A stretch of 64,000 bases of DNA. Source: Halodesulfovibrio sp. MK-HDV. GTDB taxonomy: Bacteria > Desulfobacterota > Desulfovibrionia > Desulfovibrionales > Desulfovibrionaceae. The stretch lies in NCBI RefSeq assembly GCF_009914765.1, contig NZ_WYDS01000019.1:1-64000 (forward strand). Reading direction: 5' to 3'. A model generated the notes under the pieces. That model was given only the letters and a program-made list of their open reading frames with translations. It was not told the DNA's origin and searched no databases. Position numbers and translations under genes: made by a program. Positions 1 through 64,000 of this stretch are shown here, piece by piece; the first letter of the stretch is position 1; each line of letters opens with the position of its first letter.

Positions 1-272
1 GGAATTTGCGGGACAGACGGAATACTACAACTTTGCGCGGTGGCAGAGTGATAGTCTCGTCGGTCTGCGGGTTGCGGCCCTTACGAGCTTTTTTTGTCGT
101 AAGCTTCAAGTTTTCCGAATCCGCTGATGAGAAGTGCGTGATCTTTTTTGATCGCGCTCTTCATGATATCTAACAGGGATTCTACGAGGTTTTTAACTTC
201 TGCGCGGTTCCTGTCAGTTTTTTCGTAGATAGAATCTACTATGTCAGCTTTTGTAAGGGTTTTCCCTTCCAT
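1..272 (-). CDS. HU/IHF-family DNA-binding protein, frameshifted and cut by the window edge
   Basis: Bends DNA as a dimer; the N-terminal part (LTKADIVDSIYEK, then SGFGKLEAYDKK) reads like an IHF-alpha/HU subunit. The ATG at 270-272 has a good GGGAGG Shine-Dalgarno. After about 60 residues the frame stops because of a run of seven A (89-95 on the plus strand). With six A the protein continues as ARKGRNPQTDETITLPPRKV and on to the window edge, which is the expected IHF/HU arm. So this is one gene with a one-base insertion, not a 63-residue protein. Either a base-calling error or a real homopolymer mutation could explain it; two more A7 frameshifts occur in infB in this window. The 3' end lies outside. 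Confidence 0.8.
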
Positions 273-304
273 GTTATCCTCCCATTTTCGTGGGGTAACG
301 GCTC

Positions 305-721
305 TTATATGTGCTGCCGAATGCTGGTGGCTAAATGCTGTGCCTCTTTAATAGAGTCGTATGCTACCTGTGGCCAATGCTTCAGGCCATCATCACTGAA
401 GCGGGGTATCAGGTGCCAGTGAGCGTGAAAAACAAGCTGACCGGCATCTGGATGGTTGTTCATGAATATATTCAACCCTGTTGCCCCCGTAGTGGCAAGT
501 ATAGCTTTGCCAACAACCTGTTGTGCTTTGATGATGGCAGGGGCAAGTTCAGCTGGAATATCAAAGATATTCGCATAATGCTGCTTAGGGATAATAAGCG
601 TGTGGCCTTTGCTTACCGGACCAATGTCTAGAAAAGCCAATACGTTGTCATCTGAGTAAAGTTCCGCGCAGGGAATCTCACCGTTGATGATCTTGCAAAA
701 AATACAATCTTGAGTACTCAT
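305..721 (-). CDS. HIT-family nucleotide hydrolase/transferase
   Basis: A 138-residue histidine-triad protein. The catalytic triad is visible as HAHWHLIP near residues 100-107, matching HxHxHxx, and the N-terminal CIFCKIINGEIP block is typical of the HINT/Hit branch that hydrolyses AMP-linked substrates (adenosine phosphoramidates in well-studied members). The length is normal for the family. The ATG at 719-721 has no clear Shine-Dalgarno. It diverges from the radical SAM gene across about 280 bp. The substrate in this organism cannot be told from sequence. Confidence 0.9.
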   Translation of the reverse strand: MSTQDCIFCKIINGEIPCAELYSDDNVLAFLDIGPVSKGHTLIIPKQHYANIFDIPAELAPAIIKAQQVVGKAILATTGATGLNIFMNNHPDAGQLVFHAHWHLIPRFSDDGLKHWPQVAYDSIKEAQHLATSIRQHI

Positions 722-1001
722 AGTGCTGTAATGATTTTTTGTTACATTGTTCTGGTAATCGTCTGGATGATTTTATCTTTTCCAGTCATGTGCCGCGCTG
801 TGTATATACTCAATGTCCATGAGCAATCAAGTTTTTTTACGTAATTTTATATGTTTACACTGTTGACGTGTAAATAGTCGGTTATTTTATGGGAAATTAC
901 CCCAGAACCTGCGGGCGTTTCGTCCATTTCTCAATCTTATATATTTTTTTCTTAAAGAAAAAAACTAAAAAAATTAATACATAAAGGTGGTTACGTTCGG
1001 A

Positions 1002-2012
1002 ATGATTTTTTCTCACCCAGAACCAGTAAGCCGCAAGACACGGATTCTGCCTGTTTTCATGCCTTTTGCCGGATGCAGAACTCGGTGTGTGTATTGTTCA
1101 CAAACGGTTCAGACTGGAACAGCTGAATCACAATTGGAAAATATTTACACGTTGTTGCAGCAGACTCTTGCAAGCGCGGAAGACGGTGCCGGGTACGAGG
1201 TTGCATTCTATGGCGGAACATTTACTGCAATTCCATTTGAATGGCAGGAACGTCTGGTTTCCCTTGCTGGACAATATATTGCGTCCGGAAAGGTTACAGG
1301 TGTTCGCTGTTCAACCCGTCCTGATGCTGTTGATTCAGAACGTTTATCGCAACTACGAAATTTAGGTCTTAAAACTGTCGAGCTAGGCGTACAAACCTAT
1401 AATAACACAGTTTTAACCAATAGCAAGCGTGGGTATACGGAAGAGGTGATAGTAAGTGCTTGCAATATCGTTAAAAAAAGTTCTCTGAATCTCGGAATTC
1501 AGCTGCTTCCCGGTCTTCCGGGAATGGATAAAAAAATATTTCAGACCGATATAGAAAAGACATGTGCCTTGGCTCCGGCAGTTGTTCGTCTCTATCCATG
1601 TCTTGTCTTTGAAAATACTGTTTTGGCTCGCTGGTATGCTCGTGGTGAGTTTGCGCCATGGGGATTAGATGAAACAGTTGAGGCTCTGGGAATGGGGGTA
1701 CTAAAGCTTTGGCAGCATGGTATCCGTGTTATCCGAATAGGAGTTGCTCAGGAAGACGGGCTGACTGACAGCCTCATTGCAGGACCTTTTCATCCGGCTA
1801 TGGGGAATATGGTGCGGAGTGAAGCGTTGCGATGTTTGCTTGTTGAAAAAATGGAACAGCTTAATAAGCCGTTCTCACGACTTATTTTGCCAAAGCGTTA
1901 TCAGGGTGAGCTTTGGGGGTACAAAGGGTCGCATAGAGAGTTTTGGAGTCAGCAAGGTATGTCTCCAGAAAATGCTCTGGGTTGGAAACTTCCTGTTTTT
2001 CAAATGGATTAG
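1002..2012 (+). CDS. Elp3-like radical SAM protein
   Basis: A 336-residue radical SAM enzyme. The [4Fe-4S] motif CRTRCVYC (CxxxCxxC) lies about 25 residues from the start, followed by FYGGTFTAIP and a conserved VELGVQTYNN block, the arrangement seen in the Elp3/COG1243 and HemN-like radical SAM groups. There is no acetyltransferase domain, so it is a stand-alone radical SAM half. I chose ATG 1002 because AAAGGTGG at 983-990 is positioned for it; an in-frame GTG at 987 overlaps that ribosome site and is unlikely. Such proteins are often annotated as coproporphyrinogen oxidase-like, but I see nothing that fixes the substrate. Confidence 0.8.
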   Translation: MIFSHPEPVSRKTRILPVFMPFAGCRTRCVYCSQTVQTGTAESQLENIYTLLQQTLASAEDGAGYEVAFYGGTFTAIPFEWQERLVSLAGQYIASGKVTGVRCSTRPDAVDSERLSQLRNLGLKTVELGVQTYNNTVLTNSKRGYTEEVIVSACNIVKKSSLNLGIQLLPGLPGMDKKIFQTDIEKTCALAPAVVRLYPCLVFENTVLARWYARGEFAPWGLDETVEALGMGVLKLWQHGIRVIRIGVAQEDGLTDSLIAGPFHPAMGNMVRSEALRCLLVEKMEQLNKPFSRLILPKRYQGELWGYKGSHREFWSQQGMSPENALGWKLPVFQMD

Positions 2013-2115
2013 TTTTATATAGCTAGCTTTGAAAGTTGCTGGTTTGAATTGTGGACGAATATCTTGAATGGTTAATCCGTATATTGCTCTTGGGTGGTGT
2101 GCGGATTTTTTGCAT

Positions 2116-2146
2116 AAAAAAAGCCGGAGGATTAAATCCTCCGGCT
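2116..2146 (-). terminator. Intrinsic terminator of the porin gene
   Basis: A perfect 9-bp GC-rich stem (GCCGGAGGA / TCCTCCGGC) with a TTTAA loop on the minus strand is followed by a run of T. It sits about 50 bp past the porin stop. Confidence 0.9.
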
Positions 2147-2193
2147 GGAACTGCGTTGTTTGCGCGGCTATGCGCTGACCACAGGGATGCGAA

Positions 2194-3528
2194 CTAGTAA
2201 GAGTACTGGAAACCTAAAGCTGCTTTGAATACAGCTTCTTCGCCGGAAACAGATTTGTAATCCGGATTCAGGTAACCGAGTTCTACGATAGCTGCGAGGT
2301 TTTCGTACATCTGCCAGTTAGTATCAATGTTGAATTCCCAAGCTCTGTCTTCGTCAGTTGGGAAGGTGTCAACTACAGCAGTGCTAGAGTAATCAGATGT
2401 ACCCTGCATCCATGCAACTTTAAAGTCATGAGTTACGTTCTCAATGAAGGTAACTTCAGTAATGCCGAGAACAACACCCATGGTGCCGATACCGGAAAGA
2501 GTAAATGCGTTATCTGTGGTGTCAAAGAAGCCACCGTCAGTACCGAGGTTGGTCAGAGCAAGACCACCAGCGGAGATTTCTGGCAAGTAGTTACCATCGC
2601 CTGTTTCGCTGTCATCATCACCGGATGCATACCAGAGGTCGATAGTAGGAGTGTAGTTTTCCATTTTGTAGTCAGCGTGGAGGAGTGCGTAGAAGCCACT
2701 CTGGTCACGGCTGTTAACATTGGTTAAACCAGCAGGCATGTCGGAACCGTTAGACTGACCCCAAACGAAATCAAAAGCTAAATTGAGGCGTTCCCAACAA
2801 GCTGACTGAGCAGAAACACCGAGCCACCATACGTCACGATCGTCTGTAGCTAAAGGAATGCCTAAAGGAATTCCTGAGTTAACGTCTGCGTTACGTCCGA
2901 TTGTAGCGTAAGCAATGTAAGGTACAACAGTAACTGGTTCGAAGTTCAAACCACCGATGATGGTGAATACGTCGTACTTTGTTTTGCTAGTAGGTGTTGC
3001 AGGAGTGTAGTTTTCAGTATCTGCTGCACGAGCCCATGCTGCTACAACGTTGAAACGATCTGAGAAAGCGTAGTTAGCAACTACAGCTGCTACGTCGTCA
3101 TCGAGAACGGGGTTGTTGTTAGCGAGGCCAGGAAATGCGAGACCCTGAAGACCCATACGAAGTGAAAGGGAAGTATGAGGCATCTGGAAATCGAGGTAGA
3201 GACGTTTAGTTTCTACGTTTACACCGTCGGTGCCGATAGCACCACCGCTTCCGCGGCCGAAGGTGTCTGTATCACCCCAACGGATGGTACCAACTTCAAG
3301 GTAGTAAACACCTTTCAGTGATTCGTTAGCGATGATGTCAATTTTGGTACGCAGACGCTGAATGGCAGTAAAGTAGTCGCCATTGCTAGCTTCGCGTGGA
3401 TTTGGGTTGTCCAGCCACTCGAAAGCCATGTCGAGAGTACCGGAAGCCTTAAATTCGGTAGCTGAACTTGAAACTACGGCACCAAATACCATAGTACAAG
3501 CGAGCATCAGGATAATAATGCGTTTCAT
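2194..3528 (-). CDS. Outer-membrane homotrimeric porin, Desulfovibrio type
   Basis: A 444-residue precursor with a clear signal peptide: positive start MKR, hydrophobic core, small residues SSSA before TEFKASG. The mature part is rich in alternating aromatic/polar strands (YYLEVGTIRWGDT, LYLDFQMPHTSLSLRMG) and ends in an aromatic residue (FQYSY), as outer-membrane beta barrels do. It resembles the abundant porins of Desulfovibrio that pass small solutes. The start is the ATG at 3528, with AAGGA nine bases upstream; the open frame runs 41 codons further but those lack a ribosome site. A strong terminator follows. The 5' untranslated region carries a direct repeat (3564-3599). Confidence 0.88.
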   Translation of the reverse strand: MKRIIILMLACTMVFGAVVSSSATEFKASGTLDMAFEWLDNPNPREASNGDYFTAIQRLRTKIDIIANESLKGVYYLEVGTIRWGDTDTFGRGSGGAIGTDGVNVETKRLYLDFQMPHTSLSLRMGLQGLAFPGLANNNPVLDDDVAAVVANYAFSDRFNVVAAWARAADTENYTPATPTSKTKYDVFTIIGGLNFEPVTVVPYIAYATIGRNADVNSGIPLGIPLATDDRDVWWLGVSAQSACWERLNLAFDFVWGQSNGSDMPAGLTNVNSRDQSGFYALLHADYKMENYTPTIDLWYASGDDDSETGDGNYLPEISAGGLALTNLGTDGGFFDTTDNAFTLSGIGTMGVVLGITEVTFIENVTHDFKVAWMQGTSDYSSTAVVDTFPTDEDRAWEFNIDTNWQMYENLAAIVELGYLNPDYKSVSGEEAVFKAALGFQYSY

Positions 3529-3957
3529 GTGTGAAAATCCTTCTTTCTTTAAAACTGCTACAAAGATTATGGTCAGTAATCTTTTGAGATTGTGGTCAAT
3601 AATCCCAACACAGGTCTGAAGATGTTGTAGCGTAAAATATGGAATGCGCACAAGTTTTTTCTCATTATTTTAAGTAATTATAATAGGTCTCTAATGTCTC
3701 GACCCTGATTTGACGCGGTTTTTAGCAAGTAAAAAAAATTAAACGGGGCTAGATTTGCAGTGCTGAATGAGTGAACAGTGGTGGAAAGAGGGCGCTAAAA
3801 TAAAGTCAATTTAATTAGGTAGTTATGATGTATTTAAATGAAAAGAATATAAAAAAATAAAAAAAAAGACTTGCGGGTAAATTTGAAATTACGTAGAAGC
3901 TTTTTCGCTTGAGAGAAACAGCTTTTAGCAAATGCTTATTGCATTGAAAGAAAGAGG
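3529..3957. other. Intergenic region between the porin and the first tRNA cluster
   Basis: AT-rich region with no gene. On the porin side it holds two copies of AGATTrTGGTCAr (3564-3576 and 3587-3599), 23 bp apart on the plus strand, possibly an operator in the porin leader. Long A/T tracts lie at 3720-3880. Confidence 0.5.
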
Positions 3958-3986
3958 TTGACTCATCAAGTTGGATTCACTAATTA
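3958..3986 (+). promoter_or_regulatory. Sigma70-type promoter of the first tRNA cluster
   Basis: TTGACT, 17 bp, TAATTA, with the -10 ending 15 bp before the first tRNA-Val. The cluster at 5221 has a matching TTGACA-N17-TAAAAC box. Confidence 0.7.
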
Positions 3987-4001
3987 GTGTTTCCTTATAG
4001 T

Positions 4002-4077
4002 GGGCGGTTAGCTCAGTTGGGAGAGCATCGGCCTTACAAGCCGAGGGTCACAAGTTCGAGCCTTGTACCGCCCACCA
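4002..4077 (+). tRNA. tRNA-Val (anticodon TAC), copy 1
   Basis: A complete 76-nt cloverleaf. The acceptor arm GGGCGGT pairs with ACCGCCC, the anticodon loop is CTTACAA, the T-arm has GTTCGAG, and the 3' CCA is encoded. Four identical copies lie in the window (4002, 5221, 5580, 6634). Confidence 0.97.
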
Positions 4078-4085
4078 TATAATGC

Positions 4086-4162
<77 letters not shown>

Positions 4163-4171
4163 TGAAATTTT

Positions 4172-4203
4172 AGCGCTTAAGCGAAAGCTTAAGCGCTTTT
4201 TTC
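4172..4203 (+). terminator. Terminator of tRNA cluster 1
   Basis: A perfect 11-bp stem (AGCGCTTAAGC / GCTTAAGCGCT) closed by a GAAA tetraloop and followed by T6. Confidence 0.9.
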
Positions 4204-4391
4204 TATTTCTAGCCCTTAGTTGGCGCTTCAATGTGCTTTCTTTCAAAAGTTCTCTAGAGAACACATGAAGGCAGTCCTCCTTTTCATTGCCTGATCTTCT
4301 ATCAGATGAAACAATTCTTCATTCGACTGCTTGCTTCACCTTTCCTTCCTTACTACATAAGAATCCAACAACGATATTTATTGGAGTGTGT

Positions 4392-5021
4392 ATGCTTTCC
4401 CTTACTTTTGTTTACGAAGACACCAAGCTTGTGGTGGTAAATAAGCCCAGCGGGTTGCTTTCTGTGCCGGGAAAAGGGGAAGAAAATCAAGATTCCGTGG
4501 AAACACGAATTCGTGAGCGTTATCCGCACTGCACTAAAATCCCAACTGTTCATCGGCTTGATATGGACACTTCCGGGTTGCTTGTGCTGGCTTTGACAAA
4601 GCGTACAAAGCGTGAGCTGTCTGAGCAGTTTCAAAATAGAGAAGTAAGCAAGCGATATATAGCCCTCATTGAAGGGCAGCTTGAAGAAGAAGGCGGTACG
4701 ATATCTTTGCCGCTGAGGATGGATTTAGCCAACCGGCCTTATAGTGTTGTTGATCTCGAAAATGGAAAGCAGGCTTTGACAGAGTGGCGCAATCTTGGTG
4801 TTGAAGGTGTGTATACTCGTGTAGAATTTATTTTGCATACAGGCAGAACACATCAATTGCGTCTACATGCTCTTCATGGCTTGGGTTTTCCTATTGTGGG
4901 CGACCGGCTCTATGGAAATGGTACTCAGGCAGGGCAGATGAAGCTACATGCAGCGTACCTGCGTTTTGTGCATCCTAAGACACAAGAAGTGTTAGAGTTT
5001 ATTTCAGAGCCAGATTTTTAA
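4392..5021 (+). CDS. RluA-family RNA pseudouridine synthase
   Basis: Converts uridine to pseudouridine in rRNA or tRNA. The 209-residue protein has the catalytic motif HRLDMDTSGLLV (Asp near residue 58), an early VVNKPSGLLSVPG strand and the RTHQLRLH motif near residue 160, so it is a minimal catalytic domain without an S4 domain. I chose ATG 4392 because GGAG sits five bases upstream; the frame's first 35 codons have no ribosome site. It lies between two tRNA clusters. It is a paralogue of the synthase at 15100, sharing the GLLSVPGKG block. Whether it acts on 23S rRNA or tRNA cannot be decided here. Confidence 0.88.
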   Translation: MLSLTFVYEDTKLVVVNKPSGLLSVPGKGEENQDSVETRIRERYPHCTKIPTVHRLDMDTSGLLVLALTKRTKRELSEQFQNREVSKRYIALIEGQLEEEGGTISLPLRMDLANRPYSVVDLENGKQALTEWRNLGVEGVYTRVEFILHTGRTHQLRLHALHGLGFPIVGDRLYGNGTQAGQMKLHAAYLRFVHPKTQEVLEFISEPDF

Positions 5022-5056
5022 GGGCAAGCTTACGTTGCGTGATTCTTTTCTGTAAT

Positions 5057-5079
5057 TGCTTGGCAAAGCAGCTTTTTTT
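5057..5079 (+). terminator. Weak terminator candidate after the pseudouridine synthase
   Basis: A 5-bp stem TGCTT/AAGCA followed by GCTTTTTTT. Short stem, so uncertain. Confidence 0.4.
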
Positions 5080-5176
5080 ATCTGTTGAGAGCCTGTTTGA
5101 TTGTAGAAAAACACGAAGCGTGCGGGGCTTGCGAAAGAATAGAGAATAAAAAAAGTACTTTTTTCAAGCTTTCTTG

Positions 5177-5205
5177 TTGACACCTGAGCGGGTTTTCCCT
5201 AAAAC
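5177..5205 (+). promoter_or_regulatory. Sigma70-type promoter of tRNA cluster 2
   Basis: TTGACA, 17 bp, TAAAAC, ending 15 bp before the tRNA-Val at 5221: the same geometry as the promoter at 3958. Confidence 0.75.
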
Positions 5206-5220
5206 GTGTCCTCGTTGAAT

Positions 5221-5296
5221 GGGCGGTTAGCTCAGTTGGGAGAGCATCGGCCTTACAAGCCGAGGGTCACAAGTTCGAGCCTTGTACCGCCCACCA
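5221..5296 (+). tRNA. tRNA-Val (anticodon TAC), copy 2
   Basis: Identical to the copy at 4002; first gene of a four-gene cluster ordered Val-Asp-Asp-Val. Confidence 0.97.
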
Positions 5297-5310
5297 TTCG
5301 ATAACGAAGC

Positions 5311-5387
<77 letters not shown>

Positions 5388-5451
5388 CTTGAAAGCAAGA
5401 GGCGAAAGCTTCATACAATTGAATATATATTTTTTCTCGTAAGAGAAATGC

Positions 5452-5528
<77 letters not shown>

Positions 5529-5579
5529 CTTTTTAGTAAAGCGGACTATATATAGTCTTGTTTTACGACCGAAAATTTC

Positions 5580-5655
5580 GGGCGGTTAGCTCAGTTGGGA
5601 GAGCATCGGCCTTACAAGCCGAGGGTCACAAGTTCGAGCCTTGTACCGCCCACCA
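5580..5655 (+). tRNA. tRNA-Val (anticodon TAC), copy 3
   Basis: Identical to the copy at 4002; last gene of cluster 2. Confidence 0.97.
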
Positions 5656-5660
5656 TTTTT

Positions 5661-5692
5661 AAGGACTGGATTTTTATCCAGTCCTTTTTTTT
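5661..5692 (+). terminator. Terminator of tRNA cluster 2
   Basis: Stem AAGGACTGGA / TCCAGTCCTT followed by T8, five bases after the tRNA. Confidence 0.92.
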
Positions 5693-5993
5693 GTCCAATT
5701 TATGTTTGCAACGGATTTATGTTTACAGTTGCTCGATAAGAAAATGATTTGGCTCATTGACGATACGTATAGCCATGGCGTTTTTATTGTCGATAAACAG
5801 TAGGCTACGTATGTTTCTTATAGAGAAATCCGTTGAAGTAATGTTTCTTCCATATTATGTAGTACGATAGAGTTATGCTGAACACTCTGTCACAGGAATA
5901 CACTCGAGTTTACTTTTGCGAAGGCTTAATGCACTTCGCTTTTTAACTTACTGTATTTTTTATTATATTTTTGAATTTTTGGAGAATAATCGA
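5693..5993. other. Intergenic region upstream of ridA
   Basis: About 300 bp, AT-rich, with no gene or clear repeat. It must carry the ridA promoter, but I could not place a convincing -35/-10 pair. Confidence 0.4.
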
Positions 5994-6368
5994 ATGGCAA
6001 CCGTAATTACAAGCGATAAAGCACCAGCTGCTGCAGGTCCATACTCACACGCAATCAAAGCTGCAGGTCTTGTCTTCACTGCCGGTCAGCTCGCTATTGA
6101 TCCTGAAACAGGAAAAGTAGCTGGAGATGCTGAAACGCAGGCTCGCCAGACTCTTACAAATATTAAGCATGTTCTGGAAGCCGCAGGCACTTCATTGGAT
6201 AGAGTCATTAAAGTTACTGTGTTTGCAACTAAGTTGGAATACTTTGCAGACCTTGCAAAAGTGTACACAGACTTCTTTAACGAGCCGTTCCCTGCACGCA
6301 GTGGAATGGAAGTTTCCCGTCTTCCAATGGATTCCATGTTTGAGATCGAAGTTATCGCTGAGAAGTAA
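5994..6368 (+). CDS. ridA: RidA family enamine/imine deaminase
   Basis: Hydrolyses reactive enamine/imine intermediates (for example 2-aminoacrylate) formed by PLP enzymes. At 124 residues it has the usual length. Visible marks are AAGPYSHAIKA at the N-terminus, VFTAGQLAIDPETG, the TDFFNEPFPARSGMEVSRLP block with the conserved Arg, and the C-terminal EIEVIAEK. Start ATG 5994 has GGAG nine bases upstream; a longer frame begins at 5916 without a ribosome site. It is monocistronic with its own terminator, between two tRNA clusters. Confidence 0.93.
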   Translation: MATVITSDKAPAAAGPYSHAIKAAGLVFTAGQLAIDPETGKVAGDAETQARQTLTNIKHVLEAAGTSLDRVIKVTVFATKLEYFADLAKVYTDFFNEPFPARSGMEVSRLPMDSMFEIEVIAEK

Positions 6369-6426
6369 GTTAGTTTGTGTGCATGTTGGTTCAGAATAGT
6401 TTTTGAATCAGCCAGAGTTATATGTA

Positions 6427-6459
6427 AACGGCAGTGACGAAAGTTGCTGTCGTTTTTTT
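6427..6459 (+). terminator. Terminator of ridA
   Basis: A 12-bp stem (AACGGCAGTGAC with GTTGCTGTCGTT, including G-U pairs), GAAA loop, then T7. Confidence 0.85.
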
Positions 6460-6594
6460 GTTATGAGCCTACGGAAATCGAGAGTGTTGCGGGTGGATAT
6501 TGTGAAGGTGCAGCCATTATATAATGTTCAGGCTCAAAAGACTTTAGTAGGTACTGTAGTTCGGAGAAAAAGTGCATAGAAGTTCGAATTTCTG

Positions 6595-6623
6595 TTGACT
6601 TCGGAGGGCTGTGCATATAGAAA
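6595..6623 (+). promoter_or_regulatory. Possible promoter of tRNA cluster 3
   Basis: TTGACT followed 15-17 bp later by TATAGA/TAGAAA, just before the tRNA-Val at 6634. The -10 is less clear than in the other two clusters. Confidence 0.5.
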
Positions 6624-6633
6624 CTTCTCCATC

Positions 6634-6709
6634 GGGCGGTTAGCTCAGTTGGGAGAGCATCGGCCTTACAAGCCGAGGGTCACAAGTTCGAGCCTTGTAC
6701 CGCCCACCA
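6634..6709 (+). tRNA. tRNA-Val (anticodon TAC), copy 4
   Basis: Identical to the copy at 4002. Confidence 0.97.
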
Positions 6710-6716
6710 TTTTTGC

Positions 6717-6793
<77 letters not shown>

Positions 6794-6802
6794 CGCAAAT
6801 TT

Positions 6803-6834
6803 AGTCCTCATACGTAAGTATGAGGACTTTTTTT
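6803..6834 (+). terminator. Terminator of tRNA cluster 3
   Basis: An 11-bp perfect stem (AGTCCTCATAC / GTATGAGGACT) with a GTAA loop and T7. Confidence 0.92.
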
Positions 6835-6932
6835 ATGTCCAAATTTTATCTCTTACGACTGAACCACTACCTCTGTCAGTTGTGACGCTTTCATATTGTC
6901 CTTTCTTCATCTGGTTAATTTTGCACGCAGAT

Positions 6933-6972
6933 AAAGCCCTCTGGGATGACATCCATCATCCCAGAGGGCTTT
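6933..6972. repeat. Perfect 17-bp inverted repeat (hairpin)
   Basis: AAAGCCCTCTGGGATGA and its exact complement, separated by six bases. No T-run follows on either strand beyond the TTT in the stem, so it is a weak terminator or processing hairpin. It lies alone between tRNA cluster 3 and the flavoprotein gene (gap 6835-7116). Confidence 0.7.
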
Positions 6973-7116
6973 GTTAGTCTTTATTAACAGATAATAGTCC
7001 TAAAAGGTGATATTAAATAGTATGCAACTATTTAGGATTATATATGAAATTGTTTGCGATGTGCATTGGTTAACCCAATTTTGCCCTAGCAAACAGAAAA
7101 TGGTTCGGAGAATAAT

Positions 7117-7698
7117 ATGAAAAAAGTAGTAAGCATTCTCGGAAGTCCACGAATCAAAGGATCAAGCAGCCGGATTGCGGCTTCTTTTACAGAAGAGGCA
7201 AAACGTTTGGGTGCCGATATTGAGATTTTTCCTTTGAACAGTATGAAGTACCGCGGCTGTCAGGGATGTGAGGCGTGCCACACTAAGCTTGATCATTGTG
7301 CATTTGAAGATGACGGAAAAAAAGCTTTAGATTCCATGCGTACCGCTGATGTTGTGGTGTTTGCCAGTCCAGTTTACATGGGCGACACCTCAGGTCAGTT
7401 TAAATTGCTTATGGATCGTACGTGGTCGCATGTGGCGGTCGATTATTCCAAGGATTATCCTTTTGTGAATCGCATTCCTGAGGGGAAAGTTGCCGTGCTC
7501 ATTTTAAGTCAGGCAAGTGATGAAAATACACATCTTGATGTTGTTGAAAGGTATACAGAAACATTAGCAATGCTTGGGTTTGACGTAAAAGTGCTTCGGG
7601 CAACCGGGCAGTCGATGGAAGTTGAGAACGATGTCTCAGTAATAGAAGCTGAAGCCTCTGCACTTGCCAGAATGTTGTGTGAGGCAAGCAACGGTTAG
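7117..7698 (+). CDS. Flavodoxin-fold NADPH-dependent FMN reductase / iron-sulfur flavoprotein-like
   Basis: A 193-residue flavoprotein. The FMN phosphate loop is SILGSPRIKGSSSR at the N-terminus. A cysteine cluster GCQGCEACHTKLDHC (near residues 48-62) and the ASPVYMGDTSGQFKLLMDR block follow. This matches the NADPH-dependent FMN reductase/iron-sulfur flavoprotein family of anaerobes, in which the Cys motif may bind a [4Fe-4S] cluster. CGGAG lies upstream of ATG 7117. It is monocistronic. Likely a redox or oxygen-defence protein, but its partner is unknown. Confidence 0.85.
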   Translation: MKKVVSILGSPRIKGSSSRIAASFTEEAKRLGADIEIFPLNSMKYRGCQGCEACHTKLDHCAFEDDGKKALDSMRTADVVVFASPVYMGDTSGQFKLLMDRTWSHVAVDYSKDYPFVNRIPEGKVAVLILSQASDENTHLDVVERYTETLAMLGFDVKVLRATGQSMEVENDVSVIEAEASALARMLCEASNG

Positions 7699-7938
7699 TT
7701 TGAAAATTTGTTTTGCAACGTGTGCAGGGTACCTATTGAGATCGTGCTTGGTGCAACATTTGTCATGTATTTAGGAGTGTTTTATTGTTGAATTACTAAA
7801 ATCGCTATTGCTTTAGGAATAGTTACTGTTGTAAGAATCCTGATTCTTTAGCAGCAGATTCGTTATCTGAGGATGGAGCAGCTTTACTGGCTTCATCTGA
7901 ATCTGTTGAAAAACTATTCTTAGCTGAGTGAGCGTTAT

Positions 7939-9321
7939 ATGCAGAGAAAAGATAATGTTAAGATATTTGGCACTGCGATTCTCTGTATCTGCATGACATT
8001 GATTTCGATAAGTCTTGTCGAAGTGCTTATCCGTCGGGATACAGAGCATGAAACAGCACTTATCCATGATACCCTCCTTAATACAGGCGCTTTGATCGGT
8101 CAGGAAATTCAACGCAATCTTTCCTACGGTATTGTTGTCACTGAAACACTTCATGCTCTTCTTGAATCTAATCACTATCAGGTTGCGAATTTCTCCAAAT
8201 GGGGTGAGCGGTTGTTCGCTCTTGACTCTGGTGCCAGTTCTATTCAACTCGCACCAAATGGTGTTGTGTCTTACATATATCCGTTGAAAGGGAATGAGCG
8301 TGCTCTCGGGCATGACTTATTGCTTGATAAAAGACGTGATGACGGTGCCAACCTTGCAATACAGAGTCGTGAGATTACTTTTGTTGGTCCCTTAAAGCTT
8401 ATCCAAAACGGTAAATATGCCGTGATTGCCAGAAAGCCTGTGTTTAGAAAAGTAGACGGTGTAGATACGTTCTGGGGCTTTACCATAGCCATTCTTTTGG
8501 TGGAAGATGTGTTGCCGGATAGAGTGCGGCAGTTGGAAAAGCAGGGATTGTATATAACGTTGGAAGGTGAGAACCCTGATTCTCAAGATCCGGCTGTGTT
8601 GTTTTCGTCGGAGAAGTGGGTTGAAGGCAATGATGTTGCCATGACTATTGAAGTCCCTAACGGTACTTGGACACTCAAGCTTGGACACGACCCTATAACG
8701 AATAAATACTACTCGTTGAGTAGGATTTTTGCAGCATTTTTCTCAATAACAATTTCGATCTATATTTTTGTTCAGCAATGCATGATGAGCGTAAAGCAGG
8801 AAGAAATTTCTTTTCTGAATGAGCGCCTCATGGAATTGTCCTTAAAGGATGAACTGACAGGTGTTGGAAACCGCAGGGCTGGCATGCAAGCGCTGGAACG
8901 TGGAATTCAAAAGTCAAAATATACGAAAAAGACATTGTCAGTCCTCATGCTTGATATTGACCTGTTCAAAGAGGTTAATGACCAACACGGACATCCGGCA
9001 GGTGATCATCTTCTAAAGCATTCTGTCTTTTGTCTTAATGCGTCAGCACAGCGGTGTAATTCTGTGTTCAGGATAGGTGGAGATGAATTTCTTATGCATC
9101 TTCCTGAGATGGGATTGGATGAATGCATGGATGTTGCCGATGCCATTCAAAAGTTTGTGGAGAAGATGCCTTGCGAATATGGGGGAACTGAATTGCCCAT
9201 GAGCTTTTCAATCGGTCTTGCGGAGCATCATCCTGACGAGACAATTGATTCCTTGTTGCACCGCGTGGACATAAAGCTTTACGAAGCAAAGAACGCCGGT
9301 AGGAATATGATAAAATATTAA
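7939..9321 (+). CDS. Membrane diguanylate cyclase with CHASE-type sensor domain
   Basis: Makes the second messenger c-di-GMP. The 460-residue protein has a first membrane helix at residues 9-27, a periplasmic CHASE-like domain (about 60-250, including FVGPLKLIQNG and WGFTIAI), a second helix near 262-282, a short coiled linker and a GGDEF domain from about 300 (LKDELTGVGNRR, MLDIDLFKEVND, intact RIGGDEF active site). No RxxD inhibitory site precedes the active site (RCNS at that place), so product feedback is probably absent. There is no EAL domain. The ribosome site at 7939 is weak. It shares a bidirectional terminator with the convergent transporter. Confidence 0.88.
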   Translation: MQRKDNVKIFGTAILCICMTLISISLVEVLIRRDTEHETALIHDTLLNTGALIGQEIQRNLSYGIVVTETLHALLESNHYQVANFSKWGERLFALDSGASSIQLAPNGVVSYIYPLKGNERALGHDLLLDKRRDDGANLAIQSREITFVGPLKLIQNGKYAVIARKPVFRKVDGVDTFWGFTIAILLVEDVLPDRVRQLEKQGLYITLEGENPDSQDPAVLFSSEKWVEGNDVAMTIEVPNGTWTLKLGHDPITNKYYSLSRIFAAFFSITISIYIFVQQCMMSVKQEEISFLNERLMELSLKDELTGVGNRRAGMQALERGIQKSKYTKKTLSVLMLDIDLFKEVNDQHGHPAGDHLLKHSVFCLNASAQRCNSVFRIGGDEFLMHLPEMGLDECMDVADAIQKFVEKMPCEYGGTELPMSFSIGLAEHHPDETIDSLLHRVDIKLYEAKNAGRNMIKY

Positions 9322-9357
9322 AAAAAGCCTTCATACAAATGTATGAAGGCTTTTTTT
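9321..9357. terminator. Bidirectional terminator
   Basis: A perfect 10-bp stem GCCTTCATAC / GTATGAAGGC flanked by A7 and T7, placed between two convergent genes so that it can serve both. Confidence 0.92.
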
Positions 9358-9361
9358 GTTC

Positions 9362-10231
9362 TTAATTCGACGTTGCAACTTGGGGCTGGCTGGTTCGCCA
9401 TTTAACAAGGCCGTGGAGTAAGAGTGTTCCCACAACCAGAGTGCCCCCTTCGACAGCTCTCTGGCTCGGCATTTCGTTAAGGCAGAGCCATATCCATAGC
9501 GGGCCTATTGCTGTTTCTAAAAGCATCAGCATGCCTACTTCTGCTGCCGGAATGCGTTTAGGGCCTAAGGTTATGAGGACGAACGATATTGGAACGATGA
9601 TGATGCAATGCAGGAGCATCCATCCCCATCCGTTATTGATAATTTCCATCGGCTGTCCCGCAGCACCGCTGATACATGCTGTAATAGCTCCCGAAAGAAT
9701 AAGACCGGGCGTCATGTCTCTCGTACCGGCCGCACGATCGCTTACAAACTTACCTGCTAAAGCAATGCTGCATCCCAGCCCGATTACGTCACCGATAATG
9801 TTAGGGCTGTGCCATGAATCTAAAAGTACCCACGATATTCCTATCATTGATACAAAAATGGCTACCCATGTTATGGGCGGCGGGTTTTCTTTAAGAAAAA
9901 TCCGTCCAAAGACTGCCGCAAACAGCGGCTGGGTACTGATCATAACCAAGACGTTTGTTACTGATGTTAGTGAAATGGCAGAAACAAAACAAATAGTGCT
10001 GACAGTAAAGAGCAGTGCCGATCTGATCAAAGCACGGTCGAATGATAAAATAGGCTGCTTTGGGAGGCTGTATCGGCACCAGAGGAAAACCATAAGGCTT
10101 AAGAGAAGCCCTCGCCAGAAGAGCAGGTCAAACGATTGTGCTCCTATGAGCCGGATCATAAGAGAATCGAAGCTCAGTACAAGCACGCCTAATGCGGTCA
10201 GGAGTAGGCCTTTCATATATTCAGAATGCAT
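9362..10231 (-). CDS. EamA/DMT-superfamily transporter
   Basis: An inner-membrane drug/metabolite exporter. The 289 residues contain about ten hydrophobic segments arranged as two EamA repeats; the first repeat ends around WVAIFVSMIGISWVLL and the second around GGTLVVGTLLLHG. Short basic loops separate the helices. The substrate cannot be told from sequence; members often export amino acids or metabolites. The start is ATG 10231, though an in-frame ATG five codons later is possible, and neither has a strong ribosome site. Confidence 0.85.
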   Translation of the reverse strand: MHSEYMKGLLLTALGVLVLSFDSLMIRLIGAQSFDLLFWRGLLLSLMVFLWCRYSLPKQPILSFDRALIRSALLFTVSTICFVSAISLTSVTNVLVMISTQPLFAAVFGRIFLKENPPPITWVAIFVSMIGISWVLLDSWHSPNIIGDVIGLGCSIALAGKFVSDRAAGTRDMTPGLILSGAITACISGAAGQPMEIINNGWGWMLLHCIIIVPISFVLITLGPKRIPAAEVGMLMLLETAIGPLWIWLCLNEMPSQRAVEGGTLVVGTLLLHGLVKWRTSQPQVATSN

Positions 10232-10582
10232 TTGTGTCTCGAAGCTGAAGTTGGCAGGTATCGTGTACCTTGCATGGTCTTACTGCGGGCGGAAATACTC
10301 TTTTTTCAAAATCAAGTCACCAGATATTCAGGAAAAAGCTTTTGAAAATATAGTGCAGTCGAAGCAGGGGAATGAAATCTTCGGAAATATTTTGTTTTTA
10401 GAATGAGGTAGTTGAGGGGGGCGGTTGTAACACAGTGTCCACCATCTCAAAAGGTGGTGTTGCGATTATAAAGAAGACTCGTTTCTTTAAACGAGCGAGA
10501 TGACGACAAAAAAGTTTCGAGCGTATGTTCATTATAAAACAGATAGTTATGAATTTTTTTGAACCTACGCTCATTTTTTCTG
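10232..10582. other. Intergenic region upstream of the orange-protein-like operon
   Basis: No gene. It holds two short hairpins (CACCATCT...AGGTGGTG at 10439-10459 and CTCGTTT...AAACGAG at 10479-10496) and a larger inverted repeat annotated separately. Confidence 0.5.
10519..10572. repeat. 12-bp inverted repeat upstream of the operon promoter
   Basis: GAGCGTATGTTC (10519-10530) and GAACCTACGCTC (10561-10572) match at 11 of 12 positions with a 30-bp AT-rich spacer. The right arm ends 10 bp before the -35 box at 10583, a position suited to an activator or repressor site. Confidence 0.6.
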
Positions 10583-10610
10583 TTGACTTTGAGAAGCGGA
10601 TGCATAAATT
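10583..10610 (+). promoter_or_regulatory. Sigma70-type promoter of the DUF134 operon
   Basis: TTGACT, 16 bp, TAAATT, about 30 bp before the GTG start. I see no -24/-12 box here, although the related operons of D. vulgaris are sigma54-controlled. Confidence 0.5.
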
Positions 10611-10641
10611 GTGAGTACTTACTAACCGAACAGGAGAATTT

Positions 10642-11001
10642 GTGGGCAGACGAAAAATAACCCGTGTTGTCAGGAGGATGCCCCATGTGGTGTTTTACAA
10701 GCCGCAGGGAATTCCGATGATGGACTTAACAACATTAGAGATATCTGTAGATGAGTTTGAAGCACTACAGTTGATCGATGCCGAAGGGTTTTTGCAAGAA
10801 GAAGCTGCCACACAAATGGGTGTTTCCCGTCCTACACTCGGACGCATTTTAGCAGGAGCACGAAAAACAGTTGCGACTGCCCTTTCAAACGGATGCGCCA
10901 TTCGAGTTGAAGGTGGAGACTATAAATTTGAAGCAGACTTACAAGCTAAGAACGAAACAGGACAGCCTTGTTGTTCTGGTGGTAAGCAAACAGAGAGGTA
11001 A
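10642..11001 (+). CDS. DUF134/UPF0251 helix-turn-helix protein
   Basis: A 119-residue predicted DNA-binding protein of the DUF134 family. GRRKITRVVRRMP at the N-terminus, LTTLEISVDEFEALQLID and the helix-turn-helix QEEAATQMGVSRPTLGRIL (about residues 52-70) are diagnostic. The C-terminus ends in a CC pair and a short basic tail. Translation starts at GTG 10642 with AGGAG five bases upstream. It heads an operon with NifX-like and MinD-like Fe-S genes, a context seen in many anaerobes, so it is probably the local regulator (inference). Confidence 0.88.
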   Translation: MGRRKITRVVRRMPHVVFYKPQGIPMMDLTTLEISVDEFEALQLIDAEGFLQEEAATQMGVSRPTLGRILAGARKTVATALSNGCAIRVEGGDYKFEADLQAKNETGQPCCSGGKQTER

Positions 11002-11081
11002 GCCCGATGCACAGTTACGTGTGCTTGCGGCGTTAAAAATGACCATTTTCTGATGCAACGACATCACCAAGGAGTAACACG

Positions 11082-11639
11082 ATGGAATCAATTAAAATAG
11101 CAATCAGCACCAATGGCCCAACACTTGATGATACTGTTAACCCTCGTTTCGGACGAGCGCCTGGTTTTTTGATTGTAGATTCTCAGAGCCTTGAGTTTAC
11201 TTACTTGGATAATGGTCTTTCACAGACAATGTCTCAAGGGGCAGGCATTCAGGCTGCTCAGAATGTAGCAGGTAGCGGCGCACAGGTTGTGCTTACCGGT
11301 TATGTTGGTCCTAAAGCCTTTACAGCACTTGAAGCAGCGAAAGTTCAGATTGGACAGGACGTTGAAAACATGACTGTGCGTAAAGCAGTAGAAGAATTTA
11401 ACAGTGGCAATATCACTATTGCTTCCACACCTAACTCTCAGGGCAAAAGTGGAATGAGCGGCGGGGCTGCTCAGTCTACTCAGCAGGCTCAACCTACTCA
11501 ACCGGCTCAGGGAGCTGGTCAGGGTGCCGGTCGCGGACAGGGCGGCGGCGGACGTGGTCAGGGTGGCCAAGGCGGCGGACGTTGTGGCGGCCAAGGTGGC
11601 GGTCAGGGCGGCGGCCGTAAAGGCGGAGGTCGTTTCTAG
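11082..11639 (+). CDS. NifX/NifB-type dinitrogenase cofactor domain protein with Gly/Gln-rich tail (orange-protein-like)
   Basis: Residues 1-115 form a dinitrogenase iron-molybdenum cofactor domain (KIAISTNGPTLDDTVNPRFGRAPGFLIVD, then VLTGYVGPKAFTALEAA). This fold binds metal clusters, and the orange protein of Desulfovibrio carries a Mo-Cu sulfide cluster in it. The last 60 residues are low-complexity: a Gln/Ala/Pro stretch, then a GQGGG-type tail with Arg and Lys and one Cys. AAGGAG precedes ATG 11082. The gene ends in TAGTG, whose GTG starts the next gene. Assignment as an orange-protein homologue is inference from domain plus neighbourhood; the tail may be for assembly or RNA/protein contact. 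Confidence 0.78.
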   Translation: MESIKIAISTNGPTLDDTVNPRFGRAPGFLIVDSQSLEFTYLDNGLSQTMSQGAGIQAAQNVAGSGAQVVLTGYVGPKAFTALEAAKVQIGQDVENMTVRKAVEEFNSGNITIASTPNSQGKSGMSGGAAQSTQQAQPTQPAQGAGQGAGRGQGGGGRGQGGQGGGRCGGQGGGQGGGRKGGGRF

Positions 11640-12493
11640 TGATTATTGCAGTGGCTAGCGGCAAAGGCGGTACTGGTAAAACAACAGTTACAGCTGCATT
11701 GGCAGCGAACTGGAAAACCCCCGTTGCTGCGGTTGATCTGGATGTTGAAGAGCCTAATCTTCATCTATTTTTACATCCTAGCATCACCGGAACAGAAAAA
11801 GGTTATATCGAAATTCCCGAAGCAGACGAGAGGATGTGCACCTCTTGTGGTGCCTGTGCTGAGTTGTGCCAGTTTAAGGCAATTGCATTAATTGGGGATA
11901 CGTTATTAACATTTCCTGAAATGTGTCATGGTTGTGGCGGTTGTATTGCTGTGTGTCCAACCGGTGCATTAACAGAGAGTTCTCGCGAATTGGGCGAGCT
12001 GTGCCATGGCACTTCCGGTGATATTGCGTTCCATATGGGTCGACTTCGCATCGGTGAGGCGATGTGTCCTCCACTAATGAAGTTGGTTAAGAACGAAGTC
12101 TTCTCATCCTATGAGAATGACTCTCGTGACGTTATACTAGATTCTCCTCCCGGTGCGAGTTGCCCTGCGATTTGCGCAGTGGCAGATGCGGACTGCGTAG
12201 TACTGGTAACGGAGCCGACCCCATTTGGATTTTACGATTTTAAAATTGCTTACGAAGCCTTTTCTGTTTTCAACAAGCCAACGGGTGTTGTTGTAAACAA
12301 AGCTGGCATCGGCGACATGCAGGTTTATGCCTTCTGTGAAGAACACAATATCCCTATCTGGGCGGAAATTCCGTACGATAGAGGCATTGCAGAAGCGTAT
12401 TCTATGGGATCAGTAATTACAGAAGCTGTTCCTTCACTTAAACCTGTGTTCGAAGAGCTGACCCGTTCTATTCAGGAGTCCGTCCATGCATGA
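11639..12493 (+). CDS. MinD/Mrp-type P-loop ATPase with two [4Fe-4S] ferredoxin motifs (first copy)
   Basis: A 284-residue ATPase. The deviant Walker A KGGTGKTT is at residues 9-16 and the switch-like VDLDVEEPN at about 32. A ferredoxin insert follows with CTSCGACAELC and CHGCGGCIAVC (about residues 62-108), enough for two [4Fe-4S] clusters. A second part carries ILDSPPGASCP and VLVTEPTPFG. The start is GTG 11639, overlapping the preceding stop by one base (TAGTG), so translation is coupled. Such paired ATPases occur in the orange-protein complex of Desulfovibrio, linked there to cell division. It overlaps the next gene by eight bases. Confidence 0.88.
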   Translation: MIIAVASGKGGTGKTTVTAALAANWKTPVAAVDLDVEEPNLHLFLHPSITGTEKGYIEIPEADERMCTSCGACAELCQFKAIALIGDTLLTFPEMCHGCGGCIAVCPTGALTESSRELGELCHGTSGDIAFHMGRLRIGEAMCPPLMKLVKNEVFSSYENDSRDVILDSPPGASCPAICAVADADCVVLVTEPTPFGFYDFKIAYEAFSVFNKPTGVVVNKAGIGDMQVYAFCEEHNIPIWAEIPYDRGIAEAYSMGSVITEAVPSLKPVFEELTRSIQESVHA

Positions 12494-13349
12494 GATTCTC
12501 GTAATCAGCGGTAAGGGCGGAGCTGGTAAAACATCAGTTACCGGTGCCTTTGCCCACCTTTCAGACAATGCAATCCTTTGCGATCTGGATGTTGATGCAC
12601 CGGATTTCCATCTTCTCAGCCAGCCTGAAAAGTATCAGACTCATGAGTTCTGGTCCGGTTATGAAGCTCATATCCGTCAGGACGATTGTATGCAATGCGG
12701 TGACTGTTTAGAACGTTGTCGTTTTGATGCAATCAAAGAAGAAGATGGGCTGTATACAGTTGACCCGATCAAGTGCGAAGGCTGTAAAGTCTGCGTTGCT
12801 TTGTGTCCGGGTGACGCTATTGATTTTAATTTAAAAAAATGTGGCGAATGGTACAGATCACATACCCGTTTCGGGCAGTTGGTTCATGCACAGTTGTATC
12901 CCGGAGAAGAAAACTCCGGCAGACTGGTAGCACTGCTGAAAGATGAAGCTCGTAAGACCGCCAAAGAGTATGGCTACGAGATTATGCTTGCAGACGGCGC
13001 ACCGGGCATCGGCTGTCCTGTTATCAGCTCACTTTCCGGAACTGATCTTGCCGTGTTCGTAACCGAGCCGACTCCATCGGGCCTGCACGATTTAGAACGC
13101 GTTGCCGCATTATGTGACCACTTCCGAGTTAAAGGATGTGTGGTCATCAATAAATACGATTTAAATACCGACATGACAGAAAAGATTGAATCATTCTGCG
13201 AGCAAAAGGGGTACCCAGTTGCTGGTCGAGTTCCGCATTCCAATGCTGTTACAGCAGCAATGGTGGAGCGTAAGACCGTTACAGAATATGATTCATCTAT
13301 GTACACTGATTTTGCCGGTATCTGGAACAATGTACTCTCACAGCTGTAA
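12486..13349 (+). CDS. MinD/Mrp-type P-loop ATPase with two [4Fe-4S] ferredoxin motifs (second copy)
   Basis: A 287-residue paralogue of the preceding gene, and presumably its partner in a heteromer. It has Walker A KGGAGKTS, LCDLDVDAPDFH, the ferredoxin motifs CMQCGDCLERC and CEGCKVCVALC, then LADGAPGIGCPV and VTEPTPSGLHD. The ATG at 12486 lies inside the end of the previous gene, so the two are translationally coupled. Every cluster-binding Cys is present in both copies. Probable role: ATP-driven Fe-S or Mo-Cu cluster handling, or positioning, for the NifX-like proteins in the operon (inference). Confidence 0.88.
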   Translation: MHEILVISGKGGAGKTSVTGAFAHLSDNAILCDLDVDAPDFHLLSQPEKYQTHEFWSGYEAHIRQDDCMQCGDCLERCRFDAIKEEDGLYTVDPIKCEGCKVCVALCPGDAIDFNLKKCGEWYRSHTRFGQLVHAQLYPGEENSGRLVALLKDEARKTAKEYGYEIMLADGAPGIGCPVISSLSGTDLAVFVTEPTPSGLHDLERVAALCDHFRVKGCVVINKYDLNTDMTEKIESFCEQKGYPVAGRVPHSNAVTAAMVERKTVTEYDSSMYTDFAGIWNNVLSQL

Positions 13350-13394
13350 TTACCCTTGCAGCACCGAATTTTTGACAGGTTACAAGGAGACAAT

Positions 13395-13808
13395 ATGTCC
13401 TCAACTCTCGTAGCAGTTCCATCTGCAGCACCAGGTGGACTTGAAGCAGGCGTAGACGCACACTTTGGCCATTGCCAGATGTACACCCTTATTTCCGTAG
13501 AAAACGGCAGCATTGCTAATGTTGAAATCATTCCTAACATCCCGCATGAGCAGGGTGGCTGTATGGCTCCTGTTAACTACCTTGCAGGCCACAAAGTTCA
13601 GGCTATCATTTCCGGTGGCATGGGCATGCGTCCTCTGATGGGCTTTAATCAGGTTGGTATCGAAGTTCTGCACGGCAACGGCGCAGCAAGCGTTCAGGAT
13701 GCAGTAAGCGCATTCATCGCTGGTACTCTTCCACATTTCTCTCAGGAATTCACTTGTGGCGGCGGCGCAGACCATAGTCACGACACAGAAGGCTGCGGCA
13801 GCCACTAG
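13395..13808 (+). CDS. NifX-type dinitrogenase cofactor domain protein, His/Cys-tailed
   Basis: A 137-residue stand-alone NifX/NifB-like domain: PGGLEAGVDAHFGHCQMYTLI, then PHEQGGCMAPVNYLAGHKVQAIISGGMGMRP in short blocks, and a short C-terminal metal-binding-looking tail with CGGG, HSH and CGSH. The start is ATG 13395 with AAGGAG six bases upstream; the frame's extra 13 codons lie in the spacer. It is the last gene of the operon and complements the Gly-rich NifX protein at its start. Confidence 0.85.
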   Translation: MSSTLVAVPSAAPGGLEAGVDAHFGHCQMYTLISVENGSIANVEIIPNIPHEQGGCMAPVNYLAGHKVQAIISGGMGMRPLMGFNQVGIEVLHGNGAASVQDAVSAFIAGTLPHFSQEFTCGGGADHSHDTEGCGSH

Positions 13809-14275
13809 AAAAAATATTGCATAGGGTCTGGAACAGGTAATGCGTGCGAGCTGGAAAACAGCGCTGCAAGTTTAGGCTTTCTGAGTTTGCATTTTCTGGC
13901 CGCGGATACGGGTTTCCAATCCCTCCAAACCTATTTGCAACGCAATCGATGGCAACATCGAGCAACTACCGGAGTTTTCTTTAAATAAATGGATTTCCTC
14001 TGCTGAGGATTATTGCTGCACGGCATTCGCCAACGCAAGTTTTCGTCGTCAGCCAGAGGCTTTTTGTCGGATATACTGATTTTATCCGGTAGGTTTGCAA
14101 CAGAAAACGAGATGTTTATCATCTCGTTTTTCTGCGTTTGCAGGGTAGCAGTTGTGCCGCCTTGTCTGCCAGCTGTCCCTGCGCCTATCTTTTCTTGCTG
14201 TTCTTGCATTCAGTGCCTATATACCTTTCGGTGCAGAGCGGTGAATTCCGCCATATTGAGCGCAAGGAGATGCGA
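13809..14275. other. Intergenic region after the operon
   Basis: About 470 bp with no credible gene on either strand. Its only clear element is the hairpin terminator at 14104-14131. The first 200 bp look GC-richer than other gaps here and could be a decayed gene or an untranslated RNA, but I found no recognisable structure. Confidence 0.4.
14104..14131 (+). terminator. Terminator after the orange-protein-like operon
   Basis: AAAACGAGATG / CATCTCGTTTT with a TTTAT loop and T5. It lies about 300 bp after the last stop and is symmetrical enough to act on both strands. Confidence 0.7.
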
Positions 14276-15097
14276 GTGTTTATCCCATTGGATACGTGTA
14301 CAGATGAGTTTTCTGAAGAAGCATCCGCATTCGGACATTGTGTCGCGTGTGGTGTTTCGCATTCGCTACCGTACGGTCATGCGAAATTTTATGCACATGA
14401 ATTGCGGCAGCAGCTTGAGGCTAAAGGCGACATGCTTCTCCCTATTCCCGACGGTGTTGCGGATCAGCAGAAAATTCAGGCACAGGTGGACGCACTTGCG
14501 GGAAACCCTCGCTACAGTATGGATTATTTATGGGGCTCCGCGCTAGGGCAGATGCTTGGCGTTATGGTTTGTAGAACGCAGGATGGTACCGTGGGTGTTG
14601 TGCGTGCTTTTTCCGGTCAGTATGACAGGTTGTATGAAATCCCCGGCTGGGCACCACCAGTAATGGATTTAGCGCAGTACAATGCGGTAAATTCTGTGGG
14701 GAATAAGATCGTTAACGATTATACGGATCAGATTAATGCTCTTGCTCCTTCTGATAAGGCACTTCTGCAACAGCTTAAGCAGGAGCGAAAAGCTCGCTCT
14801 CGTTCTTTAATGGATGAACTGTACGGATTGTATATTCTGGGGAATTTTTCAGGCGGGCAAAAGCCGCTTAAAGAAGTTTTCTACAGCAAACAGGGTATGC
14901 GAACCGGTACGGCAGATTGTTGTGCTCCTAAGCTGATTCATTATGCGCAGCAGAATCAGTTGACTCCGCTTGGAATCGCAGAGTTTTTCTATGGAGCTGA
15001 AAATAAATCGCAAACGCGGCAGCACGGTAAATTTTACGAAGCGTGTGAAGAAAAATGCCAGCCGATTCTCGGCTTTATGCTTTGCGGGTTACAATAA
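14276..15097 (+). CDS. N-terminal half of the long RluA-family pseudouridine synthases, as a separate gene
   Basis: About 273 residues. In gammaproteobacteria a region like this is fused in front of an RluA domain; recognisable blocks are LWGSALGQMLGVMV, RAFSGQ, LKQERKARSRSLMDELYGLY, GTADCCAPKLIHYAQ, EFFYGAENKSQTRQHGKFY and CEEKCQPILGFML. It lacks the catalytic Asp motif. The next gene, two bases after the stop, supplies it. Start: AAGGAG at 14264-14269 abuts an ATG at 14270, so GTG 14276, six bases away, is the better start. The function of the domain is unknown; the conserved Cys residues suggest metal binding (inference). Confidence 0.8.
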   Translation: MFIPLDTCTDEFSEEASAFGHCVACGVSHSLPYGHAKFYAHELRQQLEAKGDMLLPIPDGVADQQKIQAQVDALAGNPRYSMDYLWGSALGQMLGVMVCRTQDGTVGVVRAFSGQYDRLYEIPGWAPPVMDLAQYNAVNSVGNKIVNDYTDQINALAPSDKALLQQLKQERKARSRSLMDELYGLYILGNFSGGQKPLKEVFYSKQGMRTGTADCCAPKLIHYAQQNQLTPLGIAEFFYGAENKSQTRQHGKFYEACEEKCQPILGFMLCGLQ

Positions 15098-15099
15098 CG

Positions 15100-15771
15100 A
15101 TGGATAAGTTTATGTTTGAAACATATGATGCGTCGCATCTTTCAATAGACGTTTTATACGCAGATGAACATTGCGTAGTAGTATATAAGCCTGCGGGGCT
15201 GCTTTCTGTACCCGGAAAAGGGCCGGAAAAAGCTGACTGTGTTGTCAGCCGAGTGCGCGAAATGTTTCCCGGATGTATTGAACATCCAGAAGCGCATCGC
15301 CTCGATATGTCTACATCCGGCATTCTGATTCTTGGGCTTACAACTGAAGCCAAGCGCGATTTGTCCACAGAATTTCGTGAACGTCGCGTAGGGAAAAAGT
15401 ACGAAGCAATTCTTGATGGTGAAGTGCGCGGGGACAGTGGTACAATTGATCTGCCATTGCGTCTGGACTGGTTTAACAGCCCTATTCGCATTTATGATCC
15501 ACTTCAGGGTAAGCGTTGTCTTACGTTGTGGGAAAAGCTTGATTACTCTGACGGGCAGACTCGAATGTCGTTTGACCTCGTTACAGGGCGTACACATCAG
15601 CTTCGTGTGCATTCATCCCATAAATTCGGGCTCGGATGTCCAATCGTCGGGGATAATCTGTACGGCACACGTAACCCCGGTGAACGTCTTATGTTGCACT
15701 CTCGTTATTTAAAGATTGCACACCCTACTTCCGGTGAAACTCTTGAATTTGACAGAGCACCTGATTTTTAA
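15100..15771 (+). CDS. RluA-family pseudouridine synthase, catalytic half
   Basis: A 223-residue catalytic domain with VVVYKPAGLLSVPGKG, the catalytic Asp in HRLDMSTSGILILG (near residue 68), RTHQLRVH and HPTSGETLEF. It begins two bases after the stop of the preceding gene, with no ribosome site of its own (ATG 15100 or 15112), which implies translational coupling. Together the pair equals one long RluA-type protein. It is a paralogue of the synthase at 4392. The RNA target is unknown. Confidence 0.87.
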   Translation: MDKFMFETYDASHLSIDVLYADEHCVVVYKPAGLLSVPGKGPEKADCVVSRVREMFPGCIEHPEAHRLDMSTSGILILGLTTEAKRDLSTEFRERRVGKKYEAILDGEVRGDSGTIDLPLRLDWFNSPIRIYDPLQGKRCLTLWEKLDYSDGQTRMSFDLVTGRTHQLRVHSSHKFGLGCPIVGDNLYGTRNPGERLMLHSRYLKIAHPTSGETLEFDRAPDF

Positions 15772-15863
15772 TTTATTGTAGTATGCCGCGATGAGCTGAT
15801 GTGTTGCATACATTGCAGTGCCTTGGTTCAAAAGGCTTGCGTATATACTTCGGGAGGATGCTA

Positions 15864-16100
15864 ATGCTGACATTTAAGTGTGCCGCGTGCCGTAGAAAAC
15901 TCTGGAAGTATTTTAAGATCGGCAAGGGCGAAGTCGTCCGATGTCATAAAGATCGGATAAAAAAAATCTTTGAGATAGATGAACGCGACGGGAAGGTGTT
16001 TTGCCTGTGCGGGCGTCCTATCGGAGTAGATAAAGAAGGGCATTACAGAATGATCCGCAATGCCTGCACATACTCCGGAACAAAAGATCCGAAGAAATAA
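15864..16100 (+). CDS. Small Cys-rich protein, probably zinc-binding
   Basis: 78 residues, not assigned to a named family. CAAC near the N-terminus, a single Cys in EVVRCHKDRI and CLCG near residue 50 could form a zinc site; the rest is basic. GGGAGG at 15852-15857 abuts an ATG at 15858, so the ATG at 15864, six bases away, is the better start. A bidirectional terminator follows. Confidence 0.65.
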   Translation: MLTFKCAACRRKLWKYFKIGKGEVVRCHKDRIKKIFEIDERDGKVFCLCGRPIGVDKEGHYRMIRNACTYSGTKDPKK

Positions 16101-16133
16101 AAAAAAGGAAAGGGTACTCCCTTTCCTTTTTTT
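16101..16133. terminator. Bidirectional terminator
   Basis: A perfect 10-bp stem AAGGAAAGGG / CCCTTTCCTT, flanked by A on the left and T7 on the right, between two convergent small genes. Confidence 0.88.
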
Positions 16134-16152
16134 GTGTTCGGTGAACTTTACG

Positions 16153-16371
16153 CTAGACTTCTTCTTCCAGTGCTTTTTTCATAATTTCAATGACGTTGCC
16201 GCGTTCCTGCGCAAGACGTTTCCATTTTTTCTTTTCTTTCTTAGTTGCTTCGATTGTATGAAGCAAATCTCGTATCGTCTGTGCAGGGTAGCCGTAGCTT
16301 TGTGGTTCTTTGCGCAGCTCTTCATCATTGCGTTGGCGCAGTGCAGTCAGTTGATTAGCATTTAAAATCAT
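16153..16371 (-). CDS. Small basic, helical hypothetical protein
   Basis: 72 residues, highly charged and predicted helical (ATKKEKKKWKRLAQERGNVIEIMKKALEEE). AGAGGA lies seven bases before ATG 16371; a GTG two codons upstream is less likely. I do not recognise the family. It converges on the Cys-rich gene at 15864. Confidence 0.55.
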   Translation of the reverse strand: MILNANQLTALRQRNDEELRKEPQSYGYPAQTIRDLLHTIEATKKEKKKWKRLAQERGNVIEIMKKALEEEV

Positions 16372-16757
16372 AAGCACATCCTCTCAGGTTGATGACAAAC
16401 TCGCACAAGGACACATATCTCGGGGATAGGTACTGTACAGCTTAAAAATACACCGCCTGTTGGCTGTCAGTTCAGGAAGCTATTTGAAATGCATACGTTT
16501 TCCTATGTATTTCAAAATGATTATTTCCGGAAACGTTCAGGCAACTACAAGCAGAATCAGCAAGATTCCTGCCCGCTCGGGTGCGTCTTTCGTTGCATCG
16601 TGTTGTCTCAATCTGCCTAAAAAAGGCTCTGTCGGTACTCTGTAGCTTTTACAGAGAGCGATCGGGGCAGTTAGTTATATGGCATCGTTAAGAGAACCAT
16701 TATCATGACTGTATACTGCCTGTACTTTTTATACTTATCAACCTTAGCAGGCTATAT
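16372..16757. other. Intergenic region between the small gene and ndh
   Basis: About 385 bp with no credible gene. CTCTGTA...TACAGAG (about 16638-16656) forms a 7-bp hairpin without a T-run. Otherwise nothing seen. Confidence 0.4.
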
Positions 16758-18113
16758 TCATTTTTCTTTTGTAGAGCGTTCGTTCAATGCCGCGCCCTCG
16801 GCGCCTGAAGGTTCATACTCATCAGCTTTTCCGTGCGGAATTGTATCTTTTGCTTTTGGCATAATGAGCCGTACACCGCGTTCGAAAAAGAGATACTCGA
16901 ACGACCAGTTAATAAATACAATGATGCGGTTACGGAACCCAATAAGATACAGCAGGTGAACAATGAGCCATGTCACCCATGCGAAGAAGCCTGTGATCTT
17001 GAATTTTCCAAGATGAACAACTGCGCTGGATCGCCCGATGGTGGCAAGTGAGCCTTTGTCGAAGTAGGAGAACGGCTCAAGCTTTGTACCATCAAAAAGA
17101 TTCATGAGGTTTTTGGCTGCCAGTGCGCCCTGCTGAATTGCGTTTGGGGCAACAGTCGGGCCAATGACTGGAGTGTCTCCATCCATCGGTAACGCAAGGT
17201 CTCCGGCAACAAATACCTCAGGGTTATCTGCGAGATTAAGCTCAGGTGTTGTTATAATGCGGTTTGCATGTCCTAGCGGCATCCCCATTTTTTCGGCAAC
17301 ATTGTTGCCGCGAATACCGGCTGTCCAAAGGACTGTTCGTGTGGAAATGACATCACCGGATTTCAGGGTGATTTTGTCCGCTTCAACCTGCACCACATGC
17401 TGTTTGTAGTTGCCGTGCACATCAAGATGCTCAAGTCTTTTTTTTGCGTAGCTGCGTAATTTTTCAGGAAAGCCTTTAAGAGGGCCGTCTTCTCCCTCGA
17501 TGAGCATGATTTTTACATCACTCTTATCGAGTCCTCTAAAATCTCTGCGCAGTGAAGTGTGCACTAGTTCGGCAAGAGCGCCCGCGTATTCAACGCCTGT
17601 TGGGCCGCCGCCTACAATCGCAAAGGTGAGCAGTTGTTCCCGTATTGCAGGGTCTGGCTCGTGCTGTGCGTATTCGAAGCAGGAAAGAATATGGTTACGG
17701 ATGTCGATGGCTTCTTCCGCACTTTTGAGCGAGAAGGCAAACTCCTCTGCACCGGGAACGCCGAAGTAGCTGGTCACGCTGCCGAGAGCGATAATAAGAC
17801 CATCATAGTGGATAGGTCCTACATCGCTGAGGAGAACTTTTCTTTTTAAATCAAGTCCGGTCACCTCGGCCATGCGGAAATCTACATTCAGCATTTTACG
17901 GAAGGTTCCGCGGAGTGGATATGAAATTTGCTCCGGCTCCAGGCCTGCGGACGCAACTTGATAAAGCAGAGGTTGAAATAGATGATAGTTGTTACGGTCG
18001 ATAACTGTAACTTGGTATCCATCTTTTTTTCCGAACTCTTTTGCGGCCCAGAGTCCAGCGAATCCACCGCCTAGAATAACAATTTGCTTAGCTTTACTGC
18101 TGTGTTCTGACAT
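16758..18113 (-). CDS. ndh: Type II NADH dehydrogenase
   Basis: A non-proton-pumping NADH:quinone oxidoreductase on the inner membrane face. The 451-residue protein has the FAD motif IVILGGGFAGLWAAKEF at residues 11-27, NYHLFQPLLYQVASAGLEP, the NAD-binding AIVGGGPTGVEYAGALAEL near 170, VLWTAGIRG, VFVAGDLA and PNAIQQGALAA. A hydrophobic stretch near 385-415 (ITGFFAWVTWLIVHLLYLIGFRN region) fits the membrane anchor. The length is normal. No good ribosome site precedes ATG 18113. In a sulfate reducer it probably feeds menaquinone. Confidence 0.92.
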   Translation of the reverse strand: MSEHSSKAKQIVILGGGFAGLWAAKEFGKKDGYQVTVIDRNNYHLFQPLLYQVASAGLEPEQISYPLRGTFRKMLNVDFRMAEVTGLDLKRKVLLSDVGPIHYDGLIIALGSVTSYFGVPGAEEFAFSLKSAEEAIDIRNHILSCFEYAQHEPDPAIREQLLTFAIVGGGPTGVEYAGALAELVHTSLRRDFRGLDKSDVKIMLIEGEDGPLKGFPEKLRSYAKKRLEHLDVHGNYKQHVVQVEADKITLKSGDVISTRTVLWTAGIRGNNVAEKMGMPLGHANRIITTPELNLADNPEVFVAGDLALPMDGDTPVIGPTVAPNAIQQGALAAKNLMNLFDGTKLEPFSYFDKGSLATIGRSSAVVHLGKFKITGFFAWVTWLIVHLLYLIGFRNRIIVFINWSFEYLFFERGVRLIMPKAKDTIPHGKADEYEPSGAEGAALNERSTKEK

Positions 18114-18316
18114 GACTACACCATTGTGCGTGATTGTTTACTATATTTATGAATCTGGAATTGTAGCATACAAGTTACAAGATGGTCCTTCTATACCTAT
18201 GTATGATTTTACCAACAGTGTATAGAGTTTTTTACGGCAATGAGGACTATGAATTATATCATATTTTAGATAGATAAGTTACGTTGCATTGTGATTATTT
18301 ATAGCAGGAGATGGTT

Positions 18317-19579
18317 GTGGGAAAACTCAGTATTGACCTGCTTCAATCCGGTATGGTGCTTCAAGACGAAGTTCGGGGGATGAAGGGAAAACGTCTGTTT
18401 CCTGCCGGTGTAGAGCTGGATGAACAAAAGATTACAATTCTTAAAGCATGGGGAGTGGTAGAGGCCGATATAATAGGGGGTACACGCGAAAGTTCACGTC
18501 AGGCTCAGCTGGAAAAAGAGTCTGTTGCGGATGAAGCGCAATTACTTGCCAAACGGTATGTTACACAGGCATTCCGCGGGCAGGAAGCTGGTTCTAGCTT
18601 TATGCGCCAGTTTAAAGTTCAGTGTATAAAGCGCACAACGAAGGCTATACGCAGCCGAAATTTTTCTGTGATGACAGCGGAGAACATGCGTGATCTATAC
18701 GATCAGGCAGCAAAGAGTACTCTGCGTCCGGGTATGGTTACGCCTCAGGATCTTGTTGAAACACAACTGGAGCTGGTATCGTTTCCGGATATTTATTATG
18801 AGATTGTTCGTGAATTGGAGTTTCCGTTCACGACATCACGTAGGCTTGCTGGTATCGTGTCTAAAGATACCGGACTTGCCGCCCGCATTTTGAAACTGGT
18901 TAACAGCCCGTTTTATGGGTTTCCATCCCGTATCGAAAGCATTGAACGTGCGTTGACAATTCTTGGTTCTAACGAACTGACGACACTGACCTTGGGGCTG
19001 AGTGTTGTACACATCTTCTCCGGGGTTCCGGATACTGTCTTTAACGTTCAAGACTTTTGGGAATATGCGATTTCCTGTGGTATTCTGTCTCGTCTGCTTG
19101 GTGCACACTGCACGGATTTGATGGAAGAACGCTTGTTTGTCGGCGGGTTGCTACAGCCTGTCGGAATGTTGCTTATGATCAGCTATGACCCTGCATCTAT
19201 GTGTAAGGCCGTACTGCTGAGCCGCAAAAAAGGTGTTTCCCTTCCGGTTGCTGAACGTGCGGTGTTTGGCTTTAACCATGCGGAAGTGGGAGCGGCTTTG
19301 TTGGAGTCATGGAATATTCCGGAAACTCTGACAAATATTGTTCGTCATTGCTACACGCCTCTGTCGTCACCATTGCCGACAGATTCGGGCATTGTGCATT
19401 TGGCAACGATTATGGCGACCGGATTGCGTAGAAAGGATTTCTGCACATTCCATTTGCCGGACTTTTTTTCAGCTACATTGGATGAAACAAAGATTTCTCC
19501 TTCTGTGCTCGCGCCTATTCTTTCGCAATATGATAGGCAGTTTGCAGATACTCTGGAGATTTTGACCGACGGTATGTAG
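18317..19579 (+). CDS. HDOD-domain signalling protein
   Basis: About 420 residues. The N-terminal 60 (LLQSGMVLQDEVRGMKGKRLFPAGVEL, ILKAWGV) resemble the leader domain often found before HD-GYP or HDOD modules. The HDOD core begins near residue 155: LVSFPDIYYEIVREL, SKDTGLAARILKLVNSPFYGFP, IERALTILGSNEL. It lacks intact HD phosphohydrolase metal ligands, as HDOD proteins do. AGGAG at 18306-18310 abuts an ATG at 18311, so GTG 18317 (six bases away) is the better start. It lies upstream of the sigma54 activator on the same strand and may feed the same pathway. Confidence 0.82.
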   Translation: MGKLSIDLLQSGMVLQDEVRGMKGKRLFPAGVELDEQKITILKAWGVVEADIIGGTRESSRQAQLEKESVADEAQLLAKRYVTQAFRGQEAGSSFMRQFKVQCIKRTTKAIRSRNFSVMTAENMRDLYDQAAKSTLRPGMVTPQDLVETQLELVSFPDIYYEIVRELEFPFTTSRRLAGIVSKDTGLAARILKLVNSPFYGFPSRIESIERALTILGSNELTTLTLGLSVVHIFSGVPDTVFNVQDFWEYAISCGILSRLLGAHCTDLMEERLFVGGLLQPVGMLLMISYDPASMCKAVLLSRKKGVSLPVAERAVFGFNHAEVGAALLESWNIPETLTNIVRHCYTPLSSPLPTDSGIVHLATIMATGLRRKDFCTFHLPDFFSATLDETKISPSVLAPILSQYDRQFADTLEILTDGM

Positions 19580-19736
19580 CCATGCGGGTGTTGCAGCCTT
19601 GGTGTAGCTGGTGTAATTCAAGAGAGAAAGGCAACGGATTGCGCTTGCGCAGTTTACGAGTTGCCGAGGGCATGAGAGCCGGAGAGTGCGTGCTTTTCGG
19701 TTGATGAAGTCGTACTTATAAGCAAAGTTGGGTGAG

Positions 19737-21791
19737 ATGGTAGAGCATGAAGCATTTGTTTCTCCAGATAAAAACAATACTCCGGAGAGCCGGCAGGCGT
19801 TGTTAAAGATTCTGGAGGCAGCAACAGGAATGGGGCATTTTGGATATCGGCTAAGTGAAGTTGCCGATGTTTCAAGCATGCTCACAGAAATTGCTGCCAA
19901 TGTAGAGGCTATCCACCCCTTTAAAACGATGGCATTTTTGCTGGTGGATGAAGAATCACATGATTTCGTTATGTCATGGTGTTCATCTAAAACAGAAGAA
20001 GCCAGCATTACCGATGCCTGCCGTGTGCTCATGGAAGACCATATGTTTTCCTGGGCGCTGCGTCGCAATCAGCCAACCACTGTTACCTCCGAAGGACTTG
20101 GAGACGTGTTGCTGCATCCACTGCAGACTTCTTCAGGGCCTGTGGGGATGTTTGTGGGCGTTTTGCAGGGCGATGAGCCGGCAGAAGATGTATCATTTTA
20201 TCTCCTTTCTATGACGCTTGTTGCAGCAAGCATCGCCATTGAAAACTTTTTTCTCTACAAGCAGCTTTCTGAAAGCAACAGCGAACTGGAAGGAAAAGTT
20301 ACCAGCCGTACAGAAGAATTGAGCGCTTCCAATAGACAGCTCAGACGTACTCTTCAAGAAAAAGAAACATACAAACAGCATTTAGAGCTGTTGTTCTCGT
20401 CCATGCAGGACGTGATGATTTCTGTTGATCCGGAACTTACCGTGCAAAGCATTAACCGTGCGGGTGAAGATTTGTTCGGTGTTATGCAGGATGATGTTGT
20501 GGGTAAGCTGCTGCCGCAGGTTATGCCTGACCTTGCATTGCGCTGTGATGAATTTTTCCACGACGTTCTTTCATACGGTGAACGCATCGTTGAAGAGCGA
20601 GTCGAGTTACTGTTAGATGCTGATGCGAGACATATCTTTATGATCAACTGCTCGCCGTTTGCATCCGGTGCTGATGGGCAACGTGGCGCTATGCTTATGC
20701 TGCGCGACATTACCCGCCTTGTTTCTCTGGAAGAACAGTTGCAGGAGCGACGTTCCTTCAAGAACATTATCGGTACCAGCAAAAGTATGCTCAACTTGTA
20801 TTCAATGCTTGAAAACCTTGTTGATCTGGACACAACTGTTCTTGTTACCGGTGAATCCGGTACGGGCAAAGAGCTTGTGGCAGAAGCGTTGCACCATAAT
20901 GGTGCCCGTGCAAACGGACCGCTTGTTCGTGTGAACTGCTCGGCATTGTCTGAAAATTTGCTGGAAAGCGAGTTGTTCGGCCATGTGCGCGGAGCATTTA
21001 CCGGTGCAACCAAAGACAAGGTCGGTCGTTTTGAAGCCGCTGAAGGCGGTACAATTTTTCTTGATGAAATCGGTGACGTGTCATTACGTATTCAGGTTCT
21101 TTTGCTCAGATTCCTTGAGTCACACGAATTTGAACGCGTAGGTGATACTGTAACCCGTAAAGCTAACGTACGTATTGTGGCTGCAACCAATGCAGACTTG
21201 CAGCAGCGTGTGGCACAGGGCGTGTTCCGCTCAGATTTGTTTTACAGACTGAATGTTATGAACGTGCATCTTCCGCCGTTGCGTGAGCGTCTGGATGATT
21301 TGGCGCTGTTGGTGCAGTTCTTTATTGATATGTTCAACGATACGTTGGGGGTTTCGATCTCCGGTTTGTCAGAGCAAGTTATGCAAGTTTTCATGAACCA
21401 TCCTTGGCCGGGTAATATTCGAGAATTGAAACATACTATCGAGCATGCTTCTATTCTTGCTCGAACCGGACGTATTACGCCGGATCACCTGCCAGTTCAG
21501 ATCCTGGGTGCAGATCCGTTGTCCAGTTCTGATACTGTTCGTTATCCGCCGTACGGTGGTGGTTATGGCGGCGGGTATGGTTCACATTACTCCCCGCAGC
21601 CGCTCATCAGTCCGAATGCCTATATGCCAGCTTCCATGCAACAGGCGCGTGTGCCTTGTCATACCGTTTCTGTTGAAGAAGTTCAGGCGGCGATTGCTTC
21701 TGCTAATGGTAATAAAACAGCGGCAGCTAAATTGCTTGGTATGGGCAGAGCGACCTTGTACCGAAAATTAAAAGAACTTGGTTTGGGATAA
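19737..21791 (+). CDS. Sigma54-dependent transcriptional activator (GAF-PAS-AAA+-Fis)
   Basis: 684 residues. A GAF-like sensor occupies roughly 20-180, a coiled coil about 180-220 (SNSELEGKVTSRTEELSASN) and a PAS domain about 220-335 (VMISVDPELTVQSINRAGEDLF). The AAA+ domain has Walker A GESGTGKE near 371, the sigma54-contact loop GAFTGA near 417, and GGTIFLDEIGD. A Gly/Tyr-rich linker (YGGGYGGGYGSHY) joins it to a Fis-type helix-turn-helix at the end (NKTAAAKLLGMGRATLYRKL). ATG 19737 is used; a TTG three codons upstream is possible. It is followed at once by a tandem palindrome, a -24/-12 promoter and a structured RNA, which are its probable targets (inference). The signal it senses is unknown. 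Confidence 0.93.
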   Translation: MVEHEAFVSPDKNNTPESRQALLKILEAATGMGHFGYRLSEVADVSSMLTEIAANVEAIHPFKTMAFLLVDEESHDFVMSWCSSKTEEASITDACRVLMEDHMFSWALRRNQPTTVTSEGLGDVLLHPLQTSSGPVGMFVGVLQGDEPAEDVSFYLLSMTLVAASIAIENFFLYKQLSESNSELEGKVTSRTEELSASNRQLRRTLQEKETYKQHLELLFSSMQDVMISVDPELTVQSINRAGEDLFGVMQDDVVGKLLPQVMPDLALRCDEFFHDVLSYGERIVEERVELLLDADARHIFMINCSPFASGADGQRGAMLMLRDITRLVSLEEQLQERRSFKNIIGTSKSMLNLYSMLENLVDLDTTVLVTGESGTGKELVAEALHHNGARANGPLVRVNCSALSENLLESELFGHVRGAFTGATKDKVGRFEAAEGGTIFLDEIGDVSLRIQVLLLRFLESHEFERVGDTVTRKANVRIVAATNADLQQRVAQGVFRSDLFYRLNVMNVHLPPLRERLDDLALLVQFFIDMFNDTLGVSISGLSEQVMQVFMNHPWPGNIRELKHTIEHASILARTGRITPDHLPVQILGADPLSSSDTVRYPPYGGGYGGGYGSHYSPQPLISPNAYMPASMQQARVPCHTVSVEEVQAAIASANGNKTAAAKLLGMGRATLYRKLKELGLG

Positions 21792-21834
21792 TTATCCCGA
21801 AATAAAAATACTGAAGGCGTCTCAGGATGTCTCT

Positions 21835-21866
21835 AAGTGTCTCATGAGACGTCTCATGAGACACTT
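21835..21866. promoter_or_regulatory. 32-bp perfect palindrome: activator-binding site and/or terminator
   Basis: AAGTGTCTCATGAGAC is followed immediately by its exact complement. It equals two tandem copies of the palindromic 12-mer GTCTCATGAGAC. A degenerate partial copy (GGCGTCTCAGGATGTCTC) lies just upstream. T6 follows, so it can act as terminator for the activator gene. Its centre is also 89 bp from the GG of the -24 box, the usual distance for an upstream activator sequence, and TGTC-N6-GACA is the type of site Fis-like activators bind. Confidence 0.75.
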
Positions 21867-21936
21867 TTTTGTTTTGTCACTTTTTTTTTACGAATCATAA
21901 CTATTTGAAATATTATAATTAATTAATTTTGAAAAG

Positions 21937-21953
21937 TTGGCATTGTGCTTGCT
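21937..21953 (+). promoter_or_regulatory. Sigma54 (-24/-12) promoter of the structured RNA
   Basis: TTGGCATTGTGCTTGCT matches the TGGCAC-N5-TTGCW consensus with the required ten bases between GG (21939-21940) and GC (21951-21952). A 60-bp AT-rich stretch between it and the palindrome suits DNA bending by IHF. The predicted start is near 21964. Confidence 0.75.
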
Positions 21954-21963
21954 ATAGTAGAAA

Positions 21964-22427
21964 TACAAAGACTGCTCGTCACAATGCAACAGTTGACGAC
22001 GGGATTACAAATTTCGGTCAGCAGTATCCTATACGATACTGTACTACGCCTGAAGGTGTAAAATCTTCCGACAATCTTGGGGAAAAGGTTGTTCGAGCCC
22101 CGCTGGGGAATAGTAAGGCTCATGGAAGGTTTTGCACGCATTTGTCTGCACCTCAGGGTGCAGAACAGGGGATAGCCGGGTGAAGATTTATCTTCATCGG
22201 GGCACGGGGGGGTATAGTACTCAAACTATACCACAAATAGAGTAGGTAATATCTCACTCTATTTCGCAGAAAAATCTTTTGATTTTGTGACTGCGGGGGA
22301 AACTGGTGGACGGTCTTACCGTCACAGTTAACGCAACGTACTGCGAGAATGTTATTCGGCTAAATAGCCGTTAGTGAGTGCTATAGAAAAAAAGCTGAGT
22401 ATCTGTCTCGATACTCAGCTTTTTTCT
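21964..22427 (+). ncRNA. Large structured RNA of unknown family, sigma54-driven
   Basis: About 460 nt between a -24/-12 promoter and an intrinsic terminator, dense in hairpins: CAGTATC/GATACTG (22022-22041), ACAATCTT/AAGGTTGT (22071-22092), TCTGCACC/GGTGCAGA (22145-22164), TGAAGA/TCTTCA (22181-22196), GGTATAGT/ACTATACC (22211-22232), AATAGAGT/ACTCTATT (22236-22263), CGCAG...CTGCG (22265-22295), GACGGT/ACCGTC (22309-22323) and CGGCT/AGCCG. I looked for tmRNA, 6S, RNase P, SRP, group II intron and cobalamin riboswitch hallmarks and found none. The only frame of any length (TTG at 21929, 84 codons) would begin upstream of the transcript start. Function unknown. Confidence 0.6.
22387..22425 (+). 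terminator. Terminator of the structured RNA
   Basis: AGCTGAGTAT / ATACTCAGCT, 8-nt loop, with A-run on the left and T6 on the right. Confidence 0.92.
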
Positions 22428-22518
22428 GTAACCATTGTTTAGCGATCTACAAAAAAATTTCATCGCTCTTCGCTGGTGAATCAGAGCATGCCGCGTTACG
22501 CCCGTTGGTATGCTCTAC

Positions 22519-22575
22519 TTGATAACATTTCTGCACATGGAATCGTCTCATTCCGTGTGCAGAGTTTGTTATCAA
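22519..22575. repeat. Long imperfect inverted repeat
   Basis: TTGATAACATTTCTGCACAT... on the left pairs over about 25 bp with ...GTGCAGAGTTTGTTATCAA on the right, six-base loop, few mismatches. No T-run on the plus strand. Confidence 0.65.
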
Positions 22576-22612
22576 AAAAAGCACTGAACAAATGTTACCA
22601 TCTGTTCAGTGC
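22574..22612 (-). terminator. Terminator of acs
   Basis: On the minus strand GCACTGAACA pairs with TGTTCAGTGC (12-nt loop) and is followed by T7. It lies about 160 bp past the acs stop. Confidence 0.85.
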
Positions 22613-22772
22613 CCAAAATTAATTCAAGGGGGGGAATGCTATGAATGTTTTCATGCATCCCTTGAGCAAAGGTACGCAATCAAAGCCTCCAACATGTGCT
22701 GATAAGCTGTGCACGATTGAAGCAGTCAGATTGCGTCCTTTGTCTCCGGGAAGAGCGGTAGAAGACTGAAGC

Positions 22773-24770
22773 CTAGCTTCCAGTCAGTTCTGTACGACCC
22801 TCAACGAGTTCGGTGATGACACTTGGGTCGGCCAAAGTGGATGTGTCACCAAAATCGCCAGTACTTCCTGAAGCAATTTTCCGCAAAATTCTCCGCATAA
22901 TTTTACCACTTCGAGTTTTTGGCAGTTCTTCTGCAAACTGCAATACTTCCGGCGTAGCAATCGGTCCGATTTCTTTTCGAACCCAGGTGCGAAGTAACGC
23001 GCGCAATTCTTCAGTCTCATCTTCATCTGCCTTTAAGGTCACGTAGGCATAAATGCTTTCACCTTTGATAGCGTGCGGCATTCCTACTACTGCTGCCTCT
23101 GCAACCGTAGGATGAGCAACCAGTGCTGATTCAATTTCAGCTGTGCCCATACGGTGGCCGGATACGTTGATTACGTCATCAAGGCGTCCCATGATCCAGA
23201 AATAGCCGTCACTATCTACGCGAGCACCATCACCGGATTCATACATTCCGGGGAATTTTTCAAAATAGGTGCTTTTGTAGCGTTCCGGATCACCAAATAC
23301 GCCGCGAAGCATACCCGGCCATGGTTTACGGATAACAAGATGTCCACCTTCATTCGGCTCAGCATCTGTTCCGTCAGAACGCACGATCCGAGCATCAACT
23401 CCCGGAAGTGGAAGGGTCGCAGACCCCGGTTTCAATGGAGTTGCAAACGGGAGTGCAGCAATCATAATGCCGCCTGTCTCTGTCTGCCACCAGGTATCAA
23501 CGATAGGAGTTTTACCTTTGCCTATTTCATCGTGATACCACATCCATGCTTCAGGGTTAATCGGTTCACCAACGGATCCAAGTACCCGCAATGAAGAAAG
23601 GTCGTGGCGTTGGGTCCACTCTGTCCCTTCGCGCATAAGGGCGCGGATAACTGTCGGGGCAGTGTAGAAAATAGAAACGCCGAATTTTTCTACGATGCTC
23701 CAGAAACGGTCCGGGCTAGGATAGCTTGGAACACCTTCAAACATAAGGGTTGTGGCACCGAGGGACAACGGGCCATATACTATGTAAGAATGACCGGTAA
23801 TCCAGCCGATATCAGCGGTACACCAGTACACGTCAGATTCTTGAATATCAAAAACCCACTGTGATGTGTGTGCTGTATAGGTAAGGTACCCGCCAGTAGT
23901 ATGCACAACGCCTTTTGGTTTTCCTGTTGATCCACTTGTATAAAGAATAAACAACGGATCTTCAGAATCCATAGGCTCGCACTCGCAGAAAGGCTTGATG
24001 TCAGGCTGTTGCATTGCCTGATGCCACCAGATATCCCGCTCGTCCGTCCATTCCAGTTTGCCTTGTTCTGCAATACCTGCACGGTCTACAACAACAACGT
24101 GTTCAACACTCGGGCAGGATTTCAGTGCGTCGTCTGCATTTGCTTTAAGGGGAATTACGCGACCGGAGCGTAAAACAGCATCTGCGGTAACAAGCACTTT
24201 TGCTTCACAATCTATCATACGACTTTGCAGGCTGAGGGCAGAAAAGCCCGCAAAAACGATTGAATGCACTGCACCAATACGAACACAGGCAAGCATGGCA
24301 ATGGATAATTCCGGAATCATCGGCATGTACAAGGCTACTCGGTCGCCTTTGCCTACTCCGTATTTTTTTAACACGTTAGCAAATTTACATACTTCTTCGT
24401 AGAGTTCCTCATACGTGAATGTAATTACATCTCCTTCCGGCTCCCCTTGCCAGATAAGAGCTGCTTTATCCTTACGACCAAGTCCCAGATGTCTATCAAG
24501 ACAGTTATGGGCAACGTTCAACTTGCCGCCGGTAAACCAGCGGATGTCCGGTGTGTCCATGTCTGCTTCAAGCACACTGGTGAACGGGGAGAACCAGTCA
24601 ATCAATTCATTTGCCCGTCCCGCCCAGAACCCTTCATTGTCTTCAATAGAGCGCTTATACTGACGCTCATATTCTTCCAGGGACTGGATATGAGTTCCTA
24701 CGCCTACGGATTTTGAAGGGGTGAACAGACGCTGCTCATCTTGCATGGAAATGATGTTGTTTTGGCTCAT
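22773..24770 (-). CDS. acs: Acetyl-CoA synthetase (AMP-forming)
   Basis: Activates acetate to acetyl-CoA via acetyl-AMP. The 665-residue protein has the full set of ANL motifs: P-loop [14 protein letters not shown] near 275, TWWQTETGG, and the C-terminal [11 protein letters not shown] whose Lys (about 620) is the known acetylation site that switches Acs off. GAGGAG lies seven bases before ATG 24770; the longer open frame has no ribosome site. It diverges from an acetyltransferase gene that could modify that Lys. The intervening DNA holds a 17-bp inverted repeat about 95 bp upstream of the start. Confidence 0.96.
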
Positions 24771-25253
24771 GGGATTCTCCTCGAAATAAATGGTGACATC
24801 ATACGGCAGTGGTCTTCCAGATGCTTCTGCATCGCATGTTGACCCGAAAATTTGTATGTTCCGGTTGTGGCGTATACTGGTGCTGCAAGGAATAGTATTC
24901 GCCACAACCGCAAACAAACCATAAGGGAAAGGTGGAAACATTTTATATGTAACCTGCGAGAGCATTTCGGTTTGTTAATGAACAACTGCATTATGCAACC
25001 ATCTGTTTCAAAAAAGACATTCTTTTTCGGTGAACGGTATGAATCGAAAGGTGAATAACATGGCTACCGGTAAGCGGTAGAAAAAGGCATAGTGAATGGC
25101 ATAACAATGGGATGGCGGAAGGCTGGATTTAGGGGGAATCATCTTGGCAGAGCTAAAAGCAATACAACTGTTTGAACTTACCATGAGTTTCAACTACAGT
25201 GTTTTTTACTTGCTGTTGCATAATCCCAACCGGAACCAATCGTAGGAGTCTGT
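24771..25253. other. Divergent regulatory region acs / acetyltransferase
   Basis: 480 bp with no credible gene. It must hold both promoters. The only strong element is the inverted repeat at 24862-24910. I could not place -35/-10 pairs with confidence. Confidence 0.5.
24862..24910. repeat. 17-bp inverted repeat upstream of acs
   Basis: CGGTTGTGGCGTATACT (24862-24878) and AGTATTCGCCACAACCG (24894-24910) match at 16 of 17 positions around a 15-bp spacer. Candidate operator or leader hairpin. Confidence 0.65.
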
Positions 25254-27965
25254 GTGAGTCATTCGACGCTAAAACAGATGTTTCGACCGACCTCTGTGGT
25301 AATAATTGGTGCTTCTGAAGAGTCTGGAACCCCTGCCTGTGACTGTATGCAAAACTTGCTCGGCGGTACGTTTCTGGGACCAATACTTCCGGTTGTGACA
25401 CAGCCGGATTCGCCGGATACCATTTTCGGTCAGCCCGTTTACACCGCCATTGATACACTCCCTATTACACCGGACCTTGCCATCATTTGCGTTGATGCAG
25501 ACGAGGTTCCTTTTTACATAGAAGAGCTTGGTAAGCGTGGAACACAGAACGCAATTCTGTTTTCTTCCGGTTTTTCACGGTTCAACACAAAGCAGGCTAC
25601 TCGTAAGCGTGAACGACTCGTTGCGCTGGCGCATAAATTTTCTGTACGGTTGCTGGGGCCTAACGGGCTCGGCTTCATCAACCCCTCCCTCGGCATTAAT
25701 GCCAGTCTTGCTTCATCTCCTTTTACCACGGGCAAAGTTGCCTTTGTCACACAGTCAGATTCCTTGTTTACCTCCGTGCTCGATTGGGCAGTGTCCAAAT
25801 CTCTTGGCTTTTCTCACGTAATTTCTCTCGGAGATGTGCTTGATGTGGGCTTCAGTGAAGTGCTGGATTATTTGAACAGAGACATGAATACCCGTGCCGT
25901 GCTGCTGTACCTTGAGTCAGTTGCCAATGCTCGCGAGTTTATGTCTGCTGCGCGTGCACTTTCGCGGTCAAAGCCTGTCATCGTTGTTAAAGCGGGCAAA
26001 TTCCATGCGGCAGAGCAAGCTGTGGCTGCACATACAGGTATGATTCTGGGTGCGGACGAAGTGTACGAAGCCGCATTCAAACGAGCCGGTATGCTTCGGA
26101 TGGATTCCATTGATTCTGTTTTCGACACCATTCAGGCGCTTGCATGGTCAAAGCCGCTGAAAGGTAAACGGTTGGCTATTGTCACAAACGGTGGAGCACC
26201 GGCATTTATTGCGACTGACCTGTTGCTAAAGGGAGGCGGAGAGCTTGCTGAGCTGACAGATGAAGCGTGTCAGCATTTGGATGACGCACTTGGAAGCAGT
26301 TGGTCGTATTGGAATCCACTAGTAATTGATGCCAAGGCTGATGCAGACATGTACGCAAGCGCTATTAAACCGCTGCTGCGTGACAGTTCTGTGGATGGCA
26401 TCCTTGTGTTGCATATCCCTACAGCCGGTGTGGACAGTGCTGCTATTGCTGAACAGGTAGTGAAAACCTGCAAGCGCAGTAAAAAGGTAATCCTTACAAG
26501 CTGGCTTGGTGGAGGCGATGGTGACATAGCGCGAAACATATTTTTTAAGGCAAAGGTGCCTTCCTACGTTACGCCGGACAGTGCTGTGCGTACCTTCCTG
26601 TATCTTGTGCAGTACAGGAGTAACCAGATTAAGCTGGCGGAAGCACCAGAGTCGCGGCCTGATAGCAAAACAGACGTGTTGAAAAGTCGTGCGATTGTTT
26701 TGCAGGCGCTCGAAGAGAAGCGTCAGATGCTTACCGTGCAGGAAGTTGAAGCATTACTTGCGGCCTACGACATTAACTGCATCACTACACGCAGTGCAGA
26801 TTCAGTAGAGCAGATTGCAGCCATTGCAGATGAGGTGGGGTATCCGCTGGCGATAAAAGTGATCTCGCCGGATATTTTCCGTAAGTCACAGGTCGGCGGG
26901 GTTATGCTGGATATTCAGGATAGCGCTGAAGCCACAGCCGCTGCTGAATCTATAGTAATGAATGTTGCCCAGTATCAACCATCCGCACGCATTAACGGGT
27001 TTGCAGTCCAGCGAATGACGCAGCGTTTGCGTGGGGTAGAGCTTTCTATCGAAATCGAAACTGATCCGCAGTTCGGTCCTGTTATCCGTTTCGGGCAGGG
27101 TGGCTCCTTGGCTCATATTATACAGGATACGCAAACAGAGTTGCTACCGTTGAATATGAGCCTTGCAAAAGAGCTTGTAGCCTCTACACATGTGAGCAAG
27201 CAACTTGTAGGTAACAAAACAGTTACAGGCGTGGATACGCAGGCTGTATATGAAATGCTTGTATCTATTTCACAGATGTTGATTGATATACCGGAAGTTT
27301 TTGAATTAGAGATTAATCCCGTGCAGGCAGATTCCCGTGGAGCGTTTGTTTTCGATGCTGCTGTTCGTGTGGCATGGACAGATATGGGTGGTGCAGATCA
27401 ACTTGCAATTTGCCCGTACCCTGCTGAACTGGAAGAAATCATACAAGTGGGCGATGACCTGACTGTTCGTCTCCGTCCGATTCGGCCTGAGGATGAACAC
27501 GCCCACTGGGGTTTTGTGGAGAACCTCAGTCCGCAGGACAGGCGTTTCAGGTTCTTTGGTAATGTTGGCGAGTTGCCGCGTTCTGAAATGGTTAAGCTGA
27601 CACAGATTGACTACGACAGGGAGATGGCGTTCATTGTTCAGACTATTCCTGAAGATGGAAAAGAGCCGCTTACCATCGGGTCTGCCCGTGCTATGATTTC
27701 AACGGACAATGAAACCTCTGAGTTTGCAGTGGTTGTTCGTAGTGACTGGAAGCGCAAGGGGCTGGGGCGCATGTTAATGGCGCACCTCGTGAATTATCTG
27801 CGCTCCCGTAATACAAAGCAGATTACAGGCGAAGCTCTTGGCGATAACAAGAATATGGTCGAGCTTGCGCGATCCCTTGGGTTTGTGGTTTCAAAAGATT
27901 TTGATGACGATACGTATCACTTCACACTGGATTTAAAAGATGAAGAGCCTGACGACGGGCTATAG
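25254..27965 (+). CDS. Protein lysine acetyltransferase (Pat/PatZ type: acyl-CoA synthetase-like + GNAT)
   Basis: 903 residues. An ADP-forming acyl-CoA synthetase-like region comes first: CoA-binding SVVIIGASEESGTP at the start, succinyl-CoA-ligase-like domains to about 470, and an ATP-grasp part about 485-715. A GNAT acetyltransferase follows from about 735 (LRPIRPEDE, then RKGLGRMLM in the acetyl-CoA loop). This order is that of the Pat/YfiQ enzymes that acetylate Acs and other proteins; the synthetase part usually senses acetyl-CoA. Start GTG 25254 has AGGAG five bases upstream. Its divergence from acs supports control of Acs activity (inference). Confidence 0.88.
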   Translation: MSHSTLKQMFRPTSVVIIGASEESGTPACDCMQNLLGGTFLGPILPVVTQPDSPDTIFGQPVYTAIDTLPITPDLAIICVDADEVPFYIEELGKRGTQNAILFSSGFSRFNTKQATRKRERLVALAHKFSVRLLGPNGLGFINPSLGINASLASSPFTTGKVAFVTQSDSLFTSVLDWAVSKSLGFSHVISLGDVLDVGFSEVLDYLNRDMNTRAVLLYLESVANAREFMSAARALSRSKPVIVVKAGKFHAAEQAVAAHTGMILGADEVYEAAFKRAGMLRMDSIDSVFDTIQALAWSKPLKGKRLAIVTNGGAPAFIATDLLLKGGGELAELTDEACQHLDDALGSSWSYWNPLVIDAKADADMYASAIKPLLRDSSVDGILVLHIPTAGVDSAAIAEQVVKTCKRSKKVILTSWLGGGDGDIARNIFFKAKVPSYVTPDSAVRTFLYLVQYRSNQIKLAEAPESRPDSKTDVLKSRAIVLQALEEKRQMLTVQEVEALLAAYDINCITTRSADSVEQIAAIADEVGYPLAIKVISPDIFRKSQVGGVMLDIQDSAEATAAAESIVMNVAQYQPSARINGFAVQRMTQRLRGVELSIEIETDPQFGPVIRFGQGGSLAHIIQDTQTELLPLNMSLAKELVASTHVSKQLVGNKTVTGVDTQAVYEMLVSISQMLIDIPEVFELEINPVQADSRGAFVFDAAVRVAWTDMGGADQLAICPYPAELEEIIQVGDDLTVRLRPIRPEDEHAHWGFVENLSPQDRRFRFFGNVGELPRSEMVKLTQIDYDREMAFIVQTIPEDGKEPLTIGSARAMISTDNETSEFAVVVRSDWKRKGLGRMLMAHLVNYLRSRNTKQITGEALGDNKNMVELARSLGFVVSKDFDDDTYHFTLDLKDEEPDDGL

Positions 27966-27982
27966 TCGTAATTCTTTTCAAT

Positions 27983-28029
27983 AAAAAGAGCGCCCCGTTG
28001 CTATCAGCAACACCGGGGCGCTTTTTTTT
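27983..28029 (+). terminator. Terminator of the acetyltransferase
   Basis: AGCGCCCCG...CGGGGCGCT with an inner TTGCT/AGCAA stem, then T8. Confidence 0.93.
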
Positions 28030-28042
28030 GAAAACTGAAAAT

Positions 28043-28074
28043 AAAAAGAGTGGGGCTCGCATGCTCCACTCTTT
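28043..28074 (-). terminator. Terminator candidate facing the HU gene
   Basis: AAAGAGTGG-GC / GC-CCACTCTTT with T5 on the minus strand; about 180 bp past the HU stop, so it would end a long 3' untranslated region. Confidence 0.7.
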
Positions 28075-28252
28075 CTTTTGCTTTGCATCGTATACTTGCG
28101 AATTCCACAGGAAGGCGAACGCTAATACGAATGTGAGATTTTGTCCGGCGCTATTGCTGGTAACCGCACCATCGTGCATATCCTGCACGGCGCAATTCAG
28201 CCGGAGTGTGTGTCTCAGGTTGCAAAGAGTTGGTCTACAGGAAAAAGAAACT

Positions 28253-28528
28253 CTATTTATTAACCATTTCTTTGAGTTCTTTCCCTGCACGGAAAACAGG
28301 TAACTTTTTAGGAGATACCTTCACACTTTCACCAGTTTTAGGGTTACGGCCTTTGTATCCCTTGTACTCTTTCACTTTAAAAGAACCAAATCCACGAATT
28401 TCAACTCTGCCTTCTTCGACAAGAGCTTCACGAATGCTGTCAAAAAAGACATTCACAAGCAGTACTGCTTCATCTTTAGACAGGTTATGATCCTCAGCCA
28501 TCAACTTAACAAGTTCGCTTTTATTCAC
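28253..28528 (-). CDS. HU-family DNA-binding protein
   Basis: A 91-residue histone-like protein, full length. ELVKLMAEDHNLSKDEA, VEIRGFGSFKVKEYKGYKGRNPKTGE with the DNA-gripping arm and Pro, and LPVFRAGKELKEMV are all present. Translation starts at GTG 28528 with AGGGGG upstream. Compared with the broken IHF-like gene at 1-272, this copy is intact. Confidence 0.95.
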   Translation of the reverse strand: MNKSELVKLMAEDHNLSKDEAVLLVNVFFDSIREALVEEGRVEIRGFGSFKVKEYKGYKGRNPKTGESVKVSPKKLPVFRAGKELKEMVNK

Positions 28529-28825
28529 AAGAACCCCCTATGGAATATCTATTCGTAATTTTGTCCACGATATTAGAGTAGTACCTATTCACTGCAATAG
28601 TGACAAGGGGGTGATGGTTATTTCTTCTGTTATTCAAAGGGGTTTTGGTTATAAAACTATAAAACGTACGATCAATGAAGCGTAATGCTTGCATATTCTG
28701 ACGTTGAAAAAATAGTTCAATTTATAGTGCTAGTTGCAATATATCATCAAACAAACAGTTAGAAGTAAGCAAAAATGCAGTTGGAAAAGCCTACGTCTCG
28801 TTAGTCTAACGGGACGTAGCAATGT
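28529..28825. other. Intergenic region between HU and the DUF523 gene
   Basis: No gene. The hairpin CTACGTCTCGTTA / TAACGGGACGTAG (28791-28819) precedes the end of the DUF523 gene's 3' side and may end that minus-strand transcript, though only CTTTT follows. Confidence 0.5.
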
Positions 28826-29806
28826 TTAAACGTGGTTTCGTAGCTTCAATTCTATTGGATGTGGCTTCAAATACCATTGCGATGACAAATATTCTTCATC
28901 ATATTTTCGGACATAATGGTTGCACAGAGTCAGCGGAACAATAAGAGGCACTAATTGGGAATGGTATTGTTCGATAACTTCCTGAAATTCCTTTTTTTCG
29001 TCAGCTGAGAGCGCTTTTTTAAAATATCCGGCGATATGTTGTAATACGTTTGTATGTTTTTTGACCGTTGTTTTTATTTTAAGGGTAGTCAGTAATTCGT
29101 TCTGGTACTGCTGAAGCATTTCTAGCGTGTCCATTTGCTTACCGTGTGCTACCAATGAACCCATGGAACGGTAGTGCTCGACGCTATGGGACATGAGCAG
29201 CAACTTCTGGCGGGTATGGAATTCTACCAAATTACGGTACGCAAATGGTTGCTTGAGCATTTCCCTCCAACGTTGAAGGGCAAAGATTTGTTCAATAAAA
29301 TTCTCACGAAACGGTGCATCGCAAAGTCTTCCTTCTTCTTCTACAGGAAGTAGCGGAAAGTGTTCCATAAAGGCTCTGGCAAAGACTCCGATACCTTTTA
29401 AGCTTGGTGGGCCGGCGTTTTTAGCTTCTTTTGGATCAACATCTTTATATACTTTTACCCGCTCCATGCCGCTGGAAGGGGATGCACGTTTAAAGACGAA
29501 TCCACACAAGTGTTCATTTTCAAGTTCTTGAACTCGTTGCGCCGAAAATTCTTTCATTTGTGCGGTGTGATCCAGAAATGTTTTGTTTGTAACAAGTCTC
29601 GGGTCTTCAGGTTCTCCTACAAGGCGCATTGCTTCTCGAGGGATGCCGAGACCCATTTCAACCTCAGGACACACTGGGACGTATTCAACATATTCCCCTA
29701 GCGTATTTACAAGCCATAAATCTTTTTTATGCCCGCCATCAAAGCGGACAGGGTTGCCAAGTAGGCAGGAAGAAATGCCAATGCGAATTTTTTTTGTGTC
29801 CTGCAT
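28826..29806 (-). CDS. DUF523-DUF1722 fusion protein
   Basis: 326 residues. The N-terminal DUF523 part has RIGISSCLLGNPVRFDGGHK, VPVCPEVEMGLGIPRE and GFVFKRASPSSG. The C-terminal DUF1722 part (about 195-326) has FHTRQKLLLMSHSVEHYRSMG and HYVRKYDEEYLSSQWYL. Fusions of this kind are common in bacteria but have no settled function; conserved Cys residues suggest metal or thiol chemistry. The start is ATG 29806 with GAGGAA upstream; the longer frame from 29854 lacks a ribosome site. It diverges from a HAD hydrolase gene. Confidence 0.85.
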   Translation of the reverse strand: MQDTKKIRIGISSCLLGNPVRFDGGHKKDLWLVNTLGEYVEYVPVCPEVEMGLGIPREAMRLVGEPEDPRLVTNKTFLDHTAQMKEFSAQRVQELENEHLCGFVFKRASPSSGMERVKVYKDVDPKEAKNAGPPSLKGIGVFARAFMEHFPLLPVEEEGRLCDAPFRENFIEQIFALQRWREMLKQPFAYRNLVEFHTRQKLLLMSHSVEHYRSMGSLVAHGKQMDTLEMLQQYQNELLTTLKIKTTVKKHTNVLQHIAGYFKKALSADEKKEFQEVIEQYHSQLVPLIVPLTLCNHYVRKYDEEYLSSQWYLKPHPIELKLRNHV

Positions 29807-29931
29807 GTTGCTCTTTCCTCTTTGAGGTATAATATTATGTCTAAGAGTTCGCATTAAGATTGGCTCAGTTGCGTTGTGTATGCAAATATAAAAATTATGA
29901 AATGGTGCTTACGTACATTTGGAGTTTCGTT

Positions 29932-30570
29932 ATGACCACTGAACTGACTCAACCAATAGATGTTGTATTTTTTGACTTCAGCGGCGTGTTAGCTGATGAA
30001 GGTTTTGTGGAAGGGTTGCGTAAAATTGCTGCGCGTAACGGTTTTGATCAGGACGAATTTCAGTCTGTAGTTACCGAAATTTGTTATGAGGGCGGCTACG
30101 CGACTGGCAAAGCAACTGAAGCGGAGTTTTGGGAAGAAGTACGCAAAAAGACAGGTTTAGTTGAGCAAAGCGAACTGCTGCATCTGGAAATTCTGACAGG
30201 ATTTGCTGTGCGATTATGGATGCTTGAAGTTGTGGATGTTATTCGCGCAAGCGGTGTAAAAACAGCCATTTTAAGCGATCATACGAACTGGCTCGAAGAT
30301 CTCGACTTTGAACATTCTATTTATTCCCATTTTGATCGGGTGTTTAATTCGTACCGTGAAGGTATCTCCAAACGTTCTCATGATTATTTTCATTACGCCT
30401 TGCGTGCAATGGATGTGACTCCTGAACGCTCTTTATTTGTAGATGATAATCCATCGAATTTATTGCGTGCTGGTGAAATTGGAATACAGACACTGCTGTA
30501 CGATGAACATGACAAAGTGCTCGAACGTCTTCAGGCGTTATTCCCGAATGTCATTTTCCCTACTGTATAA
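29932..30570 (+). CDS. HAD-superfamily hydrolase
   Basis: A 212-residue HAD-IA type protein. Motif I is FFDFSGVLADE: the nucleophile Asp is present, but the second Asp is replaced by Ser. Motif II AILSD, a Lys in YREGISKRSHDYF and motif III FVDDNPSNL follow. A missing second Asp is known in several HAD groups and can lower phosphatase activity. GGAG lies seven bases before ATG 29932. It lies just upstream of psd. The substrate is unknown. Confidence 0.82.
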   Translation: MTTELTQPIDVVFFDFSGVLADEGFVEGLRKIAARNGFDQDEFQSVVTEICYEGGYATGKATEAEFWEEVRKKTGLVEQSELLHLEILTGFAVRLWMLEVVDVIRASGVKTAILSDHTNWLEDLDFEHSIYSHFDRVFNSYREGISKRSHDYFHYALRAMDVTPERSLFVDDNPSNLLRAGEIGIQTLLYDEHDKVLERLQALFPNVIFPTV

Positions 30571-30704
30571 TAGCGTGTGTGGAAGGAAGCGGATGAGAGT
30601 GCCACACTCTACAAACGTTGCGTTATAGATGAAAATTGCATAACGTGTCCGCTGATTTTCAACAAACAAGCAAGTCCGGAATTTTTGTCCGGCAGAAATA
30701 TATC

Positions 30705-31352
30705 ATGAGAAAAGCAACAAGCGGCCTTACCCCGGAAGGTATTCCTTCTTTAGTGTTGACCGGTCTTGGTACCCTTGCATTTGCCATTATGGGCTGCTGG
30801 GTACTCTCCACTGTATTTTTTATTCTTTTCTGGTTCAGCCTGCACTTCTTCCGTGATCCGGAACGTGTGACACCAACCGCTAAAGGCCTTGCTGTAAGCC
30901 CTGCTGACGGCAAAGTAATTAAAATTACTCCAATGGAAGACCCGTTTACTGGTGAGCGTCGTATGTGTGTTTGTGTTTTCATGAACGTTTTTAGCGTACA
31001 TGTGAACCGCTCCCCGATTGAAGGCACTGTTCGAGGTATTAAATATTTCTCCGGAAAGTACTTCAATGCCGCATGGGACAAGGCTTCAAGCGACAATGAA
31101 CGTTGTGCATATGACCTTGAGCATGCCGATGGCAGCCGATGGACAATGGTACAGATTGCAGGCCTTATTGCTCGCAGAATTGTGTGCCGTGTTGACGAAG
31201 GAGATGCGTTAACCCGTGGAGAACGTTACGGAATGATCAAGTTTGGTTCTCGGGTTGACCTTTACTTACCAGAGGGCTATGCTCCCTCCGTTGCTATTGG
31301 TGAGCAGGTTTTTGCAGGTGAAACTGTAATTGCCAGCAAAGACGAAAAGTAA
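30705..31352 (+). CDS. psd: Phosphatidylserine decarboxylase, short (archaeal-type) form
   Basis: Makes phosphatidylethanolamine from phosphatidylserine. The 215-residue proenzyme has a membrane segment at about 15-45, then [32 protein letters not shown] and the self-cleavage site [13 protein letters not shown] near 185, where the Ser becomes the pyruvoyl group. The small size fits the short bacterial/archaeal class. Start ATG 30705; the ribosome site is weak. It is followed after 61 bp by pssA, the preceding step in the pathway. Confidence 0.93.
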
Positions 31353-31413
31353 TATTCTTAGCAAAGTTCATCACCAATAGACATTTTCGATTTTAATAAG
31401 GAAGCACATAAAC

Positions 31414-32163
31414 ATGGATCAATCAAAAGCCCGTAAGGGTATTTACATTTTGCCTAACCTTTTCACCACCGCGAGTCTTTTTTCAGGATTCATGGGGTTG
31501 ATCTGGGCATCTACGGGCAAATTTGAGCTGTGTGCTGCTGCTATTATATTCTCCGCTATCATGGACGGCTTAGATGGTAAGGTTGCACGTCTTACTGGCA
31601 CTGCCAGTGAATTTGGTGTGCAGTACGACTCATTGTGTGACCTCGTAGCGTTTGGTCTCGTACCAGCCTTTATGATGTACTCAATGTACCTTAACCAGTT
31701 CAACCGTCTTGGCATTGCCGTCGCATTCTTGTTTGCAGCATGTGCTGCTCTCAGATTGGCGCGTTTCAACGTATCCACAGCAGTGGTTCCTAAGAAGTTC
31801 TTTATCGGACTTCCTTCACCTGCTGGCGGCTGTGCACTTGCTGCTTTCGTATTCTTTACCCAGTACATCCCTGCTGAACTCTCTAGTATTGTCCCTGCGT
31901 TTGCGTTGGGTCTTACTTTTGTTTCAGCTTTCTCAATGGTTAGCCGCGTACGTTACTTCTCCTTTAAGGAGTATGGTTTCGTTAAGGCTCGTCCATTTAG
32001 CACCCTTGTGTCTGCTATTCTAATATTTACGCTAATAGTTAGCGAGCCGAAGCTACTAGGCTTCATTATTATTGGCGGCTATATTATTAGCGGACCTGTG
32101 TATACATTCCTATTTCTATCACGCAGGTCCAATAAGTTACTGGGTGACCTTTCCGAGAGCTAA
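31414..32163 (+). CDS. pssA: CDP-diacylglycerol-serine O-phosphatidyltransferase
   Basis: An inner-membrane enzyme that makes phosphatidylserine, the substrate of the upstream psd. The 249 residues include about six to eight hydrophobic segments and the CDP-alcohol phosphotransferase motif DGLDGKVARLTGTASEFGVQ continuing to YDSLCD (about 50-75), with the metal-binding Asp residues in place. AAGGA lies upstream of ATG 31414. Confidence 0.94.
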   Translation: MDQSKARKGIYILPNLFTTASLFSGFMGLIWASTGKFELCAAAIIFSAIMDGLDGKVARLTGTASEFGVQYDSLCDLVAFGLVPAFMMYSMYLNQFNRLGIAVAFLFAACAALRLARFNVSTAVVPKKFFIGLPSPAGGCALAAFVFFTQYIPAELSSIVPAFALGLTFVSAFSMVSRVRYFSFKEYGFVKARPFSTLVSAILIFTLIVSEPKLLGFIIIGGYIISGPVYTFLFLSRRSNKLLGDLSES

Positions 32164-32234
32164 CAGCACGGAGGAAAGGCACGGCGAGTAACACACCGCC
32201 CCCTAGCCTTTACTCTTAAAGTACAAGCAAACCA

Positions 32235-32276
32235 AGCTCCGGTTTCTTCTACACAGAAGGAACCGGAGCTTTTTTC
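32235..32276 (+). terminator. Terminator after pssA
   Basis: AGCTCCGGTT...AACCGGAGCT extended by CTTCT/AGAAG with a mismatch, then T6. It separates pssA from the leu leader. Confidence 0.88.
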
Positions 32277-32325
32277 ATATTTGGAATAAAACTTAACAAT
32301 TATGTTATAAAAAGGAGCCTAAATC

Positions 32326-32418
32326 ATGCATTCAGCATACGTCACCAAGCAAATGAACCGATCGAAGAACGAATACCGTCCTTTTGGCCCACTACTATGT
32401 ACTCTACTAGCGAACTAA
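32326..32418 (+). CDS. leuL: Leucine-operon leader peptide
   Basis: A 30-codon frame with an excellent AAAGGAG ribosome site eight bases upstream, ending 66 bp before leuA. Near its end it reads PLLCTLLAN, all four Leu encoded by CTA. This is what an attenuation leader looks like. The last two CTA codons lie in the left arm of a weak hairpin (CTACTAG-CGAA-CTAaGTgAG, two bulges, 32404-32423) followed by GTTTTT, so a ribosome stalled there would block the hairpin. The peptide call is firm; the mechanism is inference. Confidence 0.8.
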   Translation: MHSAYVTKQMNRSKNEYRPFGPLLCTLLAN

Positions 32419-32430
32419 GTGAGGTTTTTG
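32404..32430 (+). promoter_or_regulatory. Candidate leu attenuator hairpin
   Basis: CTACTAG pairs with CTAAGTGAG across CGAA with two bulges, followed by T5. It overlaps the Leu codons of the leader peptide. Weak as an intrinsic terminator. Confidence 0.4.
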
Positions 32431-32484
32431 TGAAATTAGTTTATGAAATAGAATAAAAAAAGAATAACTCCACAGGAGAATACA

Positions 32485-34005
32485 ATGTCCGATCGCTTAT
32501 ACATTTTCGATACCACTTTGAGGGATGGAGAGCAGTCTCCCGGCGCAACAATGAACCAGAACGAAAAAATTCGTCTTGCGCGGGAACTCGAGAATTTGGG
32601 TGTCGATATTATGGAAGCAGGTTTTCCTGCTGCAAGCCAAGGGGATTTTGAAGCAGTTCGCAAAATTGCACAGACCATTAAGCATTCACAGGTTGCTGGT
32701 TTGTGTAGGGCGATGGCGGCGGATATTGATAGGTGCTGGGATGCAATCAAAGACGCAGAGCATCCACGAATTCATACATTCTTAGCAACCAGTCCGGTAC
32801 ACATGGAGTACAAGCTCCGTAAGACACCGGAACAGGTTTTGGAAATGACAGAAGCGGCTGTAAAACACGCAGCAAAATACACCTCTAACATTGAGTTTTC
32901 TGCAGAAGATGCATCCCGTTCAAATTGGGATTTCCTCGCAAAAGTTGCAGAAACAGCAATCAACGCAGGCGCAACCACCATCAATATTCCTGATACCGTG
33001 GGGTATGCACAGCCTCAGGAATTTGGCGATATGGTTCGCTACGTGATTGAAAACACCAGCAACAGCCACAAAGCTGTCTTCAGTGTGCATTGTCATAACG
33101 ATCTCGGTCTCGGTGTGGCAAACACCCTTGCTGCGATTAATGCAGGCGCAAGGCAGGCAGAAGTGACTATCTCCGGTATCGGAGAACGAGCAGGTAACGC
33201 AGCGCTCGAAGAACTCATTATGGCGTTACGTACTCGCAGTGACTACTACGACATTGAAACTCAAGTGAAGTCTGAACAGTTGTTCCCGACATGTCGCTTG
33301 CTCTCAATGATCATTGGGCAGCCGATTCCTTCTAACAAAGCAATTGTTGGTGCAAACGCATTTGCGCATGAGTCCGGTATCCATCAGGACGGCATGCTCA
33401 AAAACCGCGAAACCTACGAGATTATGACCCCTCAGTCCGTAGGCCGTGAAAAAACAGATATCATCCTTGGTAAGCATTCCGGTCGTAACGCTATTAAAGG
33501 CAAAACTACTGAACTCGGTTACCCGTTGGAAGATGACGAATTACAGATTGTTTTCGAGGCCGTTAAGCGCCTCGCGGATAAAAAAGAGAAGGTTTACGAC
33601 GCAGACATCGAGGCAATTATCCTTGAAGAAGTCTACCGTATTCCGGATAAGTACAGACTGGTACATCTCTCCGTTCAGTCAAGTGATGTGGGAGTGCCAC
33701 CAACCGCTGCCGTTGTAATGGAAATTAACGGTATCCGTAGGGAGCACACTACATTCGGCGCAGGTCCGATTGATGCAGTATTCAAAACTATTTCCCAGAT
33801 CGTAGGGCGCTCACCAAAGCTCAAACGATACAGTGTTAACGCCATCACCAGCGGCGGAGATGCACAGGGCGAGGTAACCGTACGCCTCGAAGAGAATGAA
33901 TGCAGCACAGTTGGACGTGGATCCGATCCTGACATCATTGCCGCTAGCGCAAGAGCATTCCTGAACGCATTAAACAGACTCGATAAAATGAACTCGGAGG
34001 GTTAA
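32485..34005 (+). CDS. leuA: 2-isopropylmalate synthase
   Basis: Condenses acetyl-CoA and 2-oxoisovalerate, the first step of leucine synthesis. 506 residues, full length: TTLRDGEQSPGATMN at the start, metal ligands in SVHCHNDLGLGVAN, INGIGERAGN-type block (TISGIGERAGNAALEE), and a C-terminal leucine-sensing domain (from about 390; VVMEINGIRREH). CAGGAG lies eight bases before ATG 32485. First structural gene of leuACDB. Confidence 0.97.
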   Translation: MSDRLYIFDTTLRDGEQSPGATMNQNEKIRLARELENLGVDIMEAGFPAASQGDFEAVRKIAQTIKHSQVAGLCRAMAADIDRCWDAIKDAEHPRIHTFLATSPVHMEYKLRKTPEQVLEMTEAAVKHAAKYTSNIEFSAEDASRSNWDFLAKVAETAINAGATTINIPDTVGYAQPQEFGDMVRYVIENTSNSHKAVFSVHCHNDLGLGVANTLAAINAGARQAEVTISGIGERAGNAALEELIMALRTRSDYYDIETQVKSEQLFPTCRLLSMIIGQPIPSNKAIVGANAFAHESGIHQDGMLKNRETYEIMTPQSVGREKTDIILGKHSGRNAIKGKTTELGYPLEDDELQIVFEAVKRLADKKEKVYDADIEAIILEEVYRIPDKYRLVHLSVQSSDVGVPPTAAVVMEINGIRREHTTFGAGPIDAVFKTISQIVGRSPKLKRYSVNAITSGGDAQGEVTVRLEENECSTVGRGSDPDIIAASARAFLNALNRLDKMNSEG

Positions 34006-34010
34006 CAGTC

Positions 34011-35267
34011 ATGGCGCACACACTCGCACAAAAAATATTACAGAAGCACACTGATCAAAAAATCGAAGGAATCGGACAGATCGTTCAATGCGACGTATCT
34101 TTGGTTCTTGCAAATGATATCACCGCACCGCTTGCCATCAAATCATTTAAGGCAATGGGCGCAACGTCTGTGTTTGATAAAGATAAAGTGGCTCTCGTAA
34201 TGGACCACTTTACACCGCAAAAAGATATCGCTTCCGCAATTCAGGTGAAAAACACGCGTGAATTTGCTCAGGAGCAAAATATTACTCATTACTACGAAGG
34301 TGGCGATTGCGGTGTAGAACACGCTCTCTTGCCAGAACTCGGACTCGTAGGCCCTGGTGACATTGTAATCGGCGCTGACTCTCATACCTGCACCTACGGC
34401 GGTCTCGGTGCCTTCGCAACCGGTCTTGGTTCAACAGACGTAGCGGGCGGCATGGCACTTGGTTCCACATGGTTCAAAGTACCGCCGACAATCCGCGCTA
34501 TCTTCAACGGTGAGCTTCCTGAGTACGTTGGTGCAAAAGATTTAATCTTGCGCCTCATCGGTGAAATCGGTGTATCCGGTGCGCTCTACAAAGCGCTCGA
34601 ATTTGGCGGTTCCACAATTGATGCTCTCAGCGTTGAAGGCCGTATGACCATTGCTAACATGGCAATTGAAGCCGGTGGTAAATGCGGACTTTTCCCAGTG
34701 GATGCAAAGACTCTTGAATACACCGCAGCACGTGGCCGTAACGACGAACTGCTCACTGCGGACGAAGGCGCAGAATACGAACGTGTTCTTAACTTCGACG
34801 TATCAAATATGTCGCCAATGGTTGCATGTCCGCATTTGCCGGATAACGTGCATCCAATTGAAAATGTCGAACCTAAAAAGGTCGATCAGGTCGTCATCGG
34901 TTCCTGCACCAACGGTCGTATCAGCGACTTACGCGAAGCAGCAGCCGTACTTAAAGGACGTAAAGTCGCATCTCGCACTCGTACTATCGTACTCCCTGCA
35001 ACGCCTACCATCTGGAAACAGGCATTGCGCGAAGGTCTCATTGAAACCTTCATGGAGTCAGGCTGTATCGTAGGTCCTGCAACATGTGGCCCTTGTCTCG
35101 GTGGACATATGGGCATCCTTGCTGACGGTGAAGTGGCAGTAGCTACTACAAACCGTAACTTCAGAGGACGCATGGGCAGCCTTGAGTCAGAAGTCTACCT
35201 CTCAAGCCCTGCCGTTGCTGCGGCAAGTGCTTTAGCTGGTGAAATTGCTGATCCTCGCAAAGTGTAG
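34011..35267 (+). CDS. leuC: 3-isopropylmalate dehydratase large subunit
   Basis: Isomerises isopropylmalate with LeuD. 418 residues, of the shorter HACN/IPMI class. The [4Fe-4S] Cys ligands are in IGSCTNGR and GPATCGPCLGGHMG, and IGADSHTCTYGGLGAF is conserved. It starts five bases after leuA with GGAGG upstream. It is followed by a repeat element that separates it from leuD. Confidence 0.96.
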   Translation: MAHTLAQKILQKHTDQKIEGIGQIVQCDVSLVLANDITAPLAIKSFKAMGATSVFDKDKVALVMDHFTPQKDIASAIQVKNTREFAQEQNITHYYEGGDCGVEHALLPELGLVGPGDIVIGADSHTCTYGGLGAFATGLGSTDVAGGMALGSTWFKVPPTIRAIFNGELPEYVGAKDLILRLIGEIGVSGALYKALEFGGSTIDALSVEGRMTIANMAIEAGGKCGLFPVDAKTLEYTAARGRNDELLTADEGAEYERVLNFDVSNMSPMVACPHLPDNVHPIENVEPKKVDQVVIGSCTNGRISDLREAAAVLKGRKVASRTRTIVLPATPTIWKQALREGLIETFMESGCIVGPATCGPCLGGHMGILADGEVAVATTNRNFRGRMGSLESEVYLSSPAVAAASALAGEIADPRKV

Positions 35268-35283
35268 TTGTTATTTTTATTGA

Positions 35284-35361
35284 TGCCTCCGGCGGCTGGT
35301 GAAAACCTTTTTGTAAAAAGGTTCTTCCCCAGACCCCTTTCCAAAAACTTTTGTTAGCGAG
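35284..35361 (+). repeat. Dispersed hairpin repeat, copy A
   Basis: GCCTCCGGCGGCTGG, then AACCTTTTT/AAAAAGGTT inside CTGG...CCCAG, then ACCCCTTTCCAAAAACTTTT. Related copies lie at 36024-36084 and 39530-39596, both in the opposite orientation. It falls between leuC and leuD. Confidence 0.75.
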
Positions 35362-35446
35362 TGAGTCATAGAGACTCTGCTAGTACTCGGCTTATTAAAG
35401 TTTAGGAAAGAGGGGGGTGAGTACATTCTTTTTGGGAGAAATGACC

Positions 35447-35944
35447 ATGACGTTAAAAGGTAAAGCTCACAAAGTGGGCGATCACATAGATACAGATGCC
35501 ATCATTCCTGCGCGTTTTTTGGTAACGACTGATGAAAAAGAGCTTGGTGCAAACTGCATGGAAGGCCTCGAAGCAGGCTGGGTAGAGCGTGTTTCTGAAG
35601 GCGACATCATGGTTGCCGGTGAAAACTTCGGTTGTGGTTCTTCACGTGAGCATGCACCAATTTCAATTCTTGGTGCTGGTATGCAGGTAGTAGTTGCGCA
35701 TTCTTTTGCGCGTATCTTTTACCGCAACAGCTTTAACATGGGACTCTTGCTCATCGAAATCGGTGAAGAGATCATCCATATTGAAGATGGACATGTTGTT
35801 TCCGTGGATATCGAGGCTGGTACCGTCATCAACGTGACCACTGGCAAAGTAATCGAATTCCCGCCGCTTCCACAGTTTATGCGTGATTTTGTCGATAATG
35901 GCGGACTTATTCCGCACGTAAGCGAAAAATTAAAAGAAAAGTAA
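35447..35944 (+). CDS. leuD: 3-isopropylmalate dehydratase small subunit
   Basis: 165 residues, full length. [11 protein letters not shown] at the N-terminus, [13 protein letters not shown] (active-site loop) and [11 protein letters not shown] are visible. GGGAG at 35434-35438 is only two bases from ATG 35441 but eight from ATG 35447, so the latter is taken as start. It follows leuC after 179 bp containing a repeat element. Confidence 0.95.
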
Positions 35945-36023
35945 TAGGTAAGCGCTTCAGATCGCTGCAAGGTAGTGGAGCGTAAGCCGTTAAGTTGCAT
36001 AAATAACAAGCGTAGCTCGCAGA

Positions 36024-36084
36024 TAAAAGTTTTAGGAGAGTCCAGAGAAGCCCTTTTTTAAAAGGGTTCTCTGGCCGCCGGAGG
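36024..36084 (-). repeat. Dispersed hairpin repeat, copy B
   Basis: Same family as copy A but on the other strand: AAAAGTTTTAGGAGAGTCC, CCAGAGAA...TTCTCTGG hairpin with a CCCTTTT/AAAAGGG core, then CCGCCGGAGGC. Lies between leuD and leuB. Confidence 0.75.
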
Positions 36085-36157
36085 CTCGTCGAAGACCCGC
36101 CGGATGCACCTATTTTCCTGCTAAACTGCGAAAAAAATTTTCATAGAGGGAAAGATC

Positions 36158-37231
36158 ATGGATATGAATATCGTTTTATTGCCGGGTGACGGCATCGGGC
36201 CGGAGATCACCACTCAGGCAGTAGAAGTTTTGAAGACAGTCGCAAACAAGTTTGGCCATAACGTAACCTTCACTGAAGAACAGATTGGTGGTTGCGCTAT
36301 TGACGCCACAGGCTGCCCGTTACCGAAGGAAACTGTTGAAGCGTGTAAGAAAGCGGATGCAGTCTTTCTTGGCGCTGTAGGCGGCCCTAAATGGGATAAT
36401 TTAGATGGTGCGACTCGTCCTGAAGCCGGATTGCTTGGCATCCGCAAAGAGCTTGGGCTGTTTGCCAACTTGCGTCCTGCAAAATTATTCCCTGAGCTTT
36501 CCAGCGCATGTTTCTTGCGTCCAGATATCGTAGAAGACGGCATCGACGTTATGGTTGTTCGTGAACTCACTGGCGGCATCTACTTCGGACAGCCGCAGGG
36601 TCAGGAAGTACGCGACGGTGTTCGTTATGGTTTCAACACCATGGTGTACAACGAAGACGAAGTTCGTCGCATTGCACGCATTGCTTTTGAAGCAGCCATG
36701 AAGCGTGACAAGCGCGTTTGTTCTGTAGATAAAGCAAACGTTCTTGAAGTTTCCCGTTTGTGGAGAGCTGTTGTGGAAGAAGTTGCGGCTGATTACCCTG
36801 AAGTTGAACTTACTCACATGTACGTTGATAACGCAGCAATGCAGCTTGTTCGTGACCCGAATCAGTTTGACGTCATCGTGACTGGTAACCTTTTCGGTGA
36901 CATCTTGTCTGATGAAGCAGCAGTAATCACCGGTTCTATCGGTATGCTTCCTTCTGCTTCCCTGAACAAGTCCGGCACTGGCCTTTTTGAGCCGATTCAC
37001 GGTTCCGCACCGGACATCGCAGGTCAGAACAAAGCTAACCCGCTTGCATCAATCCTTTCCATGGCAATGATGCTGCGTCATTCTTTCAACCTCATCAAAG
37101 AGGCGAACGCTATTGAAACAGCCGTTCAGAAAGTATTGCGCGAAGGCTACAGAACAGGTGACATCATGTCCAAAGGTGAAACCCTTGTTGGTTGTAACAC
37201 CATGGGCAACTTGGTCGTAGAACGCTTGTAG
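36158..37231 (+). CDS. leuB: 3-isopropylmalate dehydrogenase
   Basis: NAD-dependent oxidative decarboxylation of isopropylmalate. 357 residues: [27 protein letters not shown]-type block ([14 protein letters not shown]), [37 protein letters not shown] and [18 protein letters not shown]. Start ATG 36158 with GAGGGA upstream. Last gene of the leu operon. Confidence 0.97.
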
Positions 37232-37287
37232 AAAGCAGCTCTTCCTCCTTTGAAAAGACTATTTGATAGATGGGGCTTTTCACCTAA

Positions 37288-37330
37288 AACAAAAAAAAAC
37301 GAAGCTACAAATGTAGCTTCGTTTTTTTTT
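37288..37330. terminator. Bidirectional terminator after leuB
   Basis: AACGAAGCTAC / GTAGCTTCGTT with an AAAT loop, A9 to the left and T9 to the right; it serves leuB and the convergent phosphoesterase gene. Confidence 0.93.
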
Positions 37331-37345
37331 GTTTGTAATTTTGAT

Positions 37346-38089
37346 CTAATCGCCTCTACCCGTTGCAAGGTAGCGCGCCCAGTCGAAACGTTCTTGTCTT
37401 GTTGCTGCAGCAACAGCATCTTCCACGGCATATGGAATATTCATTTGCTGAACCTTCCAGCCTGCGGAATCTTGTTCCAGCATTGTGTATGATGCATGTG
37501 AAGAATACGTCTGCATAGAGTGCACGACAGGGTGATTGTCAGTATATGCAGGTAGACCAACGCTTCCCGCATTAACTATAAGCTGACCGGATGATAGTTC
37601 GACAACTCGCGGAAGATGAGTATGACCACAAAGGATCACATCAGAATCTTCTCCGTCGAGCATCCGTATTATCTCGCCGTCCGAACGAACTTGTGGACTG
37701 CCACTGGAAATGTCTTCCAGTAAGTATGTCAAATCGTTGGTTGGCGAGCCATGACAGGCATAAATTTCTCTAGTTATCTGGCAGTCAAAGGGAAGCGTAT
37801 CAAGCCACTCAACCGGAGCATCACCAAGGTCATTCAACACAAACTGAAGTGTTGGATTTTTTAAAACTTCTTCGGGTGTAACTTCATACAGCAGCCGATC
37901 CTGATTCCCGCAAATTGAAATAACATTATATGATGTTAGCAGGTTGTAGGTAGCTCTAGGAGCAAGTGGTCCGTACAGAGTGTCACCCAAATTAACGATA
38001 TGGTTGGCACCACGAGTCGAGATGTCATCGAGAACAGCCTGTAGGGCATACGCATTACTGTGAATGTCAGAGATAATAGCAAATTTCAT
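37346..38089 (-). CDS. Metallophosphoesterase, YfcE/MJ0936-like
   Basis: 247 residues with the complete calcineurin-like metal-binding set: ISDIHSN, NLGDTLYG, ICGNQDR, ACHGSP and CGHTHLP. A C-terminal extension with MNIPYAVEDAV matches phosphodiesterases of this group. It follows speB in the same direction after 63 bp and may be cotranscribed with the polyamine genes. The substrate is unknown. Confidence 0.88.
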   Translation of the reverse strand: MKFAIISDIHSNAYALQAVLDDISTRGANHIVNLGDTLYGPLAPRATYNLLTSYNVISICGNQDRLLYEVTPEEVLKNPTLQFVLNDLGDAPVEWLDTLPFDCQITREIYACHGSPTNDLTYLLEDISSGSPQVRSDGEIIRMLDGEDSDVILCGHTHLPRVVELSSGQLIVNAGSVGLPAYTDNHPVVHSMQTYSSHASYTMLEQDSAGWKVQQMNIPYAVEDAVAAATRQERFDWARYLATGRGD

Positions 38090-38152
38090 ACTGTCACCAC
38101 CAAGATCTAAAAGTGTTGGCTTAAGATAGCAGTAAATTGGGTTCCTGTAGTG

Positions 38153-39004
38153 TTATATACCAGATCGCTGAATAATTCCCAACATGGAGTATGTGAGCTG
38201 AGCAGCAGCAAAATCTGATGCGTGATCGCCTTCCTGCGGTGCAAGTTCCACCACATCACAGCCAATGACATTTCGATCTTTCACAGCTTTTTCAAGCAAT
38301 GTGATTGCCTGCCACCATTGGATACCACCGGGAACAGGGGTGCCAGTTGCGCGGATAACAGACGGGTCGAGCCCATCCACGTCAAAGGTAATGTAAATAT
38401 TTTTCGGGAAATCTTCAGGGAGCAGAACGTCGGGCAGTGGTTTAAGTGCCAGATCTTTGGCATCAATATGCGGGATGTTGTGTTTAGCGCGGACTTCAAC
38501 TTCTTCTATACAGAAAGCGCGAACACCTAGTTGAAAAATAGGTAGTTCAAGCTCAAGTGCGCGATGCATAACAGATGCATGACTATACGGATCGCCCTCA
38601 TAGGCTTTTCGTAAGTCAGCATGGGCGTCAAATTGAACGATACCGAATGTGCCGTGCTTTTTCTTAAGCGCGCGTAATGCGCCGAGAGTCACAGAATGTT
38701 CACCGCCGAGCATAACTGGCAGTCCGTATCGGGAAGCTTCTGTTACCGCTGATTCAATGCGGGAAATCACCTGTTCAGTAGACCCTGTACAGTCGACCGG
38801 CTCATGAGTGTAGATGCCATCGTCTGCGGGAATGGATTCACCGTCCCACAATTCAAGCTGATCTGACGCTTCGAGAATTGCGTCAGGCCCATCAGCCGTA
38901 CCCCCACCATAAGAAACCGTTGCTTCAAAAGGAACAGGAACAATCTGGAATCGACATTGCTCCGGTGTAGTTTCTTCAAGTTCTGATGCTAAAAATCTAT
39001 TCAT
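38153..39004 (-). CDS. speB: Agmatinase
   Basis: Hydrolyses agmatine to putrescine and urea. 283 residues with the Mn-binding ureohydrolase motifs LGGEHSVTLG, QFDAHADLR and TFDVDGLDPS. It lies downstream of speA, the synthase and nspC on the same strand but separated from them by 610 bp, so it likely has its own promoter. Together these genes cover arginine to spermidine-type polyamines. Confidence 0.93.
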   Translation of the reverse strand: MNRFLASELEETTPEQCRFQIVPVPFEATVSYGGGTADGPDAILEASDQLELWDGESIPADDGIYTHEPVDCTGSTEQVISRIESAVTEASRYGLPVMLGGEHSVTLGALRALKKKHGTFGIVQFDAHADLRKAYEGDPYSHASVMHRALELELPIFQLGVRAFCIEEVEVRAKHNIPHIDAKDLALKPLPDVLLPEDFPKNIYITFDVDGLDPSVIRATGTPVPGGIQWWQAITLLEKAVKDRNVIGCDVVELAPQEGDHASDFAAAQLTYSMLGIIQRSGI

Positions 39005-39084
39005 GTTGTTACTATACTTTTTGATGAATTTGTTGGCAACACTGTTTGGTTTAGTGATGGGTTAGGGGGAGTGAAGTAGGGCGC

Positions 39085-39217
39085 GCGAAGTACAGAGGTA
39101 GTTTTCTACTTCAGTCTCTCGGGCGAATCACGGAGCTTCTGGATACGACTTGATTATCACTTTTTGCACTAAAAACAGCGCGAGAGTCTTACGCAGAATA
39201 CTACCTCTGTACTTCGC
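39085..39217. repeat. 133-bp element with perfect 18-bp terminal inverted repeats
   Basis: GCGAAGTACAGAGGTAGT (39085-39102) and its exact complement (39200-39217). Partial pairing continues inward (CAGTCTCTCG against CGCGAGAGTC). No flanking target duplication is visible. It has the shape of a MITE or of a long RNA hairpin. Confidence 0.75.
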
Positions 39218-39529
39218 TGAATTTGGTTTTAAACATCATAGCTGCGACTTATTAATATCAAGCGCTATAAGGTGAAAACTGGTTAACACTGTAAATATAG
39301 ATAGAAAACATGAAGGGATATGTGTGATTTTCCGGAAAATGAGTTGTGGAAGATATGAGCTTTGTGATCCCGTTTAGGCAATGTGAAATTTATTTGTAAG
39401 AAGAAATTCCGATTGAGTACCTCAACTTTTAAATATCGGGAAAAAAAGGTGGAGAGTTGGAATAAGCGTAGAATGAGACTGGTCGTGGCGTAAAAGCCGC
39501 GAGGTTACGGAATCAACAGGCTGGACTCG

Positions 39530-39596
39530 CAAATAAAAAGTTTTTGGAGAGTCCAGAGAACCTTTTTTCAAAAAGGTTCTCTGGTCGCCGAAGGCA
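39530..39596 (-). repeat. Dispersed hairpin repeat, copy C
   Basis: CCAGAGAACCTTTTTT / AAAAAGGTTCTCTGG followed by CGCCGAAGGC; flank GGAGAGTCC as in copy B. On the minus strand it lies just after nspC and could end its transcript. Confidence 0.78.
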
Positions 39597-39614
39597 AAAA
39601 AAAGAAAAAAATTA

Positions 39615-40772
39615 TTACGACAAACGGCACCTAAAATCGTCATATCCAAACTCACGAACGACGTGCAGGTCGCCGGAGCTTGGATTGTAACGTGCGATTG
39701 CAGGCAGCTGTAGCCCGTTGAAGGTGTTTGTTTTCACCATGGAGTAGATAGCCATGTCCGTGAACGCGAGGCGGTCGCCTGCTTTGAGCGGGGTATCAAA
39801 AGAGTATTCTCCGATGACATCCCCTGCGAGGCAGGATTTACCGGCTAGGCGGTAGGAGTTTACTTTCTCACCTTTTTCAGCGGAATCAATGACGAATGGT
39901 CGGTACGGCATCTCTAATACGTCCGGCATGTGACATGCGGCTGACGCGTCGAGGATGGCGATATCCATGTCGGCTTTGATTACGTCGAGGACTGTGGCTA
40001 CGAGTAGCCCTGCGTCGAGCGCAACGGCTTCACCCGGTTCAAGATACACTTGAACGTTATAACGGGCCTTAGCGCGCTCGATACAAGCACAGAGACGATC
40101 TATGTCATACCCTTCGCGGGTGATGTGATGCCCGCCGCCAAAGTTTAGCCATTCCATATTCTGGAGAAGATGACCAAACTGCTTTTCTACGGCTTCAAGC
40201 GTGCGATCAAGTGCATCTGCATCTTGTTCACAGAGTGTGTGAAAATGCAGACCGGATACGCCTTCAAGATCGTTCTCATCAAAGTTTTCAAGCCGCACAC
40301 CTAAGCGTGAACCGGGGGAACACGGGTCATAGATGGGCGTTGCGCCTTCGGAGTGCTGCGGGTTAACGCGTACGCCGATTTTGATGGTGCGCTCTGATGC
40401 CTGAATAAGCGGGCGGTATTTGCGCAGTTGTGCAAAAGAGTTGAACACGATGTGGTCAGAGTATTTGATGATCTCTGCCATGTCGTTGTCGGAATAAGCA
40501 GCGGCGAAGCTGTGCACTTCGCCGCCGAATTCTTCACGTCCCAGTCTCGCCTCGTGCGGAGAGCTAGCGCAGGTTCCGTGCAGGACGCCGCTCAGTACCG
40601 GAAAGGTGCTATATGTGGCGAATCCTTTGAGCGCGAGGAGGATTTTTGCCCCAGTGCGCTGTTGCACGGAATCTAAAATAGCCGCGTTATCCGCAAGCTT
40701 TGCCTCATCCACAACAAAGCATGGAGAAGGCAGGCGTTCTGGATTTAATTTTTGAAGGTAACTTCTGTCCAT
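39615..40772 (-). CDS. nspC: Carboxynorspermidine/carboxyspermidine decarboxylase
   Basis: A PLP-dependent decarboxylase of the alanine-racemase fold that releases (nor)spermidine from its carboxy precursor. 385 residues with the PLP Lys in LLALKGFATYS (near 47), GLHFHTLCEQ, WLNFGGGHHITR and VYLEPGEAVAL, the pattern specific for NspC. Its start overlaps the end of the synthase gene by 28 bases, so the two are coupled. Full length. Confidence 0.93.
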   Translation of the reverse strand: MDRSYLQKLNPERLPSPCFVVDEAKLADNAAILDSVQQRTGAKILLALKGFATYSTFPVLSGVLHGTCASSPHEARLGREEFGGEVHSFAAAYSDNDMAEIIKYSDHIVFNSFAQLRKYRPLIQASERTIKIGVRVNPQHSEGATPIYDPCSPGSRLGVRLENFDENDLEGVSGLHFHTLCEQDADALDRTLEAVEKQFGHLLQNMEWLNFGGGHHITREGYDIDRLCACIERAKARYNVQVYLEPGEAVALDAGLLVATVLDVIKADMDIAILDASAACHMPDVLEMPYRPFVIDSAEKGEKVNSYRLAGKSCLAGDVIGEYSFDTPLKAGDRLAFTDMAIYSMVKTNTFNGLQLPAIARYNPSSGDLHVVREFGYDDFRCRLS

Positions 40773-41941
40773 GGGAGACCGTGAATGTTGAGTTTTTCCA
40801 TGAATGGGTCTGGATCAAGTTCTTCCATGTTGAAGACGCCTTCGCCAGTCCATTTGCCGGTGAGCATAAGCATCGCGCCAATCATAGCTGGTACACCGGT
40901 GGTGTATGACACAGCCTGAGAAGCAACTTCTTTGAATGCTTCTTCGTGGTCGCAGATGTTGTAGATGTAGTAATCTTTAGGCTCGCCGTCTTTCATACCT
41001 TTCATGCGACAACCGATGCATGTGCGACCTTTTGTGCGCTCGCCGAGTCCTGCTGGTTCTGGAAGAACTTCTTTGAGGAATCGGAGAGGGATGATGTCCT
41101 GACCATTGTACTTAACGGTGTCGATACGTGTCATACCAACGTTTTCGAGTACTTGGAGATGGTTCAGGTACTGGTCGGAGAAGGTCATCCAGAAACGGGC
41201 ACGTTTGAGACCTTTCAAGTGTTTTACGAGAGACTCAAGCTCTTCGTGGTACATAAGAAAACACTTTTTAGGACCAATGCCTTCAGGGAAATCGTAGTTC
41301 ATGGAGAAGCTGAGCGGATCAGTTTCAAGCCATTCACCGTGTTCCCAGTAGCGACCGTTTGCAGTAACTTCGCGGATGTTGATTTCCGGGTTGAAGTTGG
41401 TTGCGAACGGGTGACCGTGGTCGCCTGCGTTGCAGTCAATGATGTCGAGCTGATGAATTTCATCAAACTGGTGTTTCATTGCATGTGCGCAGAAAATATT
41501 GGTTACGCCCGGATCGAAGCCGGAACCGAGAAGTGCCATGAGGCCTTTCTCTTTGAAACGCTCCTGGTATTCCCACTGCCATTTGTATTCGAACTTGGCT
41601 TCATCAAGCGGTTCGTAGTTGGCAGTATCAAGGTAGTTCACACCTGTTTCCAGACATGCGTCCATGATGGTGAGATCCTGATACGGCAGTGCGAGGTTGA
41701 TAACAAGAACAGGCTTGTGCTTGTTGATGAGTTCTACAAGCTCAGGCACGTTGTCAGCATCTACTGTGTCGGTAACAATGTCGCGACCGGTACGTTCTTT
41801 AACTGAAGAAGCAATTGCATCACATTTTTCAACAGTTCTGGATGCAAGAACGATTTCGGAAAAAACCTCAGGAACCTGTGCACACTTGTGTACACACACG
41901 CCGCCGACGCCGCCAGCGCCGATGATCAACACTTTAGACAT
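40745..41941 (-). CDS. Carboxynorspermidine synthase (saccharopine dehydrogenase-like)
   Basis: Reductively joins aspartate semialdehyde to a diamine, giving carboxy(nor)spermidine. 398 residues with the NAD(P) motif VLIIGAGGVGGVCVHKCA at the start, VLVINLALPYQD, TGVNYLDTANYEP and GSGFDPGVTNIF. Identity is supported by the overlap with nspC and by speA upstream. With putrescine from speA/speB the product is expected to be spermidine (inference). Confidence 0.92.
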   Translation of the reverse strand: MSKVLIIGAGGVGGVCVHKCAQVPEVFSEIVLASRTVEKCDAIASSVKERTGRDIVTDTVDADNVPELVELINKHKPVLVINLALPYQDLTIMDACLETGVNYLDTANYEPLDEAKFEYKWQWEYQERFKEKGLMALLGSGFDPGVTNIFCAHAMKHQFDEIHQLDIIDCNAGDHGHPFATNFNPEINIREVTANGRYWEHGEWLETDPLSFSMNYDFPEGIGPKKCFLMYHEELESLVKHLKGLKRARFWMTFSDQYLNHLQVLENVGMTRIDTVKYNGQDIIPLRFLKEVLPEPAGLGERTKGRTCIGCRMKGMKDGEPKDYYIYNICDHEEAFKEVASQAVSYTTGVPAMIGAMLMLTGKWTGEGVFNMEELDPDPFMEKLNIHGLPWTEVTFKN

Positions 41942-42018
41942 AGTTGTACTCCTTGCATGGTGCGGTACTGAAATCTACCTCAAAATTGTATTTTTGAGAT
42001 ACGATTTAGCCGCAAAAA

Positions 42019-43956
42019 TTATCTTTCAAAATAAGTATAGCCGCGCAGACCGGCATAGAACGCCTGTAGAAGTTCGAATCGTTCCGCAGCGGTGATTCGT
42101 CCTTCGCGCACGGATTGTTCCGCCATAGAGCGCAGGTCTTCCATGATTCTGCGCTGGTCATACTCTACGTATTCGAGCAGCTCGCCCACTGTGTCACCTT
42201 CAATCTCACGCACAAATTCGTAACTGCCGTCTTCATACATACGTACGCTGACAACGTTGGTGTCGCCGAACAGGTTGTGCAGATCGCCAAGGGTTTCCTG
42301 ATATGCACCAACGAGGAAAGCACCCATATAGTACTCATCGCCGTTTTTCATAGGATGCAGGTCAAGCAAGGGCTTCTGGCCTTTAGGGTCAATAAACGAG
42401 TCCAGCTTGCCGTCAGAATCACATGTGATGTCTGAAATGATGGCGTAGCGGGACGGCTCTTCCTTCAAGCGATGCAGCGGCATTACCGGGAACAGCTGGT
42501 CAATTGCCCATGAGTCCGGAAGGGACTGGAATACGCTGAAGTTAGCGTAATATATATCTGCAAGAGCTGTATCAATTTCTTCCAGCTCTTTAGGTACTAT
42601 TTTCAGTTTGTCTTTCAGCTTGGCAACAGTTTTGGTGATCGCCCAGAAGAGGTTGTCTGCCAGTGTTCGCTGGCGCAGGTTTACTCTTCCGTCAAGGAAC
42701 ATACGACGCGTTTCATCTCTGTAGAAGAGAGCATCGTTGTATGCTTCCTGAATGTTACGCAGACTGAGAGACTTATATGCCTCGTACATGCTTACAATTG
42801 GTTCAGGTGTGTCTTCAGGAATTTCTTCAGGGACATTACCGTCTTCAATTTTGCTTACGTCGAGGATGTTGAAAAGCAGAACAGAATAGTACGCAACCAC
42901 AGCACGACCGGATTCGGTAATGATGTGTGGATGCGGAATGTCCTGCTTATCAAGTGTTGTCATAACCGCTTCTACAACGTCCATCGCATATTCGTTAACG
43001 GTGTAGTTTCGGCTGGAGACATAGTTTGTATGTGAACCATCATAATCCACTGCAAGCCCGCCACCAAGGTCAATGTATCCCATTGGTGCGCCTTCACGAA
43101 CGAGTTCAGCGTACACGCGGGAAGCTTCCTGAACAGCAGAGCGAATACTGCGGATGTTAGGAATCTGTGAACCTAGATGATAGTGCAGCAGCTTTAAGCA
43201 ATGCAGCTTGTTATGTTCTTTCAGGGTGTCGATAATGTCGGTGATTTGCGACATTGAAAGCCCGAAAGAGGAACGCTCGCCGCCGGAAGCAGTCCAGTGA
43301 CCGCCGCCTTGTGCTGAAAGCTTAACACGCACGCCGATTTGTGGCTCTACGCCAAGCAAAGCAGCACGTTCTAACAGTGTAGCCAGTTCCCAGCCCATTT
43401 CCATAACGAAAATACAGTTGAAGCCCATGCGCATGGCGTGGAGTCCAAGGTCGATGAATTCCTCATCTTTGTACCCGTTACACACAAGGCATGCAGTATG
43501 GTCACGCATTTGAGAGATGGCGGCAATAAGTTCTGCTTTACTGCCAACTTCAAATCCATGATGAAAAGATGAGCCAAAATTGGCTATCTCTTCAAGAACT
43601 TGCTGCTGCTGATTGACTTTGATGGGGAAAACGCCTCGGTATTCTGCCTTGTAGCCAAGGCTTTTGATGGCGTCCCTAAAGGAATTGTGAAGAGAGGAAA
43701 TCTGCGAATCGAGAATGTTTTCAATGCGCAAGAGAACAGGCAGCTCAAGGCCGCGCTCTTTGAGTTCTCTAATAACCTCGGGAATACTGACAGCTACGTT
43801 GCTGCCACGTCCAAACGGGTGGATGGCAACGTCGCCATGGTCAGTAATGTCAAAGTAACCGGCACCCCAATTACGGATGCCATACAGTTCAGCGGAGTCA
43901 TCAATGCTCCACTGCTGGAGGGCTTTCTTGTTGGCCAACTGTCGTACCTCATACAT
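42019..43956 (-). CDS. speA: Biosynthetic arginine decarboxylase
   Basis: Converts arginine to agmatine. 645 residues, normal length. Visible are the PLP Lys in YRGVFPIKVNQQ (near 114), FHHGFEVGSKAEL, LHYHLGSQIPNIR, YIDLGGGLAVDYDG and ITESGRAVVA. It heads the minus-strand polyamine set speA, synthase, nspC, and further on speB. No S-adenosylmethionine decarboxylase or spermidine synthase gene is seen in the window. Confidence 0.96.
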   Translation of the reverse strand: MYEVRQLANKKALQQWSIDDSAELYGIRNWGAGYFDITDHGDVAIHPFGRGSNVAVSIPEVIRELKERGLELPVLLRIENILDSQISSLHNSFRDAIKSLGYKAEYRGVFPIKVNQQQQVLEEIANFGSSFHHGFEVGSKAELIAAISQMRDHTACLVCNGYKDEEFIDLGLHAMRMGFNCIFVMEMGWELATLLERAALLGVEPQIGVRVKLSAQGGGHWTASGGERSSFGLSMSQITDIIDTLKEHNKLHCLKLLHYHLGSQIPNIRSIRSAVQEASRVYAELVREGAPMGYIDLGGGLAVDYDGSHTNYVSSRNYTVNEYAMDVVEAVMTTLDKQDIPHPHIITESGRAVVAYYSVLLFNILDVSKIEDGNVPEEIPEDTPEPIVSMYEAYKSLSLRNIQEAYNDALFYRDETRRMFLDGRVNLRQRTLADNLFWAITKTVAKLKDKLKIVPKELEEIDTALADIYYANFSVFQSLPDSWAIDQLFPVMPLHRLKEEPSRYAIISDITCDSDGKLDSFIDPKGQKPLLDLHPMKNGDEYYMGAFLVGAYQETLGDLHNLFGDTNVVSVRMYEDGSYEFVREIEGDTVGELLEYVEYDQRRIMEDLRSMAEQSVREGRITAAERFELLQAFYAGLRGYTYFER

Positions 43957-44156
43957 ACTCCATTAATGGTGTGTACCACCGGCAACAAAGGAAAATGGTA
44001 AGTTGCCGTATCCTCTACAAGTGCATGCCTTATAGAGCCGGATGGCAGGCACACGCACGCGCAAATCTAACACAAAACGCGTGCGAATTTTTAGTGGGCT
44101 TACGGTCGTCCTGTCAATACAAATTATGCACTAAAAACTGCGAAAATTAGTTTATG

Positions 44157-44564
44157 CTAATCGTTATCGTATGTTTTTAATTCGATAGTAAATCCTTCAG
44201 GGTCAGTAACAAATATTGATGTCCCCGTTCCGCGTGATCCACCTAGGATAAACGGCCCTCTGATAGTGATTTTATGTTCGCCAAGTCGTTTTAGCAGCGC
44301 TTTCCATTCCTTATCCGCAAACGCCAGACACACATGATTTGCTTTGCCCGGTGTGCAGATAAGATCGCCTAGTTCTTCCCACATGTTCGGAGGGAAAAAA
44401 TGGATCATGTTATGCGTGTTGATTCGCACGGAAGGAAACTTTGCTTTTCCTTCTTTCCATGCATCGTAGTTCTCAGCGGTCAGCCCGATAACCTCGGTAT
44501 AGAAGGTCACACATACGTCGGGGCTTTCAACATTGAGTGTCAAATGGTCTATTTCAACTTTCAT
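44157..44564 (-). CDS. VOC (glyoxalase/bleomycin-resistance) superfamily protein
   Basis: 135 residues with two beta-alpha-beta-beta-beta halves: EIDHLTLNVESPDVCVTFYTEVIGL and NHVCLAFADKEWKALL, ending VTDPEGFTIELK. His and Glu ligands at the expected places suggest a metal site. AAAGG abuts an ATG three codons upstream, so ATG 44564, eight bases away, is preferred. The substrate is unknown. Confidence 0.8.
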   Translation of the reverse strand: MKVEIDHLTLNVESPDVCVTFYTEVIGLTAENYDAWKEGKAKFPSVRINTHNMIHFFPPNMWEELGDLICTPGKANHVCLAFADKEWKALLKRLGEHKITIRGPFILGGSRGTGTSIFVTDPEGFTIELKTYDND

Positions 44565-44678
44565 GGTCTGCATCCTTTTTTAGGCTAAATGTATGCAACT
44601 AGTGTAGCACATAGGGTAGCACACCCGCATATGGTGCGGCAGTATAGTTGAAAGACTGAACGAACGTGTGTTGGTAAT

Positions 44679-44712
44679 AAAAAAGGCTGCCCCGTTGTGT
44701 GGGACAGCCTTT
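44679..44712 (-). terminator. Terminator of pepA
   Basis: AAAGGCTG-CCC / GGG-CAGCCTTT with a 7-nt loop; on the minus strand followed by T6. Confidence 0.88.
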
Positions 44713-44792
44713 ACTAGTTTTTTTGTACATCTTCCGGTTAGCAGAGCATCATACTTGTCGCTCTACCGGAGGATGCCTCGTGCGCAGGGTGA

Positions 44793-46277
44793 TTAAACGC
44801 CTTTGCGAACGATTTCGAGCAGGGTACGAACGCCAAAGCCGGTTGCGCCGCCCTTGGTGTTGTATGCAGGGCCTGCGATGTCGAGGTGTGCCCAGCGTAC
44901 ATCTTTTTCAACAAACTGTTTGAGGAATAGTGCTGCGTGGATTGCGCCACCTTCACGGGAACCAACGTTTTTCATATCAGCAACGTCAGATTTGAGGGTC
45001 TCGAAGTATGAGTCCCACAATGGCATTGGCCAGTATCTGTCGCCAACGAGCTCACCTGTATCGGTGATTGTTTTTGAAAGCTCATCGTCTGTTGAAAATA
45101 CTGCTGCTGCGTGAGCGCCGAGAGCTACAACACATGCACCGGTGAGGGTTGCAAGGTTGATGAGTGCTGCCGGTTTAAACTCATTCTGTGCGTAGGTGAG
45201 TGCATCAACAAGAATGAGACGACCTTCTGCATCAGTGTTGATAACCTCAATGGTTTTACCGTTGAGGGAGGTTACAACGTCACCCGGGTGGGTAGCTGTT
45301 GAGCTTGGCATGTTGTCGGTACATGGAGTGATGCCGATAACGCGACGTTCGATGTCGGAGTTACCAAGTGCTTCGAACAGGCCGAATACTGCGCCTGCGC
45401 CGCCCATGTCGCATTTCATTTCATGCATACCGAGTGATGGTTTCAAAGAGATCCCGCCGGTATCAAAGGTAACGCCTTTACCTACGAACACGATAGGATC
45501 GTCGGTTTCGGTACCTTTTGGTGCATGTTCAAGAACAATAAATTTTGGTTCGGCATCGGAACCGGCAGCAACGGACATGAATGCGCCCATGCCAGCTTTT
45601 TCGATTTCTTTACGACCAAGAATGGTGCGTTTGAAATTGTATTTTTTGCCGAGTTCTTCTGCTTTCTCAGCGAGCACTGCAGGGGTGATGACGTTTGCAG
45701 GAGCATTTACGAGATCGCGGGTGTAGTTAACGCCCGCAGCTGCTGCTTCACCACGACGTGCTGCTGCATGAAGTTCGTCCGGGAAATTTTCTTCAGAAGA
45801 AAGCAGACCCATCCAGCGAGGTGTGTGTGCAGGTTCTTTCTGAGTAGTTTTGAGCGCGTCGTATGTGTGAAGGGCAATGAGTGCGGAAGCAACGGCTTCT
45901 TCGATGAGCACTGCGTTTTCTTCATCAATGGTGTCGATGGTTTCAACAGGAATTGCGCATGTGTCTACTTTGAGTTCTCTGCATTTGAGTGCTGCTGTTT
46001 TTACAGCGTCGCGGAGTACTTTAAGAGTAAATGATTTGCGTTCACCAAGGCCGACGATGATAGCGCGTGGCAGTGGGATAGAAGGGTGACCGTATGCAAC
46101 GGTTACCTGATTCTTTTCGCCTTTTGCATCCTGAATTGCAGGAGTAATGGTAATCCAAGGAATAGTTTCGCTAAGATTAGGGATGCTTTCTGTTACTGCT
46201 TCATCTTTGAAATTGAAAAGAAGAACAGTGTTTGCCTGCCACTCAGCGGCTGGTGCCTGTTGGAATCGAAGATCCAT
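44793..46277 (-). CDS. pepA: Leucyl aminopeptidase (M17)
   Basis: A cytosolic hexameric metallo-aminopeptidase. 494 residues with VGKGVTFDTGGISLKPS (metal ligands), GGAGAVFGLFEAL, and the signature NTDAEGRLILVDAL. Start ATG 46277 has TGGAGA six bases upstream; the frame extends 19 codons further without support. Full length. It has a clear terminator. Confidence 0.95.
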   Translation of the reverse strand: MDLRFQQAPAAEWQANTVLLFNFKDEAVTESIPNLSETIPWITITPAIQDAKGEKNQVTVAYGHPSIPLPRAIIVGLGERKSFTLKVLRDAVKTAALKCRELKVDTCAIPVETIDTIDEENAVLIEEAVASALIALHTYDALKTTQKEPAHTPRWMGLLSSEENFPDELHAAARRGEAAAAGVNYTRDLVNAPANVITPAVLAEKAEELGKKYNFKRTILGRKEIEKAGMGAFMSVAAGSDAEPKFIVLEHAPKGTETDDPIVFVGKGVTFDTGGISLKPSLGMHEMKCDMGGAGAVFGLFEALGNSDIERRVIGITPCTDNMPSSTATHPGDVVTSLNGKTIEVINTDAEGRLILVDALTYAQNEFKPAALINLATLTGACVVALGAHAAAVFSTDDELSKTITDTGELVGDRYWPMPLWDSYFETLKSDVADMKNVGSREGGAIHAALFLKQFVEKDVRWAHLDIAGPAYNTKGGATGFGVRTLLEIVRKGV

Positions 46278-46337
46278 GTTTGTCTCCACAGCAGATTGTC
46301 CGGGAGGCCCGGTAGTTGATTGGTTTCTATGCACGAT

Positions 46338-46376
46338 AGCGGCGCGTTATGCAGAACATGACGCGCCGCTTTTATT
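46338..46376. repeat. GC-rich hairpin between malic enzyme and pepA
   Basis: AGCGGCGCGT / ACGCGCCGCT, 13-nt loop, TTTTATT on the plus strand only. It can pause minus-strand transcription but lacks a T-run there. Confidence 0.55.
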
Positions 46377-46432
46377 GTCCATCTGGCAGTATAAGGCCGG
46401 AACGGCTTGGAGTCCAGATGCGAGACGCAATC

Positions 46433-47752
46433 TTACTTGGAATAGTAGCTTGCTACAAACGCATCAACGCGTTTGTGTGATGCTTCCAAGCGTGCAGTGA
46501 GTTCTTTTTTGTATACGTCAAAGTCGTCAATATCCAGACGCGCTACGCCAGTTTCCATTGCAGTTCTAGCTACTTCAGGAACAACCCATTCAAGAATACG
46601 TGGGTCGAGCGGTTTAGGAATAACGTAGTCGGTGCCAAATTCCAAAGAATCTACACCGTATGCTTCACAAATTGACTGCGGTACCGGCTCTTTTGCAAGT
46701 TTTGCAAGAGCTGTTGCAGCAGCAATTTTCATAGCTTCGTTGATTTCAGTTGCACATGTATCCAATGCGCCGCGGAAGATGTACGGGAAGCCGGAAACGT
46801 TGTTGATCTGGTTCGGGAAGTCGGAACGGCCTGTGCCCATGATGCAATTTGGAGATGCTTCTTTTGCGTCAGGGTAAGGGATTTCCGGATCAGGGTTTGC
46901 CATTGCAAAGATGATTGGATTTTCCGCCATGGAAGCAACCATTTTTTTGGAAAGCAAATCTTTTGCGGAAAGGCCGAGGAAGCAGTCTGCACCCTTCAAA
47001 ACGTCTTCGAGGGAGCCGTGATCTTTTTCCTGTGCGAACTCAGCTTTGTATTTGTTGAGTCCTTCACGACCGGAATGAATAAGGCCGCGGGAGTCAAACA
47101 TGAAGATGTTTTCACGTTTAACGCCGAGTGCTACGTAGAATTTGGAACATGCAATGCCAGCTGCGCCTGCGCCCACAACAACAACTTTGAGTTTTTCAAT
47201 GTCGCGGTTGGTGATTTCGCATGCGTTAATGATGGCTGCGCCGGAGATAACTGCGGTGCCGTGCTGATCATCGTGGAAAACAGGGATGTCCATTTCGCGT
47301 TTCAGTGTTTCTTCAATGTAGAAACACTCAGGTGCTTTAATGTCTTCGAGGTTGATGCCGCCGAATGTTGGTTCCATTGCCTTAACTGTGGCGATGAACT
47401 GGTCTGCATCTTTAATGTCGAGGTTGATGTCGAACACATCAATATCTGCGAAAGTTTTAAACAGAACGCCTTTGCCTTCCATAACAGGCTTTGCTGCTAA
47501 GGGGCCGATATTGCCAAGGCCGAGCACGGCTGTGCCGTCTGTAACTACACCGACAAGGTTCGAGCGGTTTGTGTAGAGGGCTGCTGTTTCCGGATCAGCA
47601 TGAATTGCTTTGCATGCTTCTGCAACACCCGGAGAGTAAGCCAGAGAGAGGTCTTTCTGTGAACCGCATGGTTTTACTGGAACAACTTCAACTTTACCGC
47701 AGCGAGGAGCTTTGTGGTACTCCAGCGCTTCTTCTTTTGTGAATAACGCCAT
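46433..47752 (-). CDS. NAD(P)-dependent malic enzyme, short form
   Basis: Oxidative decarboxylation of malate to pyruvate. 439 residues: [68 protein letters not shown] (dinucleotide binding) and [10 protein letters not shown]. It ends after the catalytic region, so it lacks the phosphotransacetylase-like domain of long malic enzymes. Start ATG 47752 with AAAGG upstream; the frame's extra 52 codons have no ribosome site. NAD versus NADP preference cannot be told. Confidence 0.93.
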
Positions 47753-48509
47753 TTTTTTGAACCTTTGTTTACCTTGGGCGAGTTGTGCACGCAGTAAGAG
47801 GTGTCCGGAGGCGGAACTGATAATCGCAGGGGCTTGTGCTCCCTTGGTTATAAAATCAGTACCGGAGCCGTTACACTGCTTAAAGAATGCGATGAAAATT
47901 GCTTTCAAATGGCTTTAAGCATCTTGCCACGTGAAAGCAAGTAAATCCTCATAGTTGTGTTTTATAATTATAAGAAAAGCGATGTAGTTTTATTTTTACA
48001 ATGCAGGGTGAACCGATGAAGTATTCGAGACGCAATGCTCTTTCCGGGGAGTCGTTTCGTCAAAATACCAGATAAAAAAATGACACGTCCAGCAGTGAGG
48101 AATGTTTTTTTGTTCTTTGTAAGTGTGACAGTCGCGGGTTCCCTCGCGAGCCATCACGGTATAGTCGCAGGCAATGACAAAAGACTGTTGTTGCAGTTGG
48201 TACGCAGTAGTTATGTCAAAACACTATCAGTGAATCTCGTCAGTAACTTGACGTGAAATATACGAACTGCCTGCTCATCTATACAAGGTATACGGAATGT
48301 TTGAACATAATGTAGCGGAGTGATAGAAACAAAAATTCTTGTGAAAGCCTTTAAATTCAAGTGGTTATTTGTTTTGACGTACAAGGGCGATACTCTGTAT
48401 GCAAAATTACATCGTCCGTTCAGTTTGTGTTGGAATATCCGTGGCATAGAAATTGTATTACTGCGAGTGACGGAAAATTTCGCCTTATCAGGCATCAGGA
48501 GGCTCAATA
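47753..48509. other. Intergenic region upstream of the flagellar-like pair
   Basis: 757 bp; it carries the malic enzyme promoter on the left. Open frames here have no ribosome site and no protein-like composition. A possible promoter for the gene at 48510 is TTGACG (48374-48379), 18 bp, TATGCA. No repeat or RNA structure stood out. Confidence 0.45.
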
Positions 48510-49112
48510 ATGATTGTTATTGACGGTAATGCAGCAGAATACAATGTTAACGCTTTTTCAAACCTTGAGGAATTGCTCGTCAAGGTTATGGAGGACGAGC
48601 TTGAGGATAGAATTGTTACTGACGTGTTCGTAGACGAGACGCAGTTTCAGGAAGAATATCCAAATCAGGCTGGTCAGGTAGAAACTAGCTCCTTTGAGCG
48701 CGTTGAGATTAAAAGCGTTCCTATGAACGAATTTGCTCTCGGTATTGTTGCAGAACTTGATAAAGTTGTTGCACTTATGGAAAACAGCTCCCATCACATC
48801 GCGGGCATGTTCCGCAATGGTCAGGAAGCTGAAGCACTCGCGTTATTTACTGAGTTGCTTAACGTATTACACGATTTTATGGGCATGCTCGCCGTACTGC
48901 GTAGCGAATACGTGCATGAAAAAGAAGAGCTGTTTGAAACAACAGTTGAAGAAGTTTCTGCCCAGTTCGAAAGTATGGGTGAGTCTACCAGTAAAGAAGA
49001 TTGGCATGCTCTTGCTGAAATTCTTGATGGTGATTTTGCAACTGCCGTTTCCCGCTGGAAAAGCGTTGTCGCTGTTATGCGTGGGAAATTGGAGAATGTC
49101 TGCGAGGAATAA
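48510..49112 (+). CDS. Acidic helical protein, possibly flagellum-related
   Basis: 200 residues, strongly acidic, predicted all-helical, no signal peptide or membrane helix. I do not recognise a named domain; the C-terminal 100 residues (ALGIVAELDKVVALMENSSHHIAGMF onward) look like a helical bundle. AGGAGG lies seven bases before ATG 48510. The next gene starts five bases after its stop and looks like a small FlgN/FliT-type chaperone, so an operon with a role in flagellar export is possible (inference from context only). Confidence 0.6.
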   Translation: MIVIDGNAAEYNVNAFSNLEELLVKVMEDELEDRIVTDVFVDETQFQEEYPNQAGQVETSSFERVEIKSVPMNEFALGIVAELDKVVALMENSSHHIAGMFRNGQEAEALALFTELLNVLHDFMGMLAVLRSEYVHEKEELFETTVEEVSAQFESMGESTSKEDWHALAEILDGDFATAVSRWKSVVAVMRGKLENVCEE

Positions 49113-49117
49113 AAGGT

Positions 49118-49471
49118 ATGGCAAACAGCCTTACATTGCTTGACGAAGCCCTCCGGATTGGGGAGCGAGAACTGGAAGCCTTGAAGAATGGTGACATGGA
49201 TGTTGCTGATGAGGCCGCTGTGGAGCGTGAACGTCTTATTTCTGAGGCGTGGGCAATCCGAACAGGTGATATAGAGGGTGATTTACGACAAAAGCTTCTG
49301 AAAATGCAGAATGTTCAATTACTGCTGACAGATGAACTAAAGAAGTTGCACGCCTCATTAAAGTCTCAACTTATAGCAAGTAAGAAAAAGTCATCAGGTT
49401 ACCGTGGTTACCAGAAGTCGGTAACAAGACCGGGAACTTCAATTTCCAATTGCTTGGACAGGCAAGGGTAG
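49118..49471 (+). CDS. Small coiled-coil protein, FlgN/FliT-like
   Basis: 117 residues; a helical hairpin-like N-terminal 90 (LLDEALRIGERELEALKNGDMD, then LLTDELKKLHASLKSQL) followed by SSGYRGYQ, which recalls the end of FlgN-type export chaperones, and a short variable tail. It follows the preceding gene after five bases with AAAGG upstream. No other flagellar gene is in the window, so the assignment is tentative. Confidence 0.55.
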   Translation: MANSLTLLDEALRIGERELEALKNGDMDVADEAAVERERLISEAWAIRTGDIEGDLRQKLLKMQNVQLLLTDELKKLHASLKSQLIASKKKSSGYRGYQKSVTRPGTSISNCLDRQG

Positions 49472-50101
49472 TGGCTGTGTGCTATTGCATACGCACTGCT
49501 GCATATTGCTGATGACCTAGAGTATATATTTCCGGACCGCAAGGTTCAGATAATACGTTGAAAGCGTGGTATGCCTTCACACAAAAGTGTGAAGGGGTGC
49601 CGCGCTTTTATGCGTTTATCCCGTCAAAACGAGTGTGAGCTGGGAGTTCGCACGGAATTGATTGTGTGGCCGAACCTCCTACTATTATTGTCAGTATTAC
49701 GTTGCAGGACTATGTGGAGTGACAATCGCATGTATCAATGCCTAATTTGCAGGTTTTATTAACTGTAGATTGGAATTAAGTGCACTAAAATATAGAGAAA
49801 GAGTAAAATAGCGACTGTTGTATGTATAAAATAATGAAATAATTACATGTAACAACAGTAAATATAAAAACAATAATGCTTGTTGGACTGTTAAAAACCG
49901 TTCCTTGTTGCGTATAAAAAAATGAACAAGCTAGAAGTGTAGTAAGTTATTATAAAGAATGGTGTTAATTGAAAATATTATGGCAATAGATTCGCTATCC
50001 GCTATTGTTGGGATGCTGAAAAGAGCAGAGTCCCTTGGCAAGGTATTATAAGTATTATTCTTGCTCAACAGTCTTGTCACATAAATCTAGTGAGGAATGC
50101 T
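49472..50101. other. Intergenic region upstream of the lipoproteins
   Basis: 630 bp, increasingly AT-rich, with no credible gene. CCTTCACAC / GTGTGAAGG (49572-49594) forms a 9-bp hairpin with AAAA loop but no T-run. Nothing else seen. Confidence 0.45.
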
Positions 50102-50695
50102 ATGAAACTAACACGTTGCTTGTTTATTGTAATCGCACTGATGGTGCTTGCAGGCTGCGCTCAAACTCAGGCTGGCGAGCCGATGCGAGTGTACGGCAGT
50201 GCAAAAACCGTAGTGCCAAGTGGTTATTCAATGCTTGGTTCCACAACTGTAAGTGTTTTACCTGACACCATAAATGTTCCGGTGGAAGGTATGTACCCAT
50301 ACCAGAGATGGAATTCTGAAATTTACGGAATGGGTGAATGTTACGTCATTGTACAGAAAATGGTGTTCAACAACTCGTTCTACCGCTTTAAATCATTGGT
50401 CGGCTCTACCTCAGAAATGTGGGGCACAGCTTGGAGAAAAGGTGACTACACCCTCTCATCGAACACTACGCAAGTAGAATACGCAAAATACTTTGCAAGT
50501 ATCCGCGAGAATGGCGGACAAGTAGCACCTATGTATAGAGTAACTATGTATGATCAAAAGATCACACCTGCTGTTGTTGCACGTGTAATCAGCCTTACTC
50601 CTACCGACGTAGGCGGTCTGGCCGCAATGCCATCCTTTAATGATCTATATCAGTACTACGAGTACGGAAATGGTTTTGGTGGTAGCAATTCGTAG
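50102..50695 (+). CDS. Lipoprotein of a three-member tandem family, member 1
   Basis: 197 residues. Signal peptide MKLTRCLFIVIALMVLAGC with lipobox LAGC, so the Cys is lipidated after cleavage. The mature part shares a fold signature with the genes at 50776 and 51550: V(Y)GSAK...PSGY, YPYQRWN, GECYVI, WGTAWRKGDYTL, EYAKYF, YRVTMYD, ARVISLTP. I do not recognise the family. GAGGA lies five bases before ATG 50102; a GTG four codons upstream overlaps that site. It is followed by its own terminator. Confidence 0.75.
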   Translation: MKLTRCLFIVIALMVLAGCAQTQAGEPMRVYGSAKTVVPSGYSMLGSTTVSVLPDTINVPVEGMYPYQRWNSEIYGMGECYVIVQKMVFNNSFYRFKSLVGSTSEMWGTAWRKGDYTLSSNTTQVEYAKYFASIRENGGQVAPMYRVTMYDQKITPAVVARVISLTPTDVGGLAAMPSFNDLYQYYEYGNGFGGSNS

Positions 50696-50720
50696 TGGAT
50701 GTAATCATATAAGTAAAAAT

Positions 50721-50757
50721 TGCCCTCGGAGTATACTTCGGGGGCATTCTTTTTTTT
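50721..50757 (+). terminator. Terminator between lipoprotein genes 1 and 2
   Basis: TGCCC-TCGGAGT / ACTTCG-GGGGCA followed by TTCTTTTTTTT. It lies only 19 bp before the start of the next gene, so gene 2 must be transcribed by read-through or from a promoter overlapping it. Confidence 0.85.
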
Positions 50758-50775
50758 GAAGGGGGTACCGCAGGT

Positions 50776-51495
50776 ATGAAACGACGACAACTGGGGCTCA
50801 TAGTGTTCCTTCTTTGCTGTGTATCCATGGCAGGGTGTTCAAAAATTTTTCCTTCAGTGTTTGGCGATGATGCGATGTTTGGCAAAACTGTTCAGGAACA
50901 ACGTGAAGAGGTGTATGGGCATATCATTATTGACCTACCTACTACATTTACCGCTCTCGGTACGGTGGAAGTGCTGTGGAGCCCTGATGTCACTATTCCT
51001 GACCTGACTCTTCCTCAGAAGTTAGAAACCAAAGTCTATAAAGATGGCGGCGCTTACTATTTGACGCAATGGACCCGACTTGGAACTGAAAAATATTATT
51101 TTGAAACGTTGAAAAATGAAAACACAGATCGATGGGGCTATAAGTGGCAATTGACAACATTTACAGTACCCGCGAATACAGATAATCAAGAATACAGTCA
51201 GTATATTAAGTACATGAAGGAACAAGGCGGAAAGTTGGCGCCGGCCTTTGCTGTGAATGTGTATGCAAAACGTTTTTCAGGACGTGTCATTGTGCGGGTG
51301 ATTGAATTGACACCTTCGAAAGATGAAAACACGCCCATTCCGCAATTTAGTCAATTGTATCCGGTTGTGCCGTTGCAAACGGTTGATAAGTCTGAAGCAG
51401 AAAGTACACTTCAAGCAGAAAAGACACTTGAAGTAGATAATACATTGGAAGCAGGAAATTCACTTGAAGCAGAAAATAAACTTATTTCACAATAA
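50776..51495 (+). CDS. Lipoprotein of a three-member tandem family, member 2
   Basis: 239 residues with signal MKRRQLGLIVFLLCCVSMAGC (lipobox MAGC). It is the most divergent member but keeps YGHIIIDLP, GGAYYLTQ, WGYKWQLTTFTV, EYSQYIKYM and RVIELTP. A unique C-terminal tail carries about five hexad repeats of the type LEAxNx (TLEVDNTLEAGNSLEAENK), absent from its neighbours. The ribosome site is modest (GGGGG at 11 bases). Unknown function; probably periplasm-facing on a membrane. Confidence 0.72.
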   Translation: MKRRQLGLIVFLLCCVSMAGCSKIFPSVFGDDAMFGKTVQEQREEVYGHIIIDLPTTFTALGTVEVLWSPDVTIPDLTLPQKLETKVYKDGGAYYLTQWTRLGTEKYYFETLKNENTDRWGYKWQLTTFTVPANTDNQEYSQYIKYMKEQGGKLAPAFAVNVYAKRFSGRVIVRVIELTPSKDENTPIPQFSQLYPVVPLQTVDKSEAESTLQAEKTLEVDNTLEAGNSLEAENKLISQ

Positions 51496-51549
51496 AATGG
51501 ATGTTGCTCTGTGCGACATTGCTTTTTAGCTAAGAGATGAGAGGGAATT

Positions 51550-52131
51550 ATGCAAAAGCTATCGAAGATATGTATGTTGATGGCGGCACTGTTGATTATG
51601 TTTGGCTGTGGTCCGACATCTAATGCGCAGGCAGATATGCACACGGTGTACGGCACAGCTAAGGTTGATATACCGAGTGGATATAAAAATATTGGCGGAT
51701 TGAGTGTCTCGGTTACACCGAAGACATGGGAAAGTGGTAGTTATCCATACCAGAGATTTAATACAACAGTTTTTGGTGACGGTGAGTCATATATTCTTTC
51801 TCAAACTATGCAGGTTTCCGGTAACAGATATTATGTCCGTCCACTTAGTGGAACGAATGTTTCCAGATGGGGTACCGGTTGGCGCATGAATACCTACCAG
51901 CTTGATCCAGCCACTGCGAGTGCTGAATATGCCCGGTACATTGAGTATATTAGGGGAACTGGCAACCCGGTGGCTGCTAGCTACAGAATGGAAATGTACG
52001 ACAAATTGATAGGGCGTAAACTTGTAGCGCGTGTGTTAGTTCTGACACCGGACACTATAAGTGGTTATGCGGCAGCTCCACTCGCAAGAGAATTGTATAC
52101 TCTTGATAGAGATGACTTCCGATCTCGTTAG
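51550..52131 (+). CDS. Lipoprotein of a three-member tandem family, member 3
   Basis: 193 residues with signal MQKLSKICMLMAALLIMFGC (lipobox MFGC). Closest to member 1: VYGTAKVDIPSGYKNIGG, YPYQRFN, GESYILSQTM, WGTGWRMNTYQL, EYARYIEYI, YRMEMYD, ARVLVLTP, and a final ELYTLD. GAGAGGGAA precedes ATG 51550. It ends with a strong terminator. Confidence 0.75.
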   Translation: MQKLSKICMLMAALLIMFGCGPTSNAQADMHTVYGTAKVDIPSGYKNIGGLSVSVTPKTWESGSYPYQRFNTTVFGDGESYILSQTMQVSGNRYYVRPLSGTNVSRWGTGWRMNTYQLDPATASAEYARYIEYIRGTGNPVAASYRMEMYDKLIGRKLVARVLVLTPDTISGYAAAPLARELYTLDRDDFRSR

Positions 52132-52186
52132 TATTTGAACCGGACATTGCTCTTGGTTCAGAATTATTCTGGAATAAAAAAAACAA

Positions 52187-52222
52187 AACATCCTGCCCGT
52201 GATACGGGCGGGATGTTTTTTT
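52187..52222 (+). terminator. Terminator of the lipoprotein cluster
   Basis: A 14-bp stem AACATCCTGCCCGT / ACGGGCGGGATGTT with a three-base loop and T7. Confidence 0.93.
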
Positions 52223-52287
52223 AGGTGCTTAAAAGAATGGCAAAATTTTTTTGGGAAAAGCCATTCAAAAAGGCGCTAGCGGAACAA

Positions 52288-52518
52288 TTAAAGGAATAAT
52301 CCTTTAATCTGTGAGAATAATCCGCCGATGCGAGGGGTTTTGACATGTGCTGGGGTTGCATTTGAAATGCTAGTCAAAAGTACCTCATTTAATTCGCTGA
52401 AGGCTGCATCAATTTGGTTTAATTGAAATTGTAGTTTGCGAGCACTTTTTTCCTGATCCTTTGAGAGCTTTAGCATTGTCTCAAGATGCTGAGCCTGAAG
52501 GTGATCCACTCTGTACAT
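52288..52518 (-). CDS. Small coiled-coil hypothetical protein
   Basis: 76 residues if started at ATG 52518 (AGAGAG six bases upstream), or 103 if a TTG/ATG at 52596-52599 is used, where I see no ribosome site. The central part (HLETMLKLSKDQEKSARKLQFQ) is a coiled coil; the tail is LFSQIKGLFL. No family recognised. Confidence 0.5.
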   Translation of the reverse strand: MYRVDHLQAQHLETMLKLSKDQEKSARKLQFQLNQIDAAFSELNEVLLTSISNATPAHVKTPRIGGLFSQIKGLFL

Positions 52519-52836
52519 AATATACTCTCTTACCGGTTCCCCCCGGAAACGGCGTGTTGATACTGAACTCTGATAGATGTTCTCCCCTTCGAACATCAAG
52601 GACAGGCTACGTTATCTATCAGACATGGTTTATGTCAATTGGATTTACTTTTTATCGAAAGATTTTAGGATACTGAGAGAACTTTTCAATGCTGGGTCTT
52701 TTTTTATTTTTTTGAAGAATTGGTTCTTCATAAGGGGCGTGCTTTGCGAAGTTGTTCAGGTAGTGCGGCAGGTTGGGGAAAAGCCGCATTGTTGTACAAA
52801 AAATTGAGGGAAAAATTTTCAAGATACCGCAAGTGC

Positions 52837-52872
52837 AAAAAAAAGAGCGGAAGCAATGCTTCCGCTCTTTTA
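52837..52872 (-). terminator. Terminator of pnp
   Basis: A perfect 13-bp stem AAAGAGCGGAAGC / GCTTCCGCTCTTT with an AAT-size loop, followed by T8 on the minus strand. Confidence 0.93.
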
Positions 52873-52884
52873 TAATGTCATAGA

Positions 52885-55167
52885 CTATCGACGGCCACCG
52901 CGGTCGTCACGACGACCACCATCACGGCCACCACTAGGACGACGGTCATCACGACGGCCACCATCACGGCGATCATCACGACGGCCACCATCACGACGGT
53001 CATCACGACCGGCAGGGCGACGCTGTGGGCGTGCAGTGGATTCTGGAGTCCAAGGTGTACCCTGAGCTTCAAGAAGAACTGCTTTGCGGGAAGCACGAAC
53101 GCGGCCATCGTTAATTTCGATAACCTTAACTTTCATGTCTTCGCCGAGGGATACGAGGTCTTCTACTTTCTCAACGCGAGCAATGTCGAGCTGGGAGATG
53201 TGTACAAGAGCCTCAATGTTAGGAAGAATCTCAACAATCGCACCGATTTCGAGAATTTTCTTAACTTTACCCATGTAATCTTTACCAAGATCAGCACGCT
53301 GGTCGTAGTACTGAACCATTTCGCGAGCCAGCTCAAGAGAATCGAGAGTAGGAGCGAAGATGGTTACTTTACCGCTGTCTTCAATATCAACGGAAGCACC
53401 AGTTGCTGCGGTAATAGCTTTGATGTTTTTGCCACCAGGGCCGATGATAACGCGGATAACGTCCGGGTTAACTTCAACAGTAGCAATCTGAGGAGCAAAT
53501 TTAGAAAGCTCTTCACGGGAAGAAGCAAGCTCTTTTGCCATTTCATCAAGAATGTGCAGACGAGCGTCTTTAGCCTGATTAAGGGCACGAAGCATTACGT
53601 CAGCAGGGATACCAGCGATTTTGATGTCCATCTGAATTGAGGTAATACCTTCGGCAGTACCAGCAATTTTAAAGTCCATGTCGCCGAGTGCATCTTCGTC
53701 ACCGAGAATGTCGGTAAGAACGATGTAATCGTCGCCTTCTTTGATGAGACCCATTGCGATACCGGCAACAGGAGCTTTAACTGGTACGCCTGCGTCCATA
53801 AGGGACATACAACCGCCAGTTACAGCTGCCATGGAAGAAGAACCGTTGGATTCCATAGTTTCAGAAACTACGCGAATTGTGAACGGGAAGTCTTCGCTTG
53901 CAGGAAGAATAGGACGAAGAGCTCTTTCAGCAAGTGCACCGTGACCGATTTCGCGGCGGGATACACGAACCATTTTAACTTCGCCAACGCAGTACGGTGC
54001 AAAGTTGTAATGGAGCATGAAGCGCTTGGTAACGTCACCCATGAGTGAGTCCATGCGCTGCTCGTCAGTGGTAGAACCAAGAGTTGTAACTACTAAAGAC
54101 TTGGTTTCGCCACGTGCGAAAATAGAAGAACCGTGAGCACGTGGAAGTACGCCGGTTTCAACGATAATTGGACGTACAGTTTTTACGTCACGACCGTCGA
54201 TACGCAGACCTTCCTGGTGGATACGGGTACGAACAATAGTTTTTTCGAGTCCGCCGAGAATATCGCCAACTTCTTTAAGTGCGGATGGATCTTCTTCGTA
54301 CTGAGGTTCAGCAGAAAGAGTTTCCATAACCTTAACTTTAACAGCTTTGCGAGCAACTTTGCGTTCCATTTTATCAGCAACCTGAAGAGCGATTTTCAGA
54401 TCGTCTGTTGCGATTGCTTCAACGCGAGCTTTGAGCTCTTCGTTAGGAACTGGTGCTGTGAATTCGAGTTTCTCTTTACCACAAAGTTCACGGAGCTTGT
54501 CCTGAATGTCGAAAAGAGGTGCGATTTCTTTGTGGCCCCAGCTGAGTGCTTCAGCAACAACAGCTTCAGGAACGAATTGTGCTTCGCCTTCTACCATTAC
54601 TACAGCGTCACGGGAAGCTGCGAATACGAGGTTAAGATCAGCGCCAACCTGTTCATTAACGTCTGGGTTCAAGATGAACTTATCACCAACGCGACAAACA
54701 CGTGCGCCAGCAATAGGACCGTTAAAAGGAACAGAGGAGATGCTAAGAGCGGTAGATGCGCCAGTAAGAGCAAGAACGTCAGACTCGTTGAGCTGGTCAG
54801 AAGAGATAACGTTAGCAAGAATCTGTACTTCGTCTTTGAACCCTTTAGGGAACATAGGACGGATAGGACGGTCAATTACACGAGCGCAAAGTGTTTCACG
54901 TTCGGAAGGACGTCCCATTTCACGGCGGAAAAATGAGCCAGGGATGCGACCCGCAGCGTACATTTTTTCTGAATATTCAACTGTAAGTGGGAAGAAACCG
55001 AGATCTCGCTCAGTTGGCTGAGTACATGCAGTTACGAGAACTACAGTGCCGCCGCACTGAACCCATACGGAGCCGTCAGCATGGTTTGCAAGACGACCGG
55101 TTTCAAAAGTAATTTCTTTGCCGCCAATTGTGGCGGTAAGGCGCTGTGCGCCAAATTTATTTTCCAT
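52885..55167 (-). CDS. pnp: Polyribonucleotide nucleotidyltransferase
   Basis: 3'-to-5' phosphorolytic RNase of the degradosome. 760 residues: two RNase PH domains (GRIPGSFFRREGRP-type block GSFFRREMGRPSE; second with DILGDEDALGDMDFKIAGT), a KH domain (VIIGPGGKNIKAITAATG) and an S1 domain (VEILPNIEALVHISQLD). The last 50 residues are an Arg/Asp/Gly tail with repeated DDRRDGGR units, unlike the short tail of E. coli PNPase. GAGGA lies seven bases before ATG 55167. It follows rpsO, as in most bacteria. Confidence 0.97.
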   Translation of the reverse strand: MENKFGAQRLTATIGGKEITFETGRLANHADGSVWVQCGGTVVLVTACTQPTERDLGFFPLTVEYSEKMYAAGRIPGSFFRREMGRPSERETLCARVIDRPIRPMFPKGFKDEVQILANVISSDQLNESDVLALTGASTALSISSVPFNGPIAGARVCRVGDKFILNPDVNEQVGADLNLVFAASRDAVVMVEGEAQFVPEAVVAEALSWGHKEIAPLFDIQDKLRELCGKEKLEFTAPVPNEELKARVEAIATDDLKIALQVADKMERKVARKAVKVKVMETLSAEPQYEEDPSALKEVGDILGGLEKTIVRTRIHQEGLRIDGRDVKTVRPIIVETGVLPRAHGSSIFARGETKSLVVTTLGSTTDEQRMDSLMGDVTKRFMLHYNFAPYCVGEVKMVRVSRREIGHGALAERALRPILPASEDFPFTIRVVSETMESNGSSSMAAVTGGCMSLMDAGVPVKAPVAGIAMGLIKEGDDYIVLTDILGDEDALGDMDFKIAGTAEGITSIQMDIKIAGIPADVMLRALNQAKDARLHILDEMAKELASSREELSKFAPQIATVEVNPDVIRVIIGPGGKNIKAITAATGASVDIEDSGKVTIFAPTLDSLELAREMVQYYDQRADLGKDYMGKVKKILEIGAIVEILPNIEALVHISQLDIARVEKVEDLVSLGEDMKVKVIEINDGRVRASRKAVLLEAQGTPWTPESTARPQRRPAGRDDRRDGGRRDDRRDGGRRDDRRPSGGRDGGRRDDRGGRR

Positions 55168-55246
55168 AATAAAATCCTCATCGTTTGGCGAAGGGGATTC
55201 CGGGGAGAGTGCTTTTAGCAGGTTATATGTAACCTTTCTTATGCTA

Positions 55247-55288
55247 ACTAGCGGGGGAAAAACCTTCTTCCCGGACCCCCCTTTCGCG
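55247..55288 (+). repeat. Possible decayed copy of the dispersed hairpin repeat
   Basis: GCGGGGGAAAAACCTTCTTCC then GGACCCCCCTTT resembles the middle of copies A-C (AACC...CTTCCCC AGACCCC) but lacks the hairpin's second A-run. Upstream of pnp. Confidence 0.4.
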
Positions 55289-55396
55289 ATACTGCGTAGG
55301 TACCTTGGTAAGTATTCAAGCAGGGACTAACCCTGCTTTCCAGAAGGAACTATTGACGTCTTCTGTAAGCTTACCCGGTACAATAAATATATGAGA

Positions 55397-55423
55397 ACAG
55401 GGGAATCCATAGGATTCCCCTGT
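55397..55423. repeat. rpsO-pnp intercistronic hairpin
   Basis: A perfect 12-bp stem ACAGGGGAATCC / GGATTCCCCTGT with an ATA loop. No T-run on the minus strand, so it is more likely a partial terminator or RNase processing site. Confidence 0.65.
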
Positions 55424-55431
55424 AAAAATGC

Positions 55432-55701
55432 CTACTTACGAAGGCCAAGTCTTTTGATGAGATCACGGTAGCGCTGAACGTCCTTGTGAGCAAGGTACTT
55501 CAGAAGCTTACGACGCTGACCTACGAGTTTCAACAGACCAGTACGGGAGTGATAGTCATGTTTGTGCTCTTTGAAATGGCCAGTAAGGTATTTGATACGG
55601 GCAGTCAAAAGGGCTACCTGTACTTCCGGAGAGCCTGTGTCTCCTTCATTCTGGGCAAATTCATTAATAACTGCCTGTTTTGCTTCAGGGGTCATTACCA
55701 C
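55432..55701 (-). CDS. rpsO: Ribosomal protein S15
   Basis: 89 residues, as in E. coli. [38 protein letters not shown] and [18 protein letters not shown] are diagnostic. GGAGG (55710-55714) lies eight bases before GTG 55701 and 14 before ATG 55695; GTG fits the spacing and gives the standard length. It lies between truB and pnp. Confidence 0.96.
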
Positions 55702-55731
55702 AGCGATATCCTCCAAGGATAAATGGGTTAA

Positions 55732-56655
55732 TTAGGATTGCCAAAGGCCGCGCATGATGGTCCATACGGGCTGGCGTTGCACGATGTCTGTTTCGGCAAG
55801 AGCCAGAGGCGTTCTGTTTGAATCCAAAAGCATTGCAGTAACACCGATAGAAAACGGCATCTGTGCAATTTGTTCCGGATCATACGGAATCGGGTTGCCA
55901 TTTTTGACCAAAGCAGATTCCTCATCGCTGAGGATAATTTTTGGCCATGTAGGCAATGCTTCTTCCAAAGATATAATCTTTGATTCAAGCAACTCTGGAT
56001 TTTCGACCAGTTCATCGGGCTCGCAAGCCATGTCCAACGAGAACGGATGGCTGTATTCCCGGATAAGTTCAGTGAGAACTGCCCCGCACTTCAATCGAAT
56101 CCCCAAGCTGTGGGCCAGGGACCGAATATACGTACCAGTGCTGCACCGCACCCGGAAACGGAGAAACGGCAACTCAACCGATAGAGTTGCTGCTTCGGAA
56201 ATTTTTACGGTTTTTATCTTAACCGGTGTTTCTTTACCTTCTCGCGCCAGCTTATACAAGGATTTCCCTTTGTGTTTTGCTGCTGAGTACGCAGGAACTT
56301 CCTGCTCGGTAGTTTCAAGCCAGTGAGCAACTTCGGCGCGTACATCTTCTTCTGTGATGTGCTGCCAGTCTGCTGTAGCTGTTACTTGACCTTCTGCGTC
56401 CCATGTATCAGTCGTTTCACCAAGTTTAATGGTGCCTGAATACACTTTTTCGCCGCCGGCCATTAGGTAGTTGGACAGTTTTGTGCCCTGTCCGAGTAAA
56501 ACGATCAACAGACCTTGAGCCATAGGATCGAGAGTGCCTGCGTGACCGATTTTCTTTTGCCCGAGACGTTTAATCTTACTGATGCATCCACCAGAAGAAG
56601 GTCCCTTAGGCTTATTGAGAAGCAGAATACCGTGCTGCTGTGGTACTTGTGCCAT
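55732..56655 (-). CDS. truB: tRNA pseudouridine-55 synthase
   Basis: Modifies U55 in tRNAs. 307 residues with GILLLNKPKGPSSGG, the catalytic Asp in GHAGTLDPMAQGLL (near 44), YSAAKHKGKSLYKLARE and RVRCSTGTYIRSLAHSLG. It starts six bases after nrnA and precedes rpsO, the common bacterial order. Confidence 0.96.
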   Translation of the reverse strand: MAQVPQQHGILLLNKPKGPSSGGCISKIKRLGQKKIGHAGTLDPMAQGLLIVLLGQGTKLSNYLMAGGEKVYSGTIKLGETTDTWDAEGQVTATADWQHITEEDVRAEVAHWLETTEQEVPAYSAAKHKGKSLYKLAREGKETPVKIKTVKISEAATLSVELPFLRFRVRCSTGTYIRSLAHSLGIRLKCGAVLTELIREYSHPFSLDMACEPDELVENPELLESKIISLEEALPTWPKIILSDEESALVKNGNPIPYDPEQIAQMPFSIGVTAMLLDSNRTPLALAETDIVQRQPVWTIMRGLWQS

Positions 56656-56661
56656 GTAAAC

Positions 56662-57648
56662 TTATGCCTCGTTTAATACCAGATTCTGAGCAATAGTGGC
56701 AAGCAAGGTTTCGACTGCTTTTTCCAGTGGAAGGTCAAGGCTGATACCCGCGGCATTTTTATGTCCGCCGCCGCCAAGGCTTGCTGCCATTTTCTGTACA
56801 TCCACAGCACCATGAGAACGCAAGCTCGCTTTGGAGCCGGAATCAGTCTCACGTACGGTCATTGCAATGTCAACATTCTCTATTTTTCGAAGATAGTTAA
56901 TGATCGATTCAATGTCTGAATATTCAGTACCGGTACGCTCGAAAAGTGCCTTAGAAAGTGTCAGATATGCTACTTTCCCGTTAACCGCAATTTTAATATG
57001 AGCAAAGAGCTCGGCCCAAAGCTTAATCTTATTCAAGCTCCAGTCACTGTCTAGCTTTTCATTAAAATCACCCGGTTTCAAACCGGCATTAATGATCTTG
57101 GAAGCAATTTCATGGGAACGGGCAGTGGTGCTGTTAAAGGCAAAACGTCCAGTGTCTGAACTGATGGCCAAATACAACCCTTCTCCGAGAAAGCCGTCAT
57201 ATGCAATCCCGAACTCGTCCACAATGTTTGCAATCAGTTCACCAGTGGAGCTGGACGCAGTATCAACAAGGTTGATGCTACCGAACATAGGGTTATGCAG
57301 GTGGTGATCAATGTTGATAACTGGCGCTTCAGTGCGGGAAAGAAAATCAAACATGATGTCGCCGGAGCGCTCTGCATCGCCACAATCCATCACAATGATG
57401 CGATCAGGTTTGCACGTTGCCAGTTCTTCCGCTGTGGTGAGAACTGCACAAGGCAACTCTACCCAGTCGAGGTATGCAGGAAGCCCTGATTCCAAAAAGA
57501 CAATAGGCTTTTTATCAAGCTTGATGAGCAGCCACGCCAGCGCAGAAACAGACCCTATAGCATCACCGTCAGGACCGATGTGGGCTGTAAGGAGAAAGGA
57601 CTCGTCGTCGCGAATTGCCTGTGCAATCTGTGATACTACGTTTGGCAT
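56662..57648 (-). CDS. nrnA: Bifunctional oligoribonuclease / pAp phosphatase
   Basis: A DHH-family phosphoesterase that degrades nano-RNAs and pAp. 328 residues with AHIGPDGDAIGSVSAL, IVMDCGD, NIDHH, GLYLAISSDTGRF and the DHHA1 end GGGGHKNAAG. Start ATG 57648; the longer frame lacks support. It is separated from infB by a terminator rather than by rbfA. Confidence 0.94.
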   Translation of the reverse strand: MPNVVSQIAQAIRDDESFLLTAHIGPDGDAIGSVSALAWLLIKLDKKPIVFLESGLPAYLDWVELPCAVLTTAEELATCKPDRIIVMDCGDAERSGDIMFDFLSRTEAPVINIDHHLHNPMFGSINLVDTASSSTGELIANIVDEFGIAYDGFLGEGLYLAISSDTGRFAFNSTTARSHEIASKIINAGLKPGDFNEKLDSDWSLNKIKLWAELFAHIKIAVNGKVAYLTLSKALFERTGTEYSDIESIINYLRKIENVDIAMTVRETDSGSKASLRSHGAVDVQKMAASLGGGGHKNAAGISLDLPLEKAVETLLATIAQNLVLNEA

Positions 57649-57693
57649 TACTATGTTCTTTTTGGTTTTGGGATGCCTGCAAAGGCACTTGAA

Positions 57694-57737
57694 AAATATA
57701 AAATCGCGGAGCCGGAGAGAATCCGACTCCGCGATTT
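57694..57737 (-). terminator. Terminator of infB operon
   Basis: AAATCGCGGAG-CGGA / TCCG-CTCCGCGATTT, 16 bp with one mismatch; T-rich TTTTATATTTTT follows on the minus strand. It splits infB from nrnA. Confidence 0.88.
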
Positions 57738-57748
57738 GCATGTATTAC

Positions 57749-60700
57749 TTACAGAGTATCAGCTTCTTCTACTTCTTCGAATGCTTCGATAGAGTCACCA
57801 ATTTTGATGTCATTAAAGCGTTCGAGTCCGATACCACACTCGTAACCCTTCAAGACTTCTTTTGCGTCGTCTTTGAAGCGTTTGAGAGAAGTGATAGTAC
57901 CAGTGTAGATAACCACACCTTCGCGAAGCAGACGAACCCGAGCATTACGGGTGATTTTACCGTCTTCAACGTGACAACCGGCAATAACGCCAATTTTCGG
58001 TACGCTGAATGTGTCACGAACGAGAGCCTGACCGAGGTACTGTTCCTTAACGAGAGGAGCAAGGATACCGGCCATAGCGTCACGAACTTCTTCTACGAGT
58101 TTGTAGATGATGTCGTAGAAGCGGATGTCAACGCCTTCCTGTTCAGCAACAGCTTTAACTTTCACTGTTGGGCGAACGTTGAAGCCGATGATAACTGCGT
58201 TGGAAGCTGATGCGAGGAGAATGTCAGATTCAGTAATTGAACCTGCGCCGGAGTGGATAACTTCGACTTTAACTTTCTCTGTTGCCTGCTTGCGCAGAGC
58301 ATCAACGATAGCTTCAACAGAACCCTGTACGTCAGCTTTGAGCACAACGTTAAGGATCTGAGCTTCTTCAGCATCAGCACGGCTTGCGAGGAAGGTTTCG
58401 AGAGTAACTTTAGACTCACGAGCAAGAGCGCGTTCGCGTTCTTTAATAGCGCGTGCATCAGCGATGCGGCGTGCTACTTTTTCGTCGTCAAGAGCTACAA
58501 ATTCTTCACCAGCTTCTGGTACGCCGTCAAAGCCCTGTACTTCTACCGGAGTAGAAGGAGCAGCTACTGCTACTTTCTTACCCTGATCATCGAACATTGC
58601 ACGAACACGACCGGAGAAGGTGCCACATACGAAGATGTCGCCCTGTTTCAGTGTGCCTTCCTGTACGAGTACAGTAGCAACCGGGCCGCGACCTTTGTCG
58701 AGCTTAGCTTCAACAATGTGACCACGAGCTGGTTTGTCCGGGTTAGCTTTCAGTTCGAGAACTTCAGCCTGCAGAGCAAGAGTTTCGAGAAGACCTTCAA
58801 GACCAAGACCAGTTTTAGCTGATACGTTGGTAAAGATGGTATCGCCACCCCAGTCTTCGGAAACGAGTCCGATGTCGGAGAGCTCGCGCATTACGCGTTC
58901 TGGGTTAGCGCCTTCTTTATCCATTTTGTTAACAGCAACGATGATTGGTACTTCAGCAGCTTTTGCGTGAGATACAGCCTCACGGGTCTGCTCCATTACG
59001 CCATCGTCAGCAGCAACAACAAGGATAACAATATCAGTAACCTTAGCACCACGAGCACGCATAGCGGTAAACGCTTCGTGACCAGGAGTATCGAGGAAAC
59101 AGAGAGCGCCGTTAGGGGTGCTTACGTGGTATGCACCAATGTGCTGAGTAATACCACCTGCTTCACGATCAGTGATGCTGGATTTACGGATTGAGTCAAG
59201 CAAAGAAGTTTTACCGTGGTCAACGTGACCCATGATGGTAACAACCGGAGGTCTGATCTGCATGTCCTCTGATTTATCTTCTTCACGCGGTGTGAGGTAA
59301 TCCTCTTCGGAGAAACCTACTTTTTCGATTTCGTACTGGAACTCGCCAGCAACAACAATCGCGGTATCAAAGTCGAGAGACTGGTTAATGGTAGCCATTA
59401 CACCAAGCTGCATGAGCACTTTAATGATCTCAGAACCTTTAACACCCATCTGGTGAGCAAGGTCAGATACACGAATGTGATCATCTACTTTAATTTTACG
59501 CTTTGCTGCCTTGAGAGGCTGAGTTGAAGGAGCCTGTTCCTGTTTTTTGCGTTTACGCTTGCTGCGTTTCCACTCATCAGAACCAAAAGCATCCTTACCA
59601 CCGCGTTTTTTTCTTATCGAAAGCATCACGCTGGTTAAAATCTACTGTGCGTTTAGCTTTAGTATATTTCTTGTTACGTGTGGCTGGTTTGTCTGGAGAA
59701 GCTGGAGCAGGAGTAAAACCTGGACCAGGACGACCCTGACCACCTGGACGTGGAGCACCACCAGCAGGACGCGGAGCGCCACCGCTAGGACGACCCTGAC
59801 CGCCGCCACCTGGACGCGGAGCGCCACCGGCAGGACGACCCTGACCACCGCCACCTGGGCGACCTTGACCGCCAGGACGACCCTGACCACCGCCTGGACG
59901 TCCACCACCGTTAGGACGACCACCACGATCATCTTGACGCTGTTGTGGACGAGCAGCACGCTGTTCACGTTCTCTGGCTTCTGCTGCAACTACAGCAGGG
60001 TCAGGACGGGAAATAATTCGAACCTGAGGTGCAGCCGGTGCCGGTGCTTCCTCACGTTTTTTTAGCAGGCTTTTTCTTTTTCTTAGCGCCTTCAGCGTCA
60101 GCAGGAGTTTCAGCTTTGTCCTTAGCAGCAGCCTTTGCAGGTGCAGCTTTTTTAGGAGCAGCTTCAGTTTTCTCAGCTTTTTCAGCTTTGTCTACTTTTT
60201 CGGCTTTAGCTTTAGGAGCAGCTTCTTTTTTTGCTTCAGGAGCTGGCTTCTGCTCTTTTTTAGGAGCAGCAGCTTTTGCGGACGGCTGGGGGGTATCAGC
60301 AGTCTTTTCTTTAGCTTCTGTTTTTTTAAGCTCTTCAGGTTTCACAACACGCACCTTAGGTGCCTCATCTTTAGCAGACTTGGCACTTGCAGCAGGTTCA
60401 GGTTTTGTTGCCTTTTTAGGGGTAACAACTTTAGCTTTTGGAGCTTCTTTCTTAGCTGGAGCTTCTTTCACGTCTTCCTGTACCTTTTCTGCTTCGGCTG
60501 CCTGTTTTTCATCTGCAGGCTTTTCGTCCGCGGACTTAGCAGCCGTCTTACGGCGGCGAACAATAACGCCAGAGGAGGTCTCTTTGCGCATTACTTCTTT
60601 TTTTGCCGGTCCGTTCTTTATGTGGTCGCGAACCTGCTCAATCATTTCAGTTGGTATAGAGGTCTCACCGCTTTTAGCGGAGACACCAAGCTCGCGCAGA

Positions 60701-60774
60701 GCTGAGAGGATATCCTTAGTAGGAACATCCAGCTCTGTTTTTAATTCTTTAACTTTAATTTTCTTATCACTCAT
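57749..60774 (-). CDS. infB: Translation initiation factor IF-2, with two single-base frameshifts
   Basis: Places initiator tRNA on the ribosome. Three pieces in three frames: N-terminal part to about 60052 ([21 protein letters not shown], then Lys/Ala-rich), a middle Gly/Arg/Pro-rich linker ([12 protein letters not shown] repeats), and the C-terminal 626 residues with [23 protein letters not shown] and NKMDK. Both junctions are runs of seven A on the coding strand (plus-strand T runs 60057-60063 and 59606-59612); six A at each would give one frame of 1,007 residues, since 3,026 minus 2 bases is a multiple of three. An essential gene, so an error in the sequence or rescue by slippage is more likely than loss. 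Confidence 0.93.
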
Positions 60775-60790
60775 ATAGCAAAAACCCCCT

Positions 60791-61018
60791 TTACTTCCGC
60801 CAGCCTCTGAACTTTGCGAAACGTTTTTCGCACTCTTGGCTGTTGCAGATATAGTAACCTCTACCCGGCATTAACTGCTCTTCATCGAAGATAGGTATTG
60901 TATCACCGGATTCTGTCTGTGTGCAGACATATCGTCTAAGTTCACTCTTAGGAAAACTTGTTCGACACATCACACATCTGCGGACGGGTGTATGGTGTTT
61001 CCGGATGGCTTTGTGCAT
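60791..61018 (-). CDS. ylxR: YlxR/RnpM-family RNA-binding protein
   Basis: 75 residues, DUF448: PVRRCVMCRTSFPKSELRRYV and GRGYYICNSQECEKRF. It sits between nusA and infB, its usual place, seven bases after nusA. Members bind RNase P RNA or act as small RNA-binding regulators. Confidence 0.93.
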   Translation of the reverse strand: MHKAIRKHHTPVRRCVMCRTSFPKSELRRYVCTQTESGDTIPIFDEEQLMPGRGYYICNSQECEKRFAKFRGWRK

Positions 61019-61024
61019 CCGGTA

Positions 61025-62428
61025 TTATTCCGTTTCCTTTTTCTCGGTAACGGCTTCCTCAGTTTCGCCTGCTTCTTCAACTTCTTCTTCTGCAGGTGCT
61101 TCATCAGCTGCTACAGGAGCTTCGGCAGCGTCATCGGCATCAACAGCTTCAACAGCTTCTTCTTCTGTTTCATCAGAAACAGTTCCTTCGATAGCGGAGG
61201 AAAGGAAGTTGATAGCAGTGCGAAGGTCGGTAATTTTAGACTCAGTAAGTCCCTCAACCGTCAGCAGCTCTTCGTCTGAAGCGTCTTGGAGCTTTTCAAT
61301 GGTCTGGAAACCGGCATCAACAAAGGACTGAAGTGGAACTTCTGCTACGCTTGCGAGCTGGTCGAGACCTTGTCCGATTGCGTGACCTTCGTTATAGCGG
61401 GTTTCAGTAAATATATCGATTTTCCAGCCGAGAAGCTTGGATGCAAGCTTAACGTTCTGACCTTTACGACCAATGGCGTTAGTCAGCTGGCTATCAGGTA
61501 CGATTACTTCCAGCATGTTTTCTTCTTCATCCACAACAATGCGGGTGATAACAGCAGGAGATAATGCGTTACGTGCGTAAGTCGCGATCTCAGCGCTCCA
61601 AACAACGATGTCGATACGTTCGCCGCGCAGTTCCTGAACAATGTTCTGGATACGGGAGCCACGAATACCAACACATGCACCTACTGGATCAACATCACGG
61701 TCACGAGTCATAACAGCGGCTTTAGCACGGCTGCCTGGATCGCGGGCAATGTTCATGATAACAACGATGCCGTCGTCAACTTCCGGTACTTCACGCTTAA
61801 AGAGTAAAGACATGTAATCCGGGTGGGAACGGGAAACAATAACCTGTGGACCACGACCTTCTTTACGAACGTCAATAACCAGTGCCTGAACACGGTCACC
61901 ACGTTTGTAATGTTCGCGCGGAATTTGTTCATCTTTAGGCAAGAGCGCTTCGGTGCGACCGAGGTTGATAATCCAACCAGCTTTGTCACGGCGTTGTACG
62001 ATGCCGCTAAGCATTTCGCCTTGTCTGTCTTTATATTCTTCGTATATAATTTCCTGCTCAGCATCACGCATGCGCTGGATAATTACCTGCTTGGCAGACT
62101 GTGCAGCAATACGACCAAGGTCTTCTACCTTGAGGCGGAAGCCCATTTCGTCATCGAGCTGAACTGAAGGGTCGTGTTCACGAGCATCTTCAATAGAAAT
62201 TTGGGTAACGTCGTTTTCGATGTCTTCATCGCGGGTAACGACTTTAAACTGAAACACCTCAATCTCACCGGTGTCTTCATTAAAGCTTACTTCAACATCA
62301 AGATCTTCGCCAAATTTGCGAATAACGGATGTGCGAACAGCTTCTTCCAACGTGTCGACCAGCATGCCACGATCAAGGCCGCGGTCTTTACTGATCTGCT
62401 CGATGGCTTTTTTAATATCCATGCTCAT
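61025..62428 (-). CDS. nusA: Transcription termination/antitermination factor NusA
   Basis: 467 residues. N-terminal RNA-polymerase-binding region, an S1 domain (GEMLSGIVQRRDKAGWIINLGRTEALLPKDEQ in short blocks), KH domains (VGACVGIRGSRIQNIVQEL and NAIGRKGQNVKLASKL), one acidic repeat-like region and a strongly acidic Glu/Ala/Asp tail. GGAGG lies five bases before ATG 62428. Between rimP and ylxR as usual. Confidence 0.96.
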   Translation of the reverse strand: MSMDIKKAIEQISKDRGLDRGMLVDTLEEAVRTSVIRKFGEDLDVEVSFNEDTGEIEVFQFKVVTRDEDIENDVTQISIEDAREHDPSVQLDDEMGFRLKVEDLGRIAAQSAKQVIIQRMRDAEQEIIYEEYKDRQGEMLSGIVQRRDKAGWIINLGRTEALLPKDEQIPREHYKRGDRVQALVIDVRKEGRGPQVIVSRSHPDYMSLLFKREVPEVDDGIVVIMNIARDPGSRAKAAVMTRDRDVDPVGACVGIRGSRIQNIVQELRGERIDIVVWSAEIATYARNALSPAVITRIVVDEEENMLEVIVPDSQLTNAIGRKGQNVKLASKLLGWKIDIFTETRYNEGHAIGQGLDQLASVAEVPLQSFVDAGFQTIEKLQDASDEELLTVEGLTESKITDLRTAINFLSSAIEGTVSDETEEEAVEAVDADDAAEAPVAADEAPAEEEVEEAGETEEAVTEKKETE

Positions 62429-62464
62429 TTGATTTCCTCCGACTCGCTCTCGCGCTAAGTCTGC

Positions 62465-62968
62465 CTACTTCTTTTTCTTGCCTTTGCTGGTATCAGGAAA
62501 AATATGTACCAAGTGTGCTTTTTTCAGATCATCCCAGTCAATAGTCAGGTCGCCCTCATCATTAGGAAGAGTGAGGACAAGAATGTTGTCTGTTACGGAC
62601 TTGACTTCGCCTTGGAATTTACGACGTCCCGGCACATCTTCGTGTGGGTCGCGCAGTACTACTAAAACGGGTTTACCAATGTAGTGGGAAACCTGCTCTG
62701 CTGTGAAAAACGGGCGTTCAAGGCCTGGTGAAGAAACTTCCAGTGTATATGCATCAGAGAGAACGTCTTCAACTTCGAGCGTCAAACCAATATGTCTGGA
62801 AAGCTTGGCACACTGAGCGATGGTTACACCTTCAGGGCCTTCTACATAAATTCGAACCACCATCTTCTGGCCGGAAGCGAGCTCAAAACCCCAAAGGGTG
62901 AGTTCAGCATCATCGACGAGTGGGGTAATAATATCTTTAATCTGTTCGTACAGTCCGTTTCCGGTCAT
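62465..62968 (-). CDS. rimP: Ribosome maturation factor RimP
   Basis: Helps 30S subunit assembly. 167 residues: LWGFELASGQKMVVRIYVEG, the highly conserved YTLEVSSPGLERPFFTAEQ (near 93-111) and a C-terminal Sm-like part, ending in a Lys-rich tail. First gene of the rimP-nusA-ylxR-infB operon. Confidence 0.95.
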   Translation of the reverse strand: MTGNGLYEQIKDIITPLVDDAELTLWGFELASGQKMVVRIYVEGPEGVTIAQCAKLSRHIGLTLEVEDVLSDAYTLEVSSPGLERPFFTAEQVSHYIGKPVLVVLRDPHEDVPGRRKFQGEVKSVTDNILVLTLPNDEGDLTIDWDDLKKAHLVHIFPDTSKGKKKK

Positions 62969-63310
62969 TTTTGCTTCCTTATTTCCTGTCGCTCAAATAA
63001 AAAAAAGGAGGCCCCTGCAAAAAGGCCACCCCGTAAACGACGGCCTCACGGCCACAGGATGTTTTCAGCAAACAGTGTATAGGGCGAACCCTTTATACCC
63101 TGCCTTGGCGCGCAACAATAGCACGACAGCAAACGCTGAACTGGTATTAACTATGCCCTTACGTATGCAAAGTCAAGGGATGGGGCGGAAAGTTTAGGGG
63201 TAGTTGTCAAGCTGTTTTTTTTATAAATGTAAGCGGTTTCTGGCTTTTATAAAGTTGTGTCGGGCGGAAGAATATAAAACCGACACACTTATAATGTTAT
63301 AGGCGGGAAT
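62969..63310. other. Intergenic region between rimP and the Rrf2 gene
   Basis: About 340 bp with no gene. It holds the operon's promoter (not placed) and a hairpin TGTGTCGG / CCGACACA (63256-63287) just after the Rrf2 stop, followed on the minus strand by ACTTTATAA: a possible weak terminator. Confidence 0.45.
63256..63287 (-). terminator. Weak terminator candidate of the Rrf2 gene
   Basis: 8-bp stem TGTGTCGG / CCGACACA, 16-nt loop, poor T-run. Confidence 0.4.
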
Positions 63311-63760
63311 TTAGACCCGAGGTGGAACAGAATCCGGCTGATTTTTAGGGCACAGTGACGTGTCGCGGATAAGGTCAGCTAACGAGAACTGATTGAGCTT
63401 GTGGTACATGGCTTTTGATGCTTCTTCCCACATGGTGCGGGTGAGGCATACGTGGATGCGTGGACAGCAGGAATGATTTTCATCACAGCCGTAGCATGGT
63501 TCCGTATTTTCCAGTGCCTGTACCAGTTCTCCCAGCCGTATTCTGGATGGGTTGCGTGAGAGGTGGTAGCCACCTTTGGCACCTAACGTGCTGTTAAGGT
63601 AGCCTTCCTTTTTAAGGTCACGCATAAGTTTTTCTAAATACTTAATGGATATTTCCTGCCGCATGGCCACGTCTTTAATGGAGACAGGGCCGTCCTCCTC
63701 GTTCATTGCGATGTCGAGGAGCATACGTGTTGCGTAGCGGCTTCTTGTGGTGAATTTCAT
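63311..63760 (-). CDS. Rrf2-family transcriptional regulator with Cys cluster
   Basis: 149 residues. Winged helix at the N-terminus (FTTRSRYATRMLLDIAM, VSIKDVAMRQEISIKYLEKLM, GAKGGYHLSR). Cysteines in PCYGCDENHSCCPRIHVC (near 92-109) suggest an Fe-S cluster as in IscR and RsrR, so it may sense redox or cluster supply. It is not next to isc/suf genes here. The upstream receiver-domain gene lies 20 bases away on the same strand. Confidence 0.88.
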   Translation of the reverse strand: MKFTTRSRYATRMLLDIAMNEEDGPVSIKDVAMRQEISIKYLEKLMRDLKKEGYLNSTLGAKGGYHLSRNPSRIRLGELVQALENTEPCYGCDENHSCCPRIHVCLTRTMWEEASKAMYHKLNQFSLADLIRDTSLCPKNQPDSVPPRV

Positions 63761-63780
63761 AATTCGAACCGGGGTAAAAG

Positions 63781-64000
63781 CTATTCGCCGAGAGTCTGTC
63801 GGATAATGGTGAGCATTCTGTCGGGATCAAATGGCTTGGTTACTGTCGCCACAGCATTGGGAATGGCCTGATGAATCTCTTTAGGGCCACCCACAAAAAT
63901 GAACGGAGTTTCCCTGTTGTAATTGCCGGAAGCAAGCTGCTTGTAGACCACTGCGCCAGAGTCGTTGCGCATTTCCATATTCAGGGTGATCAAATCAAAC
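63781..64000 (-). CDS. Receiver-domain protein, C-terminal fragment
   Basis: The last 73 codons of a response-regulator receiver domain, cut by the window edge. FDLITLNMEM aligns with the phospho-acceptor strand, but Asn stands where Asp is usual. The conserved Lys and Pro are kept in ATVTKPFDPDRML. The domain ends near the stop, so nothing follows it; what precedes it lies outside the window. If the Asn is real, this is a phosphorylation-independent receiver. Confidence 0.7.
   Translation of the reverse strand, partial: FDLITLNMEMRNDSGAVVYKQLASGNYNRETPFIFVGGPKEIHQAIPNAVATVTKPFDPDRMLTIIRQTLGE

Follow-up and report, generated by a model that had tools for sequence, protein, structure and literature searches.

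In the portions drawn on here, Kazakov et al. (2015; PMC4641369) describe noncoding RNAs (ncRNAs) downstream of the Desulfovibrio vulgaris genes DVU0653 and DVU0679, both of which encode response regulators, and a further ncRNA, upstream of DVU2357, that is targeted by DVU2359, a single-component regulator encoded divergently from its sigma54 promoter. Dv_sRNA2, which lies behind DVU0679, was found to be expressed by tiling arrays, according to the sections used of Rajeev et al. (2011; PMC3333781). From these sections, a sigma54 activator with a neighbouring ncRNA is a type of circuit already known in the order to which the bacterium studied here belongs. More distantly, the Pseudomonadaceae have CbrB with CrcZ and CrcY, for which the excerpts consulted report an RpoN-dependent sRNA tied to cbrB and cbrB-crcZ co-transcripts (PMC6292655), and RtcR is described, in the part of the source used, as a sigma54 enhancer-binding protein controlling the rsr-yrlBA-rtcBA operon with its Y RNAs (PMC7790460).

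In this study, we analysed a 64,000-nt stretch of DNA (the window) from a member of Halodesulfovibrio, a genus of marine sulfate-reducing bacteria, and characterized a locus in which an activator gene is followed by tandem palindromes, a promoter and a structured RNA. The sites, the promoter and the RNA structure are conserved, one strand of the RNA region is favoured, and no reading frame is common to the six RNA sequences compared. We consider it probable that a one-component activator, acting at a sigma54 promoter, turns on a regulatory RNA of about 465 nt that works in trans. This agrees with the first-pass annotation, which had read the locus as a sigma54 activator with a structured RNA, and both the absence of a matching Rfam family and the covariation described below support it.

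The activator gene (19737–21791, + strand, from the ATG to the last base of the stop codon) encodes, by Pfam and its orthologs, a one-component sigma54 enhancer-binding protein with an N-terminal sensor domain, PAS, AAA+ and a Fis HTH. Pfam recognized Sigma54_activat, the AAA lid, the Fis-type HTH and PAS, and the protein contains the sequence RGAFTGA, which we take to be the sigma54 contact loop; no receiver domain and no GAF family were among the 11 Pfam families listed for it. The protein had been called a GAF-PAS-AAA+-Fis activator, and of this description the last three domains stand, whereas the first found no counterpart in that list. In a modest AlphaFold model of residues 1–333 (four sequences, mean pLDDT 73, pTM 0.44), an alpha/beta domain and a PAS-like domain were seen together with a long helix. 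E. coli DhaR(N) took rank 2 in a Foldseek search with this model, and because the superposition was poor (TM 0.23–0.25, rmsd 26), a GAF identity for the N-terminal domain is plausible but not proven. Orthologs of the activator are present in all ten Halodesulfovibrio genomes searched, our own included, five of them at 92–95% and four at 50–53% identity. Searching with an alignment of the N-terminal part revealed matches at E ≤ 1e-30 in 39 of 288 family genomes, with the ten genus genomes at 1e-160 or better and the best match outside the genus at 1.3e-56; those outside the genus were treated as paralogs.

Behind the activator gene, tandem TGTCTC-N2-GAGACA palindromes occupy 21835–21866 and are the probable binding sites of the activator; the same sequence also scores as a terminator hairpin and is thus terminator-like for the activator gene. 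An AT-rich spacer lies between them and a –24/–12 sigma54 promoter at 21937–21953 (+ strand; TTGGCATTGTGCTTGCT), so that all three elements named in the first-pass annotation are indeed present. The starts of the two palindromes lie 88 and 100 bp upstream of the –24 GG. The GG-N10-GC of the promoter is kept in ten of ten genus genomes, and GTCTC-type palindromes lie upstream of it in nine, with a diverged GTATC-N2-GATAC in the remaining one (G003); across these genomes the palindromes start 80–125 bp before the –24 GG, and promoter and palindromes are kept even in genomes whose activator shares no more than roughly 50% identity. In the bacterium's own genome, the exact core GTCTCNNGAGAC was counted four times, twice at this locus, and the reversed control pattern once; inspection by eye of about 300 bases on each side of the other two copies found no sigma54 promoter, and the activator looks to be a local regulator. 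GTCTC, the half-site of the palindromes, was also seen at 22405–22409 in the loop of the RNA terminator, where it is invariant in the six sequences, and at 22545–22549 in the next large hairpin downstream of the RNA.

The structured ncRNA spans 21963–22427 on the + strand (about 465 nt); we infer that it is transcribed, and its start was placed from the promoter. It consists of domain 1 (22021–22201), which is covered by our covariance model R1 and has its closing helix at 22044–22052/22166–22175, domain 2 (22207–22386), which contains an invariant 10-bp long-range helix (22213–22222/22376–22385), and an intrinsic terminator stem of 17 pairs (22386–22426), in which 100% of the cells with letters on both sides are paired. 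The + strand fold of 21964–22432 gave a z of –9.5 (0 of 100 shuffles as stable), and the six RNA sequences, all from one clade, gave z values from –5.3 to –11.0 (60 shuffles each). A good fold was also obtained for the reverse strand (z –7.7), and therefore folding energy alone cannot fix the strand of the RNA. The consensus of the six sequences comprises 148 pairs in 15 helices, where at least nine hairpins had been predicted, and 93.9% of its cells pair. Thirty-eight of the 148 pairs have changed on both sides and still pair, compared with a mean of 15.6 in shuffles, none of 500 being as high, and with 3–12 in a control with slid partners; homologous loci behind the same activator thus show the covariation that the first-pass annotation expected of a genuine RNA. 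Such pairs are present in 14 of the 15 helices, the exception being the long-range helix, which is uninformative in this respect because it is invariant. With 38 on + and 37 on –, the double-change pairs cannot tell the strands apart. The wobble test alone does so, with G-U:A-C cells in the consensus fold at 108:11 on + and 44:46 on –, and this points to the + strand. Fully conserved stretches, partly paired and partly unpaired, include AAATTT, GGTCA, GGGGAAAAG, CGCTGGGGAATAG and GGGGGGTATAGTACTC. Among unpaired columns, 69 of 193 are invariant, a smaller share than among paired ones (146 of 296), which does not favour contacts through exposed loops.

The claim that the transcript holds no credible gene was upheld, in that the six RNA sequences do not share any reading frame of 20 aa or longer. 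Two sets of short frames, each present in three of the six, were not counted as genes: frames of 39, 74 and 61 aa that begin at a GTG in alignment column 104, and frames of 22–25 aa that begin at an ATG in column 30. Nor were a frame of 83 aa in the RNA region of G008 and an 84-aa frame in the bacterium's own genome that begins upstream of the promoter. No Rfam family reached its gathering score at the locus, the best sub-threshold match within 21600–22700 (24.8 bits, E 0.022) falling below a gathering score of 100. Neither Rfam nor ARAGORN gave a match at the locus to tmRNA, 6S, RNase P or SRP RNA, whose hallmarks had already been reported as absent.

BLASTN with the RNA gave matches in at least 107 of 198 genomes at E ≤ 1; long matches were found in six genomes, our own included, and the others listed, none longer than 50 bases, were put down to chance. 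Among the matches listed, the RNA was found in six of the ten genus genomes, each time beside a close ortholog of the activator. Model R1, built on domain 1 and run under strict filters, matched seven of 288 family genomes at E ≤ 0.1, namely the same six and G342. The G342 match (E 0.053) was judged to be chance and set aside because of the ORFs around it, which we take to be pyrimidine-pathway genes; this match aside, the model found the RNA in no other genus among the 288 family genomes. The viral contigs and plasmids searched gave no match, and a literature search covering titles and abstract openings found no published record of the RNA. The suggestion that it may be a new family gains weight from the lack of an Rfam match at gathering score and from the covariation among the relatives. 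An RNA family that is supported by covariation, lacks an Rfam entry and has a probable dedicated regulator offers an expression and a function that are directly testable.

The other four of the ten genus genomes have the activator ortholog, the palindromic sites and the promoter, and then a thioredoxin-like ORF of 136–138 aa (Pfam and NCBIfam matches sub-threshold only) with a structured 3′-UTR of 254–267 nt (z –4.0 to –6.4) that has a terminator at its end. Since a promoter of the same kind would drive a thioredoxin-like mRNA there, the output of the module is not a structured RNA in every genome, and its initial description as an activator with a structured RNA applies to six of the ten genomes but not to these four. 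Strong matches to the thioredoxin-like protein (E 4e-49 or better) are confined to those four among 199 family genomes, with some match at E ≤ 1e-5 in 29 of the 199. The same search gave no match to the protein in our own genome or in G002, G008 and G009. Those in G001 and G005 were all distant, and in both genomes a match to the activator adjoins the distant thioredoxin-like gene. Because distant thioredoxin-like genes also adjoin apparent activators with palindromes, the activator together with a thioredoxin-like gene may be the older module. By eye, thioredoxin-like genes at three loci (L110, L112 and L116) lie beside apparent activator genes that have palindromes of the AGTGTAAC type; L116 carries a GG-N10-GC promoter-like element as well.

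It is conceivable, although we hold it to be somewhat unlikely, that the RNA descends from the transcript of these sister genomes, the thioredoxin-like gene having been lost and its structured 3′-UTR having become a stand-alone RNA. The succession of activator ortholog, sites, promoter, thioredoxin-like ORF and structured 3′-UTR in four of ten genomes is what such a descent would start from, and both outputs carry GGGGA motifs (e.g., CUUUUGGGGAAAAG in G006 and G007). Each of the six RNAs has four copies of GGGGA, a count equalled by 3–7 of 500 shuffles, and their G4 runs were equalled by 0–19 of 500. In the sister UTRs, which were taken as fixed 330-base stretches running beyond their terminators, the enrichment is uneven, with GGGGA equalled by 10, 2, 30 and 22 and G4 runs by 9, 82, 157 and 5 of 500 shuffles. 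The alignment of the sister UTRs was poor and leaned to the – strand (G-U:A-C 9:2 on +, 23:1 on –). Homology of the two transcripts is nevertheless not claimed: some collinear shared words were visible by eye, but nhmmer found nothing in either direction, model R1 had no match in the four sister loci, and tblastn of the sister ORFs against the RNAs gave a best E of 0.37. Smith–Waterman comparison of four of the six RNAs with the four transcripts gave z values of –0.7 to 3.0 and was unbeaten by shuffles in only 3 of 16 pairs, so that the signal is inconsistent.

A broader view, which we regard as doubtful, is that a sensor-activator with its own sites and promoter exchanged its output within the genus, that the RNA part is the shared effector, since both outputs carry GGGGA motifs, and that it would represent a new class of RNA that works by presenting G-rich loops. 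The contrast with the sister genomes provides a tractable example of a regulatory RNA replacing, or arising from, a coding transcript under one promoter.

An unlikely alternative is that the RNA titrates a protein in the manner of CsrB/RsmZ or CrcZ. CrcZ and CrcY contain several AAYAAYAA (CA) motifs. The repeated G-rich motifs and a layout like that of cbrB-crcZ, the crcZ promoter being RpoN-dependent, would suit such a role. However, AAYAAYAA is absent from all six RNAs (0 in each), and GGA, the CsrB/RsmZ motif, occurs 5–9 times where base composition predicts 8.4–9.5 and is thus not enriched. These counts argue against titration of CsrA or of Hfq/Crc and leave at most some other protein.

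The sigma54 promoter is overlapped at 21929–21958 by a sigma70-like element (TTGAAA-18-TATAGT, 10 of 12, the second hexamer being preceded by TG), from which transcription might begin outside the control of the neighbouring activator, and seven promoter-like sites were present in the scanned region compared with 5.4 in shuffles. We think this improbable, given that both hexamers vary among the six sequences in the alignment, whereas GG-N10-GC and the palindromes are kept as described above.

There is little to recommend a role for the RNA as leader or attenuator of some element downstream. Conserved structured sequence does run on past the terminator (22432 to about 22772, + strand, by consensus fold), with structure to about 22745, and it may represent a second RNA or an extension by read-through. 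It has a DNA match at E ≤ 0.001 in five of the ten genus genomes, and its consensus fold favours + (G-U:A-C 60:15 on +, 24:17 on –), the split test of this region being rough since the cut point in G009 was misplaced. Thus, of the earlier proposal of an RNA of about 460 nt ending in a terminator, the terminator stem was recovered, but the conserved structure does not stop there. In addition, the long-range helix of domain 2 and a local hairpin exclude each other. The hairpin has no double change and is the form shown by the single-sequence fold of 21964–22432. The long-range form is the lower by 0.9 (G000) and 2.9 kcal/mol (G005), and the hairpin form by 1.7 (G009 and G002), 4.1 (G008) and 8.9 kcal/mol (G001); the two largest margins for the hairpin, in two of the six sequences, speak against a leader. 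Moreover, the next gene downstream, for acetyl-CoA synthetase, is on the opposite strand (convergent). Near it, one protein (25254–27965) combines CoA-binding, succinyl-CoA-ligase-like, ATP-grasp and GNAT acetyltransferase domains; elsewhere in the window, at 4002–6793, four tRNA-Val(tac) and four tRNA-Asp(gtc) genes are clustered, each inside a repeat of about 120 nt.

Finally, an untranscribed intergenic region that folds by chance is extremely improbable in view of the z values of all six sequences, the covariation and the wobble asymmetry.

In the preferred reading, that of an activator switching on a regulatory RNA, the enhancer-binding protein would sense a signal through its N-terminal and PAS domains, bind the tandem TGTCTC-N2-GAGACA sites and then activate RNA polymerase–sigma54 at 21937–21953, both the sigma54 dependence and the activation by this protein being expected from what is known of its family. 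The product would be a two-domain ncRNA of about 465 nt ending at the intrinsic terminator. We would guess that it acts in trans after transcription, and that its G-rich loops and linkers (GGGGAA at 22079–22084, GGGAA at 22106–22110 and GGGGGG at 22207–22212) may be presented to an RNA-binding protein or to C-rich stretches of mRNA.

How far the locus resembles known systems can now be stated. It had been likened to circuits of the CrcZ or Qrr type, with an RNA unlike either; the motif counts and the Rfam search bear out the second point, but the kind of circuit is not new, in view of the D. vulgaris precedents in the parts of those reports used here. LuxO is a sigma54 activator that controls the Qrr RNAs, which are about 100 nt in length, whereas the RNA described here is about 465 nt and has no Rfam match. 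The unit resembles CrcZ/CrcY, as far as the excerpts go, in the RpoN-dependent sRNA tied to cbrB, and differs in lacking AAYAAYAA, in its one-component activator and in its extensive covarying structure. RtcR, as described in its source, is likewise a sigma54 enhancer-binding protein controlling an RNA-bearing operon; no Rsr or Rtc protein was found among the three window neighbours scanned with Pfam. In all six genomes with the RNA, the sigma54 activator gene is next to it, and a conserved –24/–12 promoter with upstream sites precedes it. On the published descriptions used, the closest parallels are DVU0679/Dv_sRNA2 and DVU0653, from the same order, in which a sigma54 activator has its ncRNA target directly downstream of its gene; both of these are two-component response regulators, while no receiver domain is listed by Pfam for the activator described here. 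DVU2359, by the same descriptions, is a sigma54 activator of the single-component kind, like the one described here, and has an ncRNA as its target, but its gene is divergent from the promoter, which in our case lies downstream of the activator gene. The D. vulgaris ncRNAs are likened to ours by description, the material compared not including their sequences. Judged from sequence, and with that comparison being one of descriptions, the RNA is a new, lineage-restricted family within a known kind of circuit, and what appears to be new is this RNA family, together with the finding that one conserved switch has RNA as its output in some genomes and protein in others.
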